Below are positions 1 through 64,000 of a stretch of 64,000 nt of DNA, one piece after another. Each line of letters starts with the position of its first letter. Within the stretch, counting starts at the first letter, position 1. The notes beneath the pieces were generated by a model. It worked only from the letters and a program-made list of their open reading frames with translations. It had not been told where the DNA came from and searched no databases. The stretch comes from Lysobacter soyae. GTDB lineage: Bacteria > Pseudomonadota > Gammaproteobacteria > Xanthomonadales > Xanthomonadaceae. A program made the position numbers and the translations under genes. The stretch is from assembly GCF_019551435.1 (NCBI RefSeq), contig NZ_CP080544.1, positions 868,001-932,000 on the forward strand. The letters are read 5' to 3'.

Positions 1-843
1 ATCGCGCTGTTCCATATCGCCGTGCAAACTCAAGGCACTGAAACCGTAATGCGACAGGGACTGTTCGACCTCCACCGTATCGCGGCGCATGTTGCAGAAA
101 ACGACGGTGGATTGCGGTCGATACTGCATCAACAGGGCCGCCAGCTGCTGCACACGCTTCGCCGGATCGGTATGGATGAATCGTGCCGTGATGTCCGGCC
201 GGTGTTCAATGGCATCCACAGCGACTTCCACCGGATCGCGTAACAAAGCCGTGCCCAATGCACGAATCGCGTCCGGGAATGTCGCGGAAAACAACAGGCC
301 CATGCGTTGCTTCGGCATCCGCTTGGACAAAGCACGGATATCTTCCTCGAAACCCATATCCAGCATGCGATCAGCTTCGTCGAGCACGAACACCGAGACG
401 GCGGATAGGTCCAGTGCACCTTTTTCGGTCAGCTCAAGCACGCGCCCCGGTGTGCCGACCACGATGTGCGGTGCATGGGTCAAAGAAGCCAATTGCGGTG
501 CCAGAGGAATGCCGCCGCACAAAATGGACAGTTTGAGGTTGGGAATGCCGATGGCCAATTTTCGCAACTGCTTGCCGACCTGATCGGCCAACTCACGGGT
601 CGGGCAGAGCACCAACGCCTGGGTTCCACTGCGTCCGGCATCCATTTGCTGAAGCAAGCCCAAGCCAAACGCAGCCGTTTTACCGCTGCCGGTTGGGGCT
701 TGGGCAATCAGGTCGCGCCCGGCCAGAATGGACGGCAGCGAAAGCGCTTGGACCGCGGTCATTTTGCTGTAGCCCAGCGCATCAAGGCCGGACTTCAGCT
801 GTGGTGAAAGGGCAAGGGTCGAGAAATCAGAGGTGTCATCCAT
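1..843 (-). CDS. dbpA: ATP-dependent RNA helicase DbpA, partial (3' end off window)
   Basis: DEAD-box RNA helicase; DbpA remodels 23S rRNA around hairpin 92 during 50S assembly. The first 281 codons are present and the rest, including most of the second RecA lobe and the RNA-binding C-terminal domain, lies left of the window. Visible in order: Q-motif region near residue 30 (TAVQ), Walker A TGSGKT at 51-56, PTREL at 81-85, TPGR at 131-134, DEAD at 155-158, SAT at 186-188, then the start of lobe 2 (VVFCN near 250). The ATG at 843 begins MDDTSDFSTL, a DbpA-like N-terminus. The assignment to DbpA rather than another DEAD-box paralogue rests on overall resemblance, because the diagnostic C-terminal domain is not visible. 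It is divergent from the FrnE-type gene. Confidence 0.9.
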   Translation of the reverse strand, partial: MDDTSDFSTLALSPQLKSGLDALGYSKMTAVQALSLPSILAGRDLIAQAPTGSGKTAAFGLGLLQQMDAGRSGTQALVLCPTRELADQVGKQLRKLAIGIPNLKLSILCGGIPLAPQLASLTHAPHIVVGTPGRVLELTEKGALDLSAVSVFVLDEADRMLDMGFEEDIRALSKRMPKQRMGLLFSATFPDAIRALGTALLRDPVEVAVDAIEHRPDITARFIHTDPAKRVQQLAALLMQYRPQSTVVFCNMRRDTVEVEQSLSHYGFSALSLHGDMEQRD

Positions 844-917
844 CTGCGTATGATCGCAGGAAGCGCGGGGGTGTGTCCTGCACGCGTCGGTCATTCCGGG
901 TGCGCTAGGCTGTTGCA

Positions 918-1577
918 ATGAATACTGCAGCCCCACTTCGTATCGATTTCGTCTCGGACGTCGTCTGCCCTTGGTGCGCGATCGGCCTCGCCTCGTTGGA
1001 ACAGGCACTTGCGAAGATAGAGGACGAGATTGCAACCCAAATCCATTTCCAGCCCTTCGAGCTCAACGCCCAGTTTGGGCCTGAGGGCGAAGATGTGGTC
1101 GAGCATTTGCAGAAGAAGTACGGCTTGAGCGCTGAACAGGTGGCGGACAATCAAGAGAACATCCGTGAGCGAGGCGCCGCACTAGGCTTCGTTTTTGATT
1201 GGCAGCGCCGCCAGCGCACTTGGAATACGTTCGATGCCCACCGCCTTTTACATTGGGCGGCGTTGGAGGGCAAACAACTCGAACTCAAGCGCGCGTTGCT
1301 CAAGGCCAACTTCACCGAAGGGCGAAACGTCTCCGACGTCGACACATTGGTGGATGTTGCGGTTTCTGTCGGTCTGCCGGAAGAGGCCGCACGTGCCGTG
1401 CTGCTTGAGGGCCAATATTCCGATGAAGTGCGTGCCGCGGAGCAATTCTTTCAGCGAAACGGCATTTCCTCTGTCCCTGCGATCATCATCAATCAGCGCC
1501 ACCTGATTTCGGGCGGGCAGCCGCCGGAAATCTTCGAAAAAGCACTCCGCGACATCGCCGCCGACAAACCCGCCTGA
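918..1577 (+). CDS. DsbA family oxidoreductase, FrnE-like
   Basis: A 219-residue DsbA-fold thioredoxin protein of the FrnE / 2-hydroxychromene-2-carboxylate isomerase-like group. The redox motif CPWC lies at residues 17-20 just after the first beta strand (RIDFVSDVV), followed by the helical insertion and the cis-proline strand SSVPAIII near residue 185. There is no signal peptide, so it should act in the cytoplasm, unlike periplasmic DsbA. FrnE of Deinococcus is a disulfide isomerase linked to oxidative-stress tolerance; the same role here is inference. It stands alone between divergent dbpA and a membrane-protein gene on the same strand 48 bases downstream. Confidence 0.9.
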   Translation: MNTAAPLRIDFVSDVVCPWCAIGLASLEQALAKIEDEIATQIHFQPFELNAQFGPEGEDVVEHLQKKYGLSAEQVADNQENIRERGAALGFVFDWQRRQRTWNTFDAHRLLHWAALEGKQLELKRALLKANFTEGRNVSDVDTLVDVAVSVGLPEEAARAVLLEGQYSDEVRAAEQFFQRNGISSVPAIIINQRHLISGGQPPEIFEKALRDIAADKPA

Positions 1578-1625
1578 GTGCGCTAACCTCAATAACGCCC
1601 GCTCCGGGCCTAATGGGGAAATTGC

Positions 1626-2063
1626 ATGGATACGTTGACGACGCCGCGAACCGGCACATTTCGTCTGGTGGCCATCATGGCACTGGCTTGGAACTTGATG
1701 GGACTTGCAATGTTCTGGATGCAATGGAACATCACACCTGAGCAATTGGCACAACTTCCCGAGGGCCAGCGCGCGGTGCATGAAGCCATGCCGCAGTGGG
1801 TCTGGATCGCCAACGGCGTCGCCGTGGTTGCGGGCGTGGTGGCATCTTTCTTACTGATCATGCGCAAGAAACTGTCCGTGCCGTTTTATTGGCTCTCGTT
1901 GATCGCCATTGTCGTGATGTTCGGCTACAGCTTTCTGATGTCCGACATGATCGGAAAAGTCGGTGCGGCACAGGCCCTGACAATGCCGATCGTGGTCACC
2001 GTGATTGCCGTGGCCTTGCTTTGGTATGCGCGTCGCGCGCAAAGCCGGGGTTGGCTGAGCTGA
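1626..2063 (+). CDS. conserved four-helix membrane protein, function unknown
   Basis: 145 residues with four predicted membrane segments: about 14-32 (LVAIMALAWNLMGLAMFWM), 58-80, 86-106 and 118-137. A soluble loop between helices 1 and 2 (TPEQLAQLPEGQRAVHEAMPQW) is predicted to lie outside the membrane. No catalytic or transport motif is visible. I do not recognise a characterised family, though small four-helix proteins of this layout are common in Xanthomonadales. It follows the FrnE-like gene on the same strand and precedes an acetyltransferase by about a dozen bases, so the three may share a transcript. Confidence 0.75.
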   Translation: MDTLTTPRTGTFRLVAIMALAWNLMGLAMFWMQWNITPEQLAQLPEGQRAVHEAMPQWVWIANGVAVVAGVVASFLLIMRKKLSVPFYWLSLIAIVVMFGYSFLMSDMIGKVGAAQALTMPIVVTVIAVALLWYARRAQSRGWLS

Positions 2064-2076
2064 TCATTCGGCGTTG

Positions 2077-2757
2077 ATGGATACGCGCGCGCTCGATAAT
2101 CCGTTTTGGTCGGCGTTGGACTCGATCCACGCCGGCCTGGCAGTGCGCGCCGGAGATGCGGCGGTTTTCCCCGCCGATGTTGCGCCGTTTCTCGGATTGG
2201 CGCATCCGGGCGCGGCAACGCGGGCGACGCTCGAGGCGCTCATGCAGCCCGGTGAAACGCGTTTGGTGCTCGGTTTGTTGCCGGAGGCCGTCCCGGAAGG
2301 CTTCACGCTGACACCACTGGAAACGCTTTGGCAGATGGTGTGCGATGTGCCGATGCCCGCCTGCGCAGATGACGACATCATCGCCCTCGATGCGACACGC
2401 CAATCCGACATTTTGGGATTGACCGCCTTGGTCTATCCGCATTACTTCCGATCCCGCACAACATGCATGGGGCGATACTTCGGCATTGACCGGCAAGGCC
2501 AATTGGCGGCGATGGCCGGCGAACGTCTGGGAGCACCGGGATTTCGTGAGATCAGTGCGATCTGCACGCATCCGGATCATCTGGGCAAGGGATTAGCAGG
2601 GCGACTCACCACATGGTTGACGCGCGACACGCTGACGCGTGGGGATGTTGCTTTCTTGCAAGTGAGTCCGGCCAATACGCGTGCGCATGCCCTTTATGAG
2701 CGGCTGGGCTATCGCATCCGCGCACACTTGCCGTTTGCTCGTATCGACCGCCTCTAG
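2077..2757 (+). CDS. GNAT family N-acetyltransferase
   Basis: A 226-residue protein whose C-terminal half (about 110-226) is a GNAT domain. The acetyl-CoA-binding motif A is seen as ISAICTHPDHLGKGLAGRL (residues about 152-170), followed by LQVSPANTRAHALYERLGY, the usual end of the fold. The N-terminal 100 residues are not an obvious domain but resemble the leading region of FR47-type acetyltransferases. A TTG three bases upstream (2074) is in frame; I prefer the ATG at 2077. The substrate cannot be inferred. The gene is 13 bases after the four-helix membrane protein and is probably co-transcribed with it. Confidence 0.85.
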   Translation: MDTRALDNPFWSALDSIHAGLAVRAGDAAVFPADVAPFLGLAHPGAATRATLEALMQPGETRLVLGLLPEAVPEGFTLTPLETLWQMVCDVPMPACADDDIIALDATRQSDILGLTALVYPHYFRSRTTCMGRYFGIDRQGQLAAMAGERLGAPGFREISAICTHPDHLGKGLAGRLTTWLTRDTLTRGDVAFLQVSPANTRAHALYERLGYRIRAHLPFARIDRL

Positions 2758-2825
2758 CACTTTTGGCCCGGTTACTGATGGCACGGGTTTGTTACATTCG
2801 ATGGAAGTCCAACGGATCAGATCCC

Positions 2826-4460
2826 ATGCGTTTGAAACCCCTTGCCGCAGGTTTGCTACTGGTTACCGCTTCCGCCTTCGCCGCGCCCCCGCAGCAAGAT
2901 GCCGCCATCGCCGCAGCGAAGCCCCATGTCGCGCGCGCGGACCCGGATTGGGCGGCTTTCGACGCCTACGTTGATGCGGTACGCAAGCGCTTTGATGTGC
3001 CGGGCATCGCCGTAGCCATCGTCAAAGATGGCAAGGTCGTGCTCGAACGCGGTTACGGTGATCGCGAAATGGGCAAGCCCGGCAAGGTGGATGAGCACAC
3101 CATGTTCGCCATTGCTTCCAACACCAAAGCATTCACGGCTGCAGCCCTGCAAATCCTTGCCGACGAAAAGAAGCTGTCGATGGACGATCGCGTCATCGAC
3201 CATTTGCCATGGTTCCGCATGTCGGATCCCTACATCACCCACGATATGCGCATACGTGACCTGCTTGCGCATCGCAGCGGTCTCGGGCTGGGCGCGGGCG
3301 ACCTGTTGTATTGGCCCACCACGTCCTATTCGACCAAAGAAGTGGCACAGCGTTTGAAAGATGTGCCGATTACCGGCTCATTCCGCGCGCGCTATGCCTA
3401 CGACAACATCTTGTTTGGCGTTGCCTCGCTGGTCATTGAAGAAGCCTCGGGCATGTCGTTCAAACAATTCCTGAGCACGCGTTTCTTCACACCGCTCGGC
3501 ATGACCGAGACACGCTATAACGCCGACGATCTGAAGGCGGGCGACAACGTCGCCACCGGACACGCCAAATTCAATTTCACCGAGTTGAAACCGGTTGGGA
3601 CCCTGACCTGGTCGAATGCGCCGGGCGCCGGCGGGCTCTACTCCAGCGTGCATGACCTGACGCGTTGGATGAATACCATGCTGGCCGGTGGCAAGGTAAA
3701 TGGTGAAGCCAACGGCAAAGCCTTGTTTAGTGAGCGCGCCGCGCGTGATCTTTGGAACGTCTTGACGCCGATGCCGGTGGGCAAACCGTCGATTCCCGAA
3801 CTGGCCCCGGCCGTCCCCAACATGATGGGCTACGCCCAAGGTTGGAACGTGGGCGACTATCAGGGCAACAAACTGGTTTGGCATACCGGTGGCTGGCCGG
3901 GACAAGTTTCCCGCCTCACTTTGATGCCGAACAGCAAAATCGGCGTCGTGGTGCTGACCAACCAAGAGGTCGGCGTCGCGTTCAATGCCGTCACCTTCAA
4001 GGCATTGGATCTCATGTTGAACGGCGGCAGCGGGAATGATTGGCTCGCGGCCTATGGCAAGTCATTCGACAAGGCGCAATCGGATGCCGATACCAGTTGG
4101 GAAAAACACGTGGCCGCACGCAAAGCCGGCAAGCCGCAATTGCCGCTGTCAGGCTATGCAGGGGTGTGGCGGGATCCTTGGTATGGCGACGTCTCCTTGT
4201 CAGAGGCGGGCGGCGCACTGAACATCCAATTCCTCAAGACGGCGCAGCTGAAGGGCAGACTCGAGCATTGGCAAGGTGAAACATTCATCATCCGTTGGGA
4301 CGACCGCTCGCTCAATGCGGATGCCTTCATCACCTTCCAGCTCGATCCTGATGGCAAGCCGGTCGGGGCGCGTATGGAATCGATCTCCCCGTTGACCGAT
4401 TTCAGCTTCGATTTCCAAGACCTCCGTCTCGCTCCCGTGAATCCCGTCAAAGGCGCGTAG
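2826..4460 (+). CDS. secreted serine hydrolase, class C beta-lactamase fold
   Basis: A 544-residue periplasmic or secreted serine hydrolase of the beta-lactamase / D-alanyl-D-alanine carboxypeptidase family. A Sec signal peptide (MRLKPLAAG...SAFA, residues 1-19) fixes the start at 2826; the frame stays open upstream but the extra residues would place a charged stretch before the signal. Catalytic motifs: SxxK at 98-101 (SNTK), YxN at 192-194 (YDN) and the KTG-like HTG at 353-355. Residues after about 415 form a DUF3471-like beta domain typical of these esterase/peptidase homologues. HTG instead of KTG is common in esterase-type members, so beta-lactam hydrolysis should not be assumed. It is monocistronic by spacing. 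Confidence 0.9.
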   Translation: MRLKPLAAGLLLVTASAFAAPPQQDAAIAAAKPHVARADPDWAAFDAYVDAVRKRFDVPGIAVAIVKDGKVVLERGYGDREMGKPGKVDEHTMFAIASNTKAFTAAALQILADEKKLSMDDRVIDHLPWFRMSDPYITHDMRIRDLLAHRSGLGLGAGDLLYWPTTSYSTKEVAQRLKDVPITGSFRARYAYDNILFGVASLVIEEASGMSFKQFLSTRFFTPLGMTETRYNADDLKAGDNVATGHAKFNFTELKPVGTLTWSNAPGAGGLYSSVHDLTRWMNTMLAGGKVNGEANGKALFSERAARDLWNVLTPMPVGKPSIPELAPAVPNMMGYAQGWNVGDYQGNKLVWHTGGWPGQVSRLTLMPNSKIGVVVLTNQEVGVAFNAVTFKALDLMLNGGSGNDWLAAYGKSFDKAQSDADTSWEKHVAARKAGKPQLPLSGYAGVWRDPWYGDVSLSEAGGALNIQFLKTAQLKGRLEHWQGETFIIRWDDRSLNADAFITFQLDPDGKPVGARMESISPLTDFSFDFQDLRLAPVNPVKGA

Positions 4461-4520
4461 TCACCCTAAGACTTTTTCGCGGTAACCTGCAATGGAGATT
4501 TCTTTGGCTTTTGGTCACGA

Positions 4521-5774
4521 ATGCTGGAAGAGCGTGAAATTCCTGTTCAGTCTCTCGAGCTCGGCATGTGGGTATGCCGGCTCGACAGGCCGTGGGCGGG
4601 GACACCGTTCTTGTTGCAGGGGCTGCTGATCGAGACGCCGGCCGACGTCAAAATGTTGGCCGAGTACTGCAAAACCGTGTTCGTCGACGTCGATTTGAGC
4701 AAGCCCGAAATCGCTGCCAAGCTGCGTGCATTGCCGCGCCCGGCCAACGGCGCCAAATCACCTTTCTCCGCTAGTGGCGCGGTGCAGGCGGCCATGCCGC
4801 CGCCGCAGGTGCCCGCGCCACACAAGACCGGGCGAATGCCCACGCCGGACGATCTTGATACGGCCCGCGCTGCCATCGCGACCTTGGTCGACCGCACTAA
4901 CCATTTGTTCGAGTCTTTGCGCGAGGGGCGGCTCGTCACGCGAGAAGCCATCGAACAAGCCGCGGAACCGGTGGTCCGCAATGTCACCCAGAATCAGGAT
5001 GCGTTCCTATGGTTGATGGCGTTGAAACGCCACTCGAACTATGAGTACTTGCACGCGATGAATTGCTGCGCGTTGTCGGCCGCATTCGCGCACGAACTCG
5101 CACTGCCGCCGGATCGAATCAATGCGATTGCGGTAGGCGGGCTCATCATGAACATCGGCATGGTCGACGTGCCAGACGACATTCTCAGCGTGCGCCGGGA
5201 ACTTCGTAGCGATGAGCGGGCAATTGTGCAAACGCATGTGGCGCACGGCATTCGACGCGTTGAAGCGATGGGCTTCAGCGACGTCGACACCTTGGCGATG
5301 GTCAGGTGCCACCATGAGCGCTACGACGGAACCGGCTATCCGTCCGGATTGCAAGGCGCGGGGATTCCGATGGCCGGTCGCTTGGCCGCCATCGTCGATG
5401 CATTCGACGCCATGACGGCGGATCGCCCGCATCGATTTGCCATTTCGCGGTCGGAATCCCTGCACGAACTTTATTGCCAGCGCGGCAAGCATTTCCACAG
5501 CGAGCTCGTCGAAGAGTTCGTGAAGTGCTTGGGCATCTATCCCGTGGGATCCCTTGTCGAGCTCAATACCGGTGAAGTCGCGATTGTGATGGTACAAAAC
5601 GCCTTGTTGCGGTTGCGCCCCAGAATCATGGTCTTGACCAACGAACTCAAGCAAACCTTGGGTCACTTTCATTCTATGGATCTCTCTGAAACGCGCGAGG
5701 ATGCCAGCGTTCATATCTTGCGCACTTTGGGACCCGGTGCTTTCGGATTGGATCCGTCGGAGTTGTTTCTTTGA
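4521..5774 (+). CDS. HD-GYP domain protein with degenerate HD site
   Basis: 417 residues: an N-terminal DUF3391-like region (about 1-100, beginning REIPVQSLELGMWV), a linker, then an HD-GYP domain (about 145-345) of the cyclic-di-GMP phosphodiesterase family. The GYP signature is intact (HHERYDGTGYP, residues 264-274), H178 and H239/H242 remain, and DAFDAMTADRP is present. The HD dyad itself, normally HDIGK, reads MNIGM (210-214), so both metal ligands H and D and the following K are lost. Hydrolytic activity is therefore unlikely; a binding or partner role is inferred. The stop overlaps the start of the GGDEF-EAL gene (TTGA), so the two proteins are probably made together. Confidence 0.92.
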   Translation: MLEEREIPVQSLELGMWVCRLDRPWAGTPFLLQGLLIETPADVKMLAEYCKTVFVDVDLSKPEIAAKLRALPRPANGAKSPFSASGAVQAAMPPPQVPAPHKTGRMPTPDDLDTARAAIATLVDRTNHLFESLREGRLVTREAIEQAAEPVVRNVTQNQDAFLWLMALKRHSNYEYLHAMNCCALSAAFAHELALPPDRINAIAVGGLIMNIGMVDVPDDILSVRRELRSDERAIVQTHVAHGIRRVEAMGFSDVDTLAMVRCHHERYDGTGYPSGLQGAGIPMAGRLAAIVDAFDAMTADRPHRFAISRSESLHELYCQRGKHFHSELVEEFVKCLGIYPVGSLVELNTGEVAIVMVQNALLRLRPRIMVLTNELKQTLGHFHSMDLSETREDASVHILRTLGPGAFGLDPSELFL

Positions 5775-7021
5775 TCGGTTTGCTTGCACTGCGTCAAGAA
5801 TTTGATCGCGCGATTCAAGGCGAAAACGGCGATGTCGCGCCGGTCGGTTTGGTGGTCGCAAGACTTCAGCGTCTTCGTGACCTCGAGCTCTTGTACGGGC
5901 ACGAGCTCGGCGATGCTCTGTTTCACGCCATGCCCGAACGCGTTCGCGAAGCGCTGCGGCCGGGCGACAAGCTGGTGCGGATTGGTGAGGCTGATTGCGC
6001 CGTGATCTTCTGTAATCTGCGCAGCCGCAATCACCTTGAATTGGCTGCCGGTCGCATCGCGCGTTCGTTCTCTGACCCGGTGGAAATCGGCGAGCGCAAA
6101 TTCCGTGTTCGCGTGGCCGTCGGTGCCGCCTACTTTCCCGATGACGCACACGACTTCGACGCCTTGCTGATGGCGGCCGATCGCGCCTGCTCGCGGGCGG
6201 TCAACAACCAATACAGTTACGAGATGCATCGTAGCGATGCCTCTGCGACCCAATACGAGCACGAACGCTTGGTTCAAGCCATTCGTCAAAACGAATTGCA
6301 GCTGTATTTACAGCCGATTCATTCGGCGCGCTCTCCGGAAAAGATCGTCGCGTTCGAATCGCTGGCCCGTTGGCCTTGCGAAGGCGGCTTCGTGCCCCCG
6401 AATGTTTTTATTCCGATGGCAGAGCGCGGCGGACTGATCCAGGACCTCACCATGTGGAGTCTGCATTCGTCATTGCGCTTGCTCTCGCAATGGTTGGAGT
6501 TCGCGCCCGATATCAGTGTCTCGGTCAATATCTCGCCCCTTTTTGCCGCCGATCCGGTTTTCCCCGATCTTGTCCAGCGCGCGATGGGTATATGGAATGT
6601 TCCGCCGGAGCGACTGATACTGGAAATCACCGAAACAGCCTTTGCGGAAAACGCCGACGCCGTCATTGACGGCATGATGGCCTTGAAACGCAGCGGCGTC
6701 TCGATCGCCATCGATGATTTCGGCACCGGCTACGCGTCGTTCGCCTACCTGAAAGATTTCCCGGTATCCGAACTGAAAATCGACCAAGTGTTCATTCGAA
6801 CCTTGTTGCACCGTCAACGCCTGCAACATCTTGTCGCATCGATGATTGATATGTCCCATCGTCTGGGCATCACTGCTGTGGCGGAAGGCGTGGAAGACCA
6901 GAAGACGCTGGAAGTACTGGCGTCATTGGGATGCGACTTCGTGCAAGGCTATCATTTGGGGCGGCCCATGTTGGGCGAAACCGCCGTTGCAGAGTTGCAA
7001 GCGCAATTCATCGACGCTTGA
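5771..7021 (+). CDS. degenerate GGDEF - intact EAL domain protein
   Basis: 416 residues with a GGDEF-fold domain (about 20-155) and an EAL domain (about 165-410). The GGDEF signature reads GEADC (72-76), so cyclic-di-GMP synthesis is not expected. The EAL signature reads ESL (E196-S-L198), keeping the metal-binding Glu. Other catalytic positions look complete: N253, E285/E288, DD at 315-316 in DDFGTG, K336, E372 (AEGVE) and Q392 (QGYHLGRP), so phosphodiesterase activity is plausible. Translation starts at a TTG that overlaps the TGA of the preceding HD-GYP gene. No transmembrane or PAS-type sensor is present, which makes the neighbouring HD-GYP protein a candidate partner. That partnership is inference. 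Confidence 0.92.
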   Translation: MIGLLALRQEFDRAIQGENGDVAPVGLVVARLQRLRDLELLYGHELGDALFHAMPERVREALRPGDKLVRIGEADCAVIFCNLRSRNHLELAAGRIARSFSDPVEIGERKFRVRVAVGAAYFPDDAHDFDALLMAADRACSRAVNNQYSYEMHRSDASATQYEHERLVQAIRQNELQLYLQPIHSARSPEKIVAFESLARWPCEGGFVPPNVFIPMAERGGLIQDLTMWSLHSSLRLLSQWLEFAPDISVSVNISPLFAADPVFPDLVQRAMGIWNVPPERLILEITETAFAENADAVIDGMMALKRSGVSIAIDDFGTGYASFAYLKDFPVSELKIDQVFIRTLLHRQRLQHLVASMIDMSHRLGITAVAEGVEDQKTLEVLASLGCDFVQGYHLGRPMLGETAVAELQAQFIDA

Positions 7022-7054
7022 GGCGGCTTCACCGGCCTTCGAGCACAATGACGA

Positions 7055-8908
7055 ATGATATTCAAATGGTTCGAATCGCGAATTGACCCGTTCCGGCCGG
7101 TGGCCAACGTCACCCCGCCGACATCGTTGTGGCGATTTTATTTGCATTACTTGAAGCAGGCCAAGGGCGTCTTGTTTTGCACAGCGATTCTCGGTTTTCT
7201 GGTCGCGCTGGTTGAAGTCTCCCTGTTTTCATTTGTCGGACGCATTGTCGACCTGGCACAAGGGTTGCCGGCGCGCGATTTCTTGACCATCCACGGGCGC
7301 GAGCTTATTTGGATGGCTGTCATCGTGTTGCTTGTACGGCCTTTGCTGCTCTTTGCGCACGATTTGTTGATCAATCAGGCGATGCTGCCATCTTTCACCG
7401 CTTTGGTCCGCTGGCAGCAACACCGCCATGTGTCAATGCAAAGCCTGGCATTTTTCAATAATGATTTCGCCGGACGGATCGCCAATCGCATCATGCAGAC
7501 TGGCGCAAGTTTGCGAGAATCGGCGCTACAGATCGTCGACGCGGTTTGGTATGTCGTCATTTACACAGTGACTGCGCTGGTCCTCTTTGCAAAGGCCGAT
7601 CCGAAACTGAGTCTGCCGCTGGCGATCTGGCTGGTCGGCTACATCGTGTTGTTGGTGGTGTTTGTCCCGAGAACGAAAGTTAGGTCTTTGGCCGCCTCAA
7701 CGGCGAAATCCAAATTTATGGGGCGGGTGGTCGACGGCTACACCAATGCCAGCGCGCTGAAGCTGTTCCCGCACAGCGCACGTGAGGACGAATACGTACG
7801 TGAGTCGGTGCAGGAGAACGTCGATAAAGTCCGTGCGATGACGCGCCTGACAACGCTCATGGATCTCAGCATCACGTTCTGGAACGGATTGTTGATTGCT
7901 GCTACAGGTGCGCTCGGTATCTGGCTGTGGTCAGGCGGACATATCACGGCGGGTGCGATTGCCTTGTCGACGGGACTCGTGATCCGGATCAACAACATGT
8001 CGGGTTGGATCATGTGGGTGATCAACGGGATTTTCGAATCGATCGGTACTGTGCAAGACGGCATGGAAACCGTCGCGAAACCGCTCACCGTCACCGACAA
8101 GCCGGATGCGAAGCCGTTGCATGTGCGGGCCGGCGCCATCCATTTCGACAATATCCATTTCCATTACGGAAAAGGTAGCGGCGTCATCAGCGGTTTGGAC
8201 TTGCGCATCGCGCCAGGCGAACGCGTCGGGTTGGTCGGACCTTCGGGCGCAGGCAAGACCACGCTGATGAACTTGTTGCTGCGCTTCTATGATCTCGAAG
8301 CGGGTCGGATTTTGATCGACGATCAAGACATCGCGGAGGTCGCCCAAGAGAGTCTGCGACAAGCGATCGGCGTCGTCACGCAGGAGCCTTCGCTGTTGCA
8401 TCGCTCAATTCGCGAGAACCTGTTGATCGCGAAAGCCGACGCATCGGAAGATGCCATACAAGCGGCACTCGTAGCTGCGCGCGCGGACGGATTTGTACCC
8501 GACTTGTCAGACAGCGAAGGGCGCCGGGGTTTGGATGCCCACGTGGGCGAGCGCGGCGTCAAGCTCTCCGGCGGTCAGCGCCAGCGCATTGCCATTGCGC
8601 GTGTGTTGTTGAAAGACGCGCCCATATTGGTGCTGGACGAGGCGACCTCCGCATTGGACTCGGAAGTGGAGGCGGTCATTCAAGAGTCGCTGGCAACGCT
8701 GATGGAAGGCAAGACCGTCATTGCGATTGCGCATCGTCTGTCCACCATCGCGCGAATGGATCGCTTGATCGTGATGGATCAAGGCCGAATCGTGGAAAGT
8801 GGCAGCCATGCCGAACTTCTGGCTTCGGGTGGCCTGTACGCCCGATTGTGGGAACGGCAAACCGGCGGATTCGTCTCCGCCGGTATGGAAGAAACGACGC
8901 CGGATTAG
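7055..8908 (+). CDS. ABC exporter, fused membrane and ATPase half-transporter
   Basis: 617 residues: a type-1 ABC exporter membrane domain (about 25-320, six helices) followed by a nucleotide-binding domain (about 355-600). Walker A GPSGAGKTT near residue 394, Q-loop TQEP near 447, signature LSGGQRQR near 503, Walker B ILVLDEAT near 522 and switch His in AHRLS near 560. It should act as a homodimer in the inner membrane. The layout is that of MsbA/MdlB-like multidrug or lipid exporters, but the cargo is not revealed by sequence or neighbours. It starts 33 bases after the EAL gene. Its TAG stop and the TAA of the convergent membrane-protein gene share the four bases 8905-8908. Confidence 0.9.
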   Translation: MIFKWFESRIDPFRPVANVTPPTSLWRFYLHYLKQAKGVLFCTAILGFLVALVEVSLFSFVGRIVDLAQGLPARDFLTIHGRELIWMAVIVLLVRPLLLFAHDLLINQAMLPSFTALVRWQQHRHVSMQSLAFFNNDFAGRIANRIMQTGASLRESALQIVDAVWYVVIYTVTALVLFAKADPKLSLPLAIWLVGYIVLLVVFVPRTKVRSLAASTAKSKFMGRVVDGYTNASALKLFPHSAREDEYVRESVQENVDKVRAMTRLTTLMDLSITFWNGLLIAATGALGIWLWSGGHITAGAIALSTGLVIRINNMSGWIMWVINGIFESIGTVQDGMETVAKPLTVTDKPDAKPLHVRAGAIHFDNIHFHYGKGSGVISGLDLRIAPGERVGLVGPSGAGKTTLMNLLLRFYDLEAGRILIDDQDIAEVAQESLRQAIGVVTQEPSLLHRSIRENLLIAKADASEDAIQAALVAARADGFVPDLSDSEGRRGLDAHVGERGVKLSGGQRQRIAIARVLLKDAPILVLDEATSALDSEVEAVIQESLATLMEGKTVIAIAHRLSTIARMDRLIVMDQGRIVESGSHAELLASGGLYARLWERQTGGFVSAGMEETTPD

Positions 8909-9783
8909 CGTGCGACGCGGGCCAGTGATTCCAGACGCATGGCACGGAACGCGCCACCGACCATGGTCGCCAAAGCGACGATGACCGCCGACAGCCAAGG
9001 ATTGGCAATGCCCGACACCGGCATGCTGATCAGGGCCAATGCCGCAAGCCCGAGGGCAAGAAACAAGACGAAGGCCAAAATCACCGCGAACGGCCGTTTG
9101 AACATCGTCTTCAAACCCTGCGCCACACTACTGCGAATTCGCGGGCTTGTCTGATGCGCGTTGGCCAGGTTGGCACGTGCCATTTCCAGCCATAGGGCGA
9201 ACAAGAACAAACACAGCAGGGCAACGAGATAGAACACCAGATTGGCCTGTTCAACCTGCGCTGCCGCAATCGCCGTTTTACGGACACCTTGCACCCATTT
9301 GAAGGTGAAGAAGACCGGCAACGCAAACAAGACGAAAACGACCACAAACAAGAGATTTTGTTTCAGCTGCGGCCAAAACCCCGCATTGGAAATCCGAATC
9401 AGTTCGCGATAGCCGAGACCGCGGCCACTGCGAACGCTGCCGACCAAGCCGCTGGCGAGCCAGGTTTTCAGCAACCACGCGACGATGACGCAACACAGTA
9501 CCCCGGTGACAAACTGCGCCATGCCTTCTGCGTTTCCGGCAAGCGAACGCAGGGTTTCGACCCACGCTTGGATGCGGTCGCCCGAGTCAGTTGAAGCGCC
9601 GGCAGGGTTGAAGCCCAGGCTGGCTTTCAATTGGCGCGTCAATGGGAGCGATGCGATACCGCCGAGCAGCAGTGCGAAAACCGCAGACAGCGACAGCCAG
9701 CGCCAATGTTTGATGCCGGCGCGGAATCCTTGGCCGATGGCTTGGAGTGCGCCAACGCGCGATTGAGTAGCATGAGTCGTCAT
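8905..9783 (-). CDS. multi-pass membrane protein of unknown function
   Basis: 292 residues with about six predicted membrane segments (roughly 27-48, 88-110, 137-158, 181-202, 229-250 and 255-275). The loop between the first two helices is polar, with residues such as GDRIQAWVETLRSLAGNAEG. No motif identifies a transporter or enzyme class. The start codon overlaps the stop of the M1-family peptidase gene (ATGA at 9780-9783), and that gene in turn overlaps a small acidic protein gene, so the three appear to be one translationally coupled operon. The 3' end abuts the convergent ABC exporter gene. Confidence 0.8.
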   Translation of the reverse strand: MTTHATQSRVGALQAIGQGFRAGIKHWRWLSLSAVFALLLGGIASLPLTRQLKASLGFNPAGASTDSGDRIQAWVETLRSLAGNAEGMAQFVTGVLCCVIVAWLLKTWLASGLVGSVRSGRGLGYRELIRISNAGFWPQLKQNLLFVVVFVLFALPVFFTFKWVQGVRKTAIAAAQVEQANLVFYLVALLCLFLFALWLEMARANLANAHQTSPRIRSSVAQGLKTMFKRPFAVILAFVLFLALGLAALALISMPVSGIANPWLSAVIVALATMVGGAFRAMRLESLARVAR

Positions 9784-11837
9784 AGTGCGAACATCCAGCC
9801 GAATGCGGTTTGGAATGCGGCGCGGGCCCAGGTGGTGTAGCTCCCGGTCTCTACTGCAGCAACCGTTCGTGCGTTGTCGTTGAGATTGATATCAAGGTAG
9901 TTGCCACCCGAGGGATCGAGCGCGGCGGAGACGGCAGGCGAAGTGCTTGTGAACACCAAGTTTTGCGCGGCTTTTGCGTCGGTGATCAGACGCGTTTGTC
10001 GGCTGCCGTCCTTAAAGGTGACAACGAGCGAGCGCGGCAATGCCACGCCGCTGCGACGCAGATCCACACGCGTTTCGAATCCGCTGGCTGCCGCGGCAGT
10101 CGACACGCTGGCGATCCGGTCATTCAAACGCTTGGCGCCGTAAATCTGTGCGGCGAAGTAGGGCTTGATGATGTCGGGGCGCCCGGTGCCGTCGATCAGT
10201 GCTTGTTCCAAATCAGCGATGGACGGGTGACGGAACTTCCAGCGGTCGTAATACAGCTTCACGGCGCGCTCCATCGACTCGCGACCCACGGCGACTTCGA
10301 TGTCGTGCATCACGGTGGAAGTGCCCTGGTACACACGCGTGTAACTTTGGCTGGACTTGCGGTTCCACGCGCTGTTTCCGAGCGGGTCTTCCGGTTTGTC
10401 GGGGCGCGACATCACACGCTCGACCGCAAATGCGTTGAACGGCACAAAACCTTTCTTGTCGAAGCGCTCGATCTTCGGACCGCGGTTCAAATCACGCACC
10501 ATGCGCATGTCCCAATATTCGTTCATGCCTTCGTCGAGCATCGGCTCTTCGAATTCATTCGAGGCGAGAATGCCGTAGAAGTAGCCGTGCCCGAACTCAT
10601 GGATGGTGACGAAATCCAACATCAGATCCGGCACGCCATAACCCTTCTTGCTGGGCTCGGTCAGAGTCGCGGTGAAGAATGTCGGATATTCCATGCCGCC
10701 CGCTTCGTCCGCGTTGTAAGCGGGGACTACCGCAGTCACGGTCTTATACGGATAGGCGCCCAAGGTCTTTGAAAAATAATCGAGCGAGTCGACGGTCGAT
10801 TTCATGACGAACTTGCCGCTGGCCTCATAACCCTTGGGGTACAAGACGCGCACTTTCACATCATGGCCTGCCGGACTGCGCCAAGTGGATTCCAAAGGTG
10901 TGCCGTACTTGTCGTACGCGGTCCATGCAAAGTCGTGGACGTCGTCTTGGGCATAGTGATGGGTGGTCCAACCGTTCTTGCGGACAGGCGCACCTTGCAG
11001 CGCACCGGTGGCGCCCACGATGTAGTTGTCCGGCACTGTCAGCTTGACGTCGTAGCTACCGAAGTCGGCATAGAACTCGCTATGCAAATGCATTTCGTGG
11101 GCATTCCAGCGTGGCGCGCTGGCGCCGCGTTCACCGGGCAATTCAAGGACACCGATCTTCGGGAACCATTGGCCCACCAGATGGAAGGTGTCGAAATAGC
11201 CGGTCCGTGCCACCACGCGTGGCAATTTGTTTTCAAAGGCGATATCAAGCTGGGTGGTCGCGCCCGCGGCCACGGGCATGGGCAGATCAAGCCGTACAAC
11301 CGTTTGGTCCGTCTTCGGGCCGCCGTCGGGTTGGACAAACTGCCATTTCACCGCCTGACCGTTCTGCAAAACGCTCAGCAGTTTGGCGTCTCCCGCCTCT
11401 TTTTCATCAGAGGTCACGCCGGAGCGGAATTTGAAGCCTTTTTCTTGTTCTGTACGGAAGGTACTGCCCTTCTTGAATGCATTCAAATACAGATGCAGAT
11501 AAACGCTGCAGACGGGCTGCGCACTGCGATTGCGCCAGCCCAACTGTTGCTGGCCTTTCACCGTGTGTTTGACCGGATCAAGCGTTGCATCGATCTTGTA
11601 GCTCACGACGCGATCGGACAACGTGCCGCTATCTGCGGCGCGCTCGCCACCCCAAGCCGATGCGCTGCTGGGGGTGGTCACCATGCCGGCATTTTTGCCA
11701 GCGAGGGGAATGCTTGCGCAGCCAGCGGGGGAAGGTGCAGCGTTTTGCGTGACTGCGGCGGTTGGCGTGGGTTGCACTGAGGCGAAAACCGCCGCCGCGC
11801 ACGCCAGCGCGGAAGCCCCCAAGATCATTTTTTTCAT
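9780..11837 (-). CDS. secreted M1 family zinc aminopeptidase-like protein
   Basis: 685 residues with an N-terminal signal peptide (MKKMILGASALACAAAVFA). An M1-type beta domain (about 75-290) precedes a thermolysin-like catalytic domain. The zinc site HEFGH followed by YFYG lies near residue 415, with the third ligand Glu in PMLDEGMNEY downstream; the exopeptidase-type motif before it reads AGGMEYP, equivalent to the GAMEN region. It should be a periplasmic or surface metallopeptidase. M1 members of this bacterial subgroup are seldom characterised, so the substrate is unknown. Start and stop overlap its neighbours by four bases each, implying a fixed ratio with the small acidic protein and the membrane protein. 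Confidence 0.88.
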   Translation of the reverse strand: MKKMILGASALACAAAVFASVQPTPTAAVTQNAAPSPAGCASIPLAGKNAGMVTTPSSASAWGGERAADSGTLSDRVVSYKIDATLDPVKHTVKGQQQLGWRNRSAQPVCSVYLHLYLNAFKKGSTFRTEQEKGFKFRSGVTSDEKEAGDAKLLSVLQNGQAVKWQFVQPDGGPKTDQTVVRLDLPMPVAAGATTQLDIAFENKLPRVVARTGYFDTFHLVGQWFPKIGVLELPGERGASAPRWNAHEMHLHSEFYADFGSYDVKLTVPDNYIVGATGALQGAPVRKNGWTTHHYAQDDVHDFAWTAYDKYGTPLESTWRSPAGHDVKVRVLYPKGYEASGKFVMKSTVDSLDYFSKTLGAYPYKTVTAVVPAYNADEAGGMEYPTFFTATLTEPSKKGYGVPDLMLDFVTIHEFGHGYFYGILASNEFEEPMLDEGMNEYWDMRMVRDLNRGPKIERFDKKGFVPFNAFAVERVMSRPDKPEDPLGNSAWNRKSSQSYTRVYQGTSTVMHDIEVAVGRESMERAVKLYYDRWKFRHPSIADLEQALIDGTGRPDIIKPYFAAQIYGAKRLNDRIASVSTAAAASGFETRVDLRRSGVALPRSLVVTFKDGSRQTRLITDAKAAQNLVFTSTSPAVSAALDPSGGNYLDINLNDNARTVAAVETGSYTTWARAAFQTAFGWMFAL

Positions 11838-12130
11838 TCGTCGTCCACTGATTCGAACTCGACCAACATGTCGAGGTCGTAGGCCAATGCATCCATCGCT
11901 TCTTGAACTTTTTGCGCCGTGGAACGATTGGAGATTTCCACCTCCACTTCGTGCGCATCCGGCCCCAATTCATCGCTCAAGCCCGATGAGCTTGAGTCCG
12001 GGTCATCCATGTGCGGCATCAAGTCCGCCACTTCTTCAACGGAGTGGACGCCGTCCATCCCTTCCAACAAATTCATCATCGTCCGGATTTGACTCTCGTC
12101 GCCGGTCATACGCACGCGCAACATCATCAT
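11834..12130 (-). CDS. small acidic protein, possible ferredoxin-like fold
   Basis: 98 residues, strongly acidic (DDPDSSSSGLSDELGPD in the middle, FESVDDE at the end). The pattern beta (LRVRM), helix (SQIRTMMNLLEGMDG), beta (HSVEEVADLM) and, after the acidic linker, beta (HEVEVEISN), helix (TAQKVQEAMDALAYD) and beta (MLVEFESV) suggests a small alpha/beta sandwich like ACT or HMA domains, but no metal or ligand motif is visible. The first ATG of three in a row (12130) has GGAG six bases upstream. Its stop overlaps the start of the M1 peptidase gene. I do not recognise the family. Confidence 0.7.
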   Translation of the reverse strand: MMMLRVRMTGDESQIRTMMNLLEGMDGVHSVEEVADLMPHMDDPDSSSSGLSDELGPDAHEVEVEISNRSTAQKVQEAMDALAYDLDMLVEFESVDDE

Positions 12131-12163
12131 GATGATCTCCAGGTTTTAATGCGAACCCCAAGC

Positions 12164-13096
12164 TTACTTGGGCGTACGTACCACAGGTGCAACACTACAA
12201 ATACCAATATGGTTGGCGGGGCGCTTGTACCATTCGTCACGTCGGTTGCGCCGCGCTTCAATGGCGCGGTCGAACCAGACGGTGTCTGTACGGAAGACCT
12301 GCAAGGGCGTCCTCTCTGCAACGGGTACATCCGCCTCCAAACGAATGGATTTGATCGGAACGCGCTTGGCAGGATCTTCGAAGAAACCCATCGGTGCCGG
12401 GCCGCGCGGAATCACGCTTAAGTTTTCCATGCCTTGCAGCACGCGACCCACGACGGTGATGTTGCGATCGAGGCCGCGCGGTGCATCACCGATGATCACG
12501 TAGAGTTCCGCGCCGGTTGAGCTGTCGGCTTCATTGCCGCGTCCGGCGCCCAACGTGCCGTAGCAATGCGTCATCCACGCGGTTTGGGTGGCCGGATCAC
12601 GTGCCGCCGGAAATCCATTGGAAAAGCCGGTTTCCGGTGCCCAGCCATCCACGTCTTTCAAACGGTGGAAGGGCAATTGCTTGCTGCTGCGTTCAAATTC
12701 GGCAACCAGCTTCGGCTTGGCGCCGGCCGACAATGGCTTTGCCTTTGTTGCGTCGTCGGCGTCCGGATCTCCGAACTGCACGACGTAATTGTCCTGTGAG
12801 CGGTAGATGGAAAGGCCGTCCCAGAATCCGCCGTGTGCCAAGGCTTGGATGTTGGCGACATGTTGCGGTGCGAAATGCGGGGCCAGCTCGATGATGACCC
12901 GCTTGCCATCCGCCAGATCCATATAAAGAACCTGTGACGGGTCGGGGGTTCGCCACGCAGTCGCGGGCGCGGCATCAATGATCTGGTTGGCGGATTGATA
13001 AGTCGGCTTGTTGCCCTCAGCCCGCAAGCCGCCGGCCCAAAGTGCGGTGGCGAACAGGGCTGCGAAACCCGTGACTCGTGCGATGTGTCGATTCAT
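12164..13096 (-). CDS. secreted peptidyl-prolyl cis-trans isomerase, cyclophilin type
   Basis: 310 residues with a signal peptide (residues 1-26, ending GLRAEG), so periplasmic. A cyclophilin-type domain occupies about 55-265: LADGKRVIIELAPHFAPQHV near 62, then GGFWDGLSIYRSQDNYVVQFGD, which is the usual catalytic strand region, and the late motif ITVVGRVLQGMENL. The family speeds prolyl isomerisation during folding of exported proteins. It is longer than the PpiA type (about 190 residues) because of insertions between the strands and a C-terminal tail after 265. It precedes the small acidic protein gene on the same strand by 33 bases and may be the first gene of that unit. Confidence 0.88.
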   Translation of the reverse strand: MNRHIARVTGFAALFATALWAGGLRAEGNKPTYQSANQIIDAAPATAWRTPDPSQVLYMDLADGKRVIIELAPHFAPQHVANIQALAHGGFWDGLSIYRSQDNYVVQFGDPDADDATKAKPLSAGAKPKLVAEFERSSKQLPFHRLKDVDGWAPETGFSNGFPAARDPATQTAWMTHCYGTLGAGRGNEADSSTGAELYVIIGDAPRGLDRNITVVGRVLQGMENLSVIPRGPAPMGFFEDPAKRVPIKSIRLEADVPVAERTPLQVFRTDTVWFDRAIEARRNRRDEWYKRPANHIGICSVAPVVRTPK

Positions 13097-13137
13097 GCAA
13101 CGCCCCTCAAAAGACTCGTTGCAGAATAGCTCGATTT

Positions 13138-14379
13138 TCAGTTGCGTTCGCGCGCGATGAAATCCCGGACCTGCGGATAAACCTGCGTACGCCAGCGTCG
13201 GCCACTAAAGATGCCATAGTGCCCGGCACCTTCCACCACCAGCTTCTCGCGATCTTTTTCCGCCACATTGGTGCAAAGGTCGTGCGCGGCACTGGTTTGG
13301 CCGACACCCGAAATATCGTCGAGCTCGCCTTCGATCGTCATGATCGCCGAGCTGATTTTTGCCGGGTCAACACGCTCACCGGCAACATGCCATTGGCCGC
13401 GTGGCAACAAGTGTTCTTGGAACACGATGCGAATGCAGTCCAAATAATATTCGGCAGGCATGTCGAGCACGGCATTGTATTCATCATAGAAACGCCGGTG
13501 GGCTTGCGCGGTTTCCATGTCACCCTTCACCAAGTCGCGGTAGAAGTCCCAATGCGAAACCGCATGGCGTTCTGGGTTCATGGCAATGAATCCCATGTGC
13601 TGCAAAAAGCCCGGGTAAACGCGACGACCGGCGCCGGGGTAATTCGCGGGGACGACATGGATGACGTTTTGTTCAAACCAACTGAAGGGATGGCGCGTTG
13701 CCAAATTGTTGACCGACGTCGGCGAGCGGCGTGTATCAATCGGGCCGCCCATCATGATCAATGAATTCGGCGTGTCCTCACCGCGCGCCGCCATCAGCGA
13801 TACGGCGGCGAGTGTCGGCACCGTCGGTTGGCAGACACTGATGACATGCAGGTCGTCAGCACCGATGACGCGAATGAATTCCTCGACATACTTCACATAG
13901 TCGTCGAGCGAGAACTCACCTTCACCGACGGGAACCATGCGTGCATCAACCCAGTCGGTGATGAACACGTTGTGGTCCTGCAGCAAGCTGCGCACGGTGT
14001 CGCGCAACAACGTGGCGTGGTGGCCTGAGAGCGGTGCAACCAACAACACGTTGGGGGAGTTCATCAAACGCTCGACCGTTTGCGCATCGTCTGACAGTCG
14101 GTTGAAATGCTCGAGTTTGCAAAACGGTTTCGAGGCGACCGTGCGCTGCAGGACAGCGCACTCCCGGCCGTTGACTTCAACGCGGTCGATGTCGAAGCGC
14201 GGCTTTTCGTAATCCTTGGCCAAGCGGTGAAACAGTTCGAACCCTGCGGCGGTGCGGTCGGCCCACGGCAGTTGCGACATCCAACTCCCTTGTGAGGAAT
14301 ACATTTGTGCGCCGGCATCCGCGAGGAAAGTCCACGGTTGCAACCAAGCGCGGGTGTATTCGTTCAATTGATAAAACAT
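13138..14379 (-). CDS. phaZ: intracellular poly(3-hydroxybutyrate) depolymerase
   Basis: 413 residues, PhaZ1 type, no signal peptide. The enzyme hydrolyses stored PHB granules to 3-hydroxybutyrate oligomers. The alpha/beta-hydrolase nucleophile is a cysteine in VCQP (C183, the same position as in the Ralstonia PhaZ1 enzyme). The acid is in ELDDISG and the His in GAGHYGIFSG near the end. Length matches the family (about 410-420). The gene for 3-hydroxybutyrate dehydrogenase lies 2.3 kb away on the same strand, which would take the product on to acetoacetate. No PHB synthase gene is in the window. Confidence 0.93.
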   Translation of the reverse strand: MFYQLNEYTRAWLQPWTFLADAGAQMYSSQGSWMSQLPWADRTAAGFELFHRLAKDYEKPRFDIDRVEVNGRECAVLQRTVASKPFCKLEHFNRLSDDAQTVERLMNSPNVLLVAPLSGHHATLLRDTVRSLLQDHNVFITDWVDARMVPVGEGEFSLDDYVKYVEEFIRVIGADDLHVISVCQPTVPTLAAVSLMAARGEDTPNSLIMMGGPIDTRRSPTSVNNLATRHPFSWFEQNVIHVVPANYPGAGRRVYPGFLQHMGFIAMNPERHAVSHWDFYRDLVKGDMETAQAHRRFYDEYNAVLDMPAEYYLDCIRIVFQEHLLPRGQWHVAGERVDPAKISSAIMTIEGELDDISGVGQTSAAHDLCTNVAEKDREKLVVEGAGHYGIFSGRRWRTQVYPQVRDFIARERN

Positions 14380-14440
14380 GCAGTTCTCCGCTTGTGCAAT
14401 GCAGCATAACGCACTGGGATGAAGGTTTTCGTGCGCGGAT

Positions 14441-15034
14441 TCACCGTTTTTCCAGTCCGGTCAGCGGATGGTCGGCATGAATCCAACAATGTGCCCCGAG
14501 CGATTGCATGCCCAGTGCCGTCAGCCGGCGGGTGTAGAACGCCGCGGGTCGCTGATAGAAATCGTGGAAGTCGCCTTCCACCGCATCGCCGCGCACAAAG
14601 GTCGGCAGGCATAGGATGCCGCCGGTCAATTCGACCAGCCCCGGTAGGCCGCGGTCGATTTCTCGCGGAGTCAAATAGTGCAGGACGTCGGAGCACACCA
14701 CCAGATCCGCGGGCGGGCAGGGCCGCAACAGTTCGAAGTCACCGAACCGGGCAAAGTGGATATTCCTGCGGGCACCGAAGGTTTGTACGGCGTACTCACT
14801 GGCATCAAATCCCAAATAGTCCGCCTTCGGCCGCAGACGCTTCACGATCGGCTGCCAAGGGGCCTCGCCACAACCGATGTCCAAGACGCTGCGCAGCGGT
14901 CGTTCCAGATGGTATTCGGCCATCGCCACTGCCAAGGCGACCAGGCGCGCCACTTCCGCACGTGCGCCGATATCGCTTTTGCGATACCAGCGGTCGAAGT
15001 ATTTCTTGTCGTAAATTTTGGGGGACTTGCGCAT
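14441..15034 (-). CDS. class I SAM-dependent methyltransferase
   Basis: 197 residues. SAM-binding motif I is VLDIGCGEAPWQP (about residues 48-60), motif II YLGFDASEYAV, and the post-motif strand LVVCSDVLHYL follows. The start at 15034 begins MRKSPKIYDKKYFDRWYRKS, a conserved-looking N-terminus; an open frame continues upstream across the divergent hemJ gene but has no plausible start. The acceptor substrate is not evident. Divergent from hemJ with 39 bases between start codons, and 61 bases upstream of phaZ on the same strand. Confidence 0.88.
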   Translation of the reverse strand: MRKSPKIYDKKYFDRWYRKSDIGARAEVARLVALAVAMAEYHLERPLRSVLDIGCGEAPWQPIVKRLRPKADYLGFDASEYAVQTFGARRNIHFARFGDFELLRPCPPADLVVCSDVLHYLTPREIDRGLPGLVELTGGILCLPTFVRGDAVEGDFHDFYQRPAAFYTRRLTALGMQSLGAHCWIHADHPLTGLEKR

Positions 15035-15073
15035 GCAGCCTATGATGTCCACTTCTCTTCGGAAGAATAGTTT

Positions 15074-15499
15074 ATGGCGACGTCCTATCTCTTGATCAAA
15101 ACCGCCCACTTGGTCTTCGTGATCGCCTTCATGTCTTGCGTCTTTTACCTGCCGCGCATCTTGGTCAATATCGCGGAAGCGGGAGATGCACCGGCCGTGC
15201 GCGAGCGCTTGGTATTGATGGGGCGTCGCTTGTACCGGTTCGGACACCATATGTTCGGCATCATGGTGTTGCTCGGGCTGTGGCTGTGGTTCGGCTACAA
15301 GATCCAAGGCGGTTGGCTGCATGCCAAGTTGGTGTTGGTCGCAGTGATGCTCGCTTATTTCATTTGGGCCGGCCGACTCGTCAAGCGTGCTGCCAGCGGC
15401 GGTGCATTGCCCTCCGCGAAGACCCTGCGTTGGATCAACGAGCTACCGGTCCTCATCTTGGTGGGCATCGTGTGGCTGGTGCTCGCCAAGCCGTTCTGA
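15074..15499 (+). CDS. hemJ: HemJ-like protoporphyrinogen oxidase (CopD/UPF0093 family)
   Basis: 141 residues with four membrane helices (about 5-27, 58-76, 81-100 and 122-139). HemJ oxidises protoporphyrinogen IX to protoporphyrin IX in haem synthesis in bacteria lacking HemG/HemY. The conserved His in the first helix (IKTAHLVFVIAFM) and Lys after the second (WLHAKLVLV) are present, as are two arginines in the RRLYRFGHHMFG segment. The similarity could also be read as a CopD-family protein, but length and motifs suit HemJ. It is convergent with the patatin gene, only 3 bases apart, with no visible terminator between them. Confidence 0.85.
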   Translation: MATSYLLIKTAHLVFVIAFMSCVFYLPRILVNIAEAGDAPAVRERLVLMGRRLYRFGHHMFGIMVLLGLWLWFGYKIQGGWLHAKLVLVAVMLAYFIWAGRLVKRAASGGALPSAKTLRWINELPVLILVGIVWLVLAKPF

Positions 15500-15502
15500 C
15501 CC

Positions 15503-16723
15503 TCAAACCAGCTTGACTTGGGGTTGTTCCGCCATGCGATGCACATCGTGCACCGCATAGCCTTTGCGGCGATCCGGAAGCTTCAAGAACTCGGGGTGTT
15601 CCAAGGTCATCCGCGTATCGCGCAAACCGCTCTCCCAGTGCTCGTGCATTGCAAATCTGCCAAACGCATAGTCCTTGAAGTTTTCCTCATGTGACTTCGC
15701 CTGATAGATGAAATGCACGATGTTGAAAACCCGATCGTCCAGCCAAGGTGCCAAGGCATCTTTCAATTCATCAGGGACTTTTCGGTCGGGCAATCGCTGG
15801 ATCAAATCGCCCAGTGCCGTGCGCAGATGTTGGGTGCGCGCGACCATGTCAGTGCCATGACGCGTTCTGCTGGAATACTGAATATCCTTCTGGCGCTCGA
15901 GGACTTCCAGCATGGTGGTCGGCATCGGTCCGCGTGCGCTCCAAAGATCGACCTGCAAGGCGAGCGTGTCCTCGCGCGGCCATAGATCCAACACATATTC
16001 GAGCGGGGTATTGGAAATCAACCCGCCGTCCCAATAAGCGACCCCATCGATTTCAATGGCGGGAAATGCCGGCGGCAACGCACCCGACGCCATGATGTGC
16101 TCCGGGGTCATGCGCGTTTTGCGACTGTCGAAATAGCGGAAATTGCCGGTAGTGACTTCGGCTGCGCCGACGGTCAACCGACAGCTGTCTTTGTGATTGA
16201 TGCGGTCGAAGTCGACGCAGCGTTCAAGCGTTAGCTTCAAACTCGATGTGTCGTAAAAGCTGGTGGCTGCCTCGCCGCCACTCAAACTCAAGAACGGGGA
16301 AATAGGCCGCGATTCAAAGAACCCCGACTGACCGTTCAACATTGCCGCGCCGGCACTCAAGGCGGCCGCCCAAGCGTGGGTGAAATCAGTCTGAGGCATG
16401 GCCGACAACAGACTCCGGATATAGGTGGCCGGCATGGCGAGTGCCTCACCGGGCTGGCTGACCTGTTCCCAAAAACGTCTGAGTTGCGGGATCCGTTCTT
16501 CGGCGGGGTTGCCCGCGATGATTGCCGCATTGATGGCGCCGATGGAAATGCCGGCCAGCCAATTCGGCATCACGCCGGCCTCGGCCAAACCCTCGTAAAC
16601 GCCGCACTGGTAGGCTCCCAGCGCGCCGCCGCCTTGCAGCACCAATGCAATGGTCGGGTAATCGGCGGCAGCCGCGCGAATGCGCTGCAGCCGCTCCTCG
16701 TGCTTAGTTGATGTGCCAGCCAT
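15503..16723 (-). CDS. patatin-like phospholipase with DUF3734-type tail
   Basis: 406 residues. The patatin domain (about 24-240) has the oxyanion loop [11 protein letters not shown] (31-41), nucleophile motif GISIG with S60, and the catalytic Asp in DGG (D232). The region beyond about 275, including [24 protein letters not shown] and [14 protein letters not shown], resembles the DUF3734 tail found in this bacterial subgroup. There is no signal peptide, so it is a cytoplasmic lipid acyl hydrolase. The ATG overlaps the last 20 bases of the 3-hydroxybutyrate dehydrogenase gene. Patatin proteins occur on PHB granules in other bacteria, so a role at the granule surface is conceivable, but only as inference. 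Confidence 0.88.
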
Positions 16724-17492
16724 GGCTGACGATGATGCTTTGTCCGGTCAGCGCATTGGTTTCGAACGCTGCCAGGAACAATGCGACATTCGCGACGTCA
16801 TCGACCGTGGTGAATTCACCGTCGACGGTTTCCTTCAGCATGACGTTCTTAATGACTTCTTCTTCGCTGATGCCGAGCTCTTTCGCCTGTTCCGGAATCT
16901 GTTTGTCGACCAAGGGCGTGCGCACGAATCCCGGGCAAATTACATTGGAACGGATCCCGAGCTTGCCGCCTTCTTTGGCGATCACGCGGGCGAGACCGAG
17001 CAGGCCGTGTTTGGCAGTGACATAAGGTGCCTTCAGCGGCGAGGCTTCGTGCGAGTGCACCGATCCCATCATGATGATCGCGCCACCAGCCTTGCGCCGT
17101 TCCATGTCGCGCATGCATTCACGCGCTGTCAGGAATGCGCCGTCGCAATGGATGGCCAACATCTTTTTCCAATCGTCGAAGGCGAAGTCGGTGATCTTGT
17201 TAATGATCTGGATGCCCGCATTCGACACCAACACGTCGACTTTTTTCCATTGGGCAACGACTTTCGCGATGCCGTCGATGACTTCCTGTTCCTGGGTGAC
17301 GTCCATCGCAACCGCCAAGGCTTCGCCGCCGGCAGTGCGAATTTCTTGTGCAGTGGCTTCGGCGGCTTCGATCTTGAGATCGGCAATGGCAACGCGCGCG
17401 CCTGCAGCGGCATAGACCTCGGCTATGCGTTTGCCGATACCGCTAGCCGCACCGGTCACCACGCAGACCTTGTCCTTCAATGATGTGTTCAT
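16704..17492 (-). CDS. bdhA: 3-hydroxybutyrate dehydrogenase
   Basis: A 262-residue short-chain dehydrogenase that oxidises (R)-3-hydroxybutyrate to acetoacetate with NAD. Rossmann motif GAASGIGKR (about 13-21), NAG at 93-95 region, catalytic Ser in [11 protein letters not shown] and YVTAK with the catalytic Tyr and Lys. The segment [27 protein letters not shown] is characteristic of the HBDH subgroup. The start at 17492 (MNTSLKDK) is chosen because the open frame upstream encodes an implausible cysteine/arginine-rich stretch. Overlap with the patatin start implies co-translation. Together with phaZ it completes the first two steps of PHB use. Confidence 0.92.
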
Positions 17493-17551
17493 GAGTGCTC
17501 CTTGCGAATCCTCTATTTTCCGTGCCGCACTGGAAGCGGGATGTGAAGTGA

Positions 17552-19258
17552 TCAGCGCTTGACCGGCGTCTCGAATACCTTTGGATCGGGCAACGCAACC
17601 GGCACACCTTGAACACAGGCCGTCTTCGCGCACAAGGCGGCACGCAAGCGCGGATTTGCTTGCAGGAGCAAATGGAAGATCGTGTTCTCTTCGATGTTGC
17701 CGCGAACCGCCGACGCTTGCGCGCCCCACGCCCAGACGCCGACGTCATCGCCGCCGTGTGTTTCGGCACTCATCGGGACCAATGCCTCCTGCATGTAGTC
17801 AGGATCTTCGGTATTGACCGACTCCAGATTCGGCCGCGCAGCCACCGGCCGTTGATAGCCGCTGGCATAGTGCTCGAACTTCTTCGGCCCTTCCGGTTGT
17901 TGATCGGTGGCGCCGACATTGCCCGGGCCGTTCGCGTACACCAAGGTGGTGTAGGTCAGGCCGGTGGCATCGCGCGCGAATTGTGCGGGATCGCCGCCTT
18001 CGCCGCTGCCGCCTTTGACTTTGCCCAGGATGGGATTGCCGCGGGTCGGGTAGCCGACAAAGCTCAGCGAATGCGAGTGGTCGGCGGTGACAATCATCAA
18101 CGTGTCTTCGGGATCCGACATGGCCTGAGCGGCCCAAACGGCATCCGACAACGCGACGGTATCGGACAATGCGCGGTACGCGTTGCCGGCGTGGTTGGCG
18201 TGATCGATGCGACCGCCTTCGACGAGGAGAACGAAGCCATTGGGGTTGTTCTTCAGACGTGTAATCGCCGCACGCGTCATCTCTGCCAGTGAAGGTTCAC
18301 CGGCGCCATCCTGTTTGCGGTCATGTTCGTACTGCATGTGGCTTGGCTCGAACAGCGCGAGCAGTGCGCCGGTCTTCGGGGCGTCTTGCAATTGTTTTTC
18401 ATTCCAGACGAAGTTGCCGTCGGGGTGGCGCGCTTTCCATTCGGCGATCAAATCTCGTCCATCCAGACGGGCGCCCACTTTGTCGTCGTACTCGGGATCA
18501 GTTTGTTGCGCGGGCATGAACTGTGCACGGCCACCGCCCATCAAGACGTCCGGTCCGTTGCCGAAATCCGTTTCCACCATTTGCCGGGCGATATCCACGC
18601 AACCGGCCTCACGGGCATCGCCCTTCAGATCGGTATCGTCTTCCCAGTTGCGATCCGCGCTGTGGCTGAAGGTCGCGCCGGGCGTCGCATGCGTCACGCG
18701 TGTGGTTGTGACGACCCCCGTCGCCAAGCCACTTGCGGCAGCCAGCTCCCAAAGCGTCAAGAGCGGCGCCTTGCGTGCCGCGCTGCAGTCACCGCGCGCC
18801 GCGGATTGTCCGATGCTCAACACGCCGAGTCGCGTCTTGGCACCCGTTGCCATGGCCGACATCGTGCCGGCGGAGTCGGGTGTCTGCGAGTCGGTGTTGT
18901 AGGTGCGACTCAAGCCGGTGTTGGACCAGTTCTCCCAACTCAGGCGGTTCTCTTCGCCGCTGCCGCCTTTGCGTTGACCTTCAAAAATTCTTGCTGCGGC
19001 GACAGTGGTCAAACTCATACCATCGCCAATAAACAGGATCAGGTTCTTGGCTTTGCCGCGCGATGCGCCCAAACGGGCCGCTTCAGCAGCACCATTGTTG
19101 AACCACCAAGCCGCGCTTTCACCGGCAGGACGCTCAATCACCGGCACTGCGATCTCGACCGCCGCGCCGGTGGAAGCGGTTCCCGAAGTCGCGGTTGTGG
19201 CGCAAGCGCCCAGCAGGGTGGACAGGCAGGCAAGTGTGATGGGTTTCAAAAGATTCAT
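17552..19258 (-). CDS. phoA: lipoprotein alkaline phosphatase, PhoA family
   Basis: 568 residues. The N-terminus is a lipoprotein signal with lipobox LLGAC (Cys near residue 19), so the enzyme should be membrane-anchored in the periplasm. Alkaline phosphatase motifs: ILFIGDGMS (metal Asp), [17 protein letters not shown] with the phosphorylated Ser, [11 protein letters not shown], and VTADHSHSL. It hydrolyses phosphate monoesters. An in-frame TTG nine bases upstream (19267) lies 12 bases after GGAGG and could be the true start; the ATG at 19258 is given. Although a phosphatase, its upstream region shows no Pho box in the right direction, in contrast to phoB and the glycosyltransferase in this window. 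Confidence 0.9.
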
Positions 19259-19390
19259 CGCTGTCAACCGTCTGGAATGCCTCCATTATCACGATTTGCC
19301 GTGTCGATCGCCTGCGTGATGATTCGTTCAATGCAGGTTGCCCCGGTCTCCGCTATTGTTTGACTTTCCGTTTTCGCAAGGCGCCGTCCG

Positions 19391-20710
19391 ATGGCTTGGT
19401 GGTTCCGAATTCCGTTTTGGCAGCGCGTGGTTGCCGGTTTTGTCTTGGGCATGTTGGCGGGTTGGGCGTTCGGCGAAAACGCCGTTACTTGGTTTGGGCC
19501 GCTGGGCGATGTCTACGTCAACCTGATCAAAATGATCGCCATCCCGCTGGTGTTCTTTGCGGTGGTCAGTGCGGTCAGTTCCCTGCATGGTCAAAAATCC
19601 ATCGCTGCTTTGGGCGGGCGAACGTTCTTGTGGTTCGCGATCACGGCCGTCCTGGCCGTCACCGTCGGATTGGTGTTCGGTTGGATTTTGAAGCCCGGGG
19701 TTGGCGTCGACGTGGCCAGCCTGCAGGTGGCCGCAGACTACAAACCGAAAAACGTGCCGGGTCCGCTTCAAGTGCTGTTGAATTTGGTGCCAGAGAATCC
19801 CTTCCGGGCGATGGCGGCGTTGGGGTCGGGTAAGACCGCGGATGGTCAATCGATCATCGTGCCGAGCAACTTCACGGTCCTGCAAGTGATTTTCTTTGCG
19901 GGATTGATCGGTTTCGCCTTTGTGAAACTGGGTGCGAAGACGGCCGGCGTGCGCGACATCTTCAAACAATCCAGCGAAGTGATGATTCAAGTCACGCGCT
20001 TTGTCCTTGAGTTCACGCCCATCGGTACCTTCGGTTTGATCGCGGCGTTGGTCGGCGGTTATGGCTTTGAACAACTGATCCCGCTGGGCAAGTTCGTGAT
20101 TGCCTTGTATGCCGCCTGCGCGTTCCACATTGTTTTTGTCTACACCGGTCTGTTGATCGCGCACGGCTTGAATCCTTGGAAGTTCTTCAAGGGCGCTGCG
20201 CCGGCCATGCAAGTCGCTTTTGTGGCGTCCAGCAGTTTCGCTGCGTTGCCGATGTCCTTGCGTTCCGCCACTGACAACCTGGGCGTCAACAAGGACTATG
20301 CGAGCTTTGCGGTGCCGCTCGGCGCGAGCATCAAGATGGACGGTTGTGGCGCCATCTATCCGGCGTTGTCGGCGGTGTTCATTGCCCAATACATGGGCAT
20401 CGATTTGTCGCCGGGCCAATACTTCATCATTGCCTTGGCATCGGTGTTGGGTAGTTTCGGGACGGCAGGTGTGCCGGGTACTGCGGTGATCATGGCGACG
20501 GTGGTCTTGAGCTCGGCCGGCTTGCCCTTGCACGCTATCGGCATCTTGTATGCCATCGACCGCATCCTGGACATGATGCGCACGATGACCAACGTCACCG
20601 GTCAGGTGTTGATTCCGGTCCTGGTGGCGAAAGAAACCGGATTGCTCGATCAAGCGGTGTACGATTCGGCGCATGTGCACGTCGGGATGGAAGAACAAGA
20701 AGGCGCCTGA
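19391..20710 (+). CDS. dicarboxylate/amino acid:cation symporter (DAACS family)
   Basis: 439 residues, eight-helix glutamate-transporter fold with two re-entrant hairpins. Hairpin 1 motif ASSSFAALPMSLRSA near 277, the TM7-like segment DGCGAIYPALSAVFIAQ near 317, and hairpin 2 GTAGVPGTAVIMATVV near 358 are visible. The family brings in glutamate, aspartate or C4-dicarboxylates with Na+ or H+; which one cannot be told. It is divergent from the alkaline phosphatase gene with 132 bases between start codons. It is followed after 28 bases by the DksA-type gene on the same strand. Confidence 0.9.
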   Translation: MAWWFRIPFWQRVVAGFVLGMLAGWAFGENAVTWFGPLGDVYVNLIKMIAIPLVFFAVVSAVSSLHGQKSIAALGGRTFLWFAITAVLAVTVGLVFGWILKPGVGVDVASLQVAADYKPKNVPGPLQVLLNLVPENPFRAMAALGSGKTADGQSIIVPSNFTVLQVIFFAGLIGFAFVKLGAKTAGVRDIFKQSSEVMIQVTRFVLEFTPIGTFGLIAALVGGYGFEQLIPLGKFVIALYAACAFHIVFVYTGLLIAHGLNPWKFFKGAAPAMQVAFVASSSFAALPMSLRSATDNLGVNKDYASFAVPLGASIKMDGCGAIYPALSAVFIAQYMGIDLSPGQYFIIALASVLGSFGTAGVPGTAVIMATVVLSSAGLPLHAIGILYAIDRILDMMRTMTNVTGQVLIPVLVAKETGLLDQAVYDSAHVHVGMEEQEGA

Positions 20711-20738
20711 AACAGGCGCGGTGTAACGGAGAAACAAG

Positions 20739-21005
20739 ATGGCCACCGGTTGGGCAGGCGACGGCGCCGTTCAAGACCAAATTGATGCGACGGTGAAAGA
20801 CGCGATCAAACGCGCGCGTCAGCAATTGCCCACCGGTCCCGGTCTCGAGCACTGCGAATCGTGTGATGCGCCAATTCCGGAAGCGCGACGCAAAGCCATT
20901 CCCGGCGTGCGCTTATGCGTGCCTTGCCAGGAAACGGTTGATTTGGAAAACGCCACCGACGGCGGCTACAACCGTCGCGGCAGCAAAGACAGTCAGTTGC
21001 GCTGA
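20739..21005 (+). CDS. DksA/TraR family C4 zinc-finger protein, short form
   Basis: 88 residues. The C-terminal half holds the C4 zinc finger CESCDAPIPEARRKAIPGV then LCVPCQ (Cys at about 39, 42, 60 and 63). The N-terminal helix is short, so the long coiled-coil tip with the acidic residues that let DksA enter the RNA polymerase secondary channel is missing. It resembles E. coli YbiI rather than true DksA, and regulation of RNA polymerase should not be assumed. A good Shine-Dalgarno (GGAGAAACAAG) precedes the ATG. It is convergent with mfd, one base apart. Confidence 0.88.
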   Translation: MATGWAGDGAVQDQIDATVKDAIKRARQQLPTGPGLEHCESCDAPIPEARRKAIPGVRLCVPCQETVDLENATDGGYNRRGSKDSQLR

Positions 21006-21006
21006 T

Positions 21007-24000
21007 TCAAGAAATACGCAGCAGGGTGAGCAAGCCCTGCGCTTGTTTCATTCGGCTGGCAAAGTCGGGCAGGTCGGCGTCCACAATACGCAGTTTTTGC
21101 GGGCCGTCCATGCGATAGCGGTTGGGTTGCGTTTGAATCAACTTGATCAATGCCATCGGATCGATGTCAGGCTTTTCAACAAATTGAACGCGTCCGCCGT
21201 TTTCGCCCAACACCAGTTTCTTGATGCCCATGCGCGTGGCTTCAAGCTTGAGCTCGGCCACGGCGAACAGATGTTTGACGGGGTCAGGTAGCAATCCGAA
21301 GCGATCGATGAGCTCGATCTGCAAATCACGCAAGGCGGATTCGGTGCGCGCGGCACTGATGCGCTTGTACAAGGTCAGCCGCGTGTGCACGTCCGGCAAG
21401 TAGTCGTCCGGAATCAACGCCGGCACATGCAGTTCGACCTCGGCACCGCGCGCCGCGTCAGCGTCGTATTCCGGCAATTTGCCTTCCTTGATGCTGCGAA
21501 CGGCACGCTCAAGAAGTTCCGTATACAGGCTGAAACCGACTTCGGTCATTTGACCGCTCTGGTCTTCACCGAGTAATTCGCCTGCACCGCGAATCTCAAG
21601 ATCATGGGTCGCAAGCAGGAAGCCTGCGCCCAGTTCGTCCATCGAGCTGATCGCTTCCAACCGCTTGCGCGCATCAGACGTGATGGAACGGTCGTCGGGG
21701 ATCAACAAATAGGCATAGGCGCGATGATGCGAACGGCCGACGCGCCCGCGCAGTTGGTGCAATTGCGCCAGGCCGAACATGTCCGCGCGATTGATGATCA
21801 TCGTGTTGGCATTCGGAATGTCGATGCCAGACTCAACGATAGTGGAACACAGCAAAACGTTCACACGTTGCTTCTGGAAGTCGAGCATCACTTGCTCGAG
21901 CTCGCGTTCGGGCATCTGGCCGTGCGCGACACCGATGCGTGCTTCCGGAATCAGTTCTTCGAGTGTTGTCTTCATGCGCTCGATGCTGTCCAGATCGTTA
22001 TGCAGGAAGTACACCTGACCCCCGCGACCAAGCTCACGCTGGAACGCTTCTCTGAGCAACGCTGTATCCCACGGGGCCACAAAGGTTTGCACGGCGAGGC
22101 GATTGGTCGGGGCAGTGGCGATGATGGACAAGTCGCGCAAGCCGGCCATGGCCATGTTCAAGGTGCGCGGAATCGGCGTGGCGGTCAGCGTCAGCAGATG
22201 GACGTTTGCGCGCAAAGCTTTGAGGGCCTCTTTTTGACGCACGCCGAAGCGTTGCTCTTCATCCACGATCACCAGCCCCAAGTCCTTGAAGCGGATATCG
22301 GGGCTCAGCAATTTGTGGGTGCCGACAATAACGTCGATGTCGCCGCGCTCCAGCCGTTCCAACGCGAGTTTGGTTTCCTTGGCGGTTTTGAAGCGCGAAA
22401 GCACTTCGACTTTCAGCGGCCAATCGGCGAAACGATCGCGGAAGTTGCGGTAATGCTGTTCTGCAAGCAGGGTCGTGGGTACCAGCACTGCCACCTGTTT
22501 GCCGGCGGATGCCGCGGCAAATGCCGCGCGCACAGCGACCTCGGTTTTGCCAAACCCAACGTCGCCGCAGACCACCCGGTCCATCGGTTGGGAAGAGGCG
22601 AGATCCCGCAACACTGACTCGATTGCCGCGTATTGGTCAGGGGTTTCCTCGAAGGGGAAACTGGCGGCGAAAGGCTCGTACAAAGCGCGATCGGTTTCCA
22701 GTGAGATCCCTGCGCGTGCCTGACGTCTGGCTTGGATATCCAAAAGCTCTGCGGCGACGTCGCGGACTTTTTCGGCGGCCTTCTGCTTGGCTTTGGTCCA
22801 ACGCTCGCCACCCAGCGAATGCAGCGGCGCGGTTTCCGGCGATGCGCCGGAATAGCGTGACACCAAATCCAATTGCGACACCGGCACATACAAGCGGTCG
22901 CCTTTCGCATATTCGATGTCGAGGTATTCGCCTTTTTCGCCATCGGTGACCAGCGTGATCAGTCCGCGATAGCGGCCGACACCGTGGTCTTCGTGAACGA
23001 TCGGCGCACCTTCCGTGAGTTCACCCAGATCGCGAATGATCGCTTCCGGTTCGCGCGCGGCTTTGCGCGAGCGCCGCACATGTGCCGCGCGTTCGGGGAA
23101 GAATTGTTGCTCGGTCAGTACGGCGACGAGCGGATCGTCAAGCGCGAAACCATCCGATAGCGGGGCAACACAAATGCTGATGTGCTTGGGTTGTACGGCA
23201 TCACCCAGAGCAAGCGTCGTGCGAATATCCGGTGCGATTCCGGCGGCACGGAACACGTCGAGCAATGCCTCGCGGCGGCCGGCGGATTCCGCCGCAATGC
23301 GGATTTCGCCGGGATACGCGGCGGCAAATTGCTTGAAGGCTGCGGCAGGGGTCTCGGAATGGCTGGCTAACGGCAATGGCGGAACCGGTTGGACTCCCAA
23401 CGGCGTGGCGTCAGCAAAACGCGGATGCGCGCTCCCGCACACCTCCACCCGGAGGCCCTGATTCAAACGTTCGCGCAACTGATCGGGCGTCAGATACAGC
23501 TCGGCCGGCGGCAGAATCGGCCGCTCGGGATCATAGCGGCGTTGTTCGTAGCGATTACCGGTCTGTTGCCAGAATCGATCCAAATTCGCGCCGATGTCTT
23601 CGCACAACACCGGCAAGGTGCTGGCGGGCAAATAGTCAAACAGCGTCGACGTTTTCGAATTGCCCGACGCATCGGTGAAGAACAAAGGCAGCCAAGCTTC
23701 GATGCCCGCGGGCAGCAAGCCTGACTTCAAATCTTTGTAAAGCGCGCTTTGGCGCGTATCGATCTCGAAGCGGTCACGCAAAATACGCATGACGTTCTCG
23801 AAAGGTTGGTCACCGACCGGGACTTCACGACCGGGCAATAGGCGAACGTGTTCGACATGGTCCTGCGAACGCTGTGTCTCAGGGTCGAATGCCCTGAGTG
23901 TGTCGATCTCGTCGTCGAACAATTCGATCCGGTAAGGCGTGACCGTACCCATAGGGAAAACGTCAAGTAAACCGCCGCGCACTGCAAAATCACCGGGGTC

Positions 24001-24504
24001 GAGTACTTGTGGGACGTTTCGATAGCCGGCCGATTCCAGTCGACGCTTCTCGGCATCGAGATCGAGTTTTTCGCCACGAGCGTAATTGAAACTCCCGCCG
24101 ACAATGTGGGCGAGGGGGGCGAGCCGCTGTACCAGTGTTTGCACCGGAACAACCACCACGCCTTTGTGGATCTGTGGCAACCGGTGCAAGGTTGCCAGGC
24201 GTTGCGAGGTGATTTCAGGATGCGGACTGAAACTGTCGTAGGGCAGAGTTTCCCAGTCGGGAAACGGCAAGATATCCAAGCCGGAATCGCTGCCTGCCAG
24301 TACGCGCAAATCGTTTTCGAGTTGGTGCGCCTGTTGATTGTCCGGCGTCACGGCCAGCAACGGCCCCTCATGTGCGATGGCCGCACGAAGAATGGCCCAA
24401 GCGAGTCCGCTGGGAGTGCCGGGCGCACGCCACCACGCGCGCTGCTGACCAGCGCGCGGAAGCGGTGGGGAACTCGAAGCCTTGGAACTCATGTGAACGC
24501 GCAT
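21007..24504 (-). CDS. mfd: transcription-repair coupling factor Mfd
   Basis: 1165 residues, full length for the family (about 1150). Mfd pushes stalled RNA polymerase off damaged DNA and recruits UvrA. The N-terminal UvrB-like module (about 30-350) is followed by the RNA polymerase interaction domain near 490-560 (EDHGVGRYRGLITL). A RecG-like translocase comes next, with Walker A GDVGFGKTEVA near 646, DEEQRFGVRQKE near 750 and RVGRSHHRAYAYLL near 920. The C-terminal TRCF domain ends the protein. The start is uncertain between ATG 24504 and ATG 24492 (MSSKASS), because neither has a clear ribosome-binding site. Downstream it meets the DksA-type gene tail to tail. Confidence 0.95.
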   Translation of the reverse strand: MRVHMSSKASSSPPLPRAGQQRAWWRAPGTPSGLAWAILRAAIAHEGPLLAVTPDNQQAHQLENDLRVLAGSDSGLDILPFPDWETLPYDSFSPHPEITSQRLATLHRLPQIHKGVVVVPVQTLVQRLAPLAHIVGGSFNYARGEKLDLDAEKRRLESAGYRNVPQVLDPGDFAVRGGLLDVFPMGTVTPYRIELFDDEIDTLRAFDPETQRSQDHVEHVRLLPGREVPVGDQPFENVMRILRDRFEIDTRQSALYKDLKSGLLPAGIEAWLPLFFTDASGNSKTSTLFDYLPASTLPVLCEDIGANLDRFWQQTGNRYEQRRYDPERPILPPAELYLTPDQLRERLNQGLRVEVCGSAHPRFADATPLGVQPVPPLPLASHSETPAAAFKQFAAAYPGEIRIAAESAGRREALLDVFRAAGIAPDIRTTLALGDAVQPKHISICVAPLSDGFALDDPLVAVLTEQQFFPERAAHVRRSRKAAREPEAIIRDLGELTEGAPIVHEDHGVGRYRGLITLVTDGEKGEYLDIEYAKGDRLYVPVSQLDLVSRYSGASPETAPLHSLGGERWTKAKQKAAEKVRDVAAELLDIQARRQARAGISLETDRALYEPFAASFPFEETPDQYAAIESVLRDLASSQPMDRVVCGDVGFGKTEVAVRAAFAAASAGKQVAVLVPTTLLAEQHYRNFRDRFADWPLKVEVLSRFKTAKETKLALERLERGDIDVIVGTHKLLSPDIRFKDLGLVIVDEEQRFGVRQKEALKALRANVHLLTLTATPIPRTLNMAMAGLRDLSIIATAPTNRLAVQTFVAPWDTALLREAFQRELGRGGQVYFLHNDLDSIERMKTTLEELIPEARIGVAHGQMPERELEQVMLDFQKQRVNVLLCSTIVESGIDIPNANTMIINRADMFGLAQLHQLRGRVGRSHHRAYAYLLIPDDRSITSDARKRLEAISSMDELGAGFLLATHDLEIRGAGELLGEDQSGQMTEVGFSLYTELLERAVRSIKEGKLPEYDADAARGAEVELHVPALIPDDYLPDVHTRLTLYKRISAARTESALRDLQIELIDRFGLLPDPVKHLFAVAELKLEATRMGIKKLVLGENGGRVQFVEKPDIDPMALIKLIQTQPNRYRMDGPQKLRIVDADLPDFASRMKQAQGLLTLLRIS

Positions 24505-24534
24505 TTTAGCGGACGCGCGTCACGCCGCGGAGAC

Positions 24535-25101
24535 TCAACGCGGGGCTTCGGCCTCGGCACTTGCGCCGCCATCCAGTACCACCCGCACCAATCCGGATTC
24601 TTCACTTTCGCTCTGACGTTGAAAACCGAGTGAGTCGGCATGATCGAGAATCGGGCTGTTTTCCTGCGGCAGATCGCCAACCATGCGGCTGATGCCGCGG
24701 CCTTTGGTCCAGCGCGACAAGCGCGACAACAGGTGGCGACCCAATCCGAGGTTCAACACATTGCGACCGACCAACACATGGAATTCGGCTTCGTCCGAGC
24801 CTTCCTCCGTCTTGCCGCGGACCATGGCGAAAATCATCGCTTCACCGGGCTCGTAGGGCTCGGTGGCCACCAGGACGAATTCGTTCTTAGGGTCGGGCTG
24901 GGCCAAACGTGCCGCATCGTCGACACCGAGTTCGGCGTCGCTCGATTGGAAGGTCTTGGCGACCGATTGCGGTTCGAACAACGGAAAGGTTGCCCTGAGG
25001 ATGGTCGCGTCTTCCGGACGAACGGGTCGGATCAACACTTCGCGGCCGTTCGCCAAGTGCATTTTTTCGTGCCAAGGCGGCAGTTGATTACGGATAGCCA
25101 T
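24535..25101 (-). CDS. GNAT family N-acetyltransferase
   Basis: 188 residues with a GNAT-like fold over most of the length: RPVRPEDATILRATFPLFEPQSVAKTF at the start is a pattern seen in Pat/GNAT domains fused to acyl-CoA synthetases. The central motif FHVLVGRNVLNLGLGRHLLSRL (about 105-126) contains the acetyl-CoA loop in a weak form, so cofactor binding is not certain. The ATG at 25101 has AGGA seven bases before it; an upstream in-frame GTG at 25107 would sit too near that site. The substrate is unknown. It lies 30 bases upstream of mfd on the same strand and is divergent from the CDF transporter. Confidence 0.8.
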   Translation of the reverse strand: MAIRNQLPPWHEKMHLANGREVLIRPVRPEDATILRATFPLFEPQSVAKTFQSSDAELGVDDAARLAQPDPKNEFVLVATEPYEPGEAMIFAMVRGKTEEGSDEAEFHVLVGRNVLNLGLGRHLLSRLSRWTKGRGISRMVGDLPQENSPILDHADSLGFQRQSESEESGLVRVVLDGGASAEAEAPR

Positions 25102-25205
25102 AGGCACATCCTGCCACGATTTGCATGAAATTTTCGTTGGGCTGAATCGGGGTTACGCCGCCGTTTTGGTAGACTGGCGCACGTTTTCGCAGACAGGAAG
25201 TTCCG

Positions 25206-26132
25206 ATGTCAGGTGGTGGAGATTCGACCCGCGCCATTCTGTTCGCCCTGGGGGCGAATTTTGCAATCGCGTGCGCCAAGGGGGTTGCGGCGTTTTTCAC
25301 CGGCTCGAGTGCCATGTTGGCCGAGACAGTCCATTCGCTAGCGGATTGCGGCAACCAATTGCTGCTGATTTTGGGCGTGAAGCAATCCAAGCGGCCCGCG
25401 ACCGATGAGTATCCATTGGGCTATGGCAAAGCGATTTACTTCTGGTCATTCCTTGTCGCGGTGATGTTGTTCACCGTGGGCGGGATGTACTCGCTCTACG
25501 AAGGTTGGCACAAATTGCACGAGCTGCATGCGCCAGAAACCGGCAAATTGTGGTGGGCAGTCGGCGTGCTCGTGTTCGCGATTATCGCGGAAGGCATGTC
25601 GATGCGTGCCTGCCTGCAGGAAGTTGCCAAGGCGCGCGGCGGGCGCAGCATCTGGCAGTGGTTCCGGACCAGTCGTCAAGCGGAACTGATTGTAATTTTC
25701 GGCGAGGACTTGGCGGCATTGACTGGTCTGGTCCTGGCTTTGGCGGCCGTTCTGATGACCATCGTCACCGGCAATCCGGTATGGGATGCCCTGGGCACAT
25801 TGGCGATTGGCTTGTTGCTGATTGTGGTTGCTGTGTTCGTGGCCATCGAAGTCAAAGCAATGTTGATCGGCCAGCGCATGGACCCGGACCGGGAGGATGC
25901 CCTCCGTGAGTTCATCCAAGCACAACCTGAAGTGGACCGCGTTATCAGCTTGATCACCTTGCAGTTGGGCAACGAAGTGATGATGTCGGTGCAAGCAGTG
26001 ATGACCGAGAAAGAAGACGTGGCCGGATTCATCCAGCAAATCACGACGGTTGAACGACGCATCAAGGCCGAGTTCAAAGAAGTGCGTTGGAGCTTTTTCG
26101 AGCCGGAGCTTCCGCGGGCAAACGCCCGCTGA
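25206..26132 (+). CDS. cation diffusion facilitator family transporter
   Basis: 308 residues, six membrane helices then a cytoplasmic ferredoxin-like domain (about 215-308). CDF proteins export Zn2+ or other divalent ions by proton exchange. In helix 2 the ligand motif is HSLAD (H43, D47). Helix 5 reads GEDLAALTG (E167, D168), in place of the HxxxD of YiiP-like members. That altered helix-5 site is typical of the ZnT9-like branch, so the ion and mechanism may differ from classic zinc exporters. The start codon has a modest ribosome site (AGGAAGTTCCG). The gene is convergent with rlmJ and 6 bases away. Confidence 0.88.
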   Translation: MSGGGDSTRAILFALGANFAIACAKGVAAFFTGSSAMLAETVHSLADCGNQLLLILGVKQSKRPATDEYPLGYGKAIYFWSFLVAVMLFTVGGMYSLYEGWHKLHELHAPETGKLWWAVGVLVFAIIAEGMSMRACLQEVAKARGGRSIWQWFRTSRQAELIVIFGEDLAALTGLVLALAAVLMTIVTGNPVWDALGTLAIGLLLIVVAVFVAIEVKAMLIGQRMDPDREDALREFIQAQPEVDRVISLITLQLGNEVMMSVQAVMTEKEDVAGFIQQITTVERRIKAEFKEVRWSFFEPELPRANAR

Positions 26133-26138
26133 GAAAGG

Positions 26139-26990
26139 TCAGTCGGCCTTTTTCAGCCAAGTGGCGCGGGCATTGGGCTGCGCCTCGGCCAATAGGCTGC
26201 CCAGCTCCGCCAATGCGGGGTCAAGTCGGGCGTCGAATTGGTATGGCGCGTTCCAAATGAAGAGCCCGCTGCCGTTCATGCGCAACGGGCTATCGTCGTC
26301 ACGCACGATCAACTCCACCGACAACAAGGATTTGGCGGGAAGCGCCGCCGCGTCCCGATAAATTCGGGCAAGGTCCCGACGTCGCTTGATCGGATACCAA
26401 AGTACGAAAGTGCCTTGTGCCCAGCGCTCGATCGCCGCCGACACCGTTTGAAATGCGGCATCAAACTCGGCCAGTTGTGCCTCGTACGGCGGATCCAGCA
26501 AGACGATGCCACGATTCAGACGCGCGGCACCGCTTTTGGGTGGCAGCAATGCGCGCACCTTCCCATAGCCATCGGCGGACTGGACGGAGACACGCGTATC
26601 GCCGCGCATCGTTTCGCGAAGCAAGGCGACGACATCCGGTTGGAGCTCCGTGCAAATCAGCCGATCATCGGTGCGCATGCGCGCCTGTATCAACCAAGGG
26701 GAGCCCGGATAGGCAGATTCACCCCATTGCTGACGGCACAAGTCGATCGCGGCGAGATAGCTTTGCAAGAGAGACGCGTCAGGCGCACAAACTTTGGCGA
26801 TGCCCTCATGAAACTCAGCGGTTTTGCCCGCCTCTTCTCCGGCCAGGTCGTAGACACCCGCGCCTGCGTGCACATCCCAAAAAAACATCGGCGTAGGTTT
26901 CGCCATCAAGGCGTCGCACAGACCGAGCAGCACGACATGTTTCAAAACGTCGGCGTGATTTCCCGCGTGGAAGGCATGGCGATAATTCAT
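26139..26990 (-). CDS. rlmJ: 23S rRNA (adenine(2030)-N6)-methyltransferase
   Basis: 283 residues. RlmJ methylates A2030 of 23S rRNA. The family N-terminus MNYRHAFHAGNHADVLKH is exact in style, with the SAM site at FWDVHAGAGVYDL (about 37-49) and the amino-methyltransferase motif DPPYE preceded by IVLL near residue 170. Length equals E. coli RlmJ (280). It starts 35 bases after the PAP2 phosphatase gene on the same strand, so it could be the last gene of the phosphate-linked transcript, though function gives no reason for that. Confidence 0.95.
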   Translation of the reverse strand: MNYRHAFHAGNHADVLKHVVLLGLCDALMAKPTPMFFWDVHAGAGVYDLAGEEAGKTAEFHEGIAKVCAPDASLLQSYLAAIDLCRQQWGESAYPGSPWLIQARMRTDDRLICTELQPDVVALLRETMRGDTRVSVQSADGYGKVRALLPPKSGAARLNRGIVLLDPPYEAQLAEFDAAFQTVSAAIERWAQGTFVLWYPIKRRRDLARIYRDAAALPAKSLLSVELIVRDDDSPLRMNGSGLFIWNAPYQFDARLDPALAELGSLLAEAQPNARATWLKKAD

Positions 26991-27025
26991 CGCCGCATGT
27001 TAAGGCATCACGGTGAGCGCGGGTC

Positions 27026-27577
27026 TTACTGCAACAGACTGGCTCCGGGAACCATCCAAAGGGAAAGGCTTGCCAGCAAGCTGCCGATCACCGTTGCGGC
27101 AGCCACGTCACTGGGATAGTGCAAGCCCAAGATGACGCGCGACAGCGCCACGCTGGCCGTGAACGGGATGAGCAACCAACCCGACATCGGAAAATAGGCC
27201 ATGGCCAGCAGCGTGAATGTCACGGCATGCAAGGTGTGACCGGAAGGAAAGCTGAACTCATCCAGCGGGGCGATCCAGGCTTTGATGGAAATATCCGAAG
27301 CAAAGGGACGGGGTCGACGTGTCCAATGTTTCAGTCCTTTGTAGAGCAGAAGCGAGACGATGCCGGTGGCCGCCAGATGGACGGCGGCTTTGGCACCGGC
27401 GGCACCGAAGAACACGCTGAAGACCACCATCAAGCCATACCAGAAAACGCCGTCGCCCAATCGACTGATCGTCGAGAAGTAGCGCAAAACCAGGGATTGC
27501 CGCCCTAGGGCGTTGGCACGCTTGCACCAACCCCGGTCTTGGGTGAACCAATGATTACGCGACAGCAGAGAGTTCAT
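27026..27577 (-). CDS. PAP2 family phosphatase
   Basis: 183 residues with about five membrane helices. The three phosphatase motifs are present: KHWTRRPRP (KxxxxxxRP, about 84-92), PSGH (about 114-117) and SRVILGLHYPSD (SRxxxxxHxxxD, about 147-158). PAP2 enzymes remove phosphate from lipids such as phosphatidate or undecaprenyl diphosphate. The start at 27577 has a strong AGGAG five bases upstream and lies inside the last 23 bases of the glycosyltransferase gene, so the two are co-translated. With a Pho box ahead of the pair, phosphatidate dephosphorylation to diacylglycerol for glycolipid synthesis is an attractive but unproven role. Confidence 0.9.
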   Translation of the reverse strand: MNSLLSRNHWFTQDRGWCKRANALGRQSLVLRYFSTISRLGDGVFWYGLMVVFSVFFGAAGAKAAVHLAATGIVSLLLYKGLKHWTRRPRPFASDISIKAWIAPLDEFSFPSGHTLHAVTFTLLAMAYFPMSGWLLIPFTASVALSRVILGLHYPSDVAAATVIGSLLASLSLWMVPGASLLQ

Positions 27578-28703
27578 GTGGGCTCCTCTCACGGATCATT
27601 CGCATCAGGATGTCGTCCAAGTCGGACGCGACTTGGGCAGGCTGCAAACGCGCCACCGATTCACGCGCGTTGACGCGCATGGAAGCGCGAAGCTCGGCAT
27701 CGGTCGCGAGGCGGATTGCGGCGTCCACAAAGTTGTCTTCGCCTTTTCCCTCAACAGCAAAGCCGTCAATGCCGTCGCGAAGGTGTTCCTTGGCCGCACC
27801 ATAGCGATAGGCCACCGGCGGAACGCCACTGGCCATCGATTCGATCGTGACGTTGCCGAATGTTTCGGAGTGGCTCGGAAACACAAACATATCGGCGGTG
27901 GCAAAGTGCCTGGCCAAGTCGTCTCCGCGCCGCAGTCCGGCAAACACGAAGTCGGGATTGGCGCGTTCGATGTTTTCCGCTTCCGGACCGACGCCGACCC
28001 AAATGAATTTGGCCGTCGGCTGGCGCCGTTGGATTTCGCGGAAAGTGCGCACGGCCAGCGGTAGATTCTTCTCGGCGGCAATGCGCCCCAGATAAATGAC
28101 CGCAAGGTCGTCCGGGCCCAAGCCCCACGAGGCACGCAAGGTATGGTCGCGCTTGTCGGGACTGAAACGTGCGGTGTCGACCGCCCGCGGTAAATGCGAG
28201 ACTTTGTCAAAGCCCATGGAAATCAGAAAGTCGGCCAATTCACAGGTCGGTACAAGCGTCGCGTCGGAGGCATTGTGGAAGTGCCGCATCCAACGCAGCG
28301 CAAGGGGCTGCAGGAAGGGCACACCGTAGTCCCGCATGTATTGGTCGAAACGCGTGTGAAAACCCGTGGCAAACGGGATGCCGAGTTTCACGGCCGCGCG
28401 TACAGCGGAATAGCCGAGCGGTCCTTCGGTCGCGATGTACAGGGCATCGGGTCGAGACTTCTGCCAACGCTTGCGCAAGGTGCTACCGGCCGGATGCCCG
28501 AAGCGCATGCCGGGATAGCGCGGAATCTCGGAGCTGCGCATCAGCAGTTCGTGCGGCTGACCGGTGGTGTCTTCACCCTGTCGCGGTCGGATGACATCGA
28601 CCGCATGCCCGCGTGCGCGCAGTCCTTTTTCCAAATCTTGCACGGTCAGGGCGACGCCGTTGACTTCCGGCGGGTATGTCTCGGTGACGATCGTGTAATG
28701 CAT
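27555..28703 (-). CDS. GT4-fold glycosyltransferase, probable lipid glycosyltransferase
   Basis: 382 residues, GT-B fold. The N-terminus TETYPPEVNGVALTVQDL is typical of GT4 enzymes that glycosylate lipid acceptors (MgtA-, PimB- and SqdX-like). The C-terminal domain has LGRIAAEKNLPLAV, VGVGPEAENIE, and the nucleotide-sugar motif SETFGNVTIESMASG with the two Glu of ExxxxxxxE. No signal or membrane helix is seen, so it should be a peripheral inner-membrane protein. It overlaps the PAP2 gene by 23 bases. A three-unit Pho box lies 54-82 bases before its start, so expression on phosphate starvation by PhoB is predicted. Sugar donor and acceptor are unknown. Confidence 0.9.
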   Translation of the reverse strand: MHYTIVTETYPPEVNGVALTVQDLEKGLRARGHAVDVIRPRQGEDTTGQPHELLMRSSEIPRYPGMRFGHPAGSTLRKRWQKSRPDALYIATEGPLGYSAVRAAVKLGIPFATGFHTRFDQYMRDYGVPFLQPLALRWMRHFHNASDATLVPTCELADFLISMGFDKVSHLPRAVDTARFSPDKRDHTLRASWGLGPDDLAVIYLGRIAAEKNLPLAVRTFREIQRRQPTAKFIWVGVGPEAENIERANPDFVFAGLRRGDDLARHFATADMFVFPSHSETFGNVTIESMASGVPPVAYRYGAAKEHLRDGIDGFAVEGKGEDNFVDAAIRLATDAELRASMRVNARESVARLQPAQVASDLDDILMRMIRERSPHELSAVA

Positions 28704-28756
28704 GCCCGTAACCCTTGTCTGCTCGGATCATGCTGAATGCCGGGGATGACGGCGGC

Positions 28757-28785
28757 TTGTCAGACGGGTGACAACACCGTGACAG
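28757..28785 (-). promoter_or_regulatory. Pho box upstream of the glycosyltransferase-PAP2 pair
   Basis: On the minus strand three heptamers recur every 11 bases: CTGTCAC (28779-28785), TTGTCAC (28768-28774) and CTGACAA (28757-28763), with spacers GGTG and CCGT. The known PhoB target is CTGTCAT repeats with an 11-bp period. The direction and distance (the last unit ends 54 bases before the glycosyltransferase ATG) suit activation of that gene. The site sits just downstream of the ppx stop codon. Confidence 0.82.
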
Positions 28786-28787
28786 GC

Positions 28788-30299
28788 CTACGTTTGTTTG
28801 ATGTTGAGTTTGATGCCGAGGCCCTTGAGGTCATCGGGTTCGCTCTCCAGATCGGTCTTGAGTAGAGGGCGGTTGTCCAACCACTTGCGGCTGAGTTCCA
28901 AGGTAAGTGTGGTGCCCTTCGCGGTCGCCTTCTTTCGTCTGATGATTTCCGCATCGTGCGAACGATGCAACAAAACCGCAAGACGCAAAAGCAGCACCAA
29001 CCGTTTGGTCGACAAACGAACGCGATCGGGCAGGGCGGCCAAACTCGAACGACTGATAGAGCGCCGCTGGTTCCGGACAATGCAAGCCAGTTGTTGCTGC
29101 TCTTGATAGGTGAAGCCAGAAATGTCCGAGTTTTGCACGATGTAGGCACCGTGTATCTGGTACTGGCTATGCGCGATGGCGAGGCCGGACTCATGAATTC
29201 TCGCGGCCCAAGAAAGCAGGGCTTGTTCGTCGGGTCCCAGTTTCCAGGCTTTGGCGACTTGTCGGAACAGGGCCAGTGCCGTGCGTTCGACGCGCGCTGC
29301 CTGGGCCTTGTCGACCCCGTAACGCTCCATGAGCGCGTCGATGGACAATTCACGCGGATCCACACCGCCGAGACGTCCGGCCATGTCGTAAAGAATGCCT
29401 TCGCGCATCGCATCCTTGCTGACACGCATTTCGCGGATACCCAAGGCCGAAAACGCCGCCTCCAGCACCAAAATGCCGCCGGCGATGACGGGCTTTCGGT
29501 CGGCGTTCAAATCGGGTAGATCGATAGCCTCAATGGACCCGAACGACAAAACGCGATCGCGCAGTGTCCAAAGCGCCACCGGCGTGATTTCGCCGTTGGT
29601 CAACTTCATTTCTTTGCAGACTTTGCCAATCGCCTTGATCGTGCCGGAAGATCCAATAGCTTCGTTCCAGCCCAACTGGCGATAGGCGGTGGCGAACTGT
29701 TGGAACTCCGCGGCCACTTCGATCAAACCTTGACGCCATTTTTTGCGTGTCAACTTGCCGTTATTGAAAAATCTACGGGTGGTCGCCACGCAACCCACTT
29801 GCAAGCTTTCGCGCTCAATCGGCTCAAGGCCTCGCCCGATGATGGTTTCAGTTGAACCACCGCCGATATCCATGACCATACGCAGGCTGTTATCGCGCGT
29901 CGGATTGGCCTGAGCCACGCCCAAGTACACGAGACGCGCTTCCTCACGTCCGGCCACCACTTCAATCCGGTGTCCGAGCGCCGCCTCTGCGCGCACCAAG
30001 AAGGCCTGCGGATCGGCGAGGGCACGCACTGAGTTTGTGGCGAGGGCGCGCACCTGCGTTGCCGGTATGCCTCGAATCCGTTGTCCGAAGCGCTCGAGAC
30101 AGGCAATTGCCCGATCTTCCACTTTGCGGTCCAGATTGCCTTTCGCATCCAGACCTTCGGCCATGCGTACCATCTCGCGAATGCGATCGATGATGCGAAG
30201 CTGGCCGAGCTGTTGCTGCGCGACCACCATGTGGAAACTGTTCGAGCCCAAATCCACGGCCGCCAGCATGTCGCCATTTTTCAAAAGCGGTGTGCTCAA
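28788..30299 (-). CDS. ppx: exopolyphosphatase
   Basis: 503 residues, Ppx/GppA family. It hydrolyses inorganic polyphosphate from the ends, releasing phosphate. ASKHA-fold ATP/phosphate loops: AAVDLGSNSFHMVV (about 13-26) and VMDIGGGSTETI (about 141-152). The C-terminal HD-like domain (after about 315) includes LLSWAARIHESGLAIAHSQYQIHGAYIVQNSD. Length agrees with E. coli Ppx (513). GppA activity on pppGpp cannot be excluded. It starts 21 bases after the ppk1 stop, in the order phoB-phoR-ppk1-ppx. Confidence 0.94.
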   Translation of the reverse strand: MSTPLLKNGDMLAAVDLGSNSFHMVVAQQQLGQLRIIDRIREMVRMAEGLDAKGNLDRKVEDRAIACLERFGQRIRGIPATQVRALATNSVRALADPQAFLVRAEAALGHRIEVVAGREEARLVYLGVAQANPTRDNSLRMVMDIGGGSTETIIGRGLEPIERESLQVGCVATTRRFFNNGKLTRKKWRQGLIEVAAEFQQFATAYRQLGWNEAIGSSGTIKAIGKVCKEMKLTNGEITPVALWTLRDRVLSFGSIEAIDLPDLNADRKPVIAGGILVLEAAFSALGIREMRVSKDAMREGILYDMAGRLGGVDPRELSIDALMERYGVDKAQAARVERTALALFRQVAKAWKLGPDEQALLSWAARIHESGLAIAHSQYQIHGAYIVQNSDISGFTYQEQQQLACIVRNQRRSISRSSLAALPDRVRLSTKRLVLLLRLAVLLHRSHDAEIIRRKKATAKGTTLTLELSRKWLDNRPLLKTDLESEPDDLKGLGIKLNIKQT

Positions 30300-30320
30300 A
30301 ATGTCATTCCGCGTGTGGTT

Positions 30321-32465
30321 TTATTTTTGCGACTTGGCGAGTAATGCGCCTTGCGCGGAGTGCGGCACTTCGCCCGGTCCGGGTGTGCGGCGAACATAGT
30401 GGCCATCCGGCATCAGCTCCCAAGCTTGCGTGTTGTCTGCAAGATAGTTTGCCAGTGTCTCGTCAAAAACGCGTTTGGCCAGTTGCGGATCCAAGATCGG
30501 AAAGCAGGTTTCCACGCGCCGCAAAAGGTTTCGTTCCAGCCAGTCGGCGCTGGAGCAAAAGATCTCCGGCTGATCATCATTGGCGAACCAATAGACCCGA
30601 TGGTGCTCCAGGAAGCGACCGATGATCGAACGCACCGTGATGTTTTCCGATACGCCTTTGATGCCCGGACGCAAAGTGCAAGCGCCGCGCACGATCAGTT
30701 CGATCTTCACACCGGCCTGAGAAGCGCGATAAAGCGCGCGAATCACATTCGGTTCGTTCAACGCATTCATTTTGGCAATGACGTGGCCTCGCTTGCCCGC
30801 CTTGGCGTTTTCGGCCTCGCGTTCGATACGCTCCAAAAGACCGCTGTGCAGGCTGAAAGGCGATTGCAGCAACTTGCGCAATTTGACTTCCGAAGCGAGC
30901 CCTGACATCTGTTGGAAAATCTGGTGCACGTCTTCGGCGATGTCCGGATGGCAGGTCATCAGCCCGATGTCCGTGTAAAGGCGCGCTGTCCCGGCATGAT
31001 AGTTACCCGTCCCCAAGTGCACATAGCGGTTGAGTTTGCCGTTTTCGCGGCGCACGACCAGCATCATTTTTGCGTGCGTCTTGTAACCGACCACGCCGTA
31101 GACGACTTGCACGCCGGCCTCTTGCAAGCGGTCGGCAAATCCCAGATTCGCCTCCTCATCGAAACGCGCAAGCAGCTCGACCACCACGGTCACGTCCTTG
31201 CCGTTGCGTGCGGCATGGATCAACGCATCAACGATGGGCGAGTCCTTGCCTGTCCGATAAAGCGTTTGCTTGATGGCCAACACATCAGGGTCGATCGCGG
31301 CTTGACGCACCATCTCGGGCACTGGGCTGAACGAATCGAACGGGTGATGCAGCAGCACATCGCCCTTTCGCAATGTCTCGAAAATGTTGGTGGTGTCCAT
31401 CTGCCGCGGCTGCATCGGCGGGAACTTCAATTCCGGACGGTTGACCAGGTCATACACTTGTCCGACGCGATTCAAGTTGACGGGGCCATTGATGCGGTAC
31501 ACCGCATTGTCCGTCAGCTCAAAATTTTGCAGCAGCATCCGGGTGATATCTTCAGGACAGCCTTCCTCAAGTTCCAGCCGCACGGCGCGCAGATACCCGC
31601 GTCCGACCAACTCGTCTCGCAATGCGTGGGCGAGATTGTCGACATCGTCATCGTCCATGATCAATTCCGAGTTTCGCGTCACACGGAACTGATAGGCACC
31701 CTTGACCGTCATCCCCGGAAACATTTCGTCAACAAAGGCGGACAGGACCGAAGACAGAAAAACGAAATCGTGGAAGGACTCGCCATCGCCATCGGCGTCC
31801 GGCATCCGGATGATGCGAGGCAGTGAGCGCGGCGCGCGCACCACAGCCAAGTGGCCTTCGCGCCCGAACGCATCGCGGCCCTCAAGCACCACGACGACGT
31901 TCAAGGTCTTGTTGAGAATCTTCGGGAAGGGGTGTGCAGGATCCAAGCCGAGCGGTGAAAGCACCGGCATGATCTGTTCGCGAAAATACGCGCGAAGCCA
32001 TTCGCGCTGCGCCTCGGTCCACTGGTTTTGTTCCGGCAAATTGATGCCGGCGTCAGAAAGGGCGGGCTTCAACGCGTTGTAAAAGCAATCGTACTGATCG
32101 TGAACCAGCTCGGCGGCGCGCGCATGGATTTGTTTGATCAGGGTCGAATAGGCGCGACCATCGCTACCTGCGGCCAAATCCAACTGTTCCGCATGCCGCA
32201 CGCGGCCCGCGCGAATCTCGAAAAACTCGTCCAGATTCGTGCAGGAAATGCACATGTATCGAAGGCGCTCCAGAAGCGGAACGTCGGTGTTGTAAGCCTG
32301 ATCCAAGACGCGGAAGTTAAAGTCGAGCTGGGACAGCTCGCGGTTCGCATACAAGCCGCTGTCATGCAGTGCGCGCGGGTCGGATTCCGTCACGGCCCGA
32401 TTCTCTACACCGGTGAGATGGTGTGGACTTGGCGCGGCACCACGCGATTTGCGTTCAGATGACAT
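30321..32465 (-). CDS. ppk1: polyphosphate kinase 1
   Basis: 714 residues. PPK1 makes polyphosphate from ATP through a phosphohistidine. The N-terminal domain begins at YANRELSQLDFNFRVLDQA (near 38). The catalytic part has KTHAKMMLVVRR, with the phosphorylated His, and HLGTGNYH 19 residues later, matching H435/H454 of E. coli. A good AGG ribosome site five bases upstream supports the ATG at 32465, which places the first 61 bases inside phoR. The first 35 residues are poorly conserved in character and may be an unstructured leader. It stands in a polyP and phosphate-control operon. Confidence 0.95.
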   Translation of the reverse strand: MSSERKSRGAAPSPHHLTGVENRAVTESDPRALHDSGLYANRELSQLDFNFRVLDQAYNTDVPLLERLRYMCISCTNLDEFFEIRAGRVRHAEQLDLAAGSDGRAYSTLIKQIHARAAELVHDQYDCFYNALKPALSDAGINLPEQNQWTEAQREWLRAYFREQIMPVLSPLGLDPAHPFPKILNKTLNVVVVLEGRDAFGREGHLAVVRAPRSLPRIIRMPDADGDGESFHDFVFLSSVLSAFVDEMFPGMTVKGAYQFRVTRNSELIMDDDDVDNLAHALRDELVGRGYLRAVRLELEEGCPEDITRMLLQNFELTDNAVYRINGPVNLNRVGQVYDLVNRPELKFPPMQPRQMDTTNIFETLRKGDVLLHHPFDSFSPVPEMVRQAAIDPDVLAIKQTLYRTGKDSPIVDALIHAARNGKDVTVVVELLARFDEEANLGFADRLQEAGVQVVYGVVGYKTHAKMMLVVRRENGKLNRYVHLGTGNYHAGTARLYTDIGLMTCHPDIAEDVHQIFQQMSGLASEVKLRKLLQSPFSLHSGLLERIEREAENAKAGKRGHVIAKMNALNEPNVIRALYRASQAGVKIELIVRGACTLRPGIKGVSENITVRSIIGRFLEHHRVYWFANDDQPEIFCSSADWLERNLLRRVETCFPILDPQLAKRVFDETLANYLADNTQAWELMPDGHYVRRTPGPGEVPHSAQGALLAKSQK

Positions 32466-33727
32466 GTAAACCTGCTCCCTTTGCCGACGTCACTTTCGAT
32501 TTCCAATGTGGCGTCATGATGGTTCAAAACGTGTTTGACGATGGACAAGCCCAAACCGGTGCCGCCCGATTCCCGTGATCGGCTGTTCGATACACGGTAG
32601 AAACGTTCGGTGATGCGCGGAATCTGCGCTTCCGGAATACCGTAGCCGCTGTCTATGACACTGAGTGCCACGCCTTCGCCATCGCGATTGAACTCGATGT
32701 CGATCTCGCCCCCGACTGGGGTATATCGCACCGCGTTACTGACGAGGTTCGAAAATGCGCTGTGCAATTCCTTGTTCGAACCCCATAGGTCCACTTCGGC
32801 ATTGTCCACCACGCGTATCTTGTGCCGTCCGCGGCTCAAGGCTTCCGCTTCGCGCCGCAGCGCCGCGAGCATGAAAGGCATGGAAACAACGTCCTCGTCC
32901 GAATGCTCTTGGGCTTCGAGACGTGAAAGTGTCAGCAGATCTTCGACCAATTGGTTCATGCGCTGGGATTGCTGGCGCATCTCGGCAAACATGCGCGCGC
33001 TCTCCGGGTCATCCTCGCCGTCAAGCATGTCGAGATAGCCGTGCAACACGGTCAAAGGCGTTCGCAGCTCATGCGACACATTGGCCACGAAATCCTGGCG
33101 CATTTGTTCGAGATGCATCAGTTTGCTGACGTCGCGCGCGATCAGAATGCGCGCATCGTCTGCGTAAGGAATGATCTTCATCGCCAAGTGGACGCTGGAG
33201 TTCACCGGAGAAATTTCGTCCAGCAACGGCTCCGGATTTTGATTGACGTCGAGCCAGTCGGGCACGCTCAAATAACGCAAGTGCGCTTCCAGCGACGAAC
33301 CGATGTCACGCGGATAGACAAGTCCCAGGAGCTCGGTCGCCGCTTGGTTGAACCATTCGATCTCATTGCGCTTGCGCGAAATGATCACGACGGCATCAGG
33401 CAGTGCGGCACCGGCCTTGCCGTAAGCGCGCAACATGGACACCAAGCGTTTTTTGCGGGAGCGCACTTCCTGATGGTGGCGCGCAAGCAAGCGCAGCAAC
33501 TCGTTCCAAACACCACCGCCCACCGGTGCACGGGTGATGGCCCGTGCGTTGAGGTGATGAAGAATGGCGCGCAACTGCCAGTAGTGCCATGCGACAACGC
33601 CGAGTGCGGCAATCGCCAACATCATCCAAATATGCCCGGTGAGCATGCCGATCAAGAGCGCGCACGCAATCGCAAACGCCAGCGGAAGTAGCGTTTTCAT
33701 CCAAGCGGATCGGATCTCAGGTGACAT
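32405..33727 (-). CDS. phoR: phosphate regulon sensor histidine kinase PhoR
   Basis: 440 residues. Two N-terminal membrane helices (about 13-32 and 34-50) are followed by a short HAMP-like linker, a PAS domain (about 105-200, starting LPDAVVIISRKRNEIEWFN) and the kinase core. The H-box is SHELRTPLTVLHGYLD (His near 217), then the N-box LVSNAVRYTP, DSGYGIPE and GTGLGLSIVKH. It phosphorylates PhoB when phosphate is low. No large periplasmic sensor is present, as in E. coli PhoR, which senses through the Pst system. The pst and phoU genes are not in this window. The 3' end overlaps ppk1 by 61 bases. Confidence 0.94.
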   Translation of the reverse strand: MSPEIRSAWMKTLLPLAFAIACALLIGMLTGHIWMMLAIAALGVVAWHYWQLRAILHHLNARAITRAPVGGGVWNELLRLLARHHQEVRSRKKRLVSMLRAYGKAGAALPDAVVIISRKRNEIEWFNQAATELLGLVYPRDIGSSLEAHLRYLSVPDWLDVNQNPEPLLDEISPVNSSVHLAMKIIPYADDARILIARDVSKLMHLEQMRQDFVANVSHELRTPLTVLHGYLDMLDGEDDPESARMFAEMRQQSQRMNQLVEDLLTLSRLEAQEHSDEDVVSMPFMLAALRREAEALSRGRHKIRVVDNAEVDLWGSNKELHSAFSNLVSNAVRYTPVGGEIDIEFNRDGEGVALSVIDSGYGIPEAQIPRITERFYRVSNSRSRESGGTGLGLSIVKHVLNHHDATLEIESDVGKGSRFTCHLNANRVVPRQVHTISPV

Positions 33728-33730
33728 GCC

Positions 33731-34432
33731 TTAGGTCGACGTCGAAAAACGGTATCCGGCACCACGGACCGTCTGCACCATTTGGTCCAATGCATGCGGC
33801 TCGAGGGTCTTGCGCAAACGTCGGATGTGAACATCGACGGTGCGTTCTTCGACGTAAACACTGCCACCCCAAACATGGTCGAGCAATTGCGACCGCGTAT
33901 AAACGCGCTCGGGATGGGTCATGAAGAAATGCAGCAAGCGATATTCGGTCGGGCCAATCGAAACCGGCACTTGTGCGCCGTCCACCGTGGCGAATACCCG
34001 GTGTCCTGCACCGTCAATGCGAATGGCGCCGACGGCGACGTTGCCTTCTTCGTCGTCTTCGCGCGTACGGCGCATGACCGCACGGATCCGCGCAAGCAAT
34101 TCCCGCGAGGAGAACGGCTTGACCACATAGTCGTCGACGCCGGCTTCAAGCCCGGACACGCGGTCGTTTTCTTCGCCGCGCGCGGTCAGCATGATGATCG
34201 GAATTTCGCGGGTGAGGGCGTCCTTGCGCCAGCGGCGGGCTAGGTCGAGCCCGCTGGTGCCGGGCAACATCCAATCCAACAAGATCAGGTCCGGAACGAA
34301 ATCTGCAATTGCCGTTTGCGCCTCGCGTGCGTCGCCTGCGGCCACCGGCTCGAACTCGGCTTTTCGCAGGGCAAAGGCCACCATGTCGCGGATGGCAGGT
34401 TCGTCATCGACTATCAGTATTCGCTTCTGCAC
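33731..34432 (-). CDS. phoB: phosphate regulon response regulator PhoB
   Basis: 233 residues: receiver domain (1-120) with acidic pair in ILIVDDEP, phospho-acceptor Asp in LILLDWMLPG (near 54) and the conserved Lys in VVKPFSSRELL; then an OmpR-type winged helix (about 130-230) ending VHIRRLRKTLEPH...VQTVRGAGYRF. The activated form binds Pho boxes, and a four-unit box is present 35 bases before this start, so the gene should be autoregulated. Three bases separate it from phoR. Confidence 0.96.
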   Translation of the reverse strand: MQKRILIVDDEPAIRDMVAFALRKAEFEPVAAGDAREAQTAIADFVPDLILLDWMLPGTSGLDLARRWRKDALTREIPIIMLTARGEENDRVSGLEAGVDDYVVKPFSSRELLARIRAVMRRTREDDEEGNVAVGAIRIDGAGHRVFATVDGAQVPVSIGPTEYRLLHFFMTHPERVYTRSQLLDHVWGGSVYVEERTVDVHIRRLRKTLEPHALDQMVQTVRGAGYRFSTST

Positions 34433-34466
34433 GGTTTCGCCAAATATCCAAAGACGTGCACATGGG

Positions 34467-34506
34467 ACTACAGTTTAGTGACAGTGTCATGACAGTGTCA
34501 TGGACG
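34467..34506 (-). promoter_or_regulatory. Pho box, four 11-bp-phased units, upstream of phoB
   Basis: Read on the minus strand: CGTCCAT (34500-34506), CTGTCAT (34489-34495), CTGTCAC (34478-34484) and CTGTAGT (34467-34473), spaced by GACA, GACA and TAAA. The two central units match the PhoB consensus fully and the outer ones partly. A -10-like GATATT follows at 34448-34443. Location 35 bases before the phoB ATG, in the 91-base gap after the M48 peptidase gene, indicates PhoB autoregulation. Confidence 0.9.
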
Positions 34507-34523
34507 GAAAAATGCGACCGCGG

Positions 34524-36122
34524 TTAACGATCCCTTTGCGGTCCGTCCCAGTCCTTGAAGCCTTGGCGGCGCAATTCCAACACCACGGGGGTCATCGCGG
34601 CGATCCGTGCGTCGATGCGCGCCCGCGCGTAGTAATCCAAGTCAGGGCGCGCCTTGAGCGTATGGAGCTGTAGGAGTGCGGCTTCCGGGTTGCCGGTCAG
34701 GTAGGCCGCCTCCGCGTGGGCCTCGCCTGCACGGACCAAATCGCCGGCAACTTCGTTGGCGCGCGCGTACGTGGTCTGAAACGTCGGGTCATCAGCGGCG
34801 TTGGTGGCGATGGTTCGCAAGACGGCTTGCGCGCGCGCGCCGGCGGCCTTTGAGTTCCGGCGCAGCAGGACTTGGGCACAGGTGAGGGCGACCGGTTGGC
34901 TGTTGGGCATGCGTGAGACCAGGCCTTCGAAAGCCGCATCGGCGGCAGCCACGTTTCCGGAAAGGCCAAACGCTTCGGCGCGCGCCAATTCCACCCAAGC
35001 GTGATGGCTGTTCGCGGTAGAAATCTTGTCGAGCGATGCCAACGCATCGGCATATCGCGCGGCGCGAATTTGCGCCACTGCCATGCCATACCGTTTTGCA
35101 TCAGGCAGCGCACCTGCGGCGCCGTAGTCGTTGTATTCCTTGATGGCCAAGGCGGCGGTATCCGCACTGAGTGCGCGAATGCGTTCCTTGGCAAATTCGA
35201 AGTTACTGGCCTGGCCGGTGTGAGTGCTCGAGGTCACTTGCATATTGCCCGGCAGTAGCGGGTTGTTGCCGATGGTGGTGACGGCGAAACCCGCATTCGA
35301 GTGATAGGCGCGCGCACGTTCTTTGGCTTCGGCAATACGCACCTGGGTGACCGGGTGGGTCAGCAGGTAATCCGGCGTCTCCTCGCGATCGCCGCCACGA
35401 TTTGCACGAAGCGCGTTTTGCATACGCTCGAAAAATGTCGCCATCGCATCAGCGGAATAACCGGCACGCGCCAACAAGCGGATGCCAACCCGATCCGCTT
35501 CGGCTTCACGTCCCCGGGTGTAGTTGATTTGACGCTGCACCATCAGTCCCTGGGCGCCCATCACGGCAGCCATGGTGCCGTTGGCGGCGGAGCTTCCGCC
35601 AACCGACTGCGACACGGCGATCGCACCCAGCATGGCGAGCAGAATTGGGAGTTGGTCGCGTTTGGCTTGTTCAACGGCGCGCAGCACATGCGCCTGTGTG
35701 ACGTGTGCGGTTTCATGCGCCAGCACCCCCGCCAGTTCGTCTTCTTTCTCAGCCAGCAAAATCAATCCGGAATTAACCCCGACGTAGCCGCCCAAGGTGG
35801 CGAAGGCGTTGATTTCGCGCTCGCGCATCAAGAAGTAATGGAATGATGCGTCCGGCTGGTTGTTCGCGGCGACCAACTTGTGACCCACCGATTGGATCCA
35901 TTCGTTCAACAACGGATCTTCCAAGGTCAGATTCATGTGGCGAAGCTGCATCAGCATCATCGCCCCGTAGCCCTGTTGCTGCGTCGGAGAAAGCAGCGAC
36001 TCGGCCGATGAGCCCATGTTTGGCAATCGGCTTTCTTGGGCGTGCAAACCGCCGGAGAGAACCTGTCCGGCCGACAACGTCACGAGAATGGAGGCAGCTA
36101 AAGCGCGGGATCGAAACAACAC
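34524..36122 (-). CDS. bepA: periplasmic M48 metallopeptidase with TPR tail, BepA-like
   Basis: 532 residues with a Sec signal peptide (about 1-28). The M48 zinc domain has HETAH at 136-140 and the third ligand Glu in EAEAD (206-210). The C-terminal half (about 300-520) consists of helical repeats of TPR type (for example SHHAWVELARAEAFGLSGNVAAADAAFEGLV). E. coli BepA (YfgC) helps assemble LptD in the outer membrane and degrades stalled forms; domain order and length agree. It is on the same strand as phoB and ends 91 bases before it, with the Pho box in between. It is divergent from grxC. Confidence 0.92.
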   Translation of the reverse strand: MLFRSRALAASILVTLSAGQVLSGGLHAQESRLPNMGSSAESLLSPTQQQGYGAMMLMQLRHMNLTLEDPLLNEWIQSVGHKLVAANNQPDASFHYFLMREREINAFATLGGYVGVNSGLILLAEKEDELAGVLAHETAHVTQAHVLRAVEQAKRDQLPILLAMLGAIAVSQSVGGSSAANGTMAAVMGAQGLMVQRQINYTRGREAEADRVGIRLLARAGYSADAMATFFERMQNALRANRGGDREETPDYLLTHPVTQVRIAEAKERARAYHSNAGFAVTTIGNNPLLPGNMQVTSSTHTGQASNFEFAKERIRALSADTAALAIKEYNDYGAAGALPDAKRYGMAVAQIRAARYADALASLDKISTANSHHAWVELARAEAFGLSGNVAAADAAFEGLVSRMPNSQPVALTCAQVLLRRNSKAAGARAQAVLRTIATNAADDPTFQTTYARANEVAGDLVRAGEAHAEAAYLTGNPEAALLQLHTLKARPDLDYYARARIDARIAAMTPVVLELRRQGFKDWDGPQRDR

Positions 36123-36258
36123 ACGTACCTTATGGAGTGGTCTGATGGCTAGCTAAGCATGCCGCGTAGCCCGGCCCAGCGCGTGAATTGTGCGTAAACC
36201 CCCCATGTGCAATGCAACCGGAAACGGCGCAAAATAGTCGCTTCACCGGAGGTTTCAG

Positions 36259-36522
36259 ATGTCGCAACAAAAAGAAATCAAGATTTACAGCACATTGGTT
36301 TGCCCGTACTGCGTCGCGGCCAAGAACTTCTTGAAGTCGAAAGGCCTGGCCTGGACCGAAATCCGCATTGATACCGATCCGGTTGAGCGCGAAAAAATGG
36401 TCGCCGCCACCAAGCGCACCAGCGTTCCGCAGATTTTTGTGGGTGAAACCCATGTCGGCGGCTATGACGACATGATGGCGTTGCACCGTGAGGGCAAGTT
36501 CGAGTCGCTGCTCGCCGACTAA
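36259..36522 (+). CDS. grxC: glutaredoxin 3
   Basis: 87 residues. Dithiol glutaredoxin with active site CPYC at 15-18, cis-Pro in TSVPQIFVG and the glutathione-binding GGYDD. It reduces protein disulfides and mixed disulfides with glutathione. The length is normal for GrxC. A GGAGG ribosome site lies close before the ATG. Divergent from bepA; the next gene, on the same strand, is 94 bases on. Confidence 0.95.
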   Translation: MSQQKEIKIYSTLVCPYCVAAKNFLKSKGLAWTEIRIDTDPVEREKMVAATKRTSVPQIFVGETHVGGYDDMMALHREGKFESLLAD

Positions 36523-36616
36523 GCGGTTTTTCAGGCAATGACAGGGTGTCGTCTGGCATAATTGTGCCTTCGCTGGCGTATGCATTCCGCGTTACGCGCC
36601 CACTTGGAACCCGAAA

Positions 36617-37624
36617 ATGACCCACACGATCACCGTGATCCGTGGCGACGGCATTGGCCCTGAAATCATGGCCGCCACGCTGCACGTTCTCGACACCATG
36701 AATCTCGGCTTGGCTTATGAAGAAGCCGATGCCGGAATGGTGGCCCAAGAGAAGCACGGCGAGCTGCTGCCCCAAGCGACCTTGGACTCCATCGCCAAGA
36801 ATCGCATCGCACTGAAGAGCCCGTTGACGACGCCGGTGGGCGAGGGCTTCACCTCCATCAATGTGAGCCTGCGCAAGAAGTTCGATCTTTACGCGAATGT
36901 GCGCCCTGCCAAGAGCTTCCCGAACACCAAATCGCGTTTCCCCGACGGCGTCGATCTGATCACGATCCGTGAAAACACCGAAGGTCTGTATATCGGCGAC
37001 GGTCAGACCGTGTCGGAAGACGGTGAAATCGCTACCTCCACTTCGCGCATCACTCACAAGGGTGCGGAGCGCGTGGTGCGCTATGCCTTTGAACTGGCGC
37101 GCAAGACCGGTCGCAAGAAAGTCACGATCGTGCACAAGGCAAACATCCTGAAATCCACCTCGGGCTTGTTCTTGAAAACCGCGCGTGAGATCGCCGCGAA
37201 ATATCCCGATATCGAAGCCAATGAAATGATCGTGGACAACACCTGCATGCAGTTGGTGATGCGTCCCGAACAATTCGACATCATCGTCACCACCAACTTG
37301 TTCGGCGACATCATCTCGGACTTGTGCGCCGGCTTGGTGGGCGGTCTCGGCTTGGCGCCGGGTGCAAACATTGGCGACGACGCCGCCATTTTCGAGGCGG
37401 TGCATGGTTCGGCGCCGGACATCGCGGGCAAAGGCGTGGCCAACCCCTGTGCCTTGCTGCTGGCAGCCGGCCAAATGCTGGACCATTTGGCGATGCCGGC
37501 CGAAGCAAACCGTCTGCGCAAAGCCATCGTTGATACCTTGGAAGCCAAGGACAATTTGACGCCGGACTTGGGCGGCTCGGGCACCACGATGAGCTTTGCC
37601 GAGGCGATCGCACGACGACTCTGA
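36617..37624 (+). CDS. NAD-dependent isocitrate dehydrogenase, short homodimeric type
   Basis: 335 residues in the isocitrate/isopropylmalate dehydrogenase family. Start GDGIGPEI, substrate-binding SINVSLRKKFDLYANVRP, RENTEGLYIG, catalytic Lys region TIVHKANILKST, metal-binding Asp in TNLFGDIISDL and HGSAPDIAGKGVANP. The Ser/Asn in the substrate loop and the absence of the long NADP-IDH insertions favour the NAD-type isocitrate or homoisocitrate enzyme rather than Icd. Isopropylmalate dehydrogenase is less likely because no leu genes are near. Cofactor and substrate need an assay. A strong terminator follows at 37646-37672. Confidence 0.88.
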   Translation: MTHTITVIRGDGIGPEIMAATLHVLDTMNLGLAYEEADAGMVAQEKHGELLPQATLDSIAKNRIALKSPLTTPVGEGFTSINVSLRKKFDLYANVRPAKSFPNTKSRFPDGVDLITIRENTEGLYIGDGQTVSEDGEIATSTSRITHKGAERVVRYAFELARKTGRKKVTIVHKANILKSTSGLFLKTAREIAAKYPDIEANEMIVDNTCMQLVMRPEQFDIIVTTNLFGDIISDLCAGLVGGLGLAPGANIGDDAAIFEAVHGSAPDIAGKGVANPCALLLAAGQMLDHLAMPAEANRLRKAIVDTLEAKDNLTPDLGGSGTTMSFAEAIARRL

Positions 37625-37645
37625 ACGGTTCGTTGATCCGGGTTC

Positions 37646-37672
37646 AAAAAAGGCACCCACGGGTGCCTTTTT
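37646..37672 (+). terminator. Rho-independent terminator after isocitrate dehydrogenase
   Basis: Stem GGCACC (37652-37657) and GGTGCC (37662-37667) with loop CACG, extended by flanking A and T tracts and followed by TTTTT. It lies 25 bases after the stop codon. Confidence 0.88.
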
Positions 37673-37744
37673 CGTTTTCGCGCGCCATATTGCATCTGCC
37701 AAAGGATATCGACACAATATCCATCCTTTTATGCGGATGAAGCG

Positions 37745-39073
37745 ATGGAATCGCGTGCCAGTGTTGTCGCCCTTGCGCCCTTGTTACTGTTTTTGGGGCT
37801 GTTTTTCGGGGCCGGCTTGTTTTTCACGGCGCACGGCGACCCGATGGGCTTTTACAAGTTACGGGCGCCGGTCGCGATTCTGCCAGCCATCGCCTTGGCG
37901 CTTTGGATCGCCGCGCGTCGCGGAATCGATTCGCAAAACACTTTTCTGAAGGGCATGGCCGATCCGGACTTGCTGCAAATGTGCTTGATTTTCTTGTTGG
38001 CGGGGGCGTTTGCGGTGGTCACCCGCAAGATCGGTGCTGTTGACGCGGTGGTGTCATTGGGTATCAGTGCGTTGCCGGCGATCCTCGTCTTACCGGGTGT
38101 GTTTTTGCTGGCCGGTTTTCTTTCTCTGTCCGTGGGAACGTCAATGGGCACCATCGCCGCCATCACGCCGATCGCGCTTGCTGTTGCGGAAGCTTCAGGT
38201 CTTGATAAGGCGTTGGTCGTAGGTGCCGTGTTGGGCGGCGCCACCTTCGGTGACAACCTTTCACTGATTTCAGACACTGCGATCGCAGCGGCGCGCACCC
38301 AGGGGTGTAGTGTCCGCGAAAAATTCCGTGAGAATTTGAAAATGGCCTTGCCGGCAGGCCTGATCACACTGGCGATGCTTGCTTACGTCAGCGACGCGAC
38401 GCCCGTGACGGATACGGGATCGTTTTCGATCGGCCTTGTCATTCCGTATTTGATTGTCTTGGGGCTCGCCTTGGCGGGTTTGGACGTTTTGCTCGTTCTC
38501 AGTATCGGCCTTATGACCGCGGCGGTCACGGGCGTTGTCTTCTCGTCAAACGACTATGGGGTCGTTGCATTCGCCGCCGATATTTATGCCGGATTCGAAG
38601 ATGTATTTGAAATTTTGCTGCTGGCGTTGCTGGTTGGCGGTCTTGGCGCATTGATGAAGGCCGGCGGCGGCCTCGAATGGTTGGCACAGGCCATTGCGCG
38701 CGCGTCCCGTCATCGTGACGGCCGACGAACCGGCGAATGGAGTATTGCAATCTTGGGCGCGATTACGGATGTATTCACCGCCAACAACACTGTCGCCATT
38801 TTGGTCAGCGGCGGCGTCGCGCGTGATATCGCGGACCGCCACGACGTGCAGCCGGCTCGCGCCGCCAGTGTGTTGGATATGTTTGTTTGCTGTGTGCAGA
38901 GCGTGTTGCCACACGGTGCGCAAATCCTGTTGGCTGCCTCATTGGCCGCGCTGTCGCCTTTGGCGTTGATCGGAAAAGCGCACTATTGCTGGGCACTCAT
39001 GGCCGTCACCTGCGTTTTCATGCTGTGGCCGCGCCATAAAAAACGGGCGGAACCGACGACACCCGCCGTCTGA
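37745..39073 (+). CDS. Na+/H+ antiporter, NhaC family
   Basis: 442 residues with 11-12 predicted membrane helices. The family segment LSVGTSMGTIAAITPIALAVAEASG (about 124-148) and GGATFGDNLSLISDTAIAA (about 163-181) are clear NhaC-type motifs, the latter carrying the ion-binding Asp residues. Late motifs ITDVFTANNTVAILVSGGVAR and CCVQSVLPHGAQILLA repeat the inverted topology. It should exchange Na+ or an organic cation for protons in the inner membrane; some relatives exchange malate or lysine. The last codons take part in a bidirectional terminator. Confidence 0.88.
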   Translation: MESRASVVALAPLLLFLGLFFGAGLFFTAHGDPMGFYKLRAPVAILPAIALALWIAARRGIDSQNTFLKGMADPDLLQMCLIFLLAGAFAVVTRKIGAVDAVVSLGISALPAILVLPGVFLLAGFLSLSVGTSMGTIAAITPIALAVAEASGLDKALVVGAVLGGATFGDNLSLISDTAIAAARTQGCSVREKFRENLKMALPAGLITLAMLAYVSDATPVTDTGSFSIGLVIPYLIVLGLALAGLDVLLVLSIGLMTAAVTGVVFSSNDYGVVAFAADIYAGFEDVFEILLLALLVGGLGALMKAGGGLEWLAQAIARASRHRDGRRTGEWSIAILGAITDVFTANNTVAILVSGGVARDIADRHDVQPARAASVLDMFVCCVQSVLPHGAQILLAASLAALSPLALIGKAHYCWALMAVTCVFMLWPRHKKRAEPTTPAV

Positions 39074-39090
39074 GTTCCGCCCGCGTTTTT
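39038..39090. terminator. bidirectional terminator between the antiporter and BI-1 genes
   Basis: Ten-base arms CGGGCGGAAC (39044-39053) and GTTCCGCCCG (39074-39083) enclose a 20-base loop. The plus-strand side ends in TTTTT (39086-39090) and the minus-strand side reads out as TTTTTT (39038-39043). The left arm lies in the last codons of the antiporter gene. It serves both convergent genes. Confidence 0.85.
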
Positions 39091-39097
39091 CGTCAGA

Positions 39098-39856
39098 TCA
39101 GTTGCGCAGTTTGCCGAGCAAACGCAGGAACTCGATATAGAGCCACACCAGGGTGACCATCAGGCCAAATGCGCCGTACCACTCCATGTATTTCGGTGCG
39201 CCGCGTTCGACGCCGTTTTCAATGAAGTCGAAATCCAGCACAAGATTCAACGCGGCGATGATGACCACGAAGACGCTGAAGCCGATGCCGATCATGCCGC
39301 TGTCATGGATCATCGGAATGGATTTGCCGAAGAATCCCATGACCATCGAGACGAGGTAGAGCAGGGCGATACCCGCGGTCGCGGCGAAGACGCCGAGCTT
39401 GAAGTTCTCGGTGGCTTTGATCAGGCCCGAACGATAAGCCAGCAACAAACCGCCCATGGTGCCCATGGTGGCCATCACGGCTTGCAAGACGATGCCTTGA
39501 TATTTGGCTTCAAAGACGGCCGAAACGGCACCGAGGAACAAGCCTTCCACCAGCGCATAGAGCGGGGCGGTGATCGGCGACCATTCCTTCTTGAAGACGG
39601 TCACCATGGCAAGGACAAAGCCGCCGATGGCGCCGCCCAGCATGTACATCGAGCCGCCCGGATTGAGGTTGCCGGAAGCGTCAATCATTTGCGACCAAGC
39701 GAAGGCGGCCGAAATGCAGGACAAGATCAGCAAAATGGCGGTCTTGTTGACCGTGCCGTTCAGGGTCATGGCATCTGCGGCGCCACGGACGACGCTGCCG
39801 GTGCCGAGGTCTAGAAAGGTGGACTCCTTGAGGGCGGGGTTTCCGCTGCGAATCAT
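39098..39856 (-). CDS. Bax inhibitor-1 / YccA family membrane protein
   Basis: 252 residues with seven predicted membrane helices, longer N-terminus than E. coli YccA. The family is a pH-sensitive Ca2+ leak channel fold; bacterial YccA modulates the FtsH protease. Characteristic pieces: KTAILLILSCISAAFAW, LEGLFLGAVSAVFEAKYQGIVLQAVMATMG (read here as VEGLFLG) and LVLDFDFIENGVERGAPKYMEWYGAFGLMVTLVWLY with the conserved DFD acidic pair. GGAG lies eight bases before the ATG, and a TTGCGT / TATAAA promoter is just upstream. It is convergent with the antiporter gene. Confidence 0.93.
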   Translation of the reverse strand: MIRSGNPALKESTFLDLGTGSVVRGAADAMTLNGTVNKTAILLILSCISAAFAWSQMIDASGNLNPGGSMYMLGGAIGGFVLAMVTVFKKEWSPITAPLYALVEGLFLGAVSAVFEAKYQGIVLQAVMATMGTMGGLLLAYRSGLIKATENFKLGVFAATAGIALLYLVSMVMGFFGKSIPMIHDSGMIGIGFSVFVVIIAALNLVLDFDFIENGVERGAPKYMEWYGAFGLMVTLVWLYIEFLRLLGKLRN

Positions 39857-39882
39857 GTTTTCTGCTCCGTATGAATACGCCT

Positions 39883-39912
39883 TTTATATGGCGTCACTTG
39901 AGCATAACGCAA
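39883..39912 (-). promoter_or_regulatory. sigma-70-type promoter for the BI-1 gene
   Basis: Minus strand -35 TTGCGT (39907-39912), 18-base spacer, -10 TATAAA (39883-39888). The ATG is 27 bases beyond the -10. Confidence 0.7.
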
Positions 39913-39931
39913 GTTTGTTTCAGCGTTCGCA

Positions 39932-39960
39932 TTGACATCAGGCGGGGCTACGGCCAAAAT
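39932..39960 (+). promoter_or_regulatory. promoter for the tRNA-Pro/Arg/His cluster
   Basis: -35 TTGACA (39932-39937, full consensus), 17-base spacer, -10-like CAAAAT (39955-39960), 70 bases before tRNA-Pro. The next 70 bases form the leader of the tRNA transcript and hold no gene. Confidence 0.6.
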
Positions 39961-40029
39961 GCCCGTCTTCGCAAAACACAACGTGCCAAAGGCTTGCCTT
40001 GGCGGGCGGGTGCGACGGAATGCTCACGT

Positions 40030-40106
40030 CGGGGTATAGCGCAGTCTGGTAGCGCGCCTGCTTTGGGAGCAGGATGTCGGGGGTTCGAATCCCTCTACCC
40101 CGACCA
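40030..40106 (+). tRNA. tRNA-Pro (anticodon TGG)
   Basis: 77 bases. Acceptor CGGGGTA pairs with TACCCCG, discriminator A, encoded CCA. Anticodon loop TTTGGGA closed by CCTGC/GCAGG. T-loop GTTCGAAT is present. First of five tRNA genes. Confidence 0.97.
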
Positions 40107-40125
40107 ACTCTGGTTCGATCCGATT

Positions 40126-40202
40126 GCGCCCGTAGCTCAACCGGATAGAGCACCGGCCTTCTAAGCCGGTGGTTGCAGGTTCGATTCCTGCCGGGCGCGC
40201 CA
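40126..40202 (+). tRNA. tRNA-Arg (anticodon TCT)
   Basis: 77 bases. Acceptor GCGCCCG with CGGGCGC, discriminator G, encoded CCA. Anticodon loop CTTCTAA in stem CCGGC/GCCGG. Nineteen bases after tRNA-Pro, probably one transcript. Confidence 0.97.
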
Positions 40203-40225
40203 GTTGTGTGGTGTCGGTTTCAATG

Positions 40226-40302
40226 GTGGCTGTAGCTCAGTTGGTTAGAGTTCTGGATTGTGATTCCAGTGGTCGGGGGTTCGAGTCCCCTCAGCCACCC
40301 CA
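40226..40302 (+). tRNA. tRNA-His (anticodon GTG)
   Basis: 77 bases plus an encoded G at -1 (40225), as usual for tRNA-His. Acceptor GTGGCTG with CAGCCAC, discriminator C, encoded CCA. Anticodon loop TTGTGAT in stem CTGGA/TCCAG. Confidence 0.97.
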
Positions 40303-40318
40303 TTGATTCAATCGCCTA

Positions 40319-40347
40319 TTCACAATGGAAATGGCGCGTTGTAGAAT
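40319..40347 (+). promoter_or_regulatory. promoter immediately upstream of tRNA-Lys
   Basis: -35 TTCACA (40319-40324), 17-base spacer, -10 TAGAAT (40342-40347), nine bases before the mature tRNA-Lys end. It may supplement the distal cluster promoter. Confidence 0.6.
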
Positions 40348-40356
40348 GTGTAGTTC

Positions 40357-40432
40357 GGGCTGTTAGCTCAGTTGGTAGAGCAGTTGACTCTTAATCAATA
40401 GGTCGAAGGTTCGAATCCTTCACAGCCCACCA
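40357..40432 (+). tRNA. tRNA-Lys (anticodon CTT)
   Basis: 76 bases. Acceptor GGGCTGT with ACAGCCC, discriminator A, encoded CCA. The anticodon loop is CTCTTAA, giving CTT. It is followed at once by a terminator. Confidence 0.96.
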
Positions 40433-40441
40433 ATTCAAAAG

Positions 40442-40466
40442 CCCCGCTGAAAAGCGGGGTTTTTTG
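40442..40466 (+). terminator. Rho-independent terminator after tRNA-Lys
   Basis: Stem CCCCGC / GCGGGG with loop TGAAAA followed by seven T (40442-40466). It lies between tRNA-Lys and tRNA-Leu and separates their transcripts. Confidence 0.9.
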
Positions 40467-40491
40467 TTTGATTCAGTACAATTTGCACATT

Positions 40492-40811
<320 letters not shown>

Positions 40812-42110
40812 ATGCAAGTTTCGATTGAATCCACCGGTAATCTGGGCCGTCGCGTCACCTTCCGTGTGCCGTCCGCCGACTTCAACAACAAGGTGGGTTC
40901 GCGTTTGCGCGAAATCGCACGTGATGCCCGTATCAATGGTTTCCGCCCGGGCAAAGTGCCCACCAGCGTCATCGACAAACGCTTCGGCGCACAGGTCCGC
41001 GGCGAATTGCTCGACGAAATGCTGCGCGAAGGTTTCGGCAAGGCCGTCGAAGGCCAAGAGCTGCGTATCGCCGGCAATCCGCGCATCACCCCCGATCAAA
41101 ACGTCGCAAGCGAAGGTGAACTCGCTTACGTCGCCGATTTCGAATTGGTGCCTGATTTCGGCAAATTGGACGCCTCCGTACTCGAAGTCACGCGCTATAC
41201 GGCAGAAGTGCAAGACGCCGATATCGACAACATGATTGAGAACCTGCGCGCTCAACGTCGCAGCTGGTCGCCGGTCGAACGCGCCGCCAAAGAAGGCGAT
41301 TTGGTCGACGTCGAAATGTGGGGCGAACTCGACGGCAAGCGTATGCCGCCGCAAGGCGCCGATGTCTCGGCGACGGTCCTCGGCTCGAAGAGCATGTTGG
41401 TGGATATCGAGAATGCCTTGGACGGCATGGCCAAAGGGGACGAAAAAACGCTCGACGTGACCTTCCCGCAAGACTGGGGCAACCAAGACATCGCCGGCAA
41501 GACCGCCAAGACCAACATCAAGGTGACGCAAGTGGCCGAAGCCACCTTGCCGGAAGTGGACCAAGCCTTCATCCGCAGCTTTGGCGTGAAGAGCGGCGAC
41601 GCCGAGCAATTCCGCGCGGATATCCGTGCCAATCTCGAACGCGAACTGAAGGGTGCGTTGATGCACCGTTTGCGCAGCGAAGTGGGTGAGGCGCTGATCA
41701 AGGCCTACGCTGAAACCGAATTGCCGCCGCAAATGATCCAGGAAGAAGCGCAAGCCATGGCCAATGCCGACGCTGCGCAAGCGGCGCAAATGGGCCAAAA
41801 AATGGAAGCCCTGCCGGGCCCGTACGCCGAAGCAGCCCGCAAGCGCGTGTTGGTTGGCCTGTTGGTCGGCGAATTCGCGCGTCAAAACAATCTGCGTCTC
41901 GACCCGAATCGCTTGATGGAAACCATGCGCCTGATCGCATCGACCTACGAGCAACCGCAAGAGGTCATTGATTTGTACCGCAACGACCCCCAACTTATGC
42001 AGGGTCTGCAAAATCGCGTGATGGAAGAGCAGGTGATCGATTGGATCGCCGAGCAAGCCAAGCACAACGACGCGCAGCTAAGCTTCCAAGAAGCGATTCG
42101 TCCGGAATAA
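40812..42110 (+). CDS. tig: trigger factor
   Basis: 432 residues, ribosome-associated chaperone and prolyl isomerase. The N-terminal ribosome-binding domain has the signature GFRPGKVP (about 45-52). A PPIase domain (about 155-245, KEGDLVDVEMWGELDGKRM) and the long helical C-terminal substrate-binding arms follow. The ATG at 40812 has AGGAG six bases upstream; an in-frame GTG 18 bases earlier lacks one. It leads the tig-clpP-clpX-lon block, and clpP begins 30 bases after its stop, so the two are probably co-transcribed. Confidence 0.97.
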   Translation: MQVSIESTGNLGRRVTFRVPSADFNNKVGSRLREIARDARINGFRPGKVPTSVIDKRFGAQVRGELLDEMLREGFGKAVEGQELRIAGNPRITPDQNVASEGELAYVADFELVPDFGKLDASVLEVTRYTAEVQDADIDNMIENLRAQRRSWSPVERAAKEGDLVDVEMWGELDGKRMPPQGADVSATVLGSKSMLVDIENALDGMAKGDEKTLDVTFPQDWGNQDIAGKTAKTNIKVTQVAEATLPEVDQAFIRSFGVKSGDAEQFRADIRANLERELKGALMHRLRSEVGEALIKAYAETELPPQMIQEEAQAMANADAAQAAQMGQKMEALPGPYAEAARKRVLVGLLVGEFARQNNLRLDPNRLMETMRLIASTYEQPQEVIDLYRNDPQLMQGLQNRVMEEQVIDWIAEQAKHNDAQLSFQEAIRPE

Positions 42111-42140
42111 TCCGGGCGAAAGCCAAAACAGGGAAACCGG

Positions 42141-42767
42141 ATGAGCATCGAAACCAAGAATTTGAACCTCGTGCCGATGGTGGTCGAGCAATCGAGCCGC
42201 GGCGAACGCGCGTACGACATCTATTCGCGCCTGCTGAAAGAACGCGTCATTTTCCTGGTCGGTCCGATCGACGATTACATGGCCAATGTGATCGTCGCCC
42301 AGCTGTTGTTCCTCGAAGCGGAAAACCCCGAGAAGGACATCAGCCTGTACATCAACTCGCCCGGCGGTGTGGTCACGGCCGGCATGGCGATCTACGACAC
42401 CATGCAGTTCATCAAGCCGGATGTGTCCACCATTTGTGTGGGCCAAGCGGCTTCGATGGGGGCGCTGCTGCTCGCATCCGGCGCCGCCGGCAAGCGCTAC
42501 GCATTGCCCAACGCCCGCGTCATGATTCACCAGCCGCTCGGTGGCTTCCAAGGCCAGGCCACGGACATCGACATCCATGCCCGCGAAATCCTGACCTTGC
42601 GCCAGCGTCTGAACGAGATCTTGGCCAAACACACCGGCCAGTCGCTTGAAACCATCGCCCGGGATACCGAGCGCGACAACTTCAAGAGCGCCGAGGCCGC
42701 CCGTGATTACGGCCTGGTCGACCAAGTCATCGAACGTCGACTCGACGACACCATCCAGGCGGCCTGA
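42141..42767 (+). CDS. clpP: ATP-dependent Clp protease proteolytic subunit
   Basis: 208 residues. Serine protease that forms a double heptamer and degrades substrates fed by ClpX or ClpA. Catalytic triad: S105 in [15 protein letters not shown]130 in MIHQPLGG and D179 in DTERDNF, with the same 49-residue H-to-D spacing as E. coli ClpP. A short propeptide is expected at the N-terminus. It lies between tig and clpX. Confidence 0.97.
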
Positions 42768-42821
42768 TACGCCGCCTGCAGCCCCTCTCGGGCATTGAAG
42801 TGACGGGCTTTTCCCGGGTGC

Positions 42822-42849
42822 TTGGCATCCGGGGAGGCTGTGCTATTCT
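42822..42849 (+). promoter_or_regulatory. promoter for clpX
   Basis: -35 TTGGCA (42822-42827), 16-base spacer ending TGC (an extended -10), -10 TATTCT (42844-42849), 31 bases before the clpX ATG. It would let clpX be made separately from clpP. Confidence 0.65.
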
Positions 42850-42879
42850 CCAAATGCAACTGGATTTACTGGGAAAAAA

Positions 42880-44175
42880 ATGAGCGAAGACCGTTCGGGC
42901 AGAACTTCCGACACGTCCAAAGTCCTGTTCTGCTCCTTCTGCGGAAAGAGCCAACACGAAGTGCGCCGCTTGATTGCGGGTCCTGCTGTTCACATTTGCG
43001 ACGAATGCGTCGAGTTGTGCAACGACATCATCCGTGAAGAATTGGATCCGAAATCGGACGCCACGCGCAGTTCCTTGCCGAAACCGCACGAGATCCTTGA
43101 GGTACTGAATCAGTACGTCATCGGGCAGGCACGTGCGAAAAAGACGCTCGCCGTAGCGGTGTACAACCACTACAAGCGCATTGAAAGCCGTCAGAAATCC
43201 GACGATATCGAACTGTCTAAGTCGAACATCTTGTTGGTGGGCCCGACCGGCTCAGGCAAAACCTTGTTGGCCGAGACGTTGGCGCGCACGCTCAACGTGC
43301 CGTTCACGATGGCGGATGCCACCACCTTGACCGAAGCCGGGTATGTCGGCGAAGACGTCGAAAACATCATCCAAAAGCTTTTGCAGAAATGCGATTACGA
43401 CGTGGACAAAGCCCAGCAGGGTATCGTCTATATCGACGAAATCGACAAGATTTCCCGCAAGAGTGAAAACCCGTCCATCACCCGCGACGTGTCGGGCGAG
43501 GGCGTGCAGCAAGCGCTATTGAAACTGATTGAAGGGACGGTGGCTTCGATTCCGCCGCAAGGTGGCCGGAAACATCCGCAACAGGAATTCCTCCAAGTCG
43601 ATACGCGCAACATTCTTTTCATTGTGGGTGGCGCCTTCGCCGGTCTCGACAAAGTGATTTCGCAGCGCACCACCGACGCCGGCGGGATCGGTTTCTCGGC
43701 CAAGGTGAAGAGCAGCGAACGCAAGCTTGAAACGGGCAAAGTCCTCGCCGACGTCGAGCCCGAAGATCTGATCAAGTTCGGTTTGATTCCCGAGTTCGTC
43801 GGTCGTCTGCCGGTGGTGGCAACCCTCGAAGAATTGGATGAGGCCGCACTCGTCATGATTCTGTCGGAGCCGAAAAACGCCATCACCAAACAGTTCCGCC
43901 GCTTGTTCGAAATGGAAGGCGTTGATCTCGAGTTTCGTCCCGAAGCCTTGACCGCCATCGCGCGCAAGGCCCTCAAGCGCAAGACGGGTGCCCGCGGTCT
44001 GCGCACCATCGTCGAATCGGTTCTGCTCGACACCATGTACGACTTGCCGTCACTCGAAGGCGTCAGCAAAGTAGTCGTTGATGAGTCGGTCATCGAAAAC
44101 CGCACACCGCCTTACCTGATCTACGATCCGGCCGCGGCGGCTGCGCCACCGCAGAAACTCGCCAGTGGTGAGTAA
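42880..44175 (+). CDS. clpX: ATP-dependent Clp protease ATP-binding subunit
   Basis: 431 residues. AAA+ unfoldase partner of ClpP. The N-terminal C4 zinc-binding domain reads [18 protein letters not shown] then ICDECVELC. Walker A GPTGSGKT near 119-126, Walker [11 protein letters not shown] near 183-192 and sensor-2 GARGLR near 370. The IGF-type ClpP-docking loop reads IGFSAKV near 268-274. The length is usual (E. coli 424). Confidence 0.97.
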
Positions 44176-44177
44176 GC

Positions 44178-44202
44178 AAATGGGCGCCATTGGCGCCCAT
44201 TT
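44178..44202 (+). terminator. terminator-like hairpin after clpX
   Basis: Eleven-base perfect stem AAATGGGCGCC / GGCGCCCATTT with loop ATT, three bases after the clpX stop. The T-run is short, so termination may be partial. Confidence 0.65.
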
Positions 44203-44241
44203 ACATTTCGGCGGGGACCGATTCACTTCAATCGCGTTAGG

Positions 44242-44269
44242 CTTGCATTGCAGGCACGTGCCCCCATCT
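44242..44269 (+). promoter_or_regulatory. sigma-32 (heat-shock) promoter for lon
   Basis: -35 element CTTGCAT (44242-44248), 13-base spacer, -10 element CCCCATCT (44262-44269). The -10 fully matches the sigma-32 consensus CCCCATnT and the -35 is close to CTTGAAA. The GTG start of lon is 54 bases on. Confidence 0.8.
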
Positions 44270-44323
44270 CGTTTGGAATGGCGGTCGCACGTGGTGCGAC
44301 CGGAAACAATCAGGAATTAGAAC

Positions 44324-46867
44324 GTGGAAGAATCCAAAGAGATCACCGAAAACAACGCCCCGGGCATCGTTGCCCCGGAAGGCATGGTGCCGGTGTTGCC
44401 GCTACGCGACGTGGTGGTGTTTCCAAGCATGGTGATCCCCTTGTTTGTGGGACGCGACAAGTCGATCCGCGCGCTGGAAGCGGCGATGGCGGGTGACAAA
44501 CGCATCTTGCTGCTGGCGCAGGTCTCCCCGGATATCGACGACCCCGAGCGGAACGATCTCTACACCGTCGGCGCGATGTCGCAGGTGTTGCAGATGCTGA
44601 AATTGCCGGACGGCACCATCAAGGTGCTGGTCGAGGGCGTTTCACGCGCGCGCGTGATCGACATGACGCAGCACGACAATGCGCTCTTCGCCCACGCTGA
44701 AACTTTGGAAGAAATCGCCGAAGGCGAAACCTCCGAAATCGAAGCTCTGAGTCGTTCCTTGCTCGGCTTGTTCGAGCAATACGTCAAGACCAATCGCAAG
44801 TTGCCACCGGAGCTGCTGCAATCGCTCAGCGGCATCGAAGATCCCGCGCGCGTGTCGGACACCGTGTCCGCGCACTTGTCCGTGCGCTTGCCCGACAAGC
44901 AGAAATTGCTCGAAACCACCGACCCCGGCAAGCGTCTTGAACAGTTGATCGCTCTCGTCGACGGCGAGCTGGACGTGCAGCAGCTCGAAAAGCGCATTCG
45001 CGGTCGCGTCAAATCGCAGATGGAAAAGAGTCAGCGCGAGTACTATCTCAACGAACAAATGAAGGCCATCCAGAAAGAATTGGGTGACCTCGACGAAGCG
45101 CCGAATGAAATGGACGCGCTCGCGCTCAAGATCGCCGATGCCGGCATGCCCAAAGCGGTCGAAACCAAGGCCAAGGGAGAATTGGCCAAGCTCAAGCAGA
45201 TGTCGCCGATGTCTGCCGAAGCCGGGGTCATCCGCAACTACCTCGATTGGCTGCTGGGTGTGCCGTGGAAGAAGCGCAGCAAAGTCCGTCGCGATTTGAA
45301 GTTGGCGCAAGAAACTTTGGACCAAGACCACTTCGGCCTGGAGCGTGTCAAAGAGCGCATCTTGGAATATCTTGCGGTGCAATCGCGCGTCTCCAAGATG
45401 AAAGCACCGATCCTGTGTCTGGTCGGGCCGCCGGGCGTCGGCAAGACCTCGCTAGGACAGTCCATCGCGAAAGCCACGAATCGCAATTTCGTGCGGATGG
45501 CCTTGGGTGGTGTGCGTGATGAAGCGGAAATTCGCGGGCATCGCCGCACTTACGTCGGTTCGATGCCGGGCCGCATTGTCCAAAATCTCAACAAGGCGGG
45601 CACGCGCAATCCTTTGTTCGTTCTCGACGAAATTGACAAGATGGCCATGGATTTCCGTGGGGATCCTTCCTCCGCATTGTTGGAAGTGCTCGATCCGGAA
45701 CAAAACCATTCGTTCAACGATCACTACTTGGAAGTCGATTTGGACCTGTCCGAGGTGATGTTCATCGCCACGTCCAACTCGATGAATATCCCGGGGCCGC
45801 TGCTCGACCGGATGGAAGTGATCCGTATTCCGGGCTATACCGAGGAAGAAAAACTCAATATCGCCCTGCGTTATCTGATTCCCAAACAGATGAAAGCCAA
45901 CGGGTTGCGCGACGGCGAACTCGAAATTGACGAAAGTGCCGTGCGCGACATCGTGCGTTATTACACGCGCGAAAGCGGTGTGCGCAATTTGGAACGTGAG
46001 ATTGCGCGGATTTGCCGTCGGGTGGTAAAACAGATCGCTCTGGCGGGCCCGCAAACGCCCGCACCGGCCAAGGCCAAAAAGACGGCAGGCAGCAAGGCCA
46101 AAGCACCGGCGAAGGCCAAGAAGGCCGCCACAGTGCGAGTGGACGAGAGCAACCTCGACAAATACCTCGATGTCCGTCGCTTCGACTTCGGTCGCGCGGA
46201 AATCGACAACGAAATCGGCCTGGTCACGGGATTGGCCTGGACCGAAGTCGGCGGTGACTTGCTGCAAATCGAATCGACCCTGGTGCCGGGCAAGGGTGGC
46301 GTGACTTTGACCGGTCAGCTCGGCAATGTGATGAAAGAATCGGCGTCCGCCGCCTTGTCGGTGGTGCGCGCGCGTGCGGAACGGTTGGGCATCGATCCCG
46401 ACTTCCTTGGCAAATTCGACCTGCACGTGCACGTGCCCGACGGTGCGACCCCTAAAGACGGCCCGAGCGCAGGCATCGCCATGACCACGTCTTTGGTCTC
46501 GACGTTGACCAAGATTCCCGTGCGCGCGGATGTCGCCATGACCGGTGAAATCACGCTGCGGGGCCGCGTGACGGCGATCGGCGGACTGAAAGAGAAACTG
46601 TTGGCCGCGCTGCGCGGCGGCATCCGGACCGTCATCATCCCCGATGAAAACGCCAAGGATCTCGCCGACATTCCCAAGGCGGTCACCGAGCAAATGCACA
46701 TTGTTCCCGTCAAATGGATCGATGAAGTGTTGGATATCGCACTGGAAAGTCCGATTGTTGTGGGCAAAAAAGCTTCGACAAGCGGGAAAAAGACGGTTTC
46801 GACGGCGGTGTCCAAGCCAGCGTCCAAGCGCCGTGAGGCAACGCGTGTTCGAGGTGTCAAGCATTAA
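44324..46867 (+). CDS. lon: ATP-dependent protease Lon
   Basis: 847 residues, longer than E. coli Lon (784). The N-terminal substrate domain begins near residue 20 ([21 protein letters not shown]). The AAA+ module has Walker [10 protein letters not shown] near 365 and Walker B VLDEIDKM near 430. The protease domain has catalytic Ser in DGPSAGIAM near 710 and Lys in [10 protein letters not shown] near 755. The extra length is an Ala/Lys/Pro-rich insert at about 574-603, between the AAA+ alpha-domain and the protease, and a basic tail from about 813. Translation starts at GTG with AGGA nine bases before. A sigma-32 promoter lies upstream. Confidence 0.96.
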
Positions 46868-46883
46868 AACCCAGTCATTGCAA

Positions 46884-46926
46884 GCGTTTCACGCGCTTGC
46901 GGTGGTGTGTGAAACGCTGGTATAAC
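46884..46926 (+). promoter_or_regulatory. HU gene promoter overlapped by a 9-bp inverted repeat
   Basis: -35 TTGCGG (46897-46902), 18-base spacer, -10 TATAAC (46921-46926). Perfect arms GCGTTTCAC (46884-46892) and GTGAAACGC (46909-46917) flank and enter the promoter. They could be an operator, or a weak hairpin ending lon transcription; no T-run follows, which favours an operator. The remaining 100 bases to the HU start are leader. Confidence 0.6.
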
Positions 46927-47027
46927 GATTCGCTCGATTTGGCGAAGTTCTCGCCACCCGTCCCCCGGGGTCGATCGGAACATTTATTTCACGATGGTCG
47001 GGATGACCATCAACTCTGGAGAACCAA

Positions 47028-47303
47028 ATGAACAAGGGTGAATTCATCGATGCAGTGGCCGAAGCCGCCGGCATGTCCAAGGTTGACGCAGGCCGCGCAG
47101 TTGACGCCGTCGTGTCCACCGTGACCAAGACGCTGAAGAACGGCGATTCCATTGCGCTCGTTGGCTTCGGTACGTTTGAAGTGCGTAACCGCGCCGAACG
47201 CACCGGCCGCAATCCGAAGACCAAGGAACCGATCACCATTCCGGCGTCGAAGGCTGCTGCATTCAAGCCGGGTAAAGCCCTCAAGGACGCCGTCAACAGC
47301 TGA
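47028..47303 (+). CDS. hupB: DNA-binding protein HU, beta type
   Basis: 91 residues. Nucleoid-associated HU family: [25 protein letters not shown] at the N-terminus, [20 protein letters not shown] leading into the DNA-binding arm and [17 protein letters not shown] at the end. A GGAG ribosome site lies close upstream. Its position after lon is the conserved gammaproteobacterial site of hupB. It is followed 17 bases later by tRNA-Val, perhaps on the same transcript. Confidence 0.96.
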
Positions 47304-47320
47304 TTGTTGACGAGCTCGTC

Positions 47321-47395
47321 GGGCGCTTAGCTCAGCGGTAGAGCGTCTCCTTTACACGGAGAGGGTCGGGGGTTCGATCCCCTCAGCGCCCACCA
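47321..47395 (+). tRNA. tRNA-Val (anticodon TAC)
   Basis: 75 bases. Acceptor GGGCGCT with AGCGCCC, discriminator A, encoded CCA. Anticodon loop TTTACAC in stem TCTCC/GGAGA. Confidence 0.97.
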
Positions 47396-47419
47396 GTTTC
47401 AAGAAATAAAAAATTTGTG

Positions 47420-47449
47420 TTGCAAAGCCCGGAAGTGTTGTTGTAAACT
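47420..47449 (+). promoter_or_regulatory. promoter for tRNA-Asp
   Basis: -35 TTGCAA (47420-47425), 18-base spacer, -10 TAAACT (47444-47449), 12 bases before the tRNA. Confidence 0.6.
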
Positions 47450-47461
47450 TTCGCGCTTCAC

Positions 47462-47538
47462 GGAGCGGTAGTTCAGTTGGTTAGAATGCTGGCCTGTCAC
47501 GCCGGAGGTCGCGGGTTCGAGTCCCGTCCGCTCCGCCA
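47462..47538 (+). tRNA. tRNA-Asp (anticodon GTC)
   Basis: 77 bases. Acceptor GGAGCGG with CCGCTCC, discriminator G, encoded CCA. Anticodon loop CTGTCAC in stem CTGGC/GCCGG. Confidence 0.97.
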
Positions 47539-47546
47539 TATGAAGC

Positions 47547-47576
47547 AAAAAACCCTGCAGAGATGCGGGGTTTTTT
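47547..47576 (+). terminator. Rho-independent terminator after tRNA-Asp
   Basis: Stem CCCTGCA / TGCGGGG (one G-T pair) with loop GAGA, followed by six T (47571-47576). Confidence 0.88.
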
Positions 47577-47643
47577 GTTTTTGCGATAAACGTAGCCGGT
47601 GACATTCGCGCTAAACTGCACAGTCACGTCGGGAAACAGAAAT

Positions 47644-49614
47644 ATGCTTCAGAGCTTGCGCGAAAAAACCAGTGGTTGGATTGCTTCGGTCATCATGGGA
47701 TTGCTCGTCATCCCGTTCGCTTTTTTCGGTATCGAACAATACGGCACCAGTTCGGAAACCTTCGTCGCCCGAGTGGAAGCCCCGCCGACCTGGTGGGCAG
47801 GTGCCCCGCATGTCTGGCCGCTGACGCGCCTCTGGGACGTTGAAGAGATCACCACCGAACAGTTCCGCAAAGCCTTCGATGACCTTCGCCAATCCGAGCG
47901 CCAGCGTTTGGGCGATGCGTTCGATAGCGAGCAGTTCGAAAGCGCCGACAACAAGCGCAAGGTGCTCGACCAAGTCATTGACGATCGCATCATGCAAATG
48001 GCGAGCACCCGCAACGGCGTGCAAGTGTCCGACGCGGCAGTGCGCGATGTCGTCCAGTCGTTCCCGGATTTCCAAGTGGACGGCAAATTCAACATGACGC
48101 GCTATCAGACGGTCCTGTCCAAGCTGCAGAACCCGATGACGCCTGCGCAGTTCGAAGAGTCCATTCGCCAAGACCTGCGTCGTAACGCCATGGCCGGCCG
48201 CATTGCCAGTTCCGACTTTGTCACCCCATCTGAAAAAACGCGGTTGGCCAACATCATGACCGAGCAACGCGGCGTGATCGCCGCGATTGTTCCGAAGCTC
48301 GCAGACACCGCGCCGGTGACCGATGCCGAGATCGCCGCGTGGTACAAGACCCACGTCAAACAGTATTCCGCGCCGCCTAAAGTGACGCTTGAATATGTGG
48401 ATGCGGATCTGGCGAATTTCGCCGCGCCTGCCATCAAGGAAGGCGATGTCCGCGCGTTGTACGAATCACGCAAATCGAAGTATGTTGGTAATGATCAACG
48501 CTTGGTCTCTCACATCCTGATTCAGCTCCCGGCGGATGCGAAGGCTGCGGCAATTTCCGCGGCAGAAGCGAAGGCGGCGCAGATTGCCGAACAGGCGCGT
48601 GCGCCCGGCGCCGATTTCGCAGCGCTGGCCAAAGCCAACTCCGACGACGTCGGTTCAAAGGCCGCCGGCGGCGATTTGGGTTGGATTTCACGGGATGGCA
48701 GCAACGACGCCGCCTTTGAAGCTGCTGCCTTCGCCATGCAAGCGGGGCAGGTGAGTGCACCGGTTCGTACGCAATACGGCTGGCACGTGATCGAAGTGCG
48801 TGATGTCAAAGCCGGCACCGCAAAGACCTACGAAGACGTGAAGCCTGAGCTCGAGGCGGAATTGAAGAAGCAGTCAGGCGAACGCGCCCTCAGCTCGGCG
48901 CTGGGTGAGCTCACCGACGAGGCTTACAAGAATCCGGCGAATTTCGCAGCCACGGCCAAGCGCTTGGGGCTGAACGTGCAAACCGCTGGCCCCATCGCGA
49001 TGGGCCAAGGTGACGCGGTCATCACCAATCCGGCGGTCCAGCGCGTTTTGTTCTCCAAGAACGTGGCGGAATCGATCGGTGCCGTGAGTGATCCGATCAA
49101 AATCGGTGACAACCACAACGTGTTGTTCCGCGTCCTGTCGCGTACGCCGGAACGCCAGTTGCCGCTGACGGAAGTGCGTGATGCGATCATCGCCGATGTG
49201 CGTGCGGATCGCGCTAACAAGGCGGCCTTGGCGAAGGCCGACAAGATTCTGGCCGCGATCAAGGCCGGACAGTCGCTTGAAGCAGTGGCTGCAGCCAACG
49301 GTGCGCAATTGCAGAACAAGGGTGAAATTGTTCGCGGTGAAATTCCGACGCCGGAAGTGAACCGCGCCATGTTTGCCGTGCCGCGACCGGCCGCAGGCAA
49401 GCAAAGCCCCGGCAAGGCAACGCTGCCTGATGGCAATGTCCTCGTGTTTGCCGTCACTGAAGCAAAGCCCGGTGACGCAGAGCGTGTGCCGGCGGAAGTG
49501 CGGGCCCAAATCATGAAGCAGTTGGGCGATGCCTACGGCGTGTCGTCTGCCATGAACTATGTAAACGCACTCAAGAAGCAGTTCAAGATCAAAGTCGCTG
49601 AAGACCGCATGTGA
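47644..49614 (+). CDS. ppiD: membrane-anchored periplasmic folding factor PpiD
   Basis: 656 residues. PpiD is a chaperone at the periplasmic exit of the SecYEG translocon. One N-terminal membrane helix (about 11-31, SVIMGLLVIPFAFFGIEQYG) with the rest periplasmic. SurA-N-like region about 60-220, a parvulin-type PPIC domain about 275-395 (SHILIQLP...GGDLGWISRDG...GWHVIEV) and a C-terminal chaperone part. The parvulin motifs look intact, although E. coli PpiD lacks isomerase activity. The start at 47644 gives the expected MLQSLREKTSGW N-terminus. Synteny lon-hupB-ppiD is conserved. Confidence 0.94.
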   Translation: MLQSLREKTSGWIASVIMGLLVIPFAFFGIEQYGTSSETFVARVEAPPTWWAGAPHVWPLTRLWDVEEITTEQFRKAFDDLRQSERQRLGDAFDSEQFESADNKRKVLDQVIDDRIMQMASTRNGVQVSDAAVRDVVQSFPDFQVDGKFNMTRYQTVLSKLQNPMTPAQFEESIRQDLRRNAMAGRIASSDFVTPSEKTRLANIMTEQRGVIAAIVPKLADTAPVTDAEIAAWYKTHVKQYSAPPKVTLEYVDADLANFAAPAIKEGDVRALYESRKSKYVGNDQRLVSHILIQLPADAKAAAISAAEAKAAQIAEQARAPGADFAALAKANSDDVGSKAAGGDLGWISRDGSNDAAFEAAAFAMQAGQVSAPVRTQYGWHVIEVRDVKAGTAKTYEDVKPELEAELKKQSGERALSSALGELTDEAYKNPANFAATAKRLGLNVQTAGPIAMGQGDAVITNPAVQRVLFSKNVAESIGAVSDPIKIGDNHNVLFRVLSRTPERQLPLTEVRDAIIADVRADRANKAALAKADKILAAIKAGQSLEAVAAANGAQLQNKGEIVRGEIPTPEVNRAMFAVPRPAAGKQSPGKATLPDGNVLVFAVTEAKPGDAERVPAEVRAQIMKQLGDAYGVSSAMNYVNALKKQFKIKVAEDRM

Positions 49615-49637
49615 TCCGGCACTGACGACGGAAATGA

Positions 49638-49665
49638 AAAAGGCGACCCGAGGGTCGCCTTTTTT
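49638..49665. terminator. terminator between ppiD and fabI
   Basis: Stem GGCGACCC / GGGTCGCC (49642-49659) with a two-base apex, or a CGAG loop if the inner pair opens. A tracts precede it and T tracts follow, so it can act on both convergent genes. Confidence 0.88.
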
Positions 49666-49683
49666 CTGTTCAAACCGTCGGAC

Positions 49684-50472
49684 TCAAGCGTCCAATCCGG
49701 TCATGCCCATGATGTTGTATCCGCAGTCCACGTAGGTGACTTCGCCGGTGACGCCTTTGGCAAGGTCCGAGCAGAGGAATGCAGCGACGTTGCCAACGTC
49801 CTCAATGGTGACGTTGCGGCGCAGCGGCGCTTGCTCTTCGACGTGGGTCAGCATCTTTCGCAGATTGCCCACGCCCGACGCTGCCAAGGTTTTGATCGGG
49901 CCGGCGGAAATGGCATTGACGCGAATGCCTTCAGGACCGAGGTTCATGGCGAGATAGCGCACGCTGGCCTCCAACGCCGCTTTCGCCACGCCCATCACGT
50001 TGTAGTTCACCAAGGCGCGCTCTGCACCGAGGTAGGTGAGGGTGAGGATGGACGCATCATGATTGACCATCATCGGGCGGGCCGCCTTCGCCATAGCAGA
50101 CAAGGAGTAGGCCGAGATGTCGTGGGCAATGCGGAATGCGTCACGCGACAAATTGTCGAGATAGCCGCCGTCCAGGGCTTCCCGCGGTGCAAAGCCAATC
50201 GAGTGCACCAGGATGTCGAGGGTGTCCCAGTGGGTTTTCAGCTCGGCGAAGCAGGCGTCAATTTGCGCATCGTCGGCGACGTCCAGCGGAATGACGATAT
50301 TCGAACCGTATTCGGCCGCGGCGTCTTCCACCCGCGACTTAAGTTTTTCATTTTGATAGGTGAAAGCCAACTCTGCGCCTTCGCGGCGCATGGCTTCGGC
50401 GATGCCATTGGCAATCGACCGTTGGCTGGCGATGCCCGTGATGAGGGCGCGTTTACCTTGCAGGAATCCCAT
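49684..50472 (-). CDS. fabI: enoyl-[acyl-carrier-protein] reductase (NADH)
   Basis: 262 residues. FabI performs the last reduction of each fatty-acid elongation cycle. Variant Rossmann motif [13 protein letters not shown] (13-25), and the catalytic set Y147, Y157 and K164, offset by one from E. coli Y146/Y156/K163. [12 protein letters not shown] is the substrate loop. Target of triclosan-type inhibitors in other species. It is convergent with ppiD across a terminator. Confidence 0.96.
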
Positions 50473-50551
50473 GATTCACCTTCTTTTCTGGAAGTGGCTA
50501 GTGTGCCTTGTCGGTCACCGTTTTTCACCCTTCGCCGGCGTAGTGAAGGCC

Positions 50552-51175
50552 TCAATAGCCCTGCCGCACCAGATTACAGGCGACCGCAGTCACCTTGTCG
50601 GGGTAGGCATGGGTGATTCCCGACAATCGCCGCCCGCTTTTCCGTCGTGAGGCGAGCAGACGCCCTTCGCCGGCATTGAATGCCATCAGCACTGTGGCCT
50701 CATCGCCTTTGAACTTGCGGTGTAAATAGCGCAGGTACTTGATGGCCGCGTCGGTGGAGCGGATGGCGTTCATACGCTCATCTTGTTTTCCGGAAACTTT
50801 CAACCCGTGATTTCGAGCAGTCGGTGCGGTGAATTGCCATAAACCCGCGGGGCCAAGCGCGCTTCGGGCGGAAGGTTTGTAATGACTTTCAATGAAAGGA
50901 ATGAGCGCGTACTCCGCCGGTAAGCCGGCAGCAATCGTTTTCGACAACACGCTGTTGAACATCAGCCGCACACGCGAATTCTTGGACTGCAGTTGCCGGG
51001 TATAAGGGGCGTAATGGCGTGTCCATTTTTTACTCGAATGCGTGCAAGGCGCTTTGTCGGCCAAGTGGGAACGGAATTCAGTGCGCGGCGCTGACTGTTT
51101 TTTCGCCGGTTCGGCGGCCCAGGCAGATCCCACCATGGCCAAGAGGCACAACCCCTGAATACAGATTCGCTTCAT
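50552..51175 (-). CDS. short lytic transglycosylase (SLT domain), mltD position
   Basis: 207 residues with a Sec signal peptide (1-20). One SLT-type lysozyme-fold domain: catalytic E96 in IPFIESHYKPSA, then GPAGLWQFTAPTARNHGL and AFNAGEGR. It cleaves peptidoglycan glycan strands. The gene takes the place of mltD beside gloB as in E. coli, but MltD has about 450 residues with LysM repeats, and this protein stops after the catalytic domain. The ATG overlaps the gloB stop (ATGA). The frame is open much farther upstream, but the signal peptide fixes the start at 51175. Confidence 0.88.
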   Translation of the reverse strand: MKRICIQGLCLLAMVGSAWAAEPAKKQSAPRTEFRSHLADKAPCTHSSKKWTRHYAPYTRQLQSKNSRVRLMFNSVLSKTIAAGLPAEYALIPFIESHYKPSARSALGPAGLWQFTAPTARNHGLKVSGKQDERMNAIRSTDAAIKYLRYLHRKFKGDEATVLMAFNAGEGRLLASRRKSGRRLSGITHAYPDKVTAVACNLVRQGY

Positions 51176-51924
51176 CGGTAAACATCCTTCCATGCCCGAA
51201 GTGCGGCAAATTGTGCGGCCGGGTTCGACAGTGTTTGCCCCGAGTGTGAGGACACACGATCGATGATCGCGGGCGTATCGGAACGAAGAAACGGATTGCA
51301 GGCTTTTTCGAGCGCCAGCGTGGACGGCAAGGTGGGGTGGCCGGCGGCACGCAGTTCGGCGATCTGAACCGCATACGCCTTGAGATCTGCGTTGTCCGGG
51401 TCGACGGTCAGGGCAAATGCGGCATTGCCGGCGGTGTACTCGTGCGCGCAGCACACCTTGGTGCTTGCGGGCAATTGCGACAAACGTTGTAAAGAGTTCA
51501 ACATTTGTTGTGGCGTGCCTTCGAACAATCGACCGCAACCCAAGCTGAAAAGAGTGTCGCCACAAAACAAGTGGCCCTCACCGAAGTAGGCGACGTGACT
51601 CAAGGTATGTCCGGGCACCGCAATCACCTCAAACGACATGTCGCCCGCAGTGACAACATCGCCGTTCTGGACGCGCCTCGTCGCAGGCGGAATGCGCGGA
51701 TCCTCCGGCGCATACACGGGAACGTCGGGCCAGCGTGCGCACAATTCGGGCAATCCGCCGATATGGTCGCCATGGTGGTGGGTAATCAAGATGGCCGCAG
51801 GAATTTCGTCGTTCAATGCATCGATCACAACCCGGGCATCACCGGGATCCACGACGATACGACGTCCCGGAAGGCCGAACAGCCATACGTAGTTGTCGTC
51901 AAATGCAGGAAGGATCGTCAACAT
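51172..51924 (-). CDS. gloB: hydroxyacylglutathione hydrolase (glyoxalase II)
   Basis: 250 residues, metallo-beta-lactamase fold. Hydrolyses S-lactoylglutathione in methylglyoxal detoxification. Start MLTILPAFDDNYVW is the family N-terminus; metal motif THHHGDH at 48-54; later GHTLSHVAYF, CGDTLFSLGCGRLFEGTP and CAHEYT. The C-terminal helical domain for glutathione binding is present (NPFLRSD). It is divergent from the yafS-like gene, with 38 bases between starts. Confidence 0.95.
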   Translation of the reverse strand: MLTILPAFDDNYVWLFGLPGRRIVVDPGDARVVIDALNDEIPAAILITHHHGDHIGGLPELCARWPDVPVYAPEDPRIPPATRRVQNGDVVTAGDMSFEVIAVPGHTLSHVAYFGEGHLFCGDTLFSLGCGRLFEGTPQQMLNSLQRLSQLPASTKVCCAHEYTAGNAAFALTVDPDNADLKAYAVQIAELRAAGHPTLPSTLALEKACNPFLRSDTPAIIDRVSSHSGQTLSNPAAQFAALRAWKDVYR

Positions 51925-51962
51925 CGGCGCGGCGGCATCCGGGAACCGTAAACTAGTCCACG

Positions 51963-52625
51963 ATGCCCAATATTTACGCCCAACGTCAATCCCGTGCTGC
52001 AGCATGGTTCCACACGCAGGAGGCCGGCAACGTACTCGTCTCCGGTTGGCCGCATTTTGCGGCGGTGTGCAATACACGTCCGAACATGCCGGTGCTCTGC
52101 GCTTCGGTCATGGGAAAGCCGACGGCGTTCGCTGATCTGTCGCTGCCGAGCGGGCTGTGGCTCAGTGCCTGGCAAGACGGTTATACGGGCGATGCGCTCT
52201 GCAATCATCCTTGGCCGTTGCCGTCCGAATCGATCGGAACCATCGTGTTGCACCATCTCACCGACGTCCGTGGTGATCGTGAGGCCTTGTTTCAAGATTG
52301 TCATCGGGTGCTCGTGCCCGGCGGTCAATTGTTCGTTTTCGCCCTCAATCCTTTGTCGCCGGCGCGTCGATGGTGGTGGCGATGCGGAATTGCCGCGAGT
52401 GAGCCTTCGTCATTGCGCTTGGGCTTGCGTCGCGAAGGGTTTCACTGCGACACCTCGACGCTGGGCTTCGGACCTGTGTGGGGGAATAGCCCGGATACCA
52501 GTAGTGGGCGCGGTGCCGGTGCGCGCGCTGCCTATTTACTTCACGCCGAAAAGCGCACCGTGCCACTCACGCCCATTCGGGCAAAAGCCGCGCAACCGAC
52601 CGTCGTGCCGGGGTTGGTCAAGTGA
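51963..52625 (+). CDS. YafS-like class I methyltransferase
   Basis: 220 residues. Post-motif strands typical of class I methyltransferases are present ([11 protein letters not shown], then [22 protein letters not shown]), but the glycine-rich SAM motif I is not obvious in the N-terminal third. Its place between gloB and rnhA matches E. coli yafS, which gives the name. The function of YafS is not established. The TGA stop overlaps the GTG start of rnhA. Confidence 0.82.
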
Positions 52626-53065
52626 GTCGAAAACAGATCGAAATCCATACCGATGGTGCGTGTTCTGGAAATCCGGGGCCGGGCGGGTGGGGCGCTTTGC
52701 TCAAGTATGGGAAACACGAGCGCGAAATCTCAGGCGGTGAGCCGGACTCGACCAACAATCGCATGGAGCTCATGGCGGCCATCATGGCGCTGGAAGCCCT
52801 GACCGAACCCTGCGATGTCACGCTTCACACCGATTCCAAATATGTGCTGCAAGGTTTCAGCGAATGGTTGCCCGGATGGATCAAACGCGGTTGGAAGACC
52901 GCCGGCGGTGGGGCGGTGAAGAACCGCGACCTGTGGGAACGTCTGGCGACCGCCTCGCAACGCCATCACATCGCGTGGGTGTGGGTCAAAGGACACGCCG
53001 GACACGTGGAGAACGAACGTGTGGATCAGCTCGCCCGTGACGCTGCGCAGCGCTACAAAAATTGA
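52622..53065 (+). CDS. rnhA: ribonuclease HI
   Basis: 147 residues. Removes RNA from RNA-DNA hybrids. The four catalytic acidic residues are seen in [17 protein letters not shown] (D), NRMELMA (E), LHTDSKYV (D) and [12 protein letters not shown] (D, plus the conserved His). The basic handle region [19 protein letters not shown] is present. It starts at GTG overlapping the methyltransferase stop. dnaQ begins 9 bases after the stop. Confidence 0.96.
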
Positions 53066-53074
53066 AGGAAAGCG

Positions 53075-53770
53075 ATGAGACAAGTTGTATTGGATACCGA
53101 AACCACAGGACTTTCGCCGCAAAATGGCGATCGCGTCGTGGAAATCGGTTGCGTTGAATTGATGATGCGGCGCCCGACCGGCCGCAGCTTCCAGGTGTAT
53201 TTGAATCCGCAGCGCGCGATGAGCCTAGAGGCGGTCGAAATCACCGGTTTGTCGGATGCATTCCTGCAAGACAAGCCGCTCTTCGCCGAAGTCGCCGATG
53301 CTTTCCTCGAGTTTGTCGAAGGCGCCGAGCTCGTGATTCATAACGCCGAATTCGACATGGGGTTTTTGGAAAACGAATTGCGACTGCTCAGGGACGGCCG
53401 CGAAGGCCTTGCCTCGCGTGTGACCGTGCTCGATACCGTGAAGCTTGCCCGATCGATGTATCCCGGACAGCGCGTCAGCCTCGACAGCCTTTGTCGGCGA
53501 TTGGGGGTGGATAATTCGGGACGCGATTTGCACGGCGCTTTGCTCGATGCGCAGTTGCTCGCAGAAGTCTATTTGGCCATGACATCCGGCCAACATGAGA
53601 TGGGTTTTGCCGTGCACGCGGAGCCCGGCCGTGCCAAGGTCAGTGCGCGATCCGCGATCGGATTGCCGCCGCGACCGCGCATGCTAGTGAGCCCTACGGA
53701 TGAAGCGGCGCATCGGGAGCGCACCGCGGCCATCGCCAAGAAGAGCGGCGTGGATCTCTGGTCGGATTGA
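53075..53770 (+). CDS. dnaQ: DNA polymerase III epsilon subunit (proofreading exonuclease)
   Basis: 231 residues. 3'-5' exonuclease of the DEDDh class: VLDTETTGL (D, E), HNAEFDMGF (D) and RDLHGALLDAQLLAEVY (H, D). After the nuclease domain comes QHEMGF (near 173-178), matching the QxxMxF sliding-clamp motif of E. coli epsilon, followed by a tail that binds the polymerase subunit. The rnhA-dnaQ pairing is conserved in Proteobacteria. The virB operon begins 104 bases later on the same strand. Confidence 0.95.
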   Translation: MRQVVLDTETTGLSPQNGDRVVEIGCVELMMRRPTGRSFQVYLNPQRAMSLEAVEITGLSDAFLQDKPLFAEVADAFLEFVEGAELVIHNAEFDMGFLENELRLLRDGREGLASRVTVLDTVKLARSMYPGQRVSLDSLCRRLGVDNSGRDLHGALLDAQLLAEVYLAMTSGQHEMGFAVHAEPGRAKVSARSAIGLPPRPRMLVSPTDEAAHRERTAAIAKKSGVDLWSD

Positions 53771-53874
53771 CGCCGCCGATTCCCACAGCGGATTCGGACT
53801 ACACCTACAGACGCATTTTGTGTCGTCAAAATAAGGTGTGTGTTCGTTCTTGATGTGTCGCGGGGAGGCGAGAC
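53771..53874 (+). promoter_or_regulatory. leader region of the virB operon
   Basis: 104 bases between dnaQ and virB7. It contains an inverted repeat ATTTTG / CAAAAT with a 6-base centre (53815-53832). GGA triplets occur at 53790-53792, 53796-53798 and 53864-53866; the last lies in the GGGGAGG ribosome site of virB7. CsrA/RsmA binds GGA motifs, and the virB operon of Xanthomonas citri is known to be CsrA-controlled, so similar control is possible. No confident -35/-10 pair was seen. Confidence 0.45.
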
Positions 53875-54351
53875 ATGCCATCGTTTCATGTGCCGGGAGC
53901 CTTGCCGCTTCGTGGGCGGCGTGCCGCTTTTTTGGCCGCTTGTTTGTTGTGCGCTGGTTGCGCATCCCAGTCGGCCAAGGTTTCCGGCGGGTGGCGTCCG
54001 GCGAATACGCTGGACACAACCCCGCAACCCATCCTGCGTGCACCCGCCACGCAGTACATGTCGACACCGATTGATCAATCCCTACGCGGTTTGCTGACAC
54101 GTTGGGCGCGCGAGGGAAATATGGCGCTGGATTTCCAGTTGGCGTCGGACTTCAGCTTGTCCCAAGAAGCGGCGGCCATTCGTGCGAGCTCATTGGAGGC
54201 GGCCCTAGAAGCCTTGAATCGGATCTATGCCGATAACGGCGTGCAATTAAATCTCGCGTCTGGCGTGCTCGTGGCTGCATCCAAGCCGATCGTGTCTACA
54301 ACATCGCTGCCGCCTTCGCCGCGAAATTCTAAACGTAAAGGCCGAAAATGA
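53875..54351 (+). CDS. virB7: T4SS lipoprotein VirB7 with N0-like domain
   Basis: 158 residues. A lipoprotein signal with lipobox LCAGC (Cys29) is followed by a short linker that in this family binds VirB9. From about 62 to 135 comes a folded domain (PIDQSLRGLLTRWAREGNMA, then ASSLEAALEALNRIYADNGV) resembling the N0 domain of secretins. This VirB7-plus-N0 layout is the one described for the Xanthomonadaceae killing T4SS; conventional VirB7 is only about 50 residues. It stands at the outer-membrane ring of the core complex. The stop overlaps the virB8 start (ATGA). TcpQ/PilL-type lipoproteins are an alternative reading, excluded by the following virB genes. Confidence 0.88.
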   Translation: MPSFHVPGALPLRGRRAAFLAACLLCAGCASQSAKVSGGWRPANTLDTTPQPILRAPATQYMSTPIDQSLRGLLTRWAREGNMALDFQLASDFSLSQEAAAIRASSLEAALEALNRIYADNGVQLNLASGVLVAASKPIVSTTSLPPSPRNSKRKGRK

Positions 54352-55130
54352 GTGTCCAAGGCGTCAGTGCCAGTTCGAAACAGGTCGTCGCCCGTGCCAT
54401 CGACTTCGAGGTGAGTCTCGCTGACATGGCAAGAAAGAGCGAACAACGCGCCTGGCGCATTGCCGCCGTCGCGGTGTTCGTCACCGTGTGCATGTGCGGC
54501 GTACTCGCCTGGCTATTGCCGCTGAAAACCGAGGTGCCTTATCTGGTCATGGCCGATGCCTATACAGGAACGGCTTCAATGACGCGCCTCACGACAGGCA
54601 CACGCTTCGACGAGATGAAGGCCAGTGATGCCGTGAATCGAAGCAATATCTGGCACTTCATCTTGGCACGCGAATCCTGGGATTCGACTTGGACGTCCGA
54701 ACGCGACTGGCGAACGGTGCACATGATGTCCGCACCGGAAGTGGTGCGGCAAATGCAGGCGGAACGCGATGCCAATAATCTCGACAGTCCGTCGCGCAAA
54801 TACGGCACGCAATCGGCCATTCGCGTCAAGATTCTCAGCATTACGCCCATTGGTCAACGTAGCGGTGAACCGCCGAAGGGCGCCACGGTCCGCTTTCAAC
54901 GATTGTTGTTCGACAAGGCAAGCGGTGCGACGCAAATTCTGGATAACAAACTCGCCACGCTCGAATTCAAGTATGACCCGAATTTGAAAATGAAAGACGA
55001 AGACAGTGTTGAGAACCCGCTTCGTTTTGTGGTTACTCACTATCGTGTCGACACCGATGCCGCAACACCAATACCAGTACAGCAGATGGTCGCCATGCCT
55101 CCTGTACAGCTGACGGGGCAGGGTCAATGA
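54348..55130 (+). CDS. virB8: T4SS inner-membrane protein VirB8
   Basis: 260 residues. A short cytoplasmic N-terminus is followed by one membrane helix (about 37-58, RIAAVAVFVTVCMCGVLAWL) and a periplasmic NTF2-like domain. Family pieces are PYLVMADAYTGTASM and FILARESWDSTW near 105. VirB8 is an assembly factor of the inner-membrane arches. The C-terminal half includes FQRLLFDKASGATQILDNKLATLEFKYDP. Start and stop each overlap neighbouring genes by four bases. Confidence 0.93.
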   Translation: MSVQGVSASSKQVVARAIDFEVSLADMARKSEQRAWRIAAVAVFVTVCMCGVLAWLLPLKTEVPYLVMADAYTGTASMTRLTTGTRFDEMKASDAVNRSNIWHFILARESWDSTWTSERDWRTVHMMSAPEVVRQMQAERDANNLDSPSRKYGTQSAIRVKILSITPIGQRSGEPPKGATVRFQRLLFDKASGATQILDNKLATLEFKYDPNLKMKDEDSVENPLRFVVTHYRVDTDAATPIPVQQMVAMPPVQLTGQGQ

Positions 55131-55909
55131 CGGCGGCAAATCGTTTGTTGTGGCGTGTCGGCATTGGCGCCGTGTTCTTGTTGCTGTGCGCCGCGCCGGT
55201 ACATGCCGATGTGGTGCAAGAGTATGTGTTCGAAACGGGCAAGACTTTCCCGGTCAGGACGGCACTCGGCATCACGACGCAGATTGTTTTGGTTGGCGAT
55301 GACGACGTCGAAGACTACAGCGTGGGTTTCAGTGGCGGTTGGGATATCAGCCGACGCGGTCAGGTGCTTTACGTTCGCCCAAAAAACGTGGATGTAGACA
55401 CGAACTTGATCGTACGCACGCGCGCTAGAACCTACATCATGGATTTGAAGGTGGTCGCATCGAATTGGCGAAAGCTCGATCAGGCGAAGCAGGCCGGCGT
55501 GCAATACCGGGTGGTTTTTGCACCCGAACGAAGCGCAGACGGTGTGACGGTCGCAGGCCGGCGGATCGATGCGACGTCCGCACGCACGCCGACGTCCCGA
55601 ATCGGTTTCGATCCTGCCAAATCATATGTGTTTGATTACGACGTCGCCCTTTCCAAGGGTGCGGAAGCCTTGGCACCGAAAAACGTCTATGACGATGGTG
55701 TCTTTACGGTTCTGATTCTGAAGCGGTCGGCGGGCAAGTCTGGAATAATTCAACCGGCCGTTTTCGCGCGTCGCTCGGCCGATGGCGGTGACATGGTTGT
55801 CAACACGCACGTCGAAGGCGACAACGTGATCGTCCATGGCGTCTATCCATTTCTTGCGCTTCGGAACGGGTCGCAACTCGTACTTCTTCGACGGAATCCG
55901 AAGAAATGA
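55127..55909 (+). CDS. virB9: T4SS outer-membrane core protein VirB9
   Basis: 260 residues with a signal peptide (1-27, ending VHAD). The N-terminal domain binds VirB10, and the C-terminal beta sandwich (about 165-260, SYVFDYDVALSK...YDDGVFTVLILKR) binds VirB7. The YRVVFAPER segment joins the two. It forms the outer ring with VirB7 and VirB10. ATGA overlaps at both ends show tight translational coupling. Confidence 0.93.
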   Translation: MTAANRLLWRVGIGAVFLLLCAAPVHADVVQEYVFETGKTFPVRTALGITTQIVLVGDDDVEDYSVGFSGGWDISRRGQVLYVRPKNVDVDTNLIVRTRARTYIMDLKVVASNWRKLDQAKQAGVQYRVVFAPERSADGVTVAGRRIDATSARTPTSRIGFDPAKSYVFDYDVALSKGAEALAPKNVYDDGVFTVLILKRSAGKSGIIQPAVFARRSADGGDMVVNTHVEGDNVIVHGVYPFLALRNGSQLVLLRRNPKK

Positions 55910-57162
55910 CCGAACATCCCGAATCGACCCCCGTTACGCGGTGGTATGCCGACCAACCCGACAACGCGACGCCGCACGATGCGCCGGCCGTCGGGCTCGA
56001 TGAAGACTTGGCTGTATTGGATGACGCGCATGCGCGGCGTCTGAACAAACGCGCCCTGTGGATTCTCGGACCAAGTGTTTTGGTGTTGCTGGGACTGATG
56101 CTCTGGGTCGGCAATTCATTTGGTACGTCGTCGGCAACACCGTTGGCTTCGACGGAGCAACAACAAGCGGTCGAATCGCCCGACATGCCCGGCGACACAA
56201 CGCCGGTAAACAGTCCCTACGCCGCATCGCAAGGCGAAGGTGGCAGTGGCGGTACCGGATCGTCGGCGATGAGCTCCGAAGCGAATGGGTTGCCGCCTTT
56301 GCCTCCCGAGCCGATTCAATTGACGCGCGAGGCGTCGCCCGAGCAATACGCAAGCGAACCGTCGCCAGCCACCACGTCATCCTTGTCAGCCAGCGCGCCA
56401 GCACGCGATCAAGCAAGCCTGTTGCAACGGCGCATTTGGAATGGCAATGACCCGGACGCATCCACAGCGACGGAGGACGGGCGCCGTCCAGACATCGCTT
56501 CCGCCGGAACCTCTCGAGCGGTCGCAACAAACCAGGGAAAGGTGCGCCGATTGCAGCATCCTTCGATGCTCTTGGTGCGCGGCACCTACTTGCGCTGCGC
56601 CTTGGCTTCCCGACTTGTCAGTGATCTCCAAGGCTATGCGTCTTGTGTTTTGGTGGAGCCCGCCTACGCCGTGGATGGCCGCAACGTCTTGCTACCGAAA
56701 GGAACACGACTGTTAGGGCAATATGCTTCCGGTGCGAGCGTAGGGGATCGACTCGAAGTGCGTTGGGATCGGGCATTGACGCCCGACGGCTTGGATGTAG
56801 TGCTTGGCGGAAGCGGCACGGATACCTTGGGCGGCGCCGGTCATCCAGGCAAGGGAAGTTCGCATTGGGGTGAACGGATTGCATCGGCGATGCTGATCAG
56901 CATTCTCTCGGATGGATTCAAATATGCGGCCGCCAAGAACGGTCCGCGAGAGACTGAAATCTATGCCGGCGGTACCGTGGTGAGCGAGCCCTTCAATAGC
57001 AATACGGCGCAAACGGCGCAGGCGCTTGCCGAGCAGGCCTTGTCGCAAGGCGCGGGTCGTCCTCGAACAGTGGTGATCAAGCAAGGCACACTACTGAATG
57101 TCTATGTGACCGAAGACATCGATTTCAATGAGGTCTTGGGAAACACTGGGTCAAACGGTTAG
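55906..57162 (+). CDS. virB10: T4SS core protein VirB10
   Basis: 418 residues. A cytoplasmic N-terminus is followed by a membrane helix (about 48-67) and a long Ser/Pro/Gln-rich linker (about 75-205). The C-terminal beta barrel begins near 215 (MLLVRGTYLRCALASRLVSDLQGYASCVLVEPAYAVDG) and carries the outer-membrane antenna helices near 320-345 (GERIASAMLISILSDGFKYAA). VirB10 spans both membranes and gates the channel. The family motif GTLLNVYVTEDIDF lies near the C-terminus. The gene starts inside the virB9 stop and ends 18 bases before virB11. Confidence 0.94.
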   Translation: MTEHPESTPVTRWYADQPDNATPHDAPAVGLDEDLAVLDDAHARRLNKRALWILGPSVLVLLGLMLWVGNSFGTSSATPLASTEQQQAVESPDMPGDTTPVNSPYAASQGEGGSGGTGSSAMSSEANGLPPLPPEPIQLTREASPEQYASEPSPATTSSLSASAPARDQASLLQRRIWNGNDPDASTATEDGRRPDIASAGTSRAVATNQGKVRRLQHPSMLLVRGTYLRCALASRLVSDLQGYASCVLVEPAYAVDGRNVLLPKGTRLLGQYASGASVGDRLEVRWDRALTPDGLDVVLGGSGTDTLGGAGHPGKGSSHWGERIASAMLISILSDGFKYAAAKNGPRETEIYAGGTVVSEPFNSNTAQTAQALAEQALSQGAGRPRTVVIKQGTLLNVYVTEDIDFNEVLGNTGSNG

Positions 57163-57180
57163 CAGGCGGACGCTGGGGCG

Positions 57181-58185
57181 GTGAGATCGGACATCAGCGA
57201 ATTCCTGAGGCATCAGTTCAAGGTGCTCGGCATCCATGATTTGCTTGAGACTGCCGGGGTGACCGAGATTTGCATCAACGAGCCGGGGCGTGTGTTTGTT
57301 GAGAACGGCGCCGAATGGCGGCAGATCGACGTGCCTGATCTGACCTACGAGCGCGCTCGACACTTTTGTATTTCCGTGGTCAATGAAAGCAATACGGGCC
57401 AGCGCATCACCGATCAAGAACCGATGGTTTCATTGGCAATGGCTAATGGGGCGCGCGCACAACTGGTGATGCCGCCGGCATGCGAACCCGGCAAGGTGTC
57501 GATCACGCTGCGCATTCCTTCGCGGGTGCAAAAAACACTGACCGATTACGCCTACGATGGATTCTTTGATCGGACACGGCGTCCGGACGCATCAGCGACG
57601 GACGCCGTCGATCCGCTGGAGACATTGCTGTCGCAAGGCCGACACGCAGAATTTTTCGAGCTCGCCGTGACACTGCGAAAGAACATCGTCGTGGCAGGCG
57701 CGACAGGCAGTGGCAAGACAACCTTCATGAAAGCGTTGGTGGCCAATATTCCGCGGAACGAGCGGCTCATCAGCATCGAAGACGCGCGTGAAATCGAATT
57801 GCCGCAACCCAATCACGTGCATTTGCTCTTTCCGAAAAATGCGCAATCCAACAGCAATGTCACAGCCAAGAGTTGCATGGAAGCCTGCTTGCGGATGCGC
57901 CCCGATCGCATCATCCTGGCGGAATTGCGCGGCGACGAAGCCTTCTATTTCATTCGCAATTGTGCATCGGGACATCCGGGCTCAATCACCAGTTGTCACG
58001 CAGGCAGCCCCCGGCAAACATGGGACCAGCTCGCCTTGATGATCAAAGCGTCGCCGGAAGGTGCGGGTCTGGATTTTGACAGCATCGTACGACTCTTGAA
58101 GAGCACCATTGATATCGTGGTTCACGTGCAAGTGCATGCCGGTCGGCGCTTCATCAGCGGGATCGAATACGGACATGCCCATTGA
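57181..58185 (+). CDS. virB11: T4SS hexameric ATPase VirB11
   Basis: 334 residues. Traffic ATPase that powers pilus assembly and substrate transfer. N-terminal domain (about 1-145, TEICINEPGRVFVENGAEW), Walker A GATGSGKTT from 173, Asp box SIEDAREIEL, Walker B with ILAELRGDEAFYF, and His box HPGSITSCHAG. Start GTG with a G-rich ribosome site. It is the last gene: a terminator follows and the next gene is on the other strand, so virB1-virB6 and virD4 are not in this operon. Confidence 0.95.
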   Translation: MRSDISEFLRHQFKVLGIHDLLETAGVTEICINEPGRVFVENGAEWRQIDVPDLTYERARHFCISVVNESNTGQRITDQEPMVSLAMANGARAQLVMPPACEPGKVSITLRIPSRVQKTLTDYAYDGFFDRTRRPDASATDAVDPLETLLSQGRHAEFFELAVTLRKNIVVAGATGSGKTTFMKALVANIPRNERLISIEDAREIELPQPNHVHLLFPKNAQSNSNVTAKSCMEACLRMRPDRIILAELRGDEAFYFIRNCASGHPGSITSCHAGSPRQTWDQLALMIKASPEGAGLDFDSIVRLLKSTIDIVVHVQVHAGRRFISGIEYGHAH

Positions 58186-58190
58186 ACATA

Positions 58191-58219
58191 AAAAAGGGCC
58201 GCTCTTTGGCGGCCCTTTT
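58191..58219. terminator. terminator between virB11 and gcvP
   Basis: Stem GGGCCGC / GCGGCCC (58196-58202 and 58209-58215) with loop TCTTTG, flanked by an A tract and a T tract, so it works for both convergent transcripts. Confidence 0.88.
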
Positions 58220-58240
58220 CCCAACTCATCATGACGCGTA

Positions 58241-61180
58241 TCAAACGGCCATCGGCTCGCTAAATGCTTCCGGCTCTTCCTCTTCCTTGAAGGCGTCCAC
58301 AGGAATGCAGGAGCAGAACACGTTCTTATCGCCGTAGACGTTGTCGACACGTGCCACCGGCGGCCAATACTTTTGCTGCTTGAGGCTTTGCAACGGGAAG
58401 ACGGCCAATTCGCGGCTGTACACATGCTTCCACTCACCGGTAGCCACTTGCATGGCGGTGTGCGGGGCGTGCTTGAGCGGATTGTCTTCGCGGTCGAGTT
58501 CGCCTTTTTCAACCATGCGGATTTCATCGCGGATTTGAATCATGGCGTCGATGAAACGATCCAATTCGTATTGCGATTCGGATTCCGTCGGTTCAACCAT
58601 CAACGTGCCTGCCACCGGGAAACTCAGCGTCGGGGCGTGGAAGCCGAAGTCGATCAGACGCTTCGCCACATCTTCCGCGCTGATGCCGGTCTCGTCTTTG
58701 ATCGGACGCAGGTCGAGAATGCATTCGTGTGCGACCAAACCGTTGCGTCCCGTGTACAGCGTCTTGTAGTGCGGTGCCAAACGCTTTGCCACGTAGTTGG
58801 CATTCAGCAGTGCGACCTGGGTCGCCTTGCGCAAGCCAGCCGAACCCATCAGGGTGATATACATCCAGCTGATCGGCAGGATGCTGGCCGAACCATAGCT
58901 GGCAGCACTGACCAACGCACCCGTGCCCACGCCTTCGGTCTTGAACGAGGCATCGGTGGCCGCCTTGGGCAGGAAGGGCGCCAAGTGCGAACGCACCGCG
59001 CACGGGCCGACACCCGGGCCGCCGCCGCCATGCGGAATGCAGAAAGTTTTGTGCAGATTCAAGTGCGACACATCCGAGCCCCACTTGCCGGGCTTGGCCA
59101 CGCCGACCAAGGCGTTCATGTTTGCGCCGTCGGTGTAGACCTGACCGCCGTTCGCGTGGACGATATCGCAAATCTCGACGATGCCTTCTTCAAACACGCC
59201 GTGCGTCGAAGGGTAAGTGATCATGATGGCCGCCAAGCGGTCCTTGTGCTTCTCCGCCTTCGCGCGCAAGTCTTCGACATCGACGTTGCCGTTCTTGTCA
59301 CAGGCGACGACGACCACGCTCATGCCGCACAGCTGCGCGGAAGCCGGGTTGGTGCCGTGTGCGGATTCGGGAATCAAGCAGATGTCACGTTGCGTTTCAC
59401 CGCGCGACGCGTGGTAGGCACGAATGGCCAACAGACCCGCATATTCGCCTTGCGCACCCGAATTCGGCTGCAAGCTGACGGCGTCGTAGCCGGTACATTC
59501 CGCCAACATGGCTTCGAGTCCCGCGATCAGTTCTTCATAACCGCGCGTTTGTTCGGCGGGTGCCAACGGGTGGATGTTGGCGAACTCCGGCCACGTCACC
59601 GGAATCATTTCGGCGGTGGCGTTCAACTTCATGGTGCAGGATCCCAGCGGGATCATGGTGCGATCCATGGCCAAATCCTTGTCAGCCAACGAACGCATGT
59701 AACGCAGCAACTCGTGCTCGCTGTGGTGCGTGTTGAAGACCGGGTGGGTCAGGAACTTCGAGGTGCGGCGCAGTGCTTCCGGAATGAGCGACGGTGCGTC
59801 CGCATCGAGTGCGTCAACCGACGGCAAGGTCTTGCCTTCACCTGCGAATACACGCCACAAGGTGTCGACGTCTTCGCGCGTGGTGGTCTCGTCCAGAGAG
59901 ACGCAAAGGGAACCGTTTTTGCGGACACGCAAGTTGATGCGCGCGTCTTTTGCACGCGCGAGAACGGCGTCGGCATCCGCGCTCTCGATGCACAAGGTGT
60001 CGAAGGCCGAGGCGTGAACCAAGCCAACGCCCATGGACTTCAATCCGGCAGCCAAAATCGCCGTCAGACGTGCAACGCGCGATGCGATGCGGGTCAGCCC
60101 TTCCGGGCCGTGATACACGGCATACATCGATGCGAGCACCGCAAGCAACACCTGCGCGGTACAAATGTTCGAGGTCGCCTTCTCGCGGCGAATGTGTTGT
60201 TCGCGCGTTTGCAGCGTCAAGCGATAGGCTTTGTTGCCTTCGGCATCCACAGAAACGCCGATCAAACGGCCGGCGAGGTTGCGCTTGTAAGCGTCACGGC
60301 AAGCCATGTAGGCAGCGTGCGGGCCGCCGAATCCGAACGGCACGCCGAAACGCTGCGAGTTGCCGATCACGATGTCGGCACCCATTTCACCCGGCGATTT
60401 CAGCAAGGTCAGCGCCAGCAGGTCAGTGGCGACAACAAACAATGCGCCGTGCGAGTGGATCATCTCCGCGTCTTTGTCCCAATCGGCAATCCAACCGCTG
60501 GAGGCGGGGTATTGGACGAGGACACCGAAGTAGTCGCCTTTTTCAACCGCCGCATGGAATTCATCCGTGCTGCGAACGACTTCGACAGTGATGCCAAGCG
60601 GCTCGGCGCGGGTCTGCACCACTTCGATGGTTTGCGGATGGGTATCGCCGGCGACCAGGAAGGTGTTGGACTTCGACTTTGCCGAGCGCTTGGCCAACGT
60701 CATGGCTTCTGCTGCCGCAGTGCCTTCATCCAGCAAAGAGGCATTGGCGATTTCCATGCCGGTCAGATCGGCACACATGGTTTGGAAGTTGATGAGCGCT
60801 TCCATCCGGCCTTGCGAAATTTCCGCTTGGTAGGGCGTGTATGCCGTATACCAAGCCGGGTTTTCGAGAATGTTGCGCAAGATGACATTCGGCATGTGGG
60901 TGCCGTAATAGCCTTGGCCGATGAAGCTTTTGAATACCGTATTCTTGTCAGCCAGTGCGCGAATCTTGGCAAGGGCTTCGACTTCGCTCATTGCCGCCGG
61001 CAATGCCAACGGTGCCGTGCTGCGAATCTTCGCGGGGACGATGGCGTCGGTCAACGCATCCAAGGAGTCATGGCCCAATGTCTTGAGCATGGCTGCGATC
61101 TCATCTTCGCCGGGGCCGATATGGCGGGCGATAAATGCATCGTGATCTTCGAGTTGAAGCAGGGACGGTGTATTTGGCAT
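58241..61180 (-). CDS. gcvP: glycine dehydrogenase (decarboxylating), P-protein
   Basis: 979 residues, the fused alpha-beta form. The P-protein decarboxylates glycine and passes the aminomethyl group to the H-protein. The N-terminal half starts [14 protein letters not shown]; the C-terminal half has the PLP lysine in [16 protein letters not shown]. Start at 61180 ([16 protein letters not shown]); the frame runs farther upstream through the riboswitch and is not translated from there. gcvT and gcvH are not adjacent. Control by the tandem glycine riboswitch upstream is expected. Confidence 0.97.
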
Positions 61181-61216
61181 GGTGGGGCATCCGTGAGCGC
61201 GGCAAGAGCCGGGAAG

Positions 61217-61400
61217 TGTGCCCCTCTGTCCTTCTGCCTGAGAGTTTGAACGCTTGCGCGTCTTGCCCCTTCGGCGCCGGCATTGTTGATCGCCGATCTC
61301 TCCAGAAATATGTAGCCGGTTGCGGTCTTGGGCCTGAGCGATTCCGGGCGGTTGCGCCTTCGGCAGCGGATGCCGGAACACGGCGCCGCTTTTCCCACAA
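61217..61400 (-). ncRNA. tandem glycine riboswitch upstream of gcvP
   Basis: On the minus strand the promoter-distal aptamer (about 61217-61303) is canonical: GGAGAGATCGG, GCCGAAGGGGCAA, then AACTCTCAGGCAGAAGGACAG. About 17 bases before it lies a second, more divergent copy (about 61320-61400) with GCCGAAGGCGCAA and TCGCTCAGGCCCAAGACCGC. This pair architecture is the known glycine riboswitch, which usually switches gcv genes on when glycine is abundant. The gcvP start codon lies 37 bases after the second aptamer, so control could be on translation. Confidence 0.93.
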
Positions 61401-61410
61401 CTTAGCGAAC

Positions 61411-61416
61411 GATTAT
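61411..61416 (-). promoter_or_regulatory. -10 element of the gcvP riboswitch transcript
   Basis: Perfect TATAAT on the minus strand, a dozen bases before the first aptamer. No strong -35 was found at the proper distance. The plus-strand membrane-protein gene begins 27 bases away in the opposite direction. Confidence 0.6.
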
Positions 61417-61442
61417 ACCTTTGCATCCGCTACCATGCCGAT

Positions 61443-62249
61443 ATGAATGCTAACCCGCCGCCGCCGGAAACCCCCGCCTATGAGGCCGAAGCCGTCGCCC
61501 AACTGGCGCGGCCGCCAAGGTGGTGGGCCTGGTTGGTCGAAGAGCTGAAAGAAGACCCGGCGCACGCCATTACCCTGGCCTACCTTTCCATCTCCGTGCT
61601 AGGCGTTTGGGGAAGTTATTGGTTTTTCAAAAGTTTCGGCGTCGCGATTCTGGATTACATGTCGCCAAGCGATTATCTAACCGCGGGACTGCGTGATCCG
61701 TCGAATATCGTCGTGGTCGTATTCGCCTACTTCATGGCCCAATGGGTGAGTTGGCCGCATCGTGTTTGGTTGCGTGATCCCGCCGGCTACCCGGCCTTCA
61801 GGATGGGCTCTCGAATCAAGCGGATGCTGCTTCCGGAAAACCCCGATCGTTTCGCCGGCTGGATGCGCCGCAAAATCGGCTGGGGCGGCTTCACTGCTAT
61901 CGGCGCGGTCATGTATGGCGTACTGACCTTAAGCCTGTGCTCTTCCATGGTTGTCGCAGTCAACAAAGCCGAAAGCGTCCGGCGCGGTGGCGGACACAGT
62001 GTCCGCGTGACGTTTGCGGGTGCACAATCGCCCGAACCCGGCACCGCACGCATGCTTGGTGCCGTAGGGGATTTCGTATTCCTTTATTGGCCGGACACGA
62101 AGCGCGCGGAAGCGGTGTCACTCGAATCGGCGGCACGGATCGAATCTGTGCGCCGGCAGGCGGCACCTGCAACGACTTCGGCATCGACACAGGGAAGCGC
62201 GACCTCGCAGCGTTCCGGCGACAACGCCAAAGCCAAATCGGTGCCGTGA
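61443..62249 (+). CDS. membrane protein of unknown function
   Basis: 268 residues. A cytoplasmic Pro-rich start (NPPPPETPAYEAEA) is followed by membrane segments at about 43-63, 90-105 and 154-177. A C-terminal domain (about 185-245) contains HSVRVTFAGAQSP and LGAVGDFVFLYWPDTKRAEAVSLESAARIES, which looks like a small beta domain. The tail is Ser/Ala/Gln-rich. No known family is recognised. Divergent from gcvP; the efflux gene follows 41 bases later. Confidence 0.75.
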   Translation: MNANPPPPETPAYEAEAVAQLARPPRWWAWLVEELKEDPAHAITLAYLSISVLGVWGSYWFFKSFGVAILDYMSPSDYLTAGLRDPSNIVVVVFAYFMAQWVSWPHRVWLRDPAGYPAFRMGSRIKRMLLPENPDRFAGWMRRKIGWGGFTAIGAVMYGVLTLSLCSSMVVAVNKAESVRRGGGHSVRVTFAGAQSPEPGTARMLGAVGDFVFLYWPDTKRAEAVSLESAARIESVRRQAAPATTSASTQGSATSQRSGDNAKAKSVP

Positions 62250-62290
62250 CGGGCCTTCGTTAAACTACCTGTCGCATTCGCACGGGACAG

Positions 62291-63571
62291 GTGGAAGGGG
62301 CATTGGATTCGCATCAAGGCAGCACAGGTGGTCAAGCCAAAGCGGCGCGATTGCTTGCCCCGTTGTTGGGCTGCTTGGCTATGCTCGGTGCTTTTTCAAT
62401 CGATACGGTGTTTCCGGCATTCCCGCAGATTGGCCGTGCGTTCTCTGCGAACGACCTCGCACTGCAACAGACCATCAGCGTGTACTTGTTCGCTTATGCG
62501 GGAATGAGCTTGTTCCACGGGCCTTTGTCCGACGCGCTGGGACGGAAGCGGGTGATCTCCGTAGGGTTGTTTTGCTTCGGCTTGGCGTCGCTCGGCTGCG
62601 CCTTGTCGACGACGTTGGAAATGCTGTTGGTCTTTCGCGCGCTGCAGGGCTTGAGCGCCGGCGTCGGATTGATCGTCGGTCGTGCCGTGATCCGTGATTT
62701 ATTCGAAGGCGCCGATGCCCAGCGGCTGATGAGCCACGTTTCCATGGTCTTCGGTGTCGCCCCCGCCATCGCACCGATCGTCGGCGGTTGGATCATCGGT
62801 TTCAGCCGATGGCCGGGAATCTTTTATTTTCTCGTGGCCTTGTCTTTGGGTTTGTTGCTGGCGACGGCGGCCGCTTTGCCGGAAACCCATCCCGAATCCC
62901 GCAGAACACAATTGGCGATCAAGCCGCTATTGCGAAGCTATTGGACGATCTTCTCCAATGGCCGCTTTCGTCGCCTGTCGGTCATCGCCGCGTTGAATTT
63001 CGGGGGACTGTTTCTGTATATCGCGTCCGCACCCGCCTTGGTGCTGAAACATCTGAAGCGAACGCCGCAAGAGTTCTACCTGTTCTTCGTGCCGGTGATT
63101 GCGTGCATGATTTTGGGTGCATTCCTGAGCGGTAGATTGGCCGGTCGCTTGAGTGGTCATTTGCAGATGCGCGCAGGTTTTGCGCTGGGACTCATCGCCG
63201 CGTTGTCGAACATCGCACTCAATCTTTGGATGCCACCCGCATTACCCTGGGTGTTGATTCCGATCATGCTGACGTCATTGTCGATCGCGCTGATCTCGCC
63301 GATCATTACGCTCGCGAATTTGAATTTGTTTCCTTCCATGCGCGGTGGCGCATCATCGGTACAGGCCTTTATTGCATTGCTTTCCAACGCATTGATTGCC
63401 GGTGTCGTTTCGCCCTTGCTGTCGGGGTCCGCCTTGACGCTGGCTTATGGCAGTGCGGCGATGTTGATTTCCGGTTGGTTGATTTGGCGGTTTGATTTGA
63501 TTCGTGGCAAGCGTTTGGCGTTGCGTTCGACGCCGGATGCGGCCGCGTTGCAACCCTTGGATGAATTGTGA
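62291..63571 (+). CDS. Bcr/CflA family multidrug efflux MFS transporter
   Basis: 426 residues with 12 membrane helices. MFS signature in loop 2-3: GPLSDALGRKRVISVG. The family segment FRALQGLSAGVGLIVGRAVIRDLFEG follows, and motif C-like GVAPAIAPIVGGW lies in helix 5, typical of drug:H+ antiporters. The start is either GTG 62291 or TTG 62303 (MDSHQGSTGG), where GGAAGGGG stands close upstream; the longer form is given. The substrate is unknown. The stop overlaps the start of the EamA gene (TGATG). Confidence 0.9.
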   Translation: MEGALDSHQGSTGGQAKAARLLAPLLGCLAMLGAFSIDTVFPAFPQIGRAFSANDLALQQTISVYLFAYAGMSLFHGPLSDALGRKRVISVGLFCFGLASLGCALSTTLEMLLVFRALQGLSAGVGLIVGRAVIRDLFEGADAQRLMSHVSMVFGVAPAIAPIVGGWIIGFSRWPGIFYFLVALSLGLLLATAAALPETHPESRRTQLAIKPLLRSYWTIFSNGRFRRLSVIAALNFGGLFLYIASAPALVLKHLKRTPQEFYLFFVPVIACMILGAFLSGRLAGRLSGHLQMRAGFALGLIAALSNIALNLWMPPALPWVLIPIMLTSLSIALISPIITLANLNLFPSMRGGASSVQAFIALLSNALIAGVVSPLLSGSALTLAYGSAAMLISGWLIWRFDLIRGKRLALRSTPDAAALQPLDEL

Positions 63572-64000
63572 TGGCAAACGCAACGACGCTTCGTTCGCAG
63601 ACAACAACGGGCCTGTTGTACGGTGCGGCGGCCTACGCCGCTTTTTCGTGGAGTGATGCCTTCATCAAACTGTTGGGCGGCGCCGTTCCGCCGTTCCAGC
63701 TGATGTTTCTAGGCAGCCTTTGCGGTTTGGTCGTCGTGCCTTTGGTGTTACGCACCGGCGGGCAATGGCGCGACATCATCGCCCCGCGACGACCGTTGAT
63801 TTGGTTTCTCCGGCTGATTTTCGGCGTCCTAAATACCATCGGCGCCATCTGGGCCTTCGAGCGGCTGTCCATGCCTGAAGCGTTTGCATTGATCTTCCTG
63901 ATGCCGATTTTCGTTACGTTGTTGTCGGTCATCTTTTTGCGCGAACACGTGGGTTGGCGCAGATGGCTTGCCGTTGCCGCGGGATTTGCAGGGGTTTTGA
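63571..64000 (+). CDS. EamA/DMT family transporter, partial (3' end off window)
   Basis: 143 residues visible. Drug/metabolite transporter fold: first EamA repeat with YGAAAYAAFSWSDAFIKLLGG, FGVLNTIGAIWAFERLSMPEAFALIFLMPIFVTLLSVIFLREHVGWRRW. The last is a typical end of the first repeat. Five helices are visible of an expected ten. It starts inside the stop of the efflux gene and should be translated with it. The substrate is unknown. Confidence 0.88.
   Translation, partial: MANATTLRSQTTTGLLYGAAAYAAFSWSDAFIKLLGGAVPPFQLMFLGSLCGLVVVPLVLRTGGQWRDIIAPRRPLIWFLRLIFGVLNTIGAIWAFERLSMPEAFALIFLMPIFVTLLSVIFLREHVGWRRWLAVAAGFAGVL

Follow-up and report, generated by a model that had tools for sequence, protein, structure and literature searches.

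A putative Pho-controlled glycosyltransferase–PAP2 phosphatase operon in Lysobacter soyae, with a possible second diacylglycerol route for lipid remodelling in Gammaproteobacteria

In the 64,000-nucleotide stretch of the Lysobacter soyae genome analysed here (the window), a GT4 glycosyltransferase gene and an overlapping PAP2 phosphatase gene stand behind a run of Pho-box repeats that is conserved in relatives. We read the pair as a PhoB-induced two-gene operon for the synthesis of a phosphorus-free glycolipid, as part of lipid remodelling under phosphate starvation, and give this reading a probability of about 0.6. Pho control and a lipid-remodelling role, both put forward in the preliminary description, gain good support from conservation and from gene neighbourhoods, with the amendment that the PAP2 protein stands beside a PlcP-like protein in this species. 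The idea that PAP2 takes the place of PlcP does not hold for L. soyae, whose genome carries an unlinked olsF-plcP-like operon.

A four-repeat Pho box precedes the gene pair

Three CTGTCAC-like heptamers with an 11-bp period had been reported at this place; their coordinates are correct, and a fourth heptamer was also found in register, so that the minus strand from 28785 to 28746 reads CTGTCAC-ggtg-TTGTCAC-ccgt-CTGACAA-gccg-CCGTCAT. The third heptamer is separated from the GT4 start codon by 53 bases, within which the fourth one lies. With a hand-set heptamer weight matrix based on the E. coli Pho-box consensus, the four-repeat array scores 28.5, the best unrelated site of the window 14.2, and the next separate array, before phoB, 23.0 (Table 1). 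The maximum score in simulated 64-kb windows (first-order Markov, n=150) averages 16.3 and tops at 24.7, and 28.5 is matched or exceeded in 0/150. The window holds 15 matches to an 18-base two-repeat pattern with at most three mismatches, against 12.3 expected; since this count alone is not unusual, the distinctive feature is the in-register run. Tandem CTGTCAY repeats spaced by 11 bp before a gene, as expected of a PhoB regulon member, are thus present, and from these letters PhoB is predicted to bind the GT4 array. A whole-genome search with the 3-mismatch pattern was rejected as a regulon list for being too loose, with 135 and 134 matches versus 106 and 99 for the reversed control.

Table 1. 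Features of the gene pair and its surroundings in the window
Feature	Coordinates	Strand	Remarks
PAP2 membrane phosphatase, 183 aa from ATG	27026..27577	minus	motifs KX6RP, PSGH, SRX5HX3D
GT4/PAP2 gene overlap, 23 bases	27555..27577	minus	
GT4 glycosyltransferase, 382 aa, GT-B fold	27555..28703	minus	motifs TEGPLG / FHTRFD / GRIAAEKN / FPSHSETFG
Pho box of four CTGTCAC-like heptamers with 11-bp period	28746..28785	minus	directly 3' of ppx stop codon
ppx, exopolyphosphatase family	28788..30299	minus	upstream neighbour; Pfam over cut-off
ppk1, polyphosphate kinase	30321..32465	minus	TIGR03705 over cut-off
phoR sensor kinase	32405..33727	minus	TIGR02966 over cut-off
phoB response regulator	33731..34432	minus	TIGR02154 over cut-off
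Pho box before phoB	34467..34506	minus	positive control for motif

The preliminary description also proposed looking for the same box before the orthologous pair in related genomes, where it is indeed widespread. Among the 79 of 80 named Lysobacteraceae loci used for upstream scans (L125 was left out), an array precedes the GT gene at p<=0.01 in 71, mostly beginning 77-92 bases 5' of the GT start. The corresponding figure for phoB is 34/39 relatives, and for six control genes 3/200 in total (ppx 1/56, ppk 0/23, phoR 1/46, M48 0/8, rlmJ 1/51, CDF 0/16). Over the 79 loci a repeat period of 11 averages 15.3, while the other seven periods tested between 8 and 15 give 5.9-7.8. Among the weakest GT arrays are those of the two Xanthomonas loci, L127 and L144 (p 0.06), and of L112 (0.12) and L145 (0.19).

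The two genes stay together across Lysobacteraceae

The pair lies downstream of phoB-phoR-ppk1-ppx as first described, and Pfam and NCBIfam back the identities of these neighbours; for the Ppx/GppA family protein the Pfam match is over its cut-off and the NCBIfam exopolyphosphatase models are under theirs. The reported 23-base overlap of the GT4 and PAP2 genes is also correct, and likely reflects translational coupling; a PAP2 start at an upstream GTG (27592) is possible. PAP2 is found downstream of the GT in all 80 named loci, which span Lysobacter, Pseudoxanthomonas, Luteimonas, Thermomonas and Stenotrophomonas, and Xanthomonas with weaker boxes; Lysobacter enzymogenes (L102) and Luteimonas granuli (L108) are among the species that carry the pair. 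The two genes are adjacent and co-directional in each of the 40 GT-bearing genomes among 60 relatives. Projecting the query start onto the 80 relatives gives an overlap of 23 bases in 42, of which 31 have a start codon at that position, and of 4 bases in 16.

The glycosyltransferase falls outside the Agt and GpgS groups

The GT4 enzyme carries the donor motifs and catalytic His expected of Agt (GRIAAEKN, FPSHSETFG, H116), and shares with Agt the motifs TEGPLG, HT, GRxAxEKN and FPSx[ST][DE]TFG. Among 80 relatives, TEGPLG, GRxAxEK and FxSx[ST]ET[FY]G occur in all, and FHTRFD in 71. At the catalytic-Asp place of FPSxTDTFG (D256 of the SAR11 enzyme GTcp), however, all 80 have Glu, and the available part of PMC8231724 reports that GTcp requires Asp, D256E costing >90% of activity. 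Trp at the presumed GTcp W320 column is absent from the three Lysobacterales rows of an alignment made without GTcp itself. In the tree, Agt-like rows, labelled by neighbourhood and motif with no named Agt sequence among them, form a 100/100 group that excludes the window's GT; on both counts an assignment as Agt was rejected.

The best NCBIfam profile of the GT is NF053787 (GlcNAc-PG synthase), at 130 bits versus a cut-off of 480. Seven scanned GTs from the group of the window's GT score 130-157 against this profile, three Agt-like GTs 73-88, and a UDP-sulfoquinovose-linked GT 63. In the tree, the GpgS sequences separate as a 100/100 group; GpgS row L209, at a contig edge, was left out of this tree. 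Five genomes (G082, G131, G199, G212, G271) carry a GpgS-type match together with a window-type GT, four of these matches being over the cut-off and that of G199 under it. The sub-threshold score and separate tree group led us to reject GpgS as well, and alpha-monoglucosyldiacylglycerol synthase (Mgs) was dismissed for a score of 105.9 bits, far under the NF049988 cut-off of 400. The tests applied here place the GT outside both Agt and GlcNAc-PG synthase.

The PAP2 protein resembles membrane lipid phosphatases

The catalytic motifs KX6RP, PSGH and SRX5HX3D are all present in 80/80 relatives, and the window's protein has them together with membrane-type helices, as in lipid phosphatases of the PAP2 superfamily. 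Among solved structures, its nearest membrane folds are those of PgpB from B. subtilis, LpxE, and PgpB from E. coli. PgpB, YodM and LpxE, all among its nearest matches, have the same membrane PAP2 fold and three motifs; the window's protein differs from them in giving mixed NCBIfam matches, all under equivalog cut-offs, and in its link to a GT gene and to Pho control. C55-PP and PGP are further substrates of PAP2 enzymes of this type, and sub-threshold similarity to undecaprenyl-diphosphatases was seen in all 36 members scanned. Phosphatidate is the presumed substrate of the window's protein.

Two possible sources of diacylglycerol

Elsewhere in the L. soyae genome, a PlcP-like gene lies behind olsF in the unlinked operon. 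The label PlcP-like denotes homology among metallophosphoesterases that adjoin Agt-like GTs; no PlcP model of NCBIfam was matched, and LpxH and other phosphoesterase profiles appeared only under cut-off. As this gene is present, the argument that PAP2 replaces PlcP because PlcP is absent is ruled out here, and PAP2 need not be the only source of diacylglycerol. Ahead of the L. soyae olsF-plcP-like operon the Pho array scores a weak 10.5 (p 0.22), and among 12 scanned operons of this type, 5 miss p<=0.01.

The following co-occurrence counts carry no phylogeny correction and come from overlapping genome sets. The GT occurs in 127/150 family genomes and a PlcP-like gene in 85/150, each of these 85 also having the GT; in the wider order, 5/37 PlcP-like genomes are without a window-type GT. 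A PlcP-like gene was not found in 42 of the 127 GT-bearing family genomes, which makes a PAP2-based supply plausible, if unproven; the PAP2 route may stand alone in perhaps as many as a third of the Lysobacteraceae that have the GT, with PAP2 searched for in part of these. A strong PlcP-like match is absent from 8/40 GT-bearing relatives and from 8/23 genomes drawn from the class, and PAP2 is present in 8/8 of each. The 23 GT-bearing class genomes divide into 11 with PAP2 and PlcP-like, 8 with PAP2 only and 4 with PlcP-like only. None of them lacks both diacylglycerol sources, but this falls short of significance: if the losses were independent, a set with no such genome would be expected with a probability of 0.154.

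Neighbourhoods in other families of Gammaproteobacteria point the same way as the proposed lipid role. GTs near the window's group adjoin PlcP-like genes at three loci (L157, L163, L167); the GT at L155 has a neighbour like a lyso-ornithine-lipid acyltransferase (under its cut-off) and the one at L164 a Ugd-like neighbour, judged by its start. Pho arrays also stand directly before PAP2 in L217 (17.9) and, in L220, between the PAP2 gene and a PlcP-like one (19.3), each score being reached in 0/200 simulations. Among near-group loci of other families, 11/22 are without an array at p<=0.01.

Proposed function and its alternatives

At low phosphate, PhoB-P would bind the four-repeat box, leading to joint expression of the two overlapping genes. 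The GT4 enzyme would work at the inner membrane face, transferring sugar from a UDP-sugar, most likely with glucose or glucuronate, to diacylglycerol; acceptor and donor are both predictions. The PAP2 protein, as a PgpB/LpxE-like lipid phosphatase, would convert phosphatidate (or a related lipid phosphate), otherwise destined to become phospholipid, into diacylglycerol for GT4. The PlcP-like protein, if its sequence is a guide to its activity, would act as a phospholipase C and provide a second stream of diacylglycerol, and the ornithine-lipid synthase encoded with it a second phosphorus-free lipid. More tentatively, at somewhat less than even odds, we suggest that Gammaproteobacteria have a second, PAP2-based diacylglycerol route in which an operon of GT4 and PAP2 under Pho control, its GT belonging to a separate group, diverts new phosphatidate while PlcP strips existing phospholipids, with both routes in some species and PAP2 alone in others.

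One possible objection is that PlcP supplies the diacylglycerol that GT4 glycosylates, and that PAP2 has another task in the regulon, for instance removing phosphate from undecaprenyl diphosphate or PGP, either to recover it or to let envelope synthesis keep up. The PlcP-like gene in the same genome, the GT in every PlcP-like family genome, the undecaprenyl-diphosphatase similarity and the four class genomes that combine GT and PlcP-like without a PAP2 relative all speak for this division of labour, which we nevertheless consider somewhat unlikely: a strong PlcP-like match is lacking in 8/40, 42/127 and 8/23 GT-bearing genomes, and it is with the GT gene, rather than with an envelope gene, that the PAP2 gene overlaps.

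The remaining alternatives concern the acceptor. Glycosylation of phosphatidylglycerol or another phospholipid by a GpgS-like GT4 would alter membrane charge and save no phosphorus. NF053787 being the best profile favours such an activity, yet the score is far below the cut-off, GpgS sequences group apart, genomes with both types exist, and a GpgD-type deacetylase was absent among ten neighbouring proteins scanned (the flanks being PAP2, RlmJ, Ppx and Ppk); phosphorus-keeping glycosylation is also a poor fit with Pho control and PlcP-like neighbours, and we consider it improbable. Lower still we place action of the pair on a non-glycerolipid (ceramide, polyprenol carrier or lipid A), the GT adding sugar and PAP2 removing phosphate in an LpxE-like manner. 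The fold similarity to LpxE and the glycosphingolipid of phosphate-starved C. crescentus (PMC6445935, available part) would suit it, but the neighbourhoods indicate glycerolipid and ornithine-lipid genes.

Relation to known systems and significance

Plants offer a parallel to a phosphorus-free glycolipid fed from two sides, as their galactolipid remodelling under phosphate starvation uses PA phosphatases and non-specific phospholipase C. There too, two parallel diacylglycerol sources feed glycolipid synthases; the enzymes are unrelated and the likeness is one of analogy only. In bacteria, the closest known system is PlcP-Agt remodelling (Phaeobacter, SAR11, P. aeruginosa PA3219/PA3218/PA0842), which likewise has a Pho-box-controlled GT4-family lipid GT (PMC4796936, PMC8528852, available parts) and an association with PlcP-like and ornithine-lipid-type genes. 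The window's GT differs from it in lying outside the Agt group with Glu for the catalytic Asp, and its operon partner is PAP2, with PlcP unlinked or not found. The PlcP route had been introduced as one known from Alphaproteobacteria, which is right but not exclusive, as P. aeruginosa has PlcP-type remodelling (PMC8528852, available part). GpgS (P. aeruginosa PA4311; PMC12713373, available part) belongs to the same broad GT4 relatives and supplies the best, sub-threshold profile; it is set apart by its tree group, by co-residence with the window's type in some genomes and by a deacetylase partner that the window's GT lacks.

The available text of PMC4796936 describes six plcP contexts, naming no PAP2 among them, and already mentions diacylglycerol from phosphatidate dephosphorylation as a general possibility. 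A dedicated Pho-controlled gene for this conversion was not found in the literature searched, with subscription journals mostly outside it, and no title or abstract on a GT4-PAP2 pair in Xanthomonas, Lysobacter or Stenotrophomonas was found. In the literature examined, bacterial glycolipid remodelling under phosphate starvation is framed around PlcP as the source of diacylglycerol. If our reading is true, surveys that look for plcP only would overlook remodelling species in Lysobacteraceae and further Gammaproteobacteria, and a new group of lipid glycosyltransferases would await characterisation. Species with the pair but without PlcP make a PlcP-independent route directly testable.

Gene pair and Pho box in the window

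The GT4 glycosyltransferase (GT) gene and its PAP2 phosphatase neighbor belong to a genome assembled as one contig of 2.14 Mb. Pho arrays were scored with a hand-set heptamer weight matrix derived from the E. coli Pho-box consensus. The top 4-repeat array of the window, on either strand, is the one before GT4 (score 28.5), which lies downstream of the ppx stop (28788) and upstream of the GT4 start. The phoB array is the next separate array (23.0), unrelated sites reach 14.2 at the highest, and a score of 28.5 was reached by 0/150 simulated windows. The preliminary description had seen three heptamers at this site, where we find four in 11-bp register; the coordinates bear out the 23-base gene overlap and the position directly after phoB-phoR-ppk1-ppx that it had reported.

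Coordinates of the gene pair, its Pho heptamers and the olsF-plcP-like operon of the same genome (G000)
Feature	Position	Strand	Remark
GT4 glycosyltransferase gene	27555-28703	-	directly downstream of phoB-phoR-ppk1-ppx
PAP2 phosphatase gene	27026-27577	-	overlapped 23 bases by end of GT4 gene
Heptamers CTGTCAC, TTGTCAC, CTGACAA, CCGTCAT	28785 to 28746	-	exact 11-bp register
PlcP-like gene	G000 C1:562617-563441		39-45% identical to five PlcP-like GT neighbors
olsF and overlapping PlcP-like gene	G000:C1:560899-563444 (L192:2900-5445)

Pho-like repeats also stand just upstream of an ORF whose beginning, judged by eye, is UppP/BacA-like (undecaprenyl-diphosphatase) (stretch L036:1501-1571, G000:C1 about 66736-66806). 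In the host genome this ORF is a possible Pho-regulon member.

Conservation of the pair and its array

A first scan took in the 30 top-ranking search hits, namely the window's own locus and 29 from relatives. All but L029 (p 0.18) have a 3-repeat array at p ≤ 0.01 (29/30), and in 28/30 the best array begins 77-86 bases upstream of the GT start. The second set comprised 80 named Lysobacteraceae loci, the best 80 of 579 candidates encoding a relative, and shares several genomes with the first. Across 79 of these loci, the 120 bases upstream of GT gave a mean best score of 15.3 for period 11 and of 5.9-7.8 for the remaining periods in the 8-15 range. The preliminary description had proposed looking for the same Pho box before orthologous GT genes, and it is indeed present: within 200 bases upstream, arrays with p ≤ 0.01 precede GT in 71/79 loci (66/79 with 250 bases) and phoB in 34/39. 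Six control genes under the same settings gave 1/56 (ppx), 0/23 (ppk), 1/46 (phoR), 0/8 (M48), 1/51 (rlmJ) and 0/16 (CDF), and PAP2 gave 3/80. The array is a mark of the GT-PAP2 operon and phoB, not of the whole region. Among the weakest GT arrays are those of L127 and L144, the two Xanthomonas loci (p 0.06 for either), and those of L112 (0.12) and L145 (0.19).

GT is followed by PAP2 in all 80 named loci, with the three PAP2 catalytic motifs present in every one. Among 60 relatives' genomes, 40 carry a GT ortholog, and PAP2 is its co-directional neighbor in 40/40, with -34 to 104 bases between the two matches; the 20 others include three with a PAP2 relative (G038, G041, G051). Both orthologs are absent from 7/17 genomes of the same-genus set G000-G016 (G001, G002, G005 and G009-G012, with G002 and G010 less than 90% complete), and the pair is therefore dispensable.

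The same seven genomes also have no strong PlcP-like match, as if a lipid-remodelling set had been lost as a unit. At G038:C112:8718-10261, a far-group GT (36%) and a PAP2 relative (41%) are divergently oriented, a different layout of the pair. A record titled Tolypothrix campylonemoides, a cyanobacterium (L131), holds a Lysobacteraceae-like phoBR-ppk-ppx-GT4-PAP2 locus, probably on a contaminant contig.

Identity of the two enzymes

The predicted GT model (pLDDT 90.6) has a GT-B fold, with MshA and BshA as the nearest solved structures; PimA, a lipid glycosyltransferase, ranks 25th. PMC8231724 describes donor motifs, a catalytic His and Asp256 in the SAR11 diacylglycerol GT; GT4 shares the donor motifs and the His, but has Glu at Asp256, as do 80/80 relatives. 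In a tree of 41 GTs, the Agt-like (PlcP-linked diacylglycerol GT4; five rows, one a UDP-sulfoquinovose-linked GT) and GpgS (GlcNAc-phosphatidylglycerol synthase; eight rows) sequences form separate groups (100/100 each). GT4 is placed outside both with other near-group rows, although the near group as a whole comes together as a single clade in only 18% of bootstrap trees. The profile cut-offs for GpgS and for Mgs (alpha-monoglucosyldiacylglycerol synthase) were not reached, and both assignments were rejected, GpgS also on its place in the tree.

The PAP2 model (pLDDT 88.1) resembles membrane PAP2 enzymes: B. subtilis PgpB (YodM) ranks first, LpxE fourth and E. coli PgpB fifth, the intervening ranks being taken by acid phosphatases. 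By sequence profile E. coli PgpB is top.

Related GTs across the class

In a draw of 232 gammaproteobacterial genomes, GT matches at E ≤ 1e-35 were found in 58. Those from other families split into two groups, near (40-49% identity) and far (30-40% identity, mostly 35-39%), and the GT4-PAP2 distribution is wider than the window's family. Among the best 30 matches, the 22 near-group loci (L153-L174) have PAP2 inside 1.5-kb flanks in 16 and a Pho array (p ≤ 0.01) before GT in 11; L157, L163 and L167 adjoin PlcP-like metallophosphoesterase genes. Other near-group neighbors are a lyso-ornithine-lipid acyltransferase-like gene (L155, 149 bits, below the cut-off of 300) and an ORF whose beginning resembles UDP-glucose dehydrogenase by eye (L164).

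The far group has PlcP-like genes beside GT in L175, L177 and L179, and an ornithine-lipid-type acyltransferase-GNAT gene in L176 (1333-3861), divergent from an Agt-like GT with a Pho array. At gammaproteobacterial L178:1-2580, an Agt-like GT with a Pho array is directly followed by a UDP-sulfoquinovose synthase-like gene (345 bits, below the cut-off of 575), and the edge of the locus holds a PlcP-like stretch. This is a candidate phosphate-controlled sulfolipid operon.

Seven larger stretches were read, each array being tested against 200 simulations of its own stretch. G090 has GT4, PlcP-like and PAP2 on one strand, with arrays before GT4 (18.6, 0/200) and directly before PAP2 (17.9, 0/200). 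In G144 the PAP2 and PlcP-like genes diverge from an intervening array (19.3, 0/200), and G131 has one before GT4-PAP2 (16.9, 0/200). G049, from another family of the order, has ppk, ppx, GT4 and PAP2, then PlcP-like on the opposite strand, and a weak array before GT4 (14.2, 43/200). The best array of G271 is 1.6 kb from GT, and G071 and G148 gave no notable Pho array in their stretches. PAP2 and PlcP-like genes therefore share regulation or neighborhood with this GT in several genomes, not all.

PAP2 and PlcP-like partners

OlsF (ornithine lipid synthase) of the window's genome passes the NCBIfam model NF052615 (631.6 bits, cut-off 620), its gene end being overlapped by the PlcP-like gene. 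Among 16 stretches around PlcP-like genes, OlsF stands in front in 12, and a Pho array reaches p ≤ 0.01 in 7/12 such operons (7/11 without the window's own, which scores 10.5, p 0.22). In same-genus G013 (C1:120591-121302) the PlcP-like match is split over two frames, a decaying gene or an assembly error.

The main rival to a feeding role for PAP2 makes PlcP the sole supplier of GT and gives PAP2 a different lipid phosphate as substrate. A strong PlcP-like match exists in 37/60 relatives, 32 of them with GT; the five without (G041, G043, G051, G052, G053) are all from other families, and four have a far-group GT beside PlcP-like. Conversely, 8/40 GT-bearing relatives have no PlcP-like gene, PAP2 adjoining GT in all eight (six of them ≥95% complete). 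In the family set of 150 genomes, all ≥95% complete, GT is found in 127 (125 at ≥52% identity; G296 and G406 at 41%) and PlcP-like in 85 (80 at ≥66%, five at 40-45%). All 85 fall within the 127, with 0/23 among GT-less genomes (Fisher 3e-10, kinship ignored), and 42/127 have GT without PlcP-like (PAP2 being searched in part of these). Within the family, PlcP-like appears to depend on GT, and GT to be independent of PlcP-like. The 23 GT-bearing genomes of the class set comprise 11 with both partners, eight with PAP2 only, four with PlcP-like only and none with neither, a zero with a probability of 0.15 by chance alone. PMC4796936 already states that diacylglycerol requires phosphatidate dephosphorylation or phospholipase C, and describes two marine strains as apparently lacking phosphatidate phosphatases.

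Pho control of the pair is very likely, and we put its role in lipid remodelling at a probability of about 0.7. That PAP2 supplies diacylglycerol is a tentative proposal, at slightly less than even odds, in which it would convert phosphatidate to the acceptor for GT4. Among the papers searched, we found no Pho-controlled phosphatase gene linked to a glycolipid GT. The GT4-PAP2 operon is of the same kind as PlcP-Agt systems, but with another GT group and with PAP2 as the enzyme partner. The pair is best read as a Pho-controlled glycolipid operon of a lipid glycosyltransferase and a lipid phosphatase, which in L. soyae would be active alongside the olsF-plcP-like operon.
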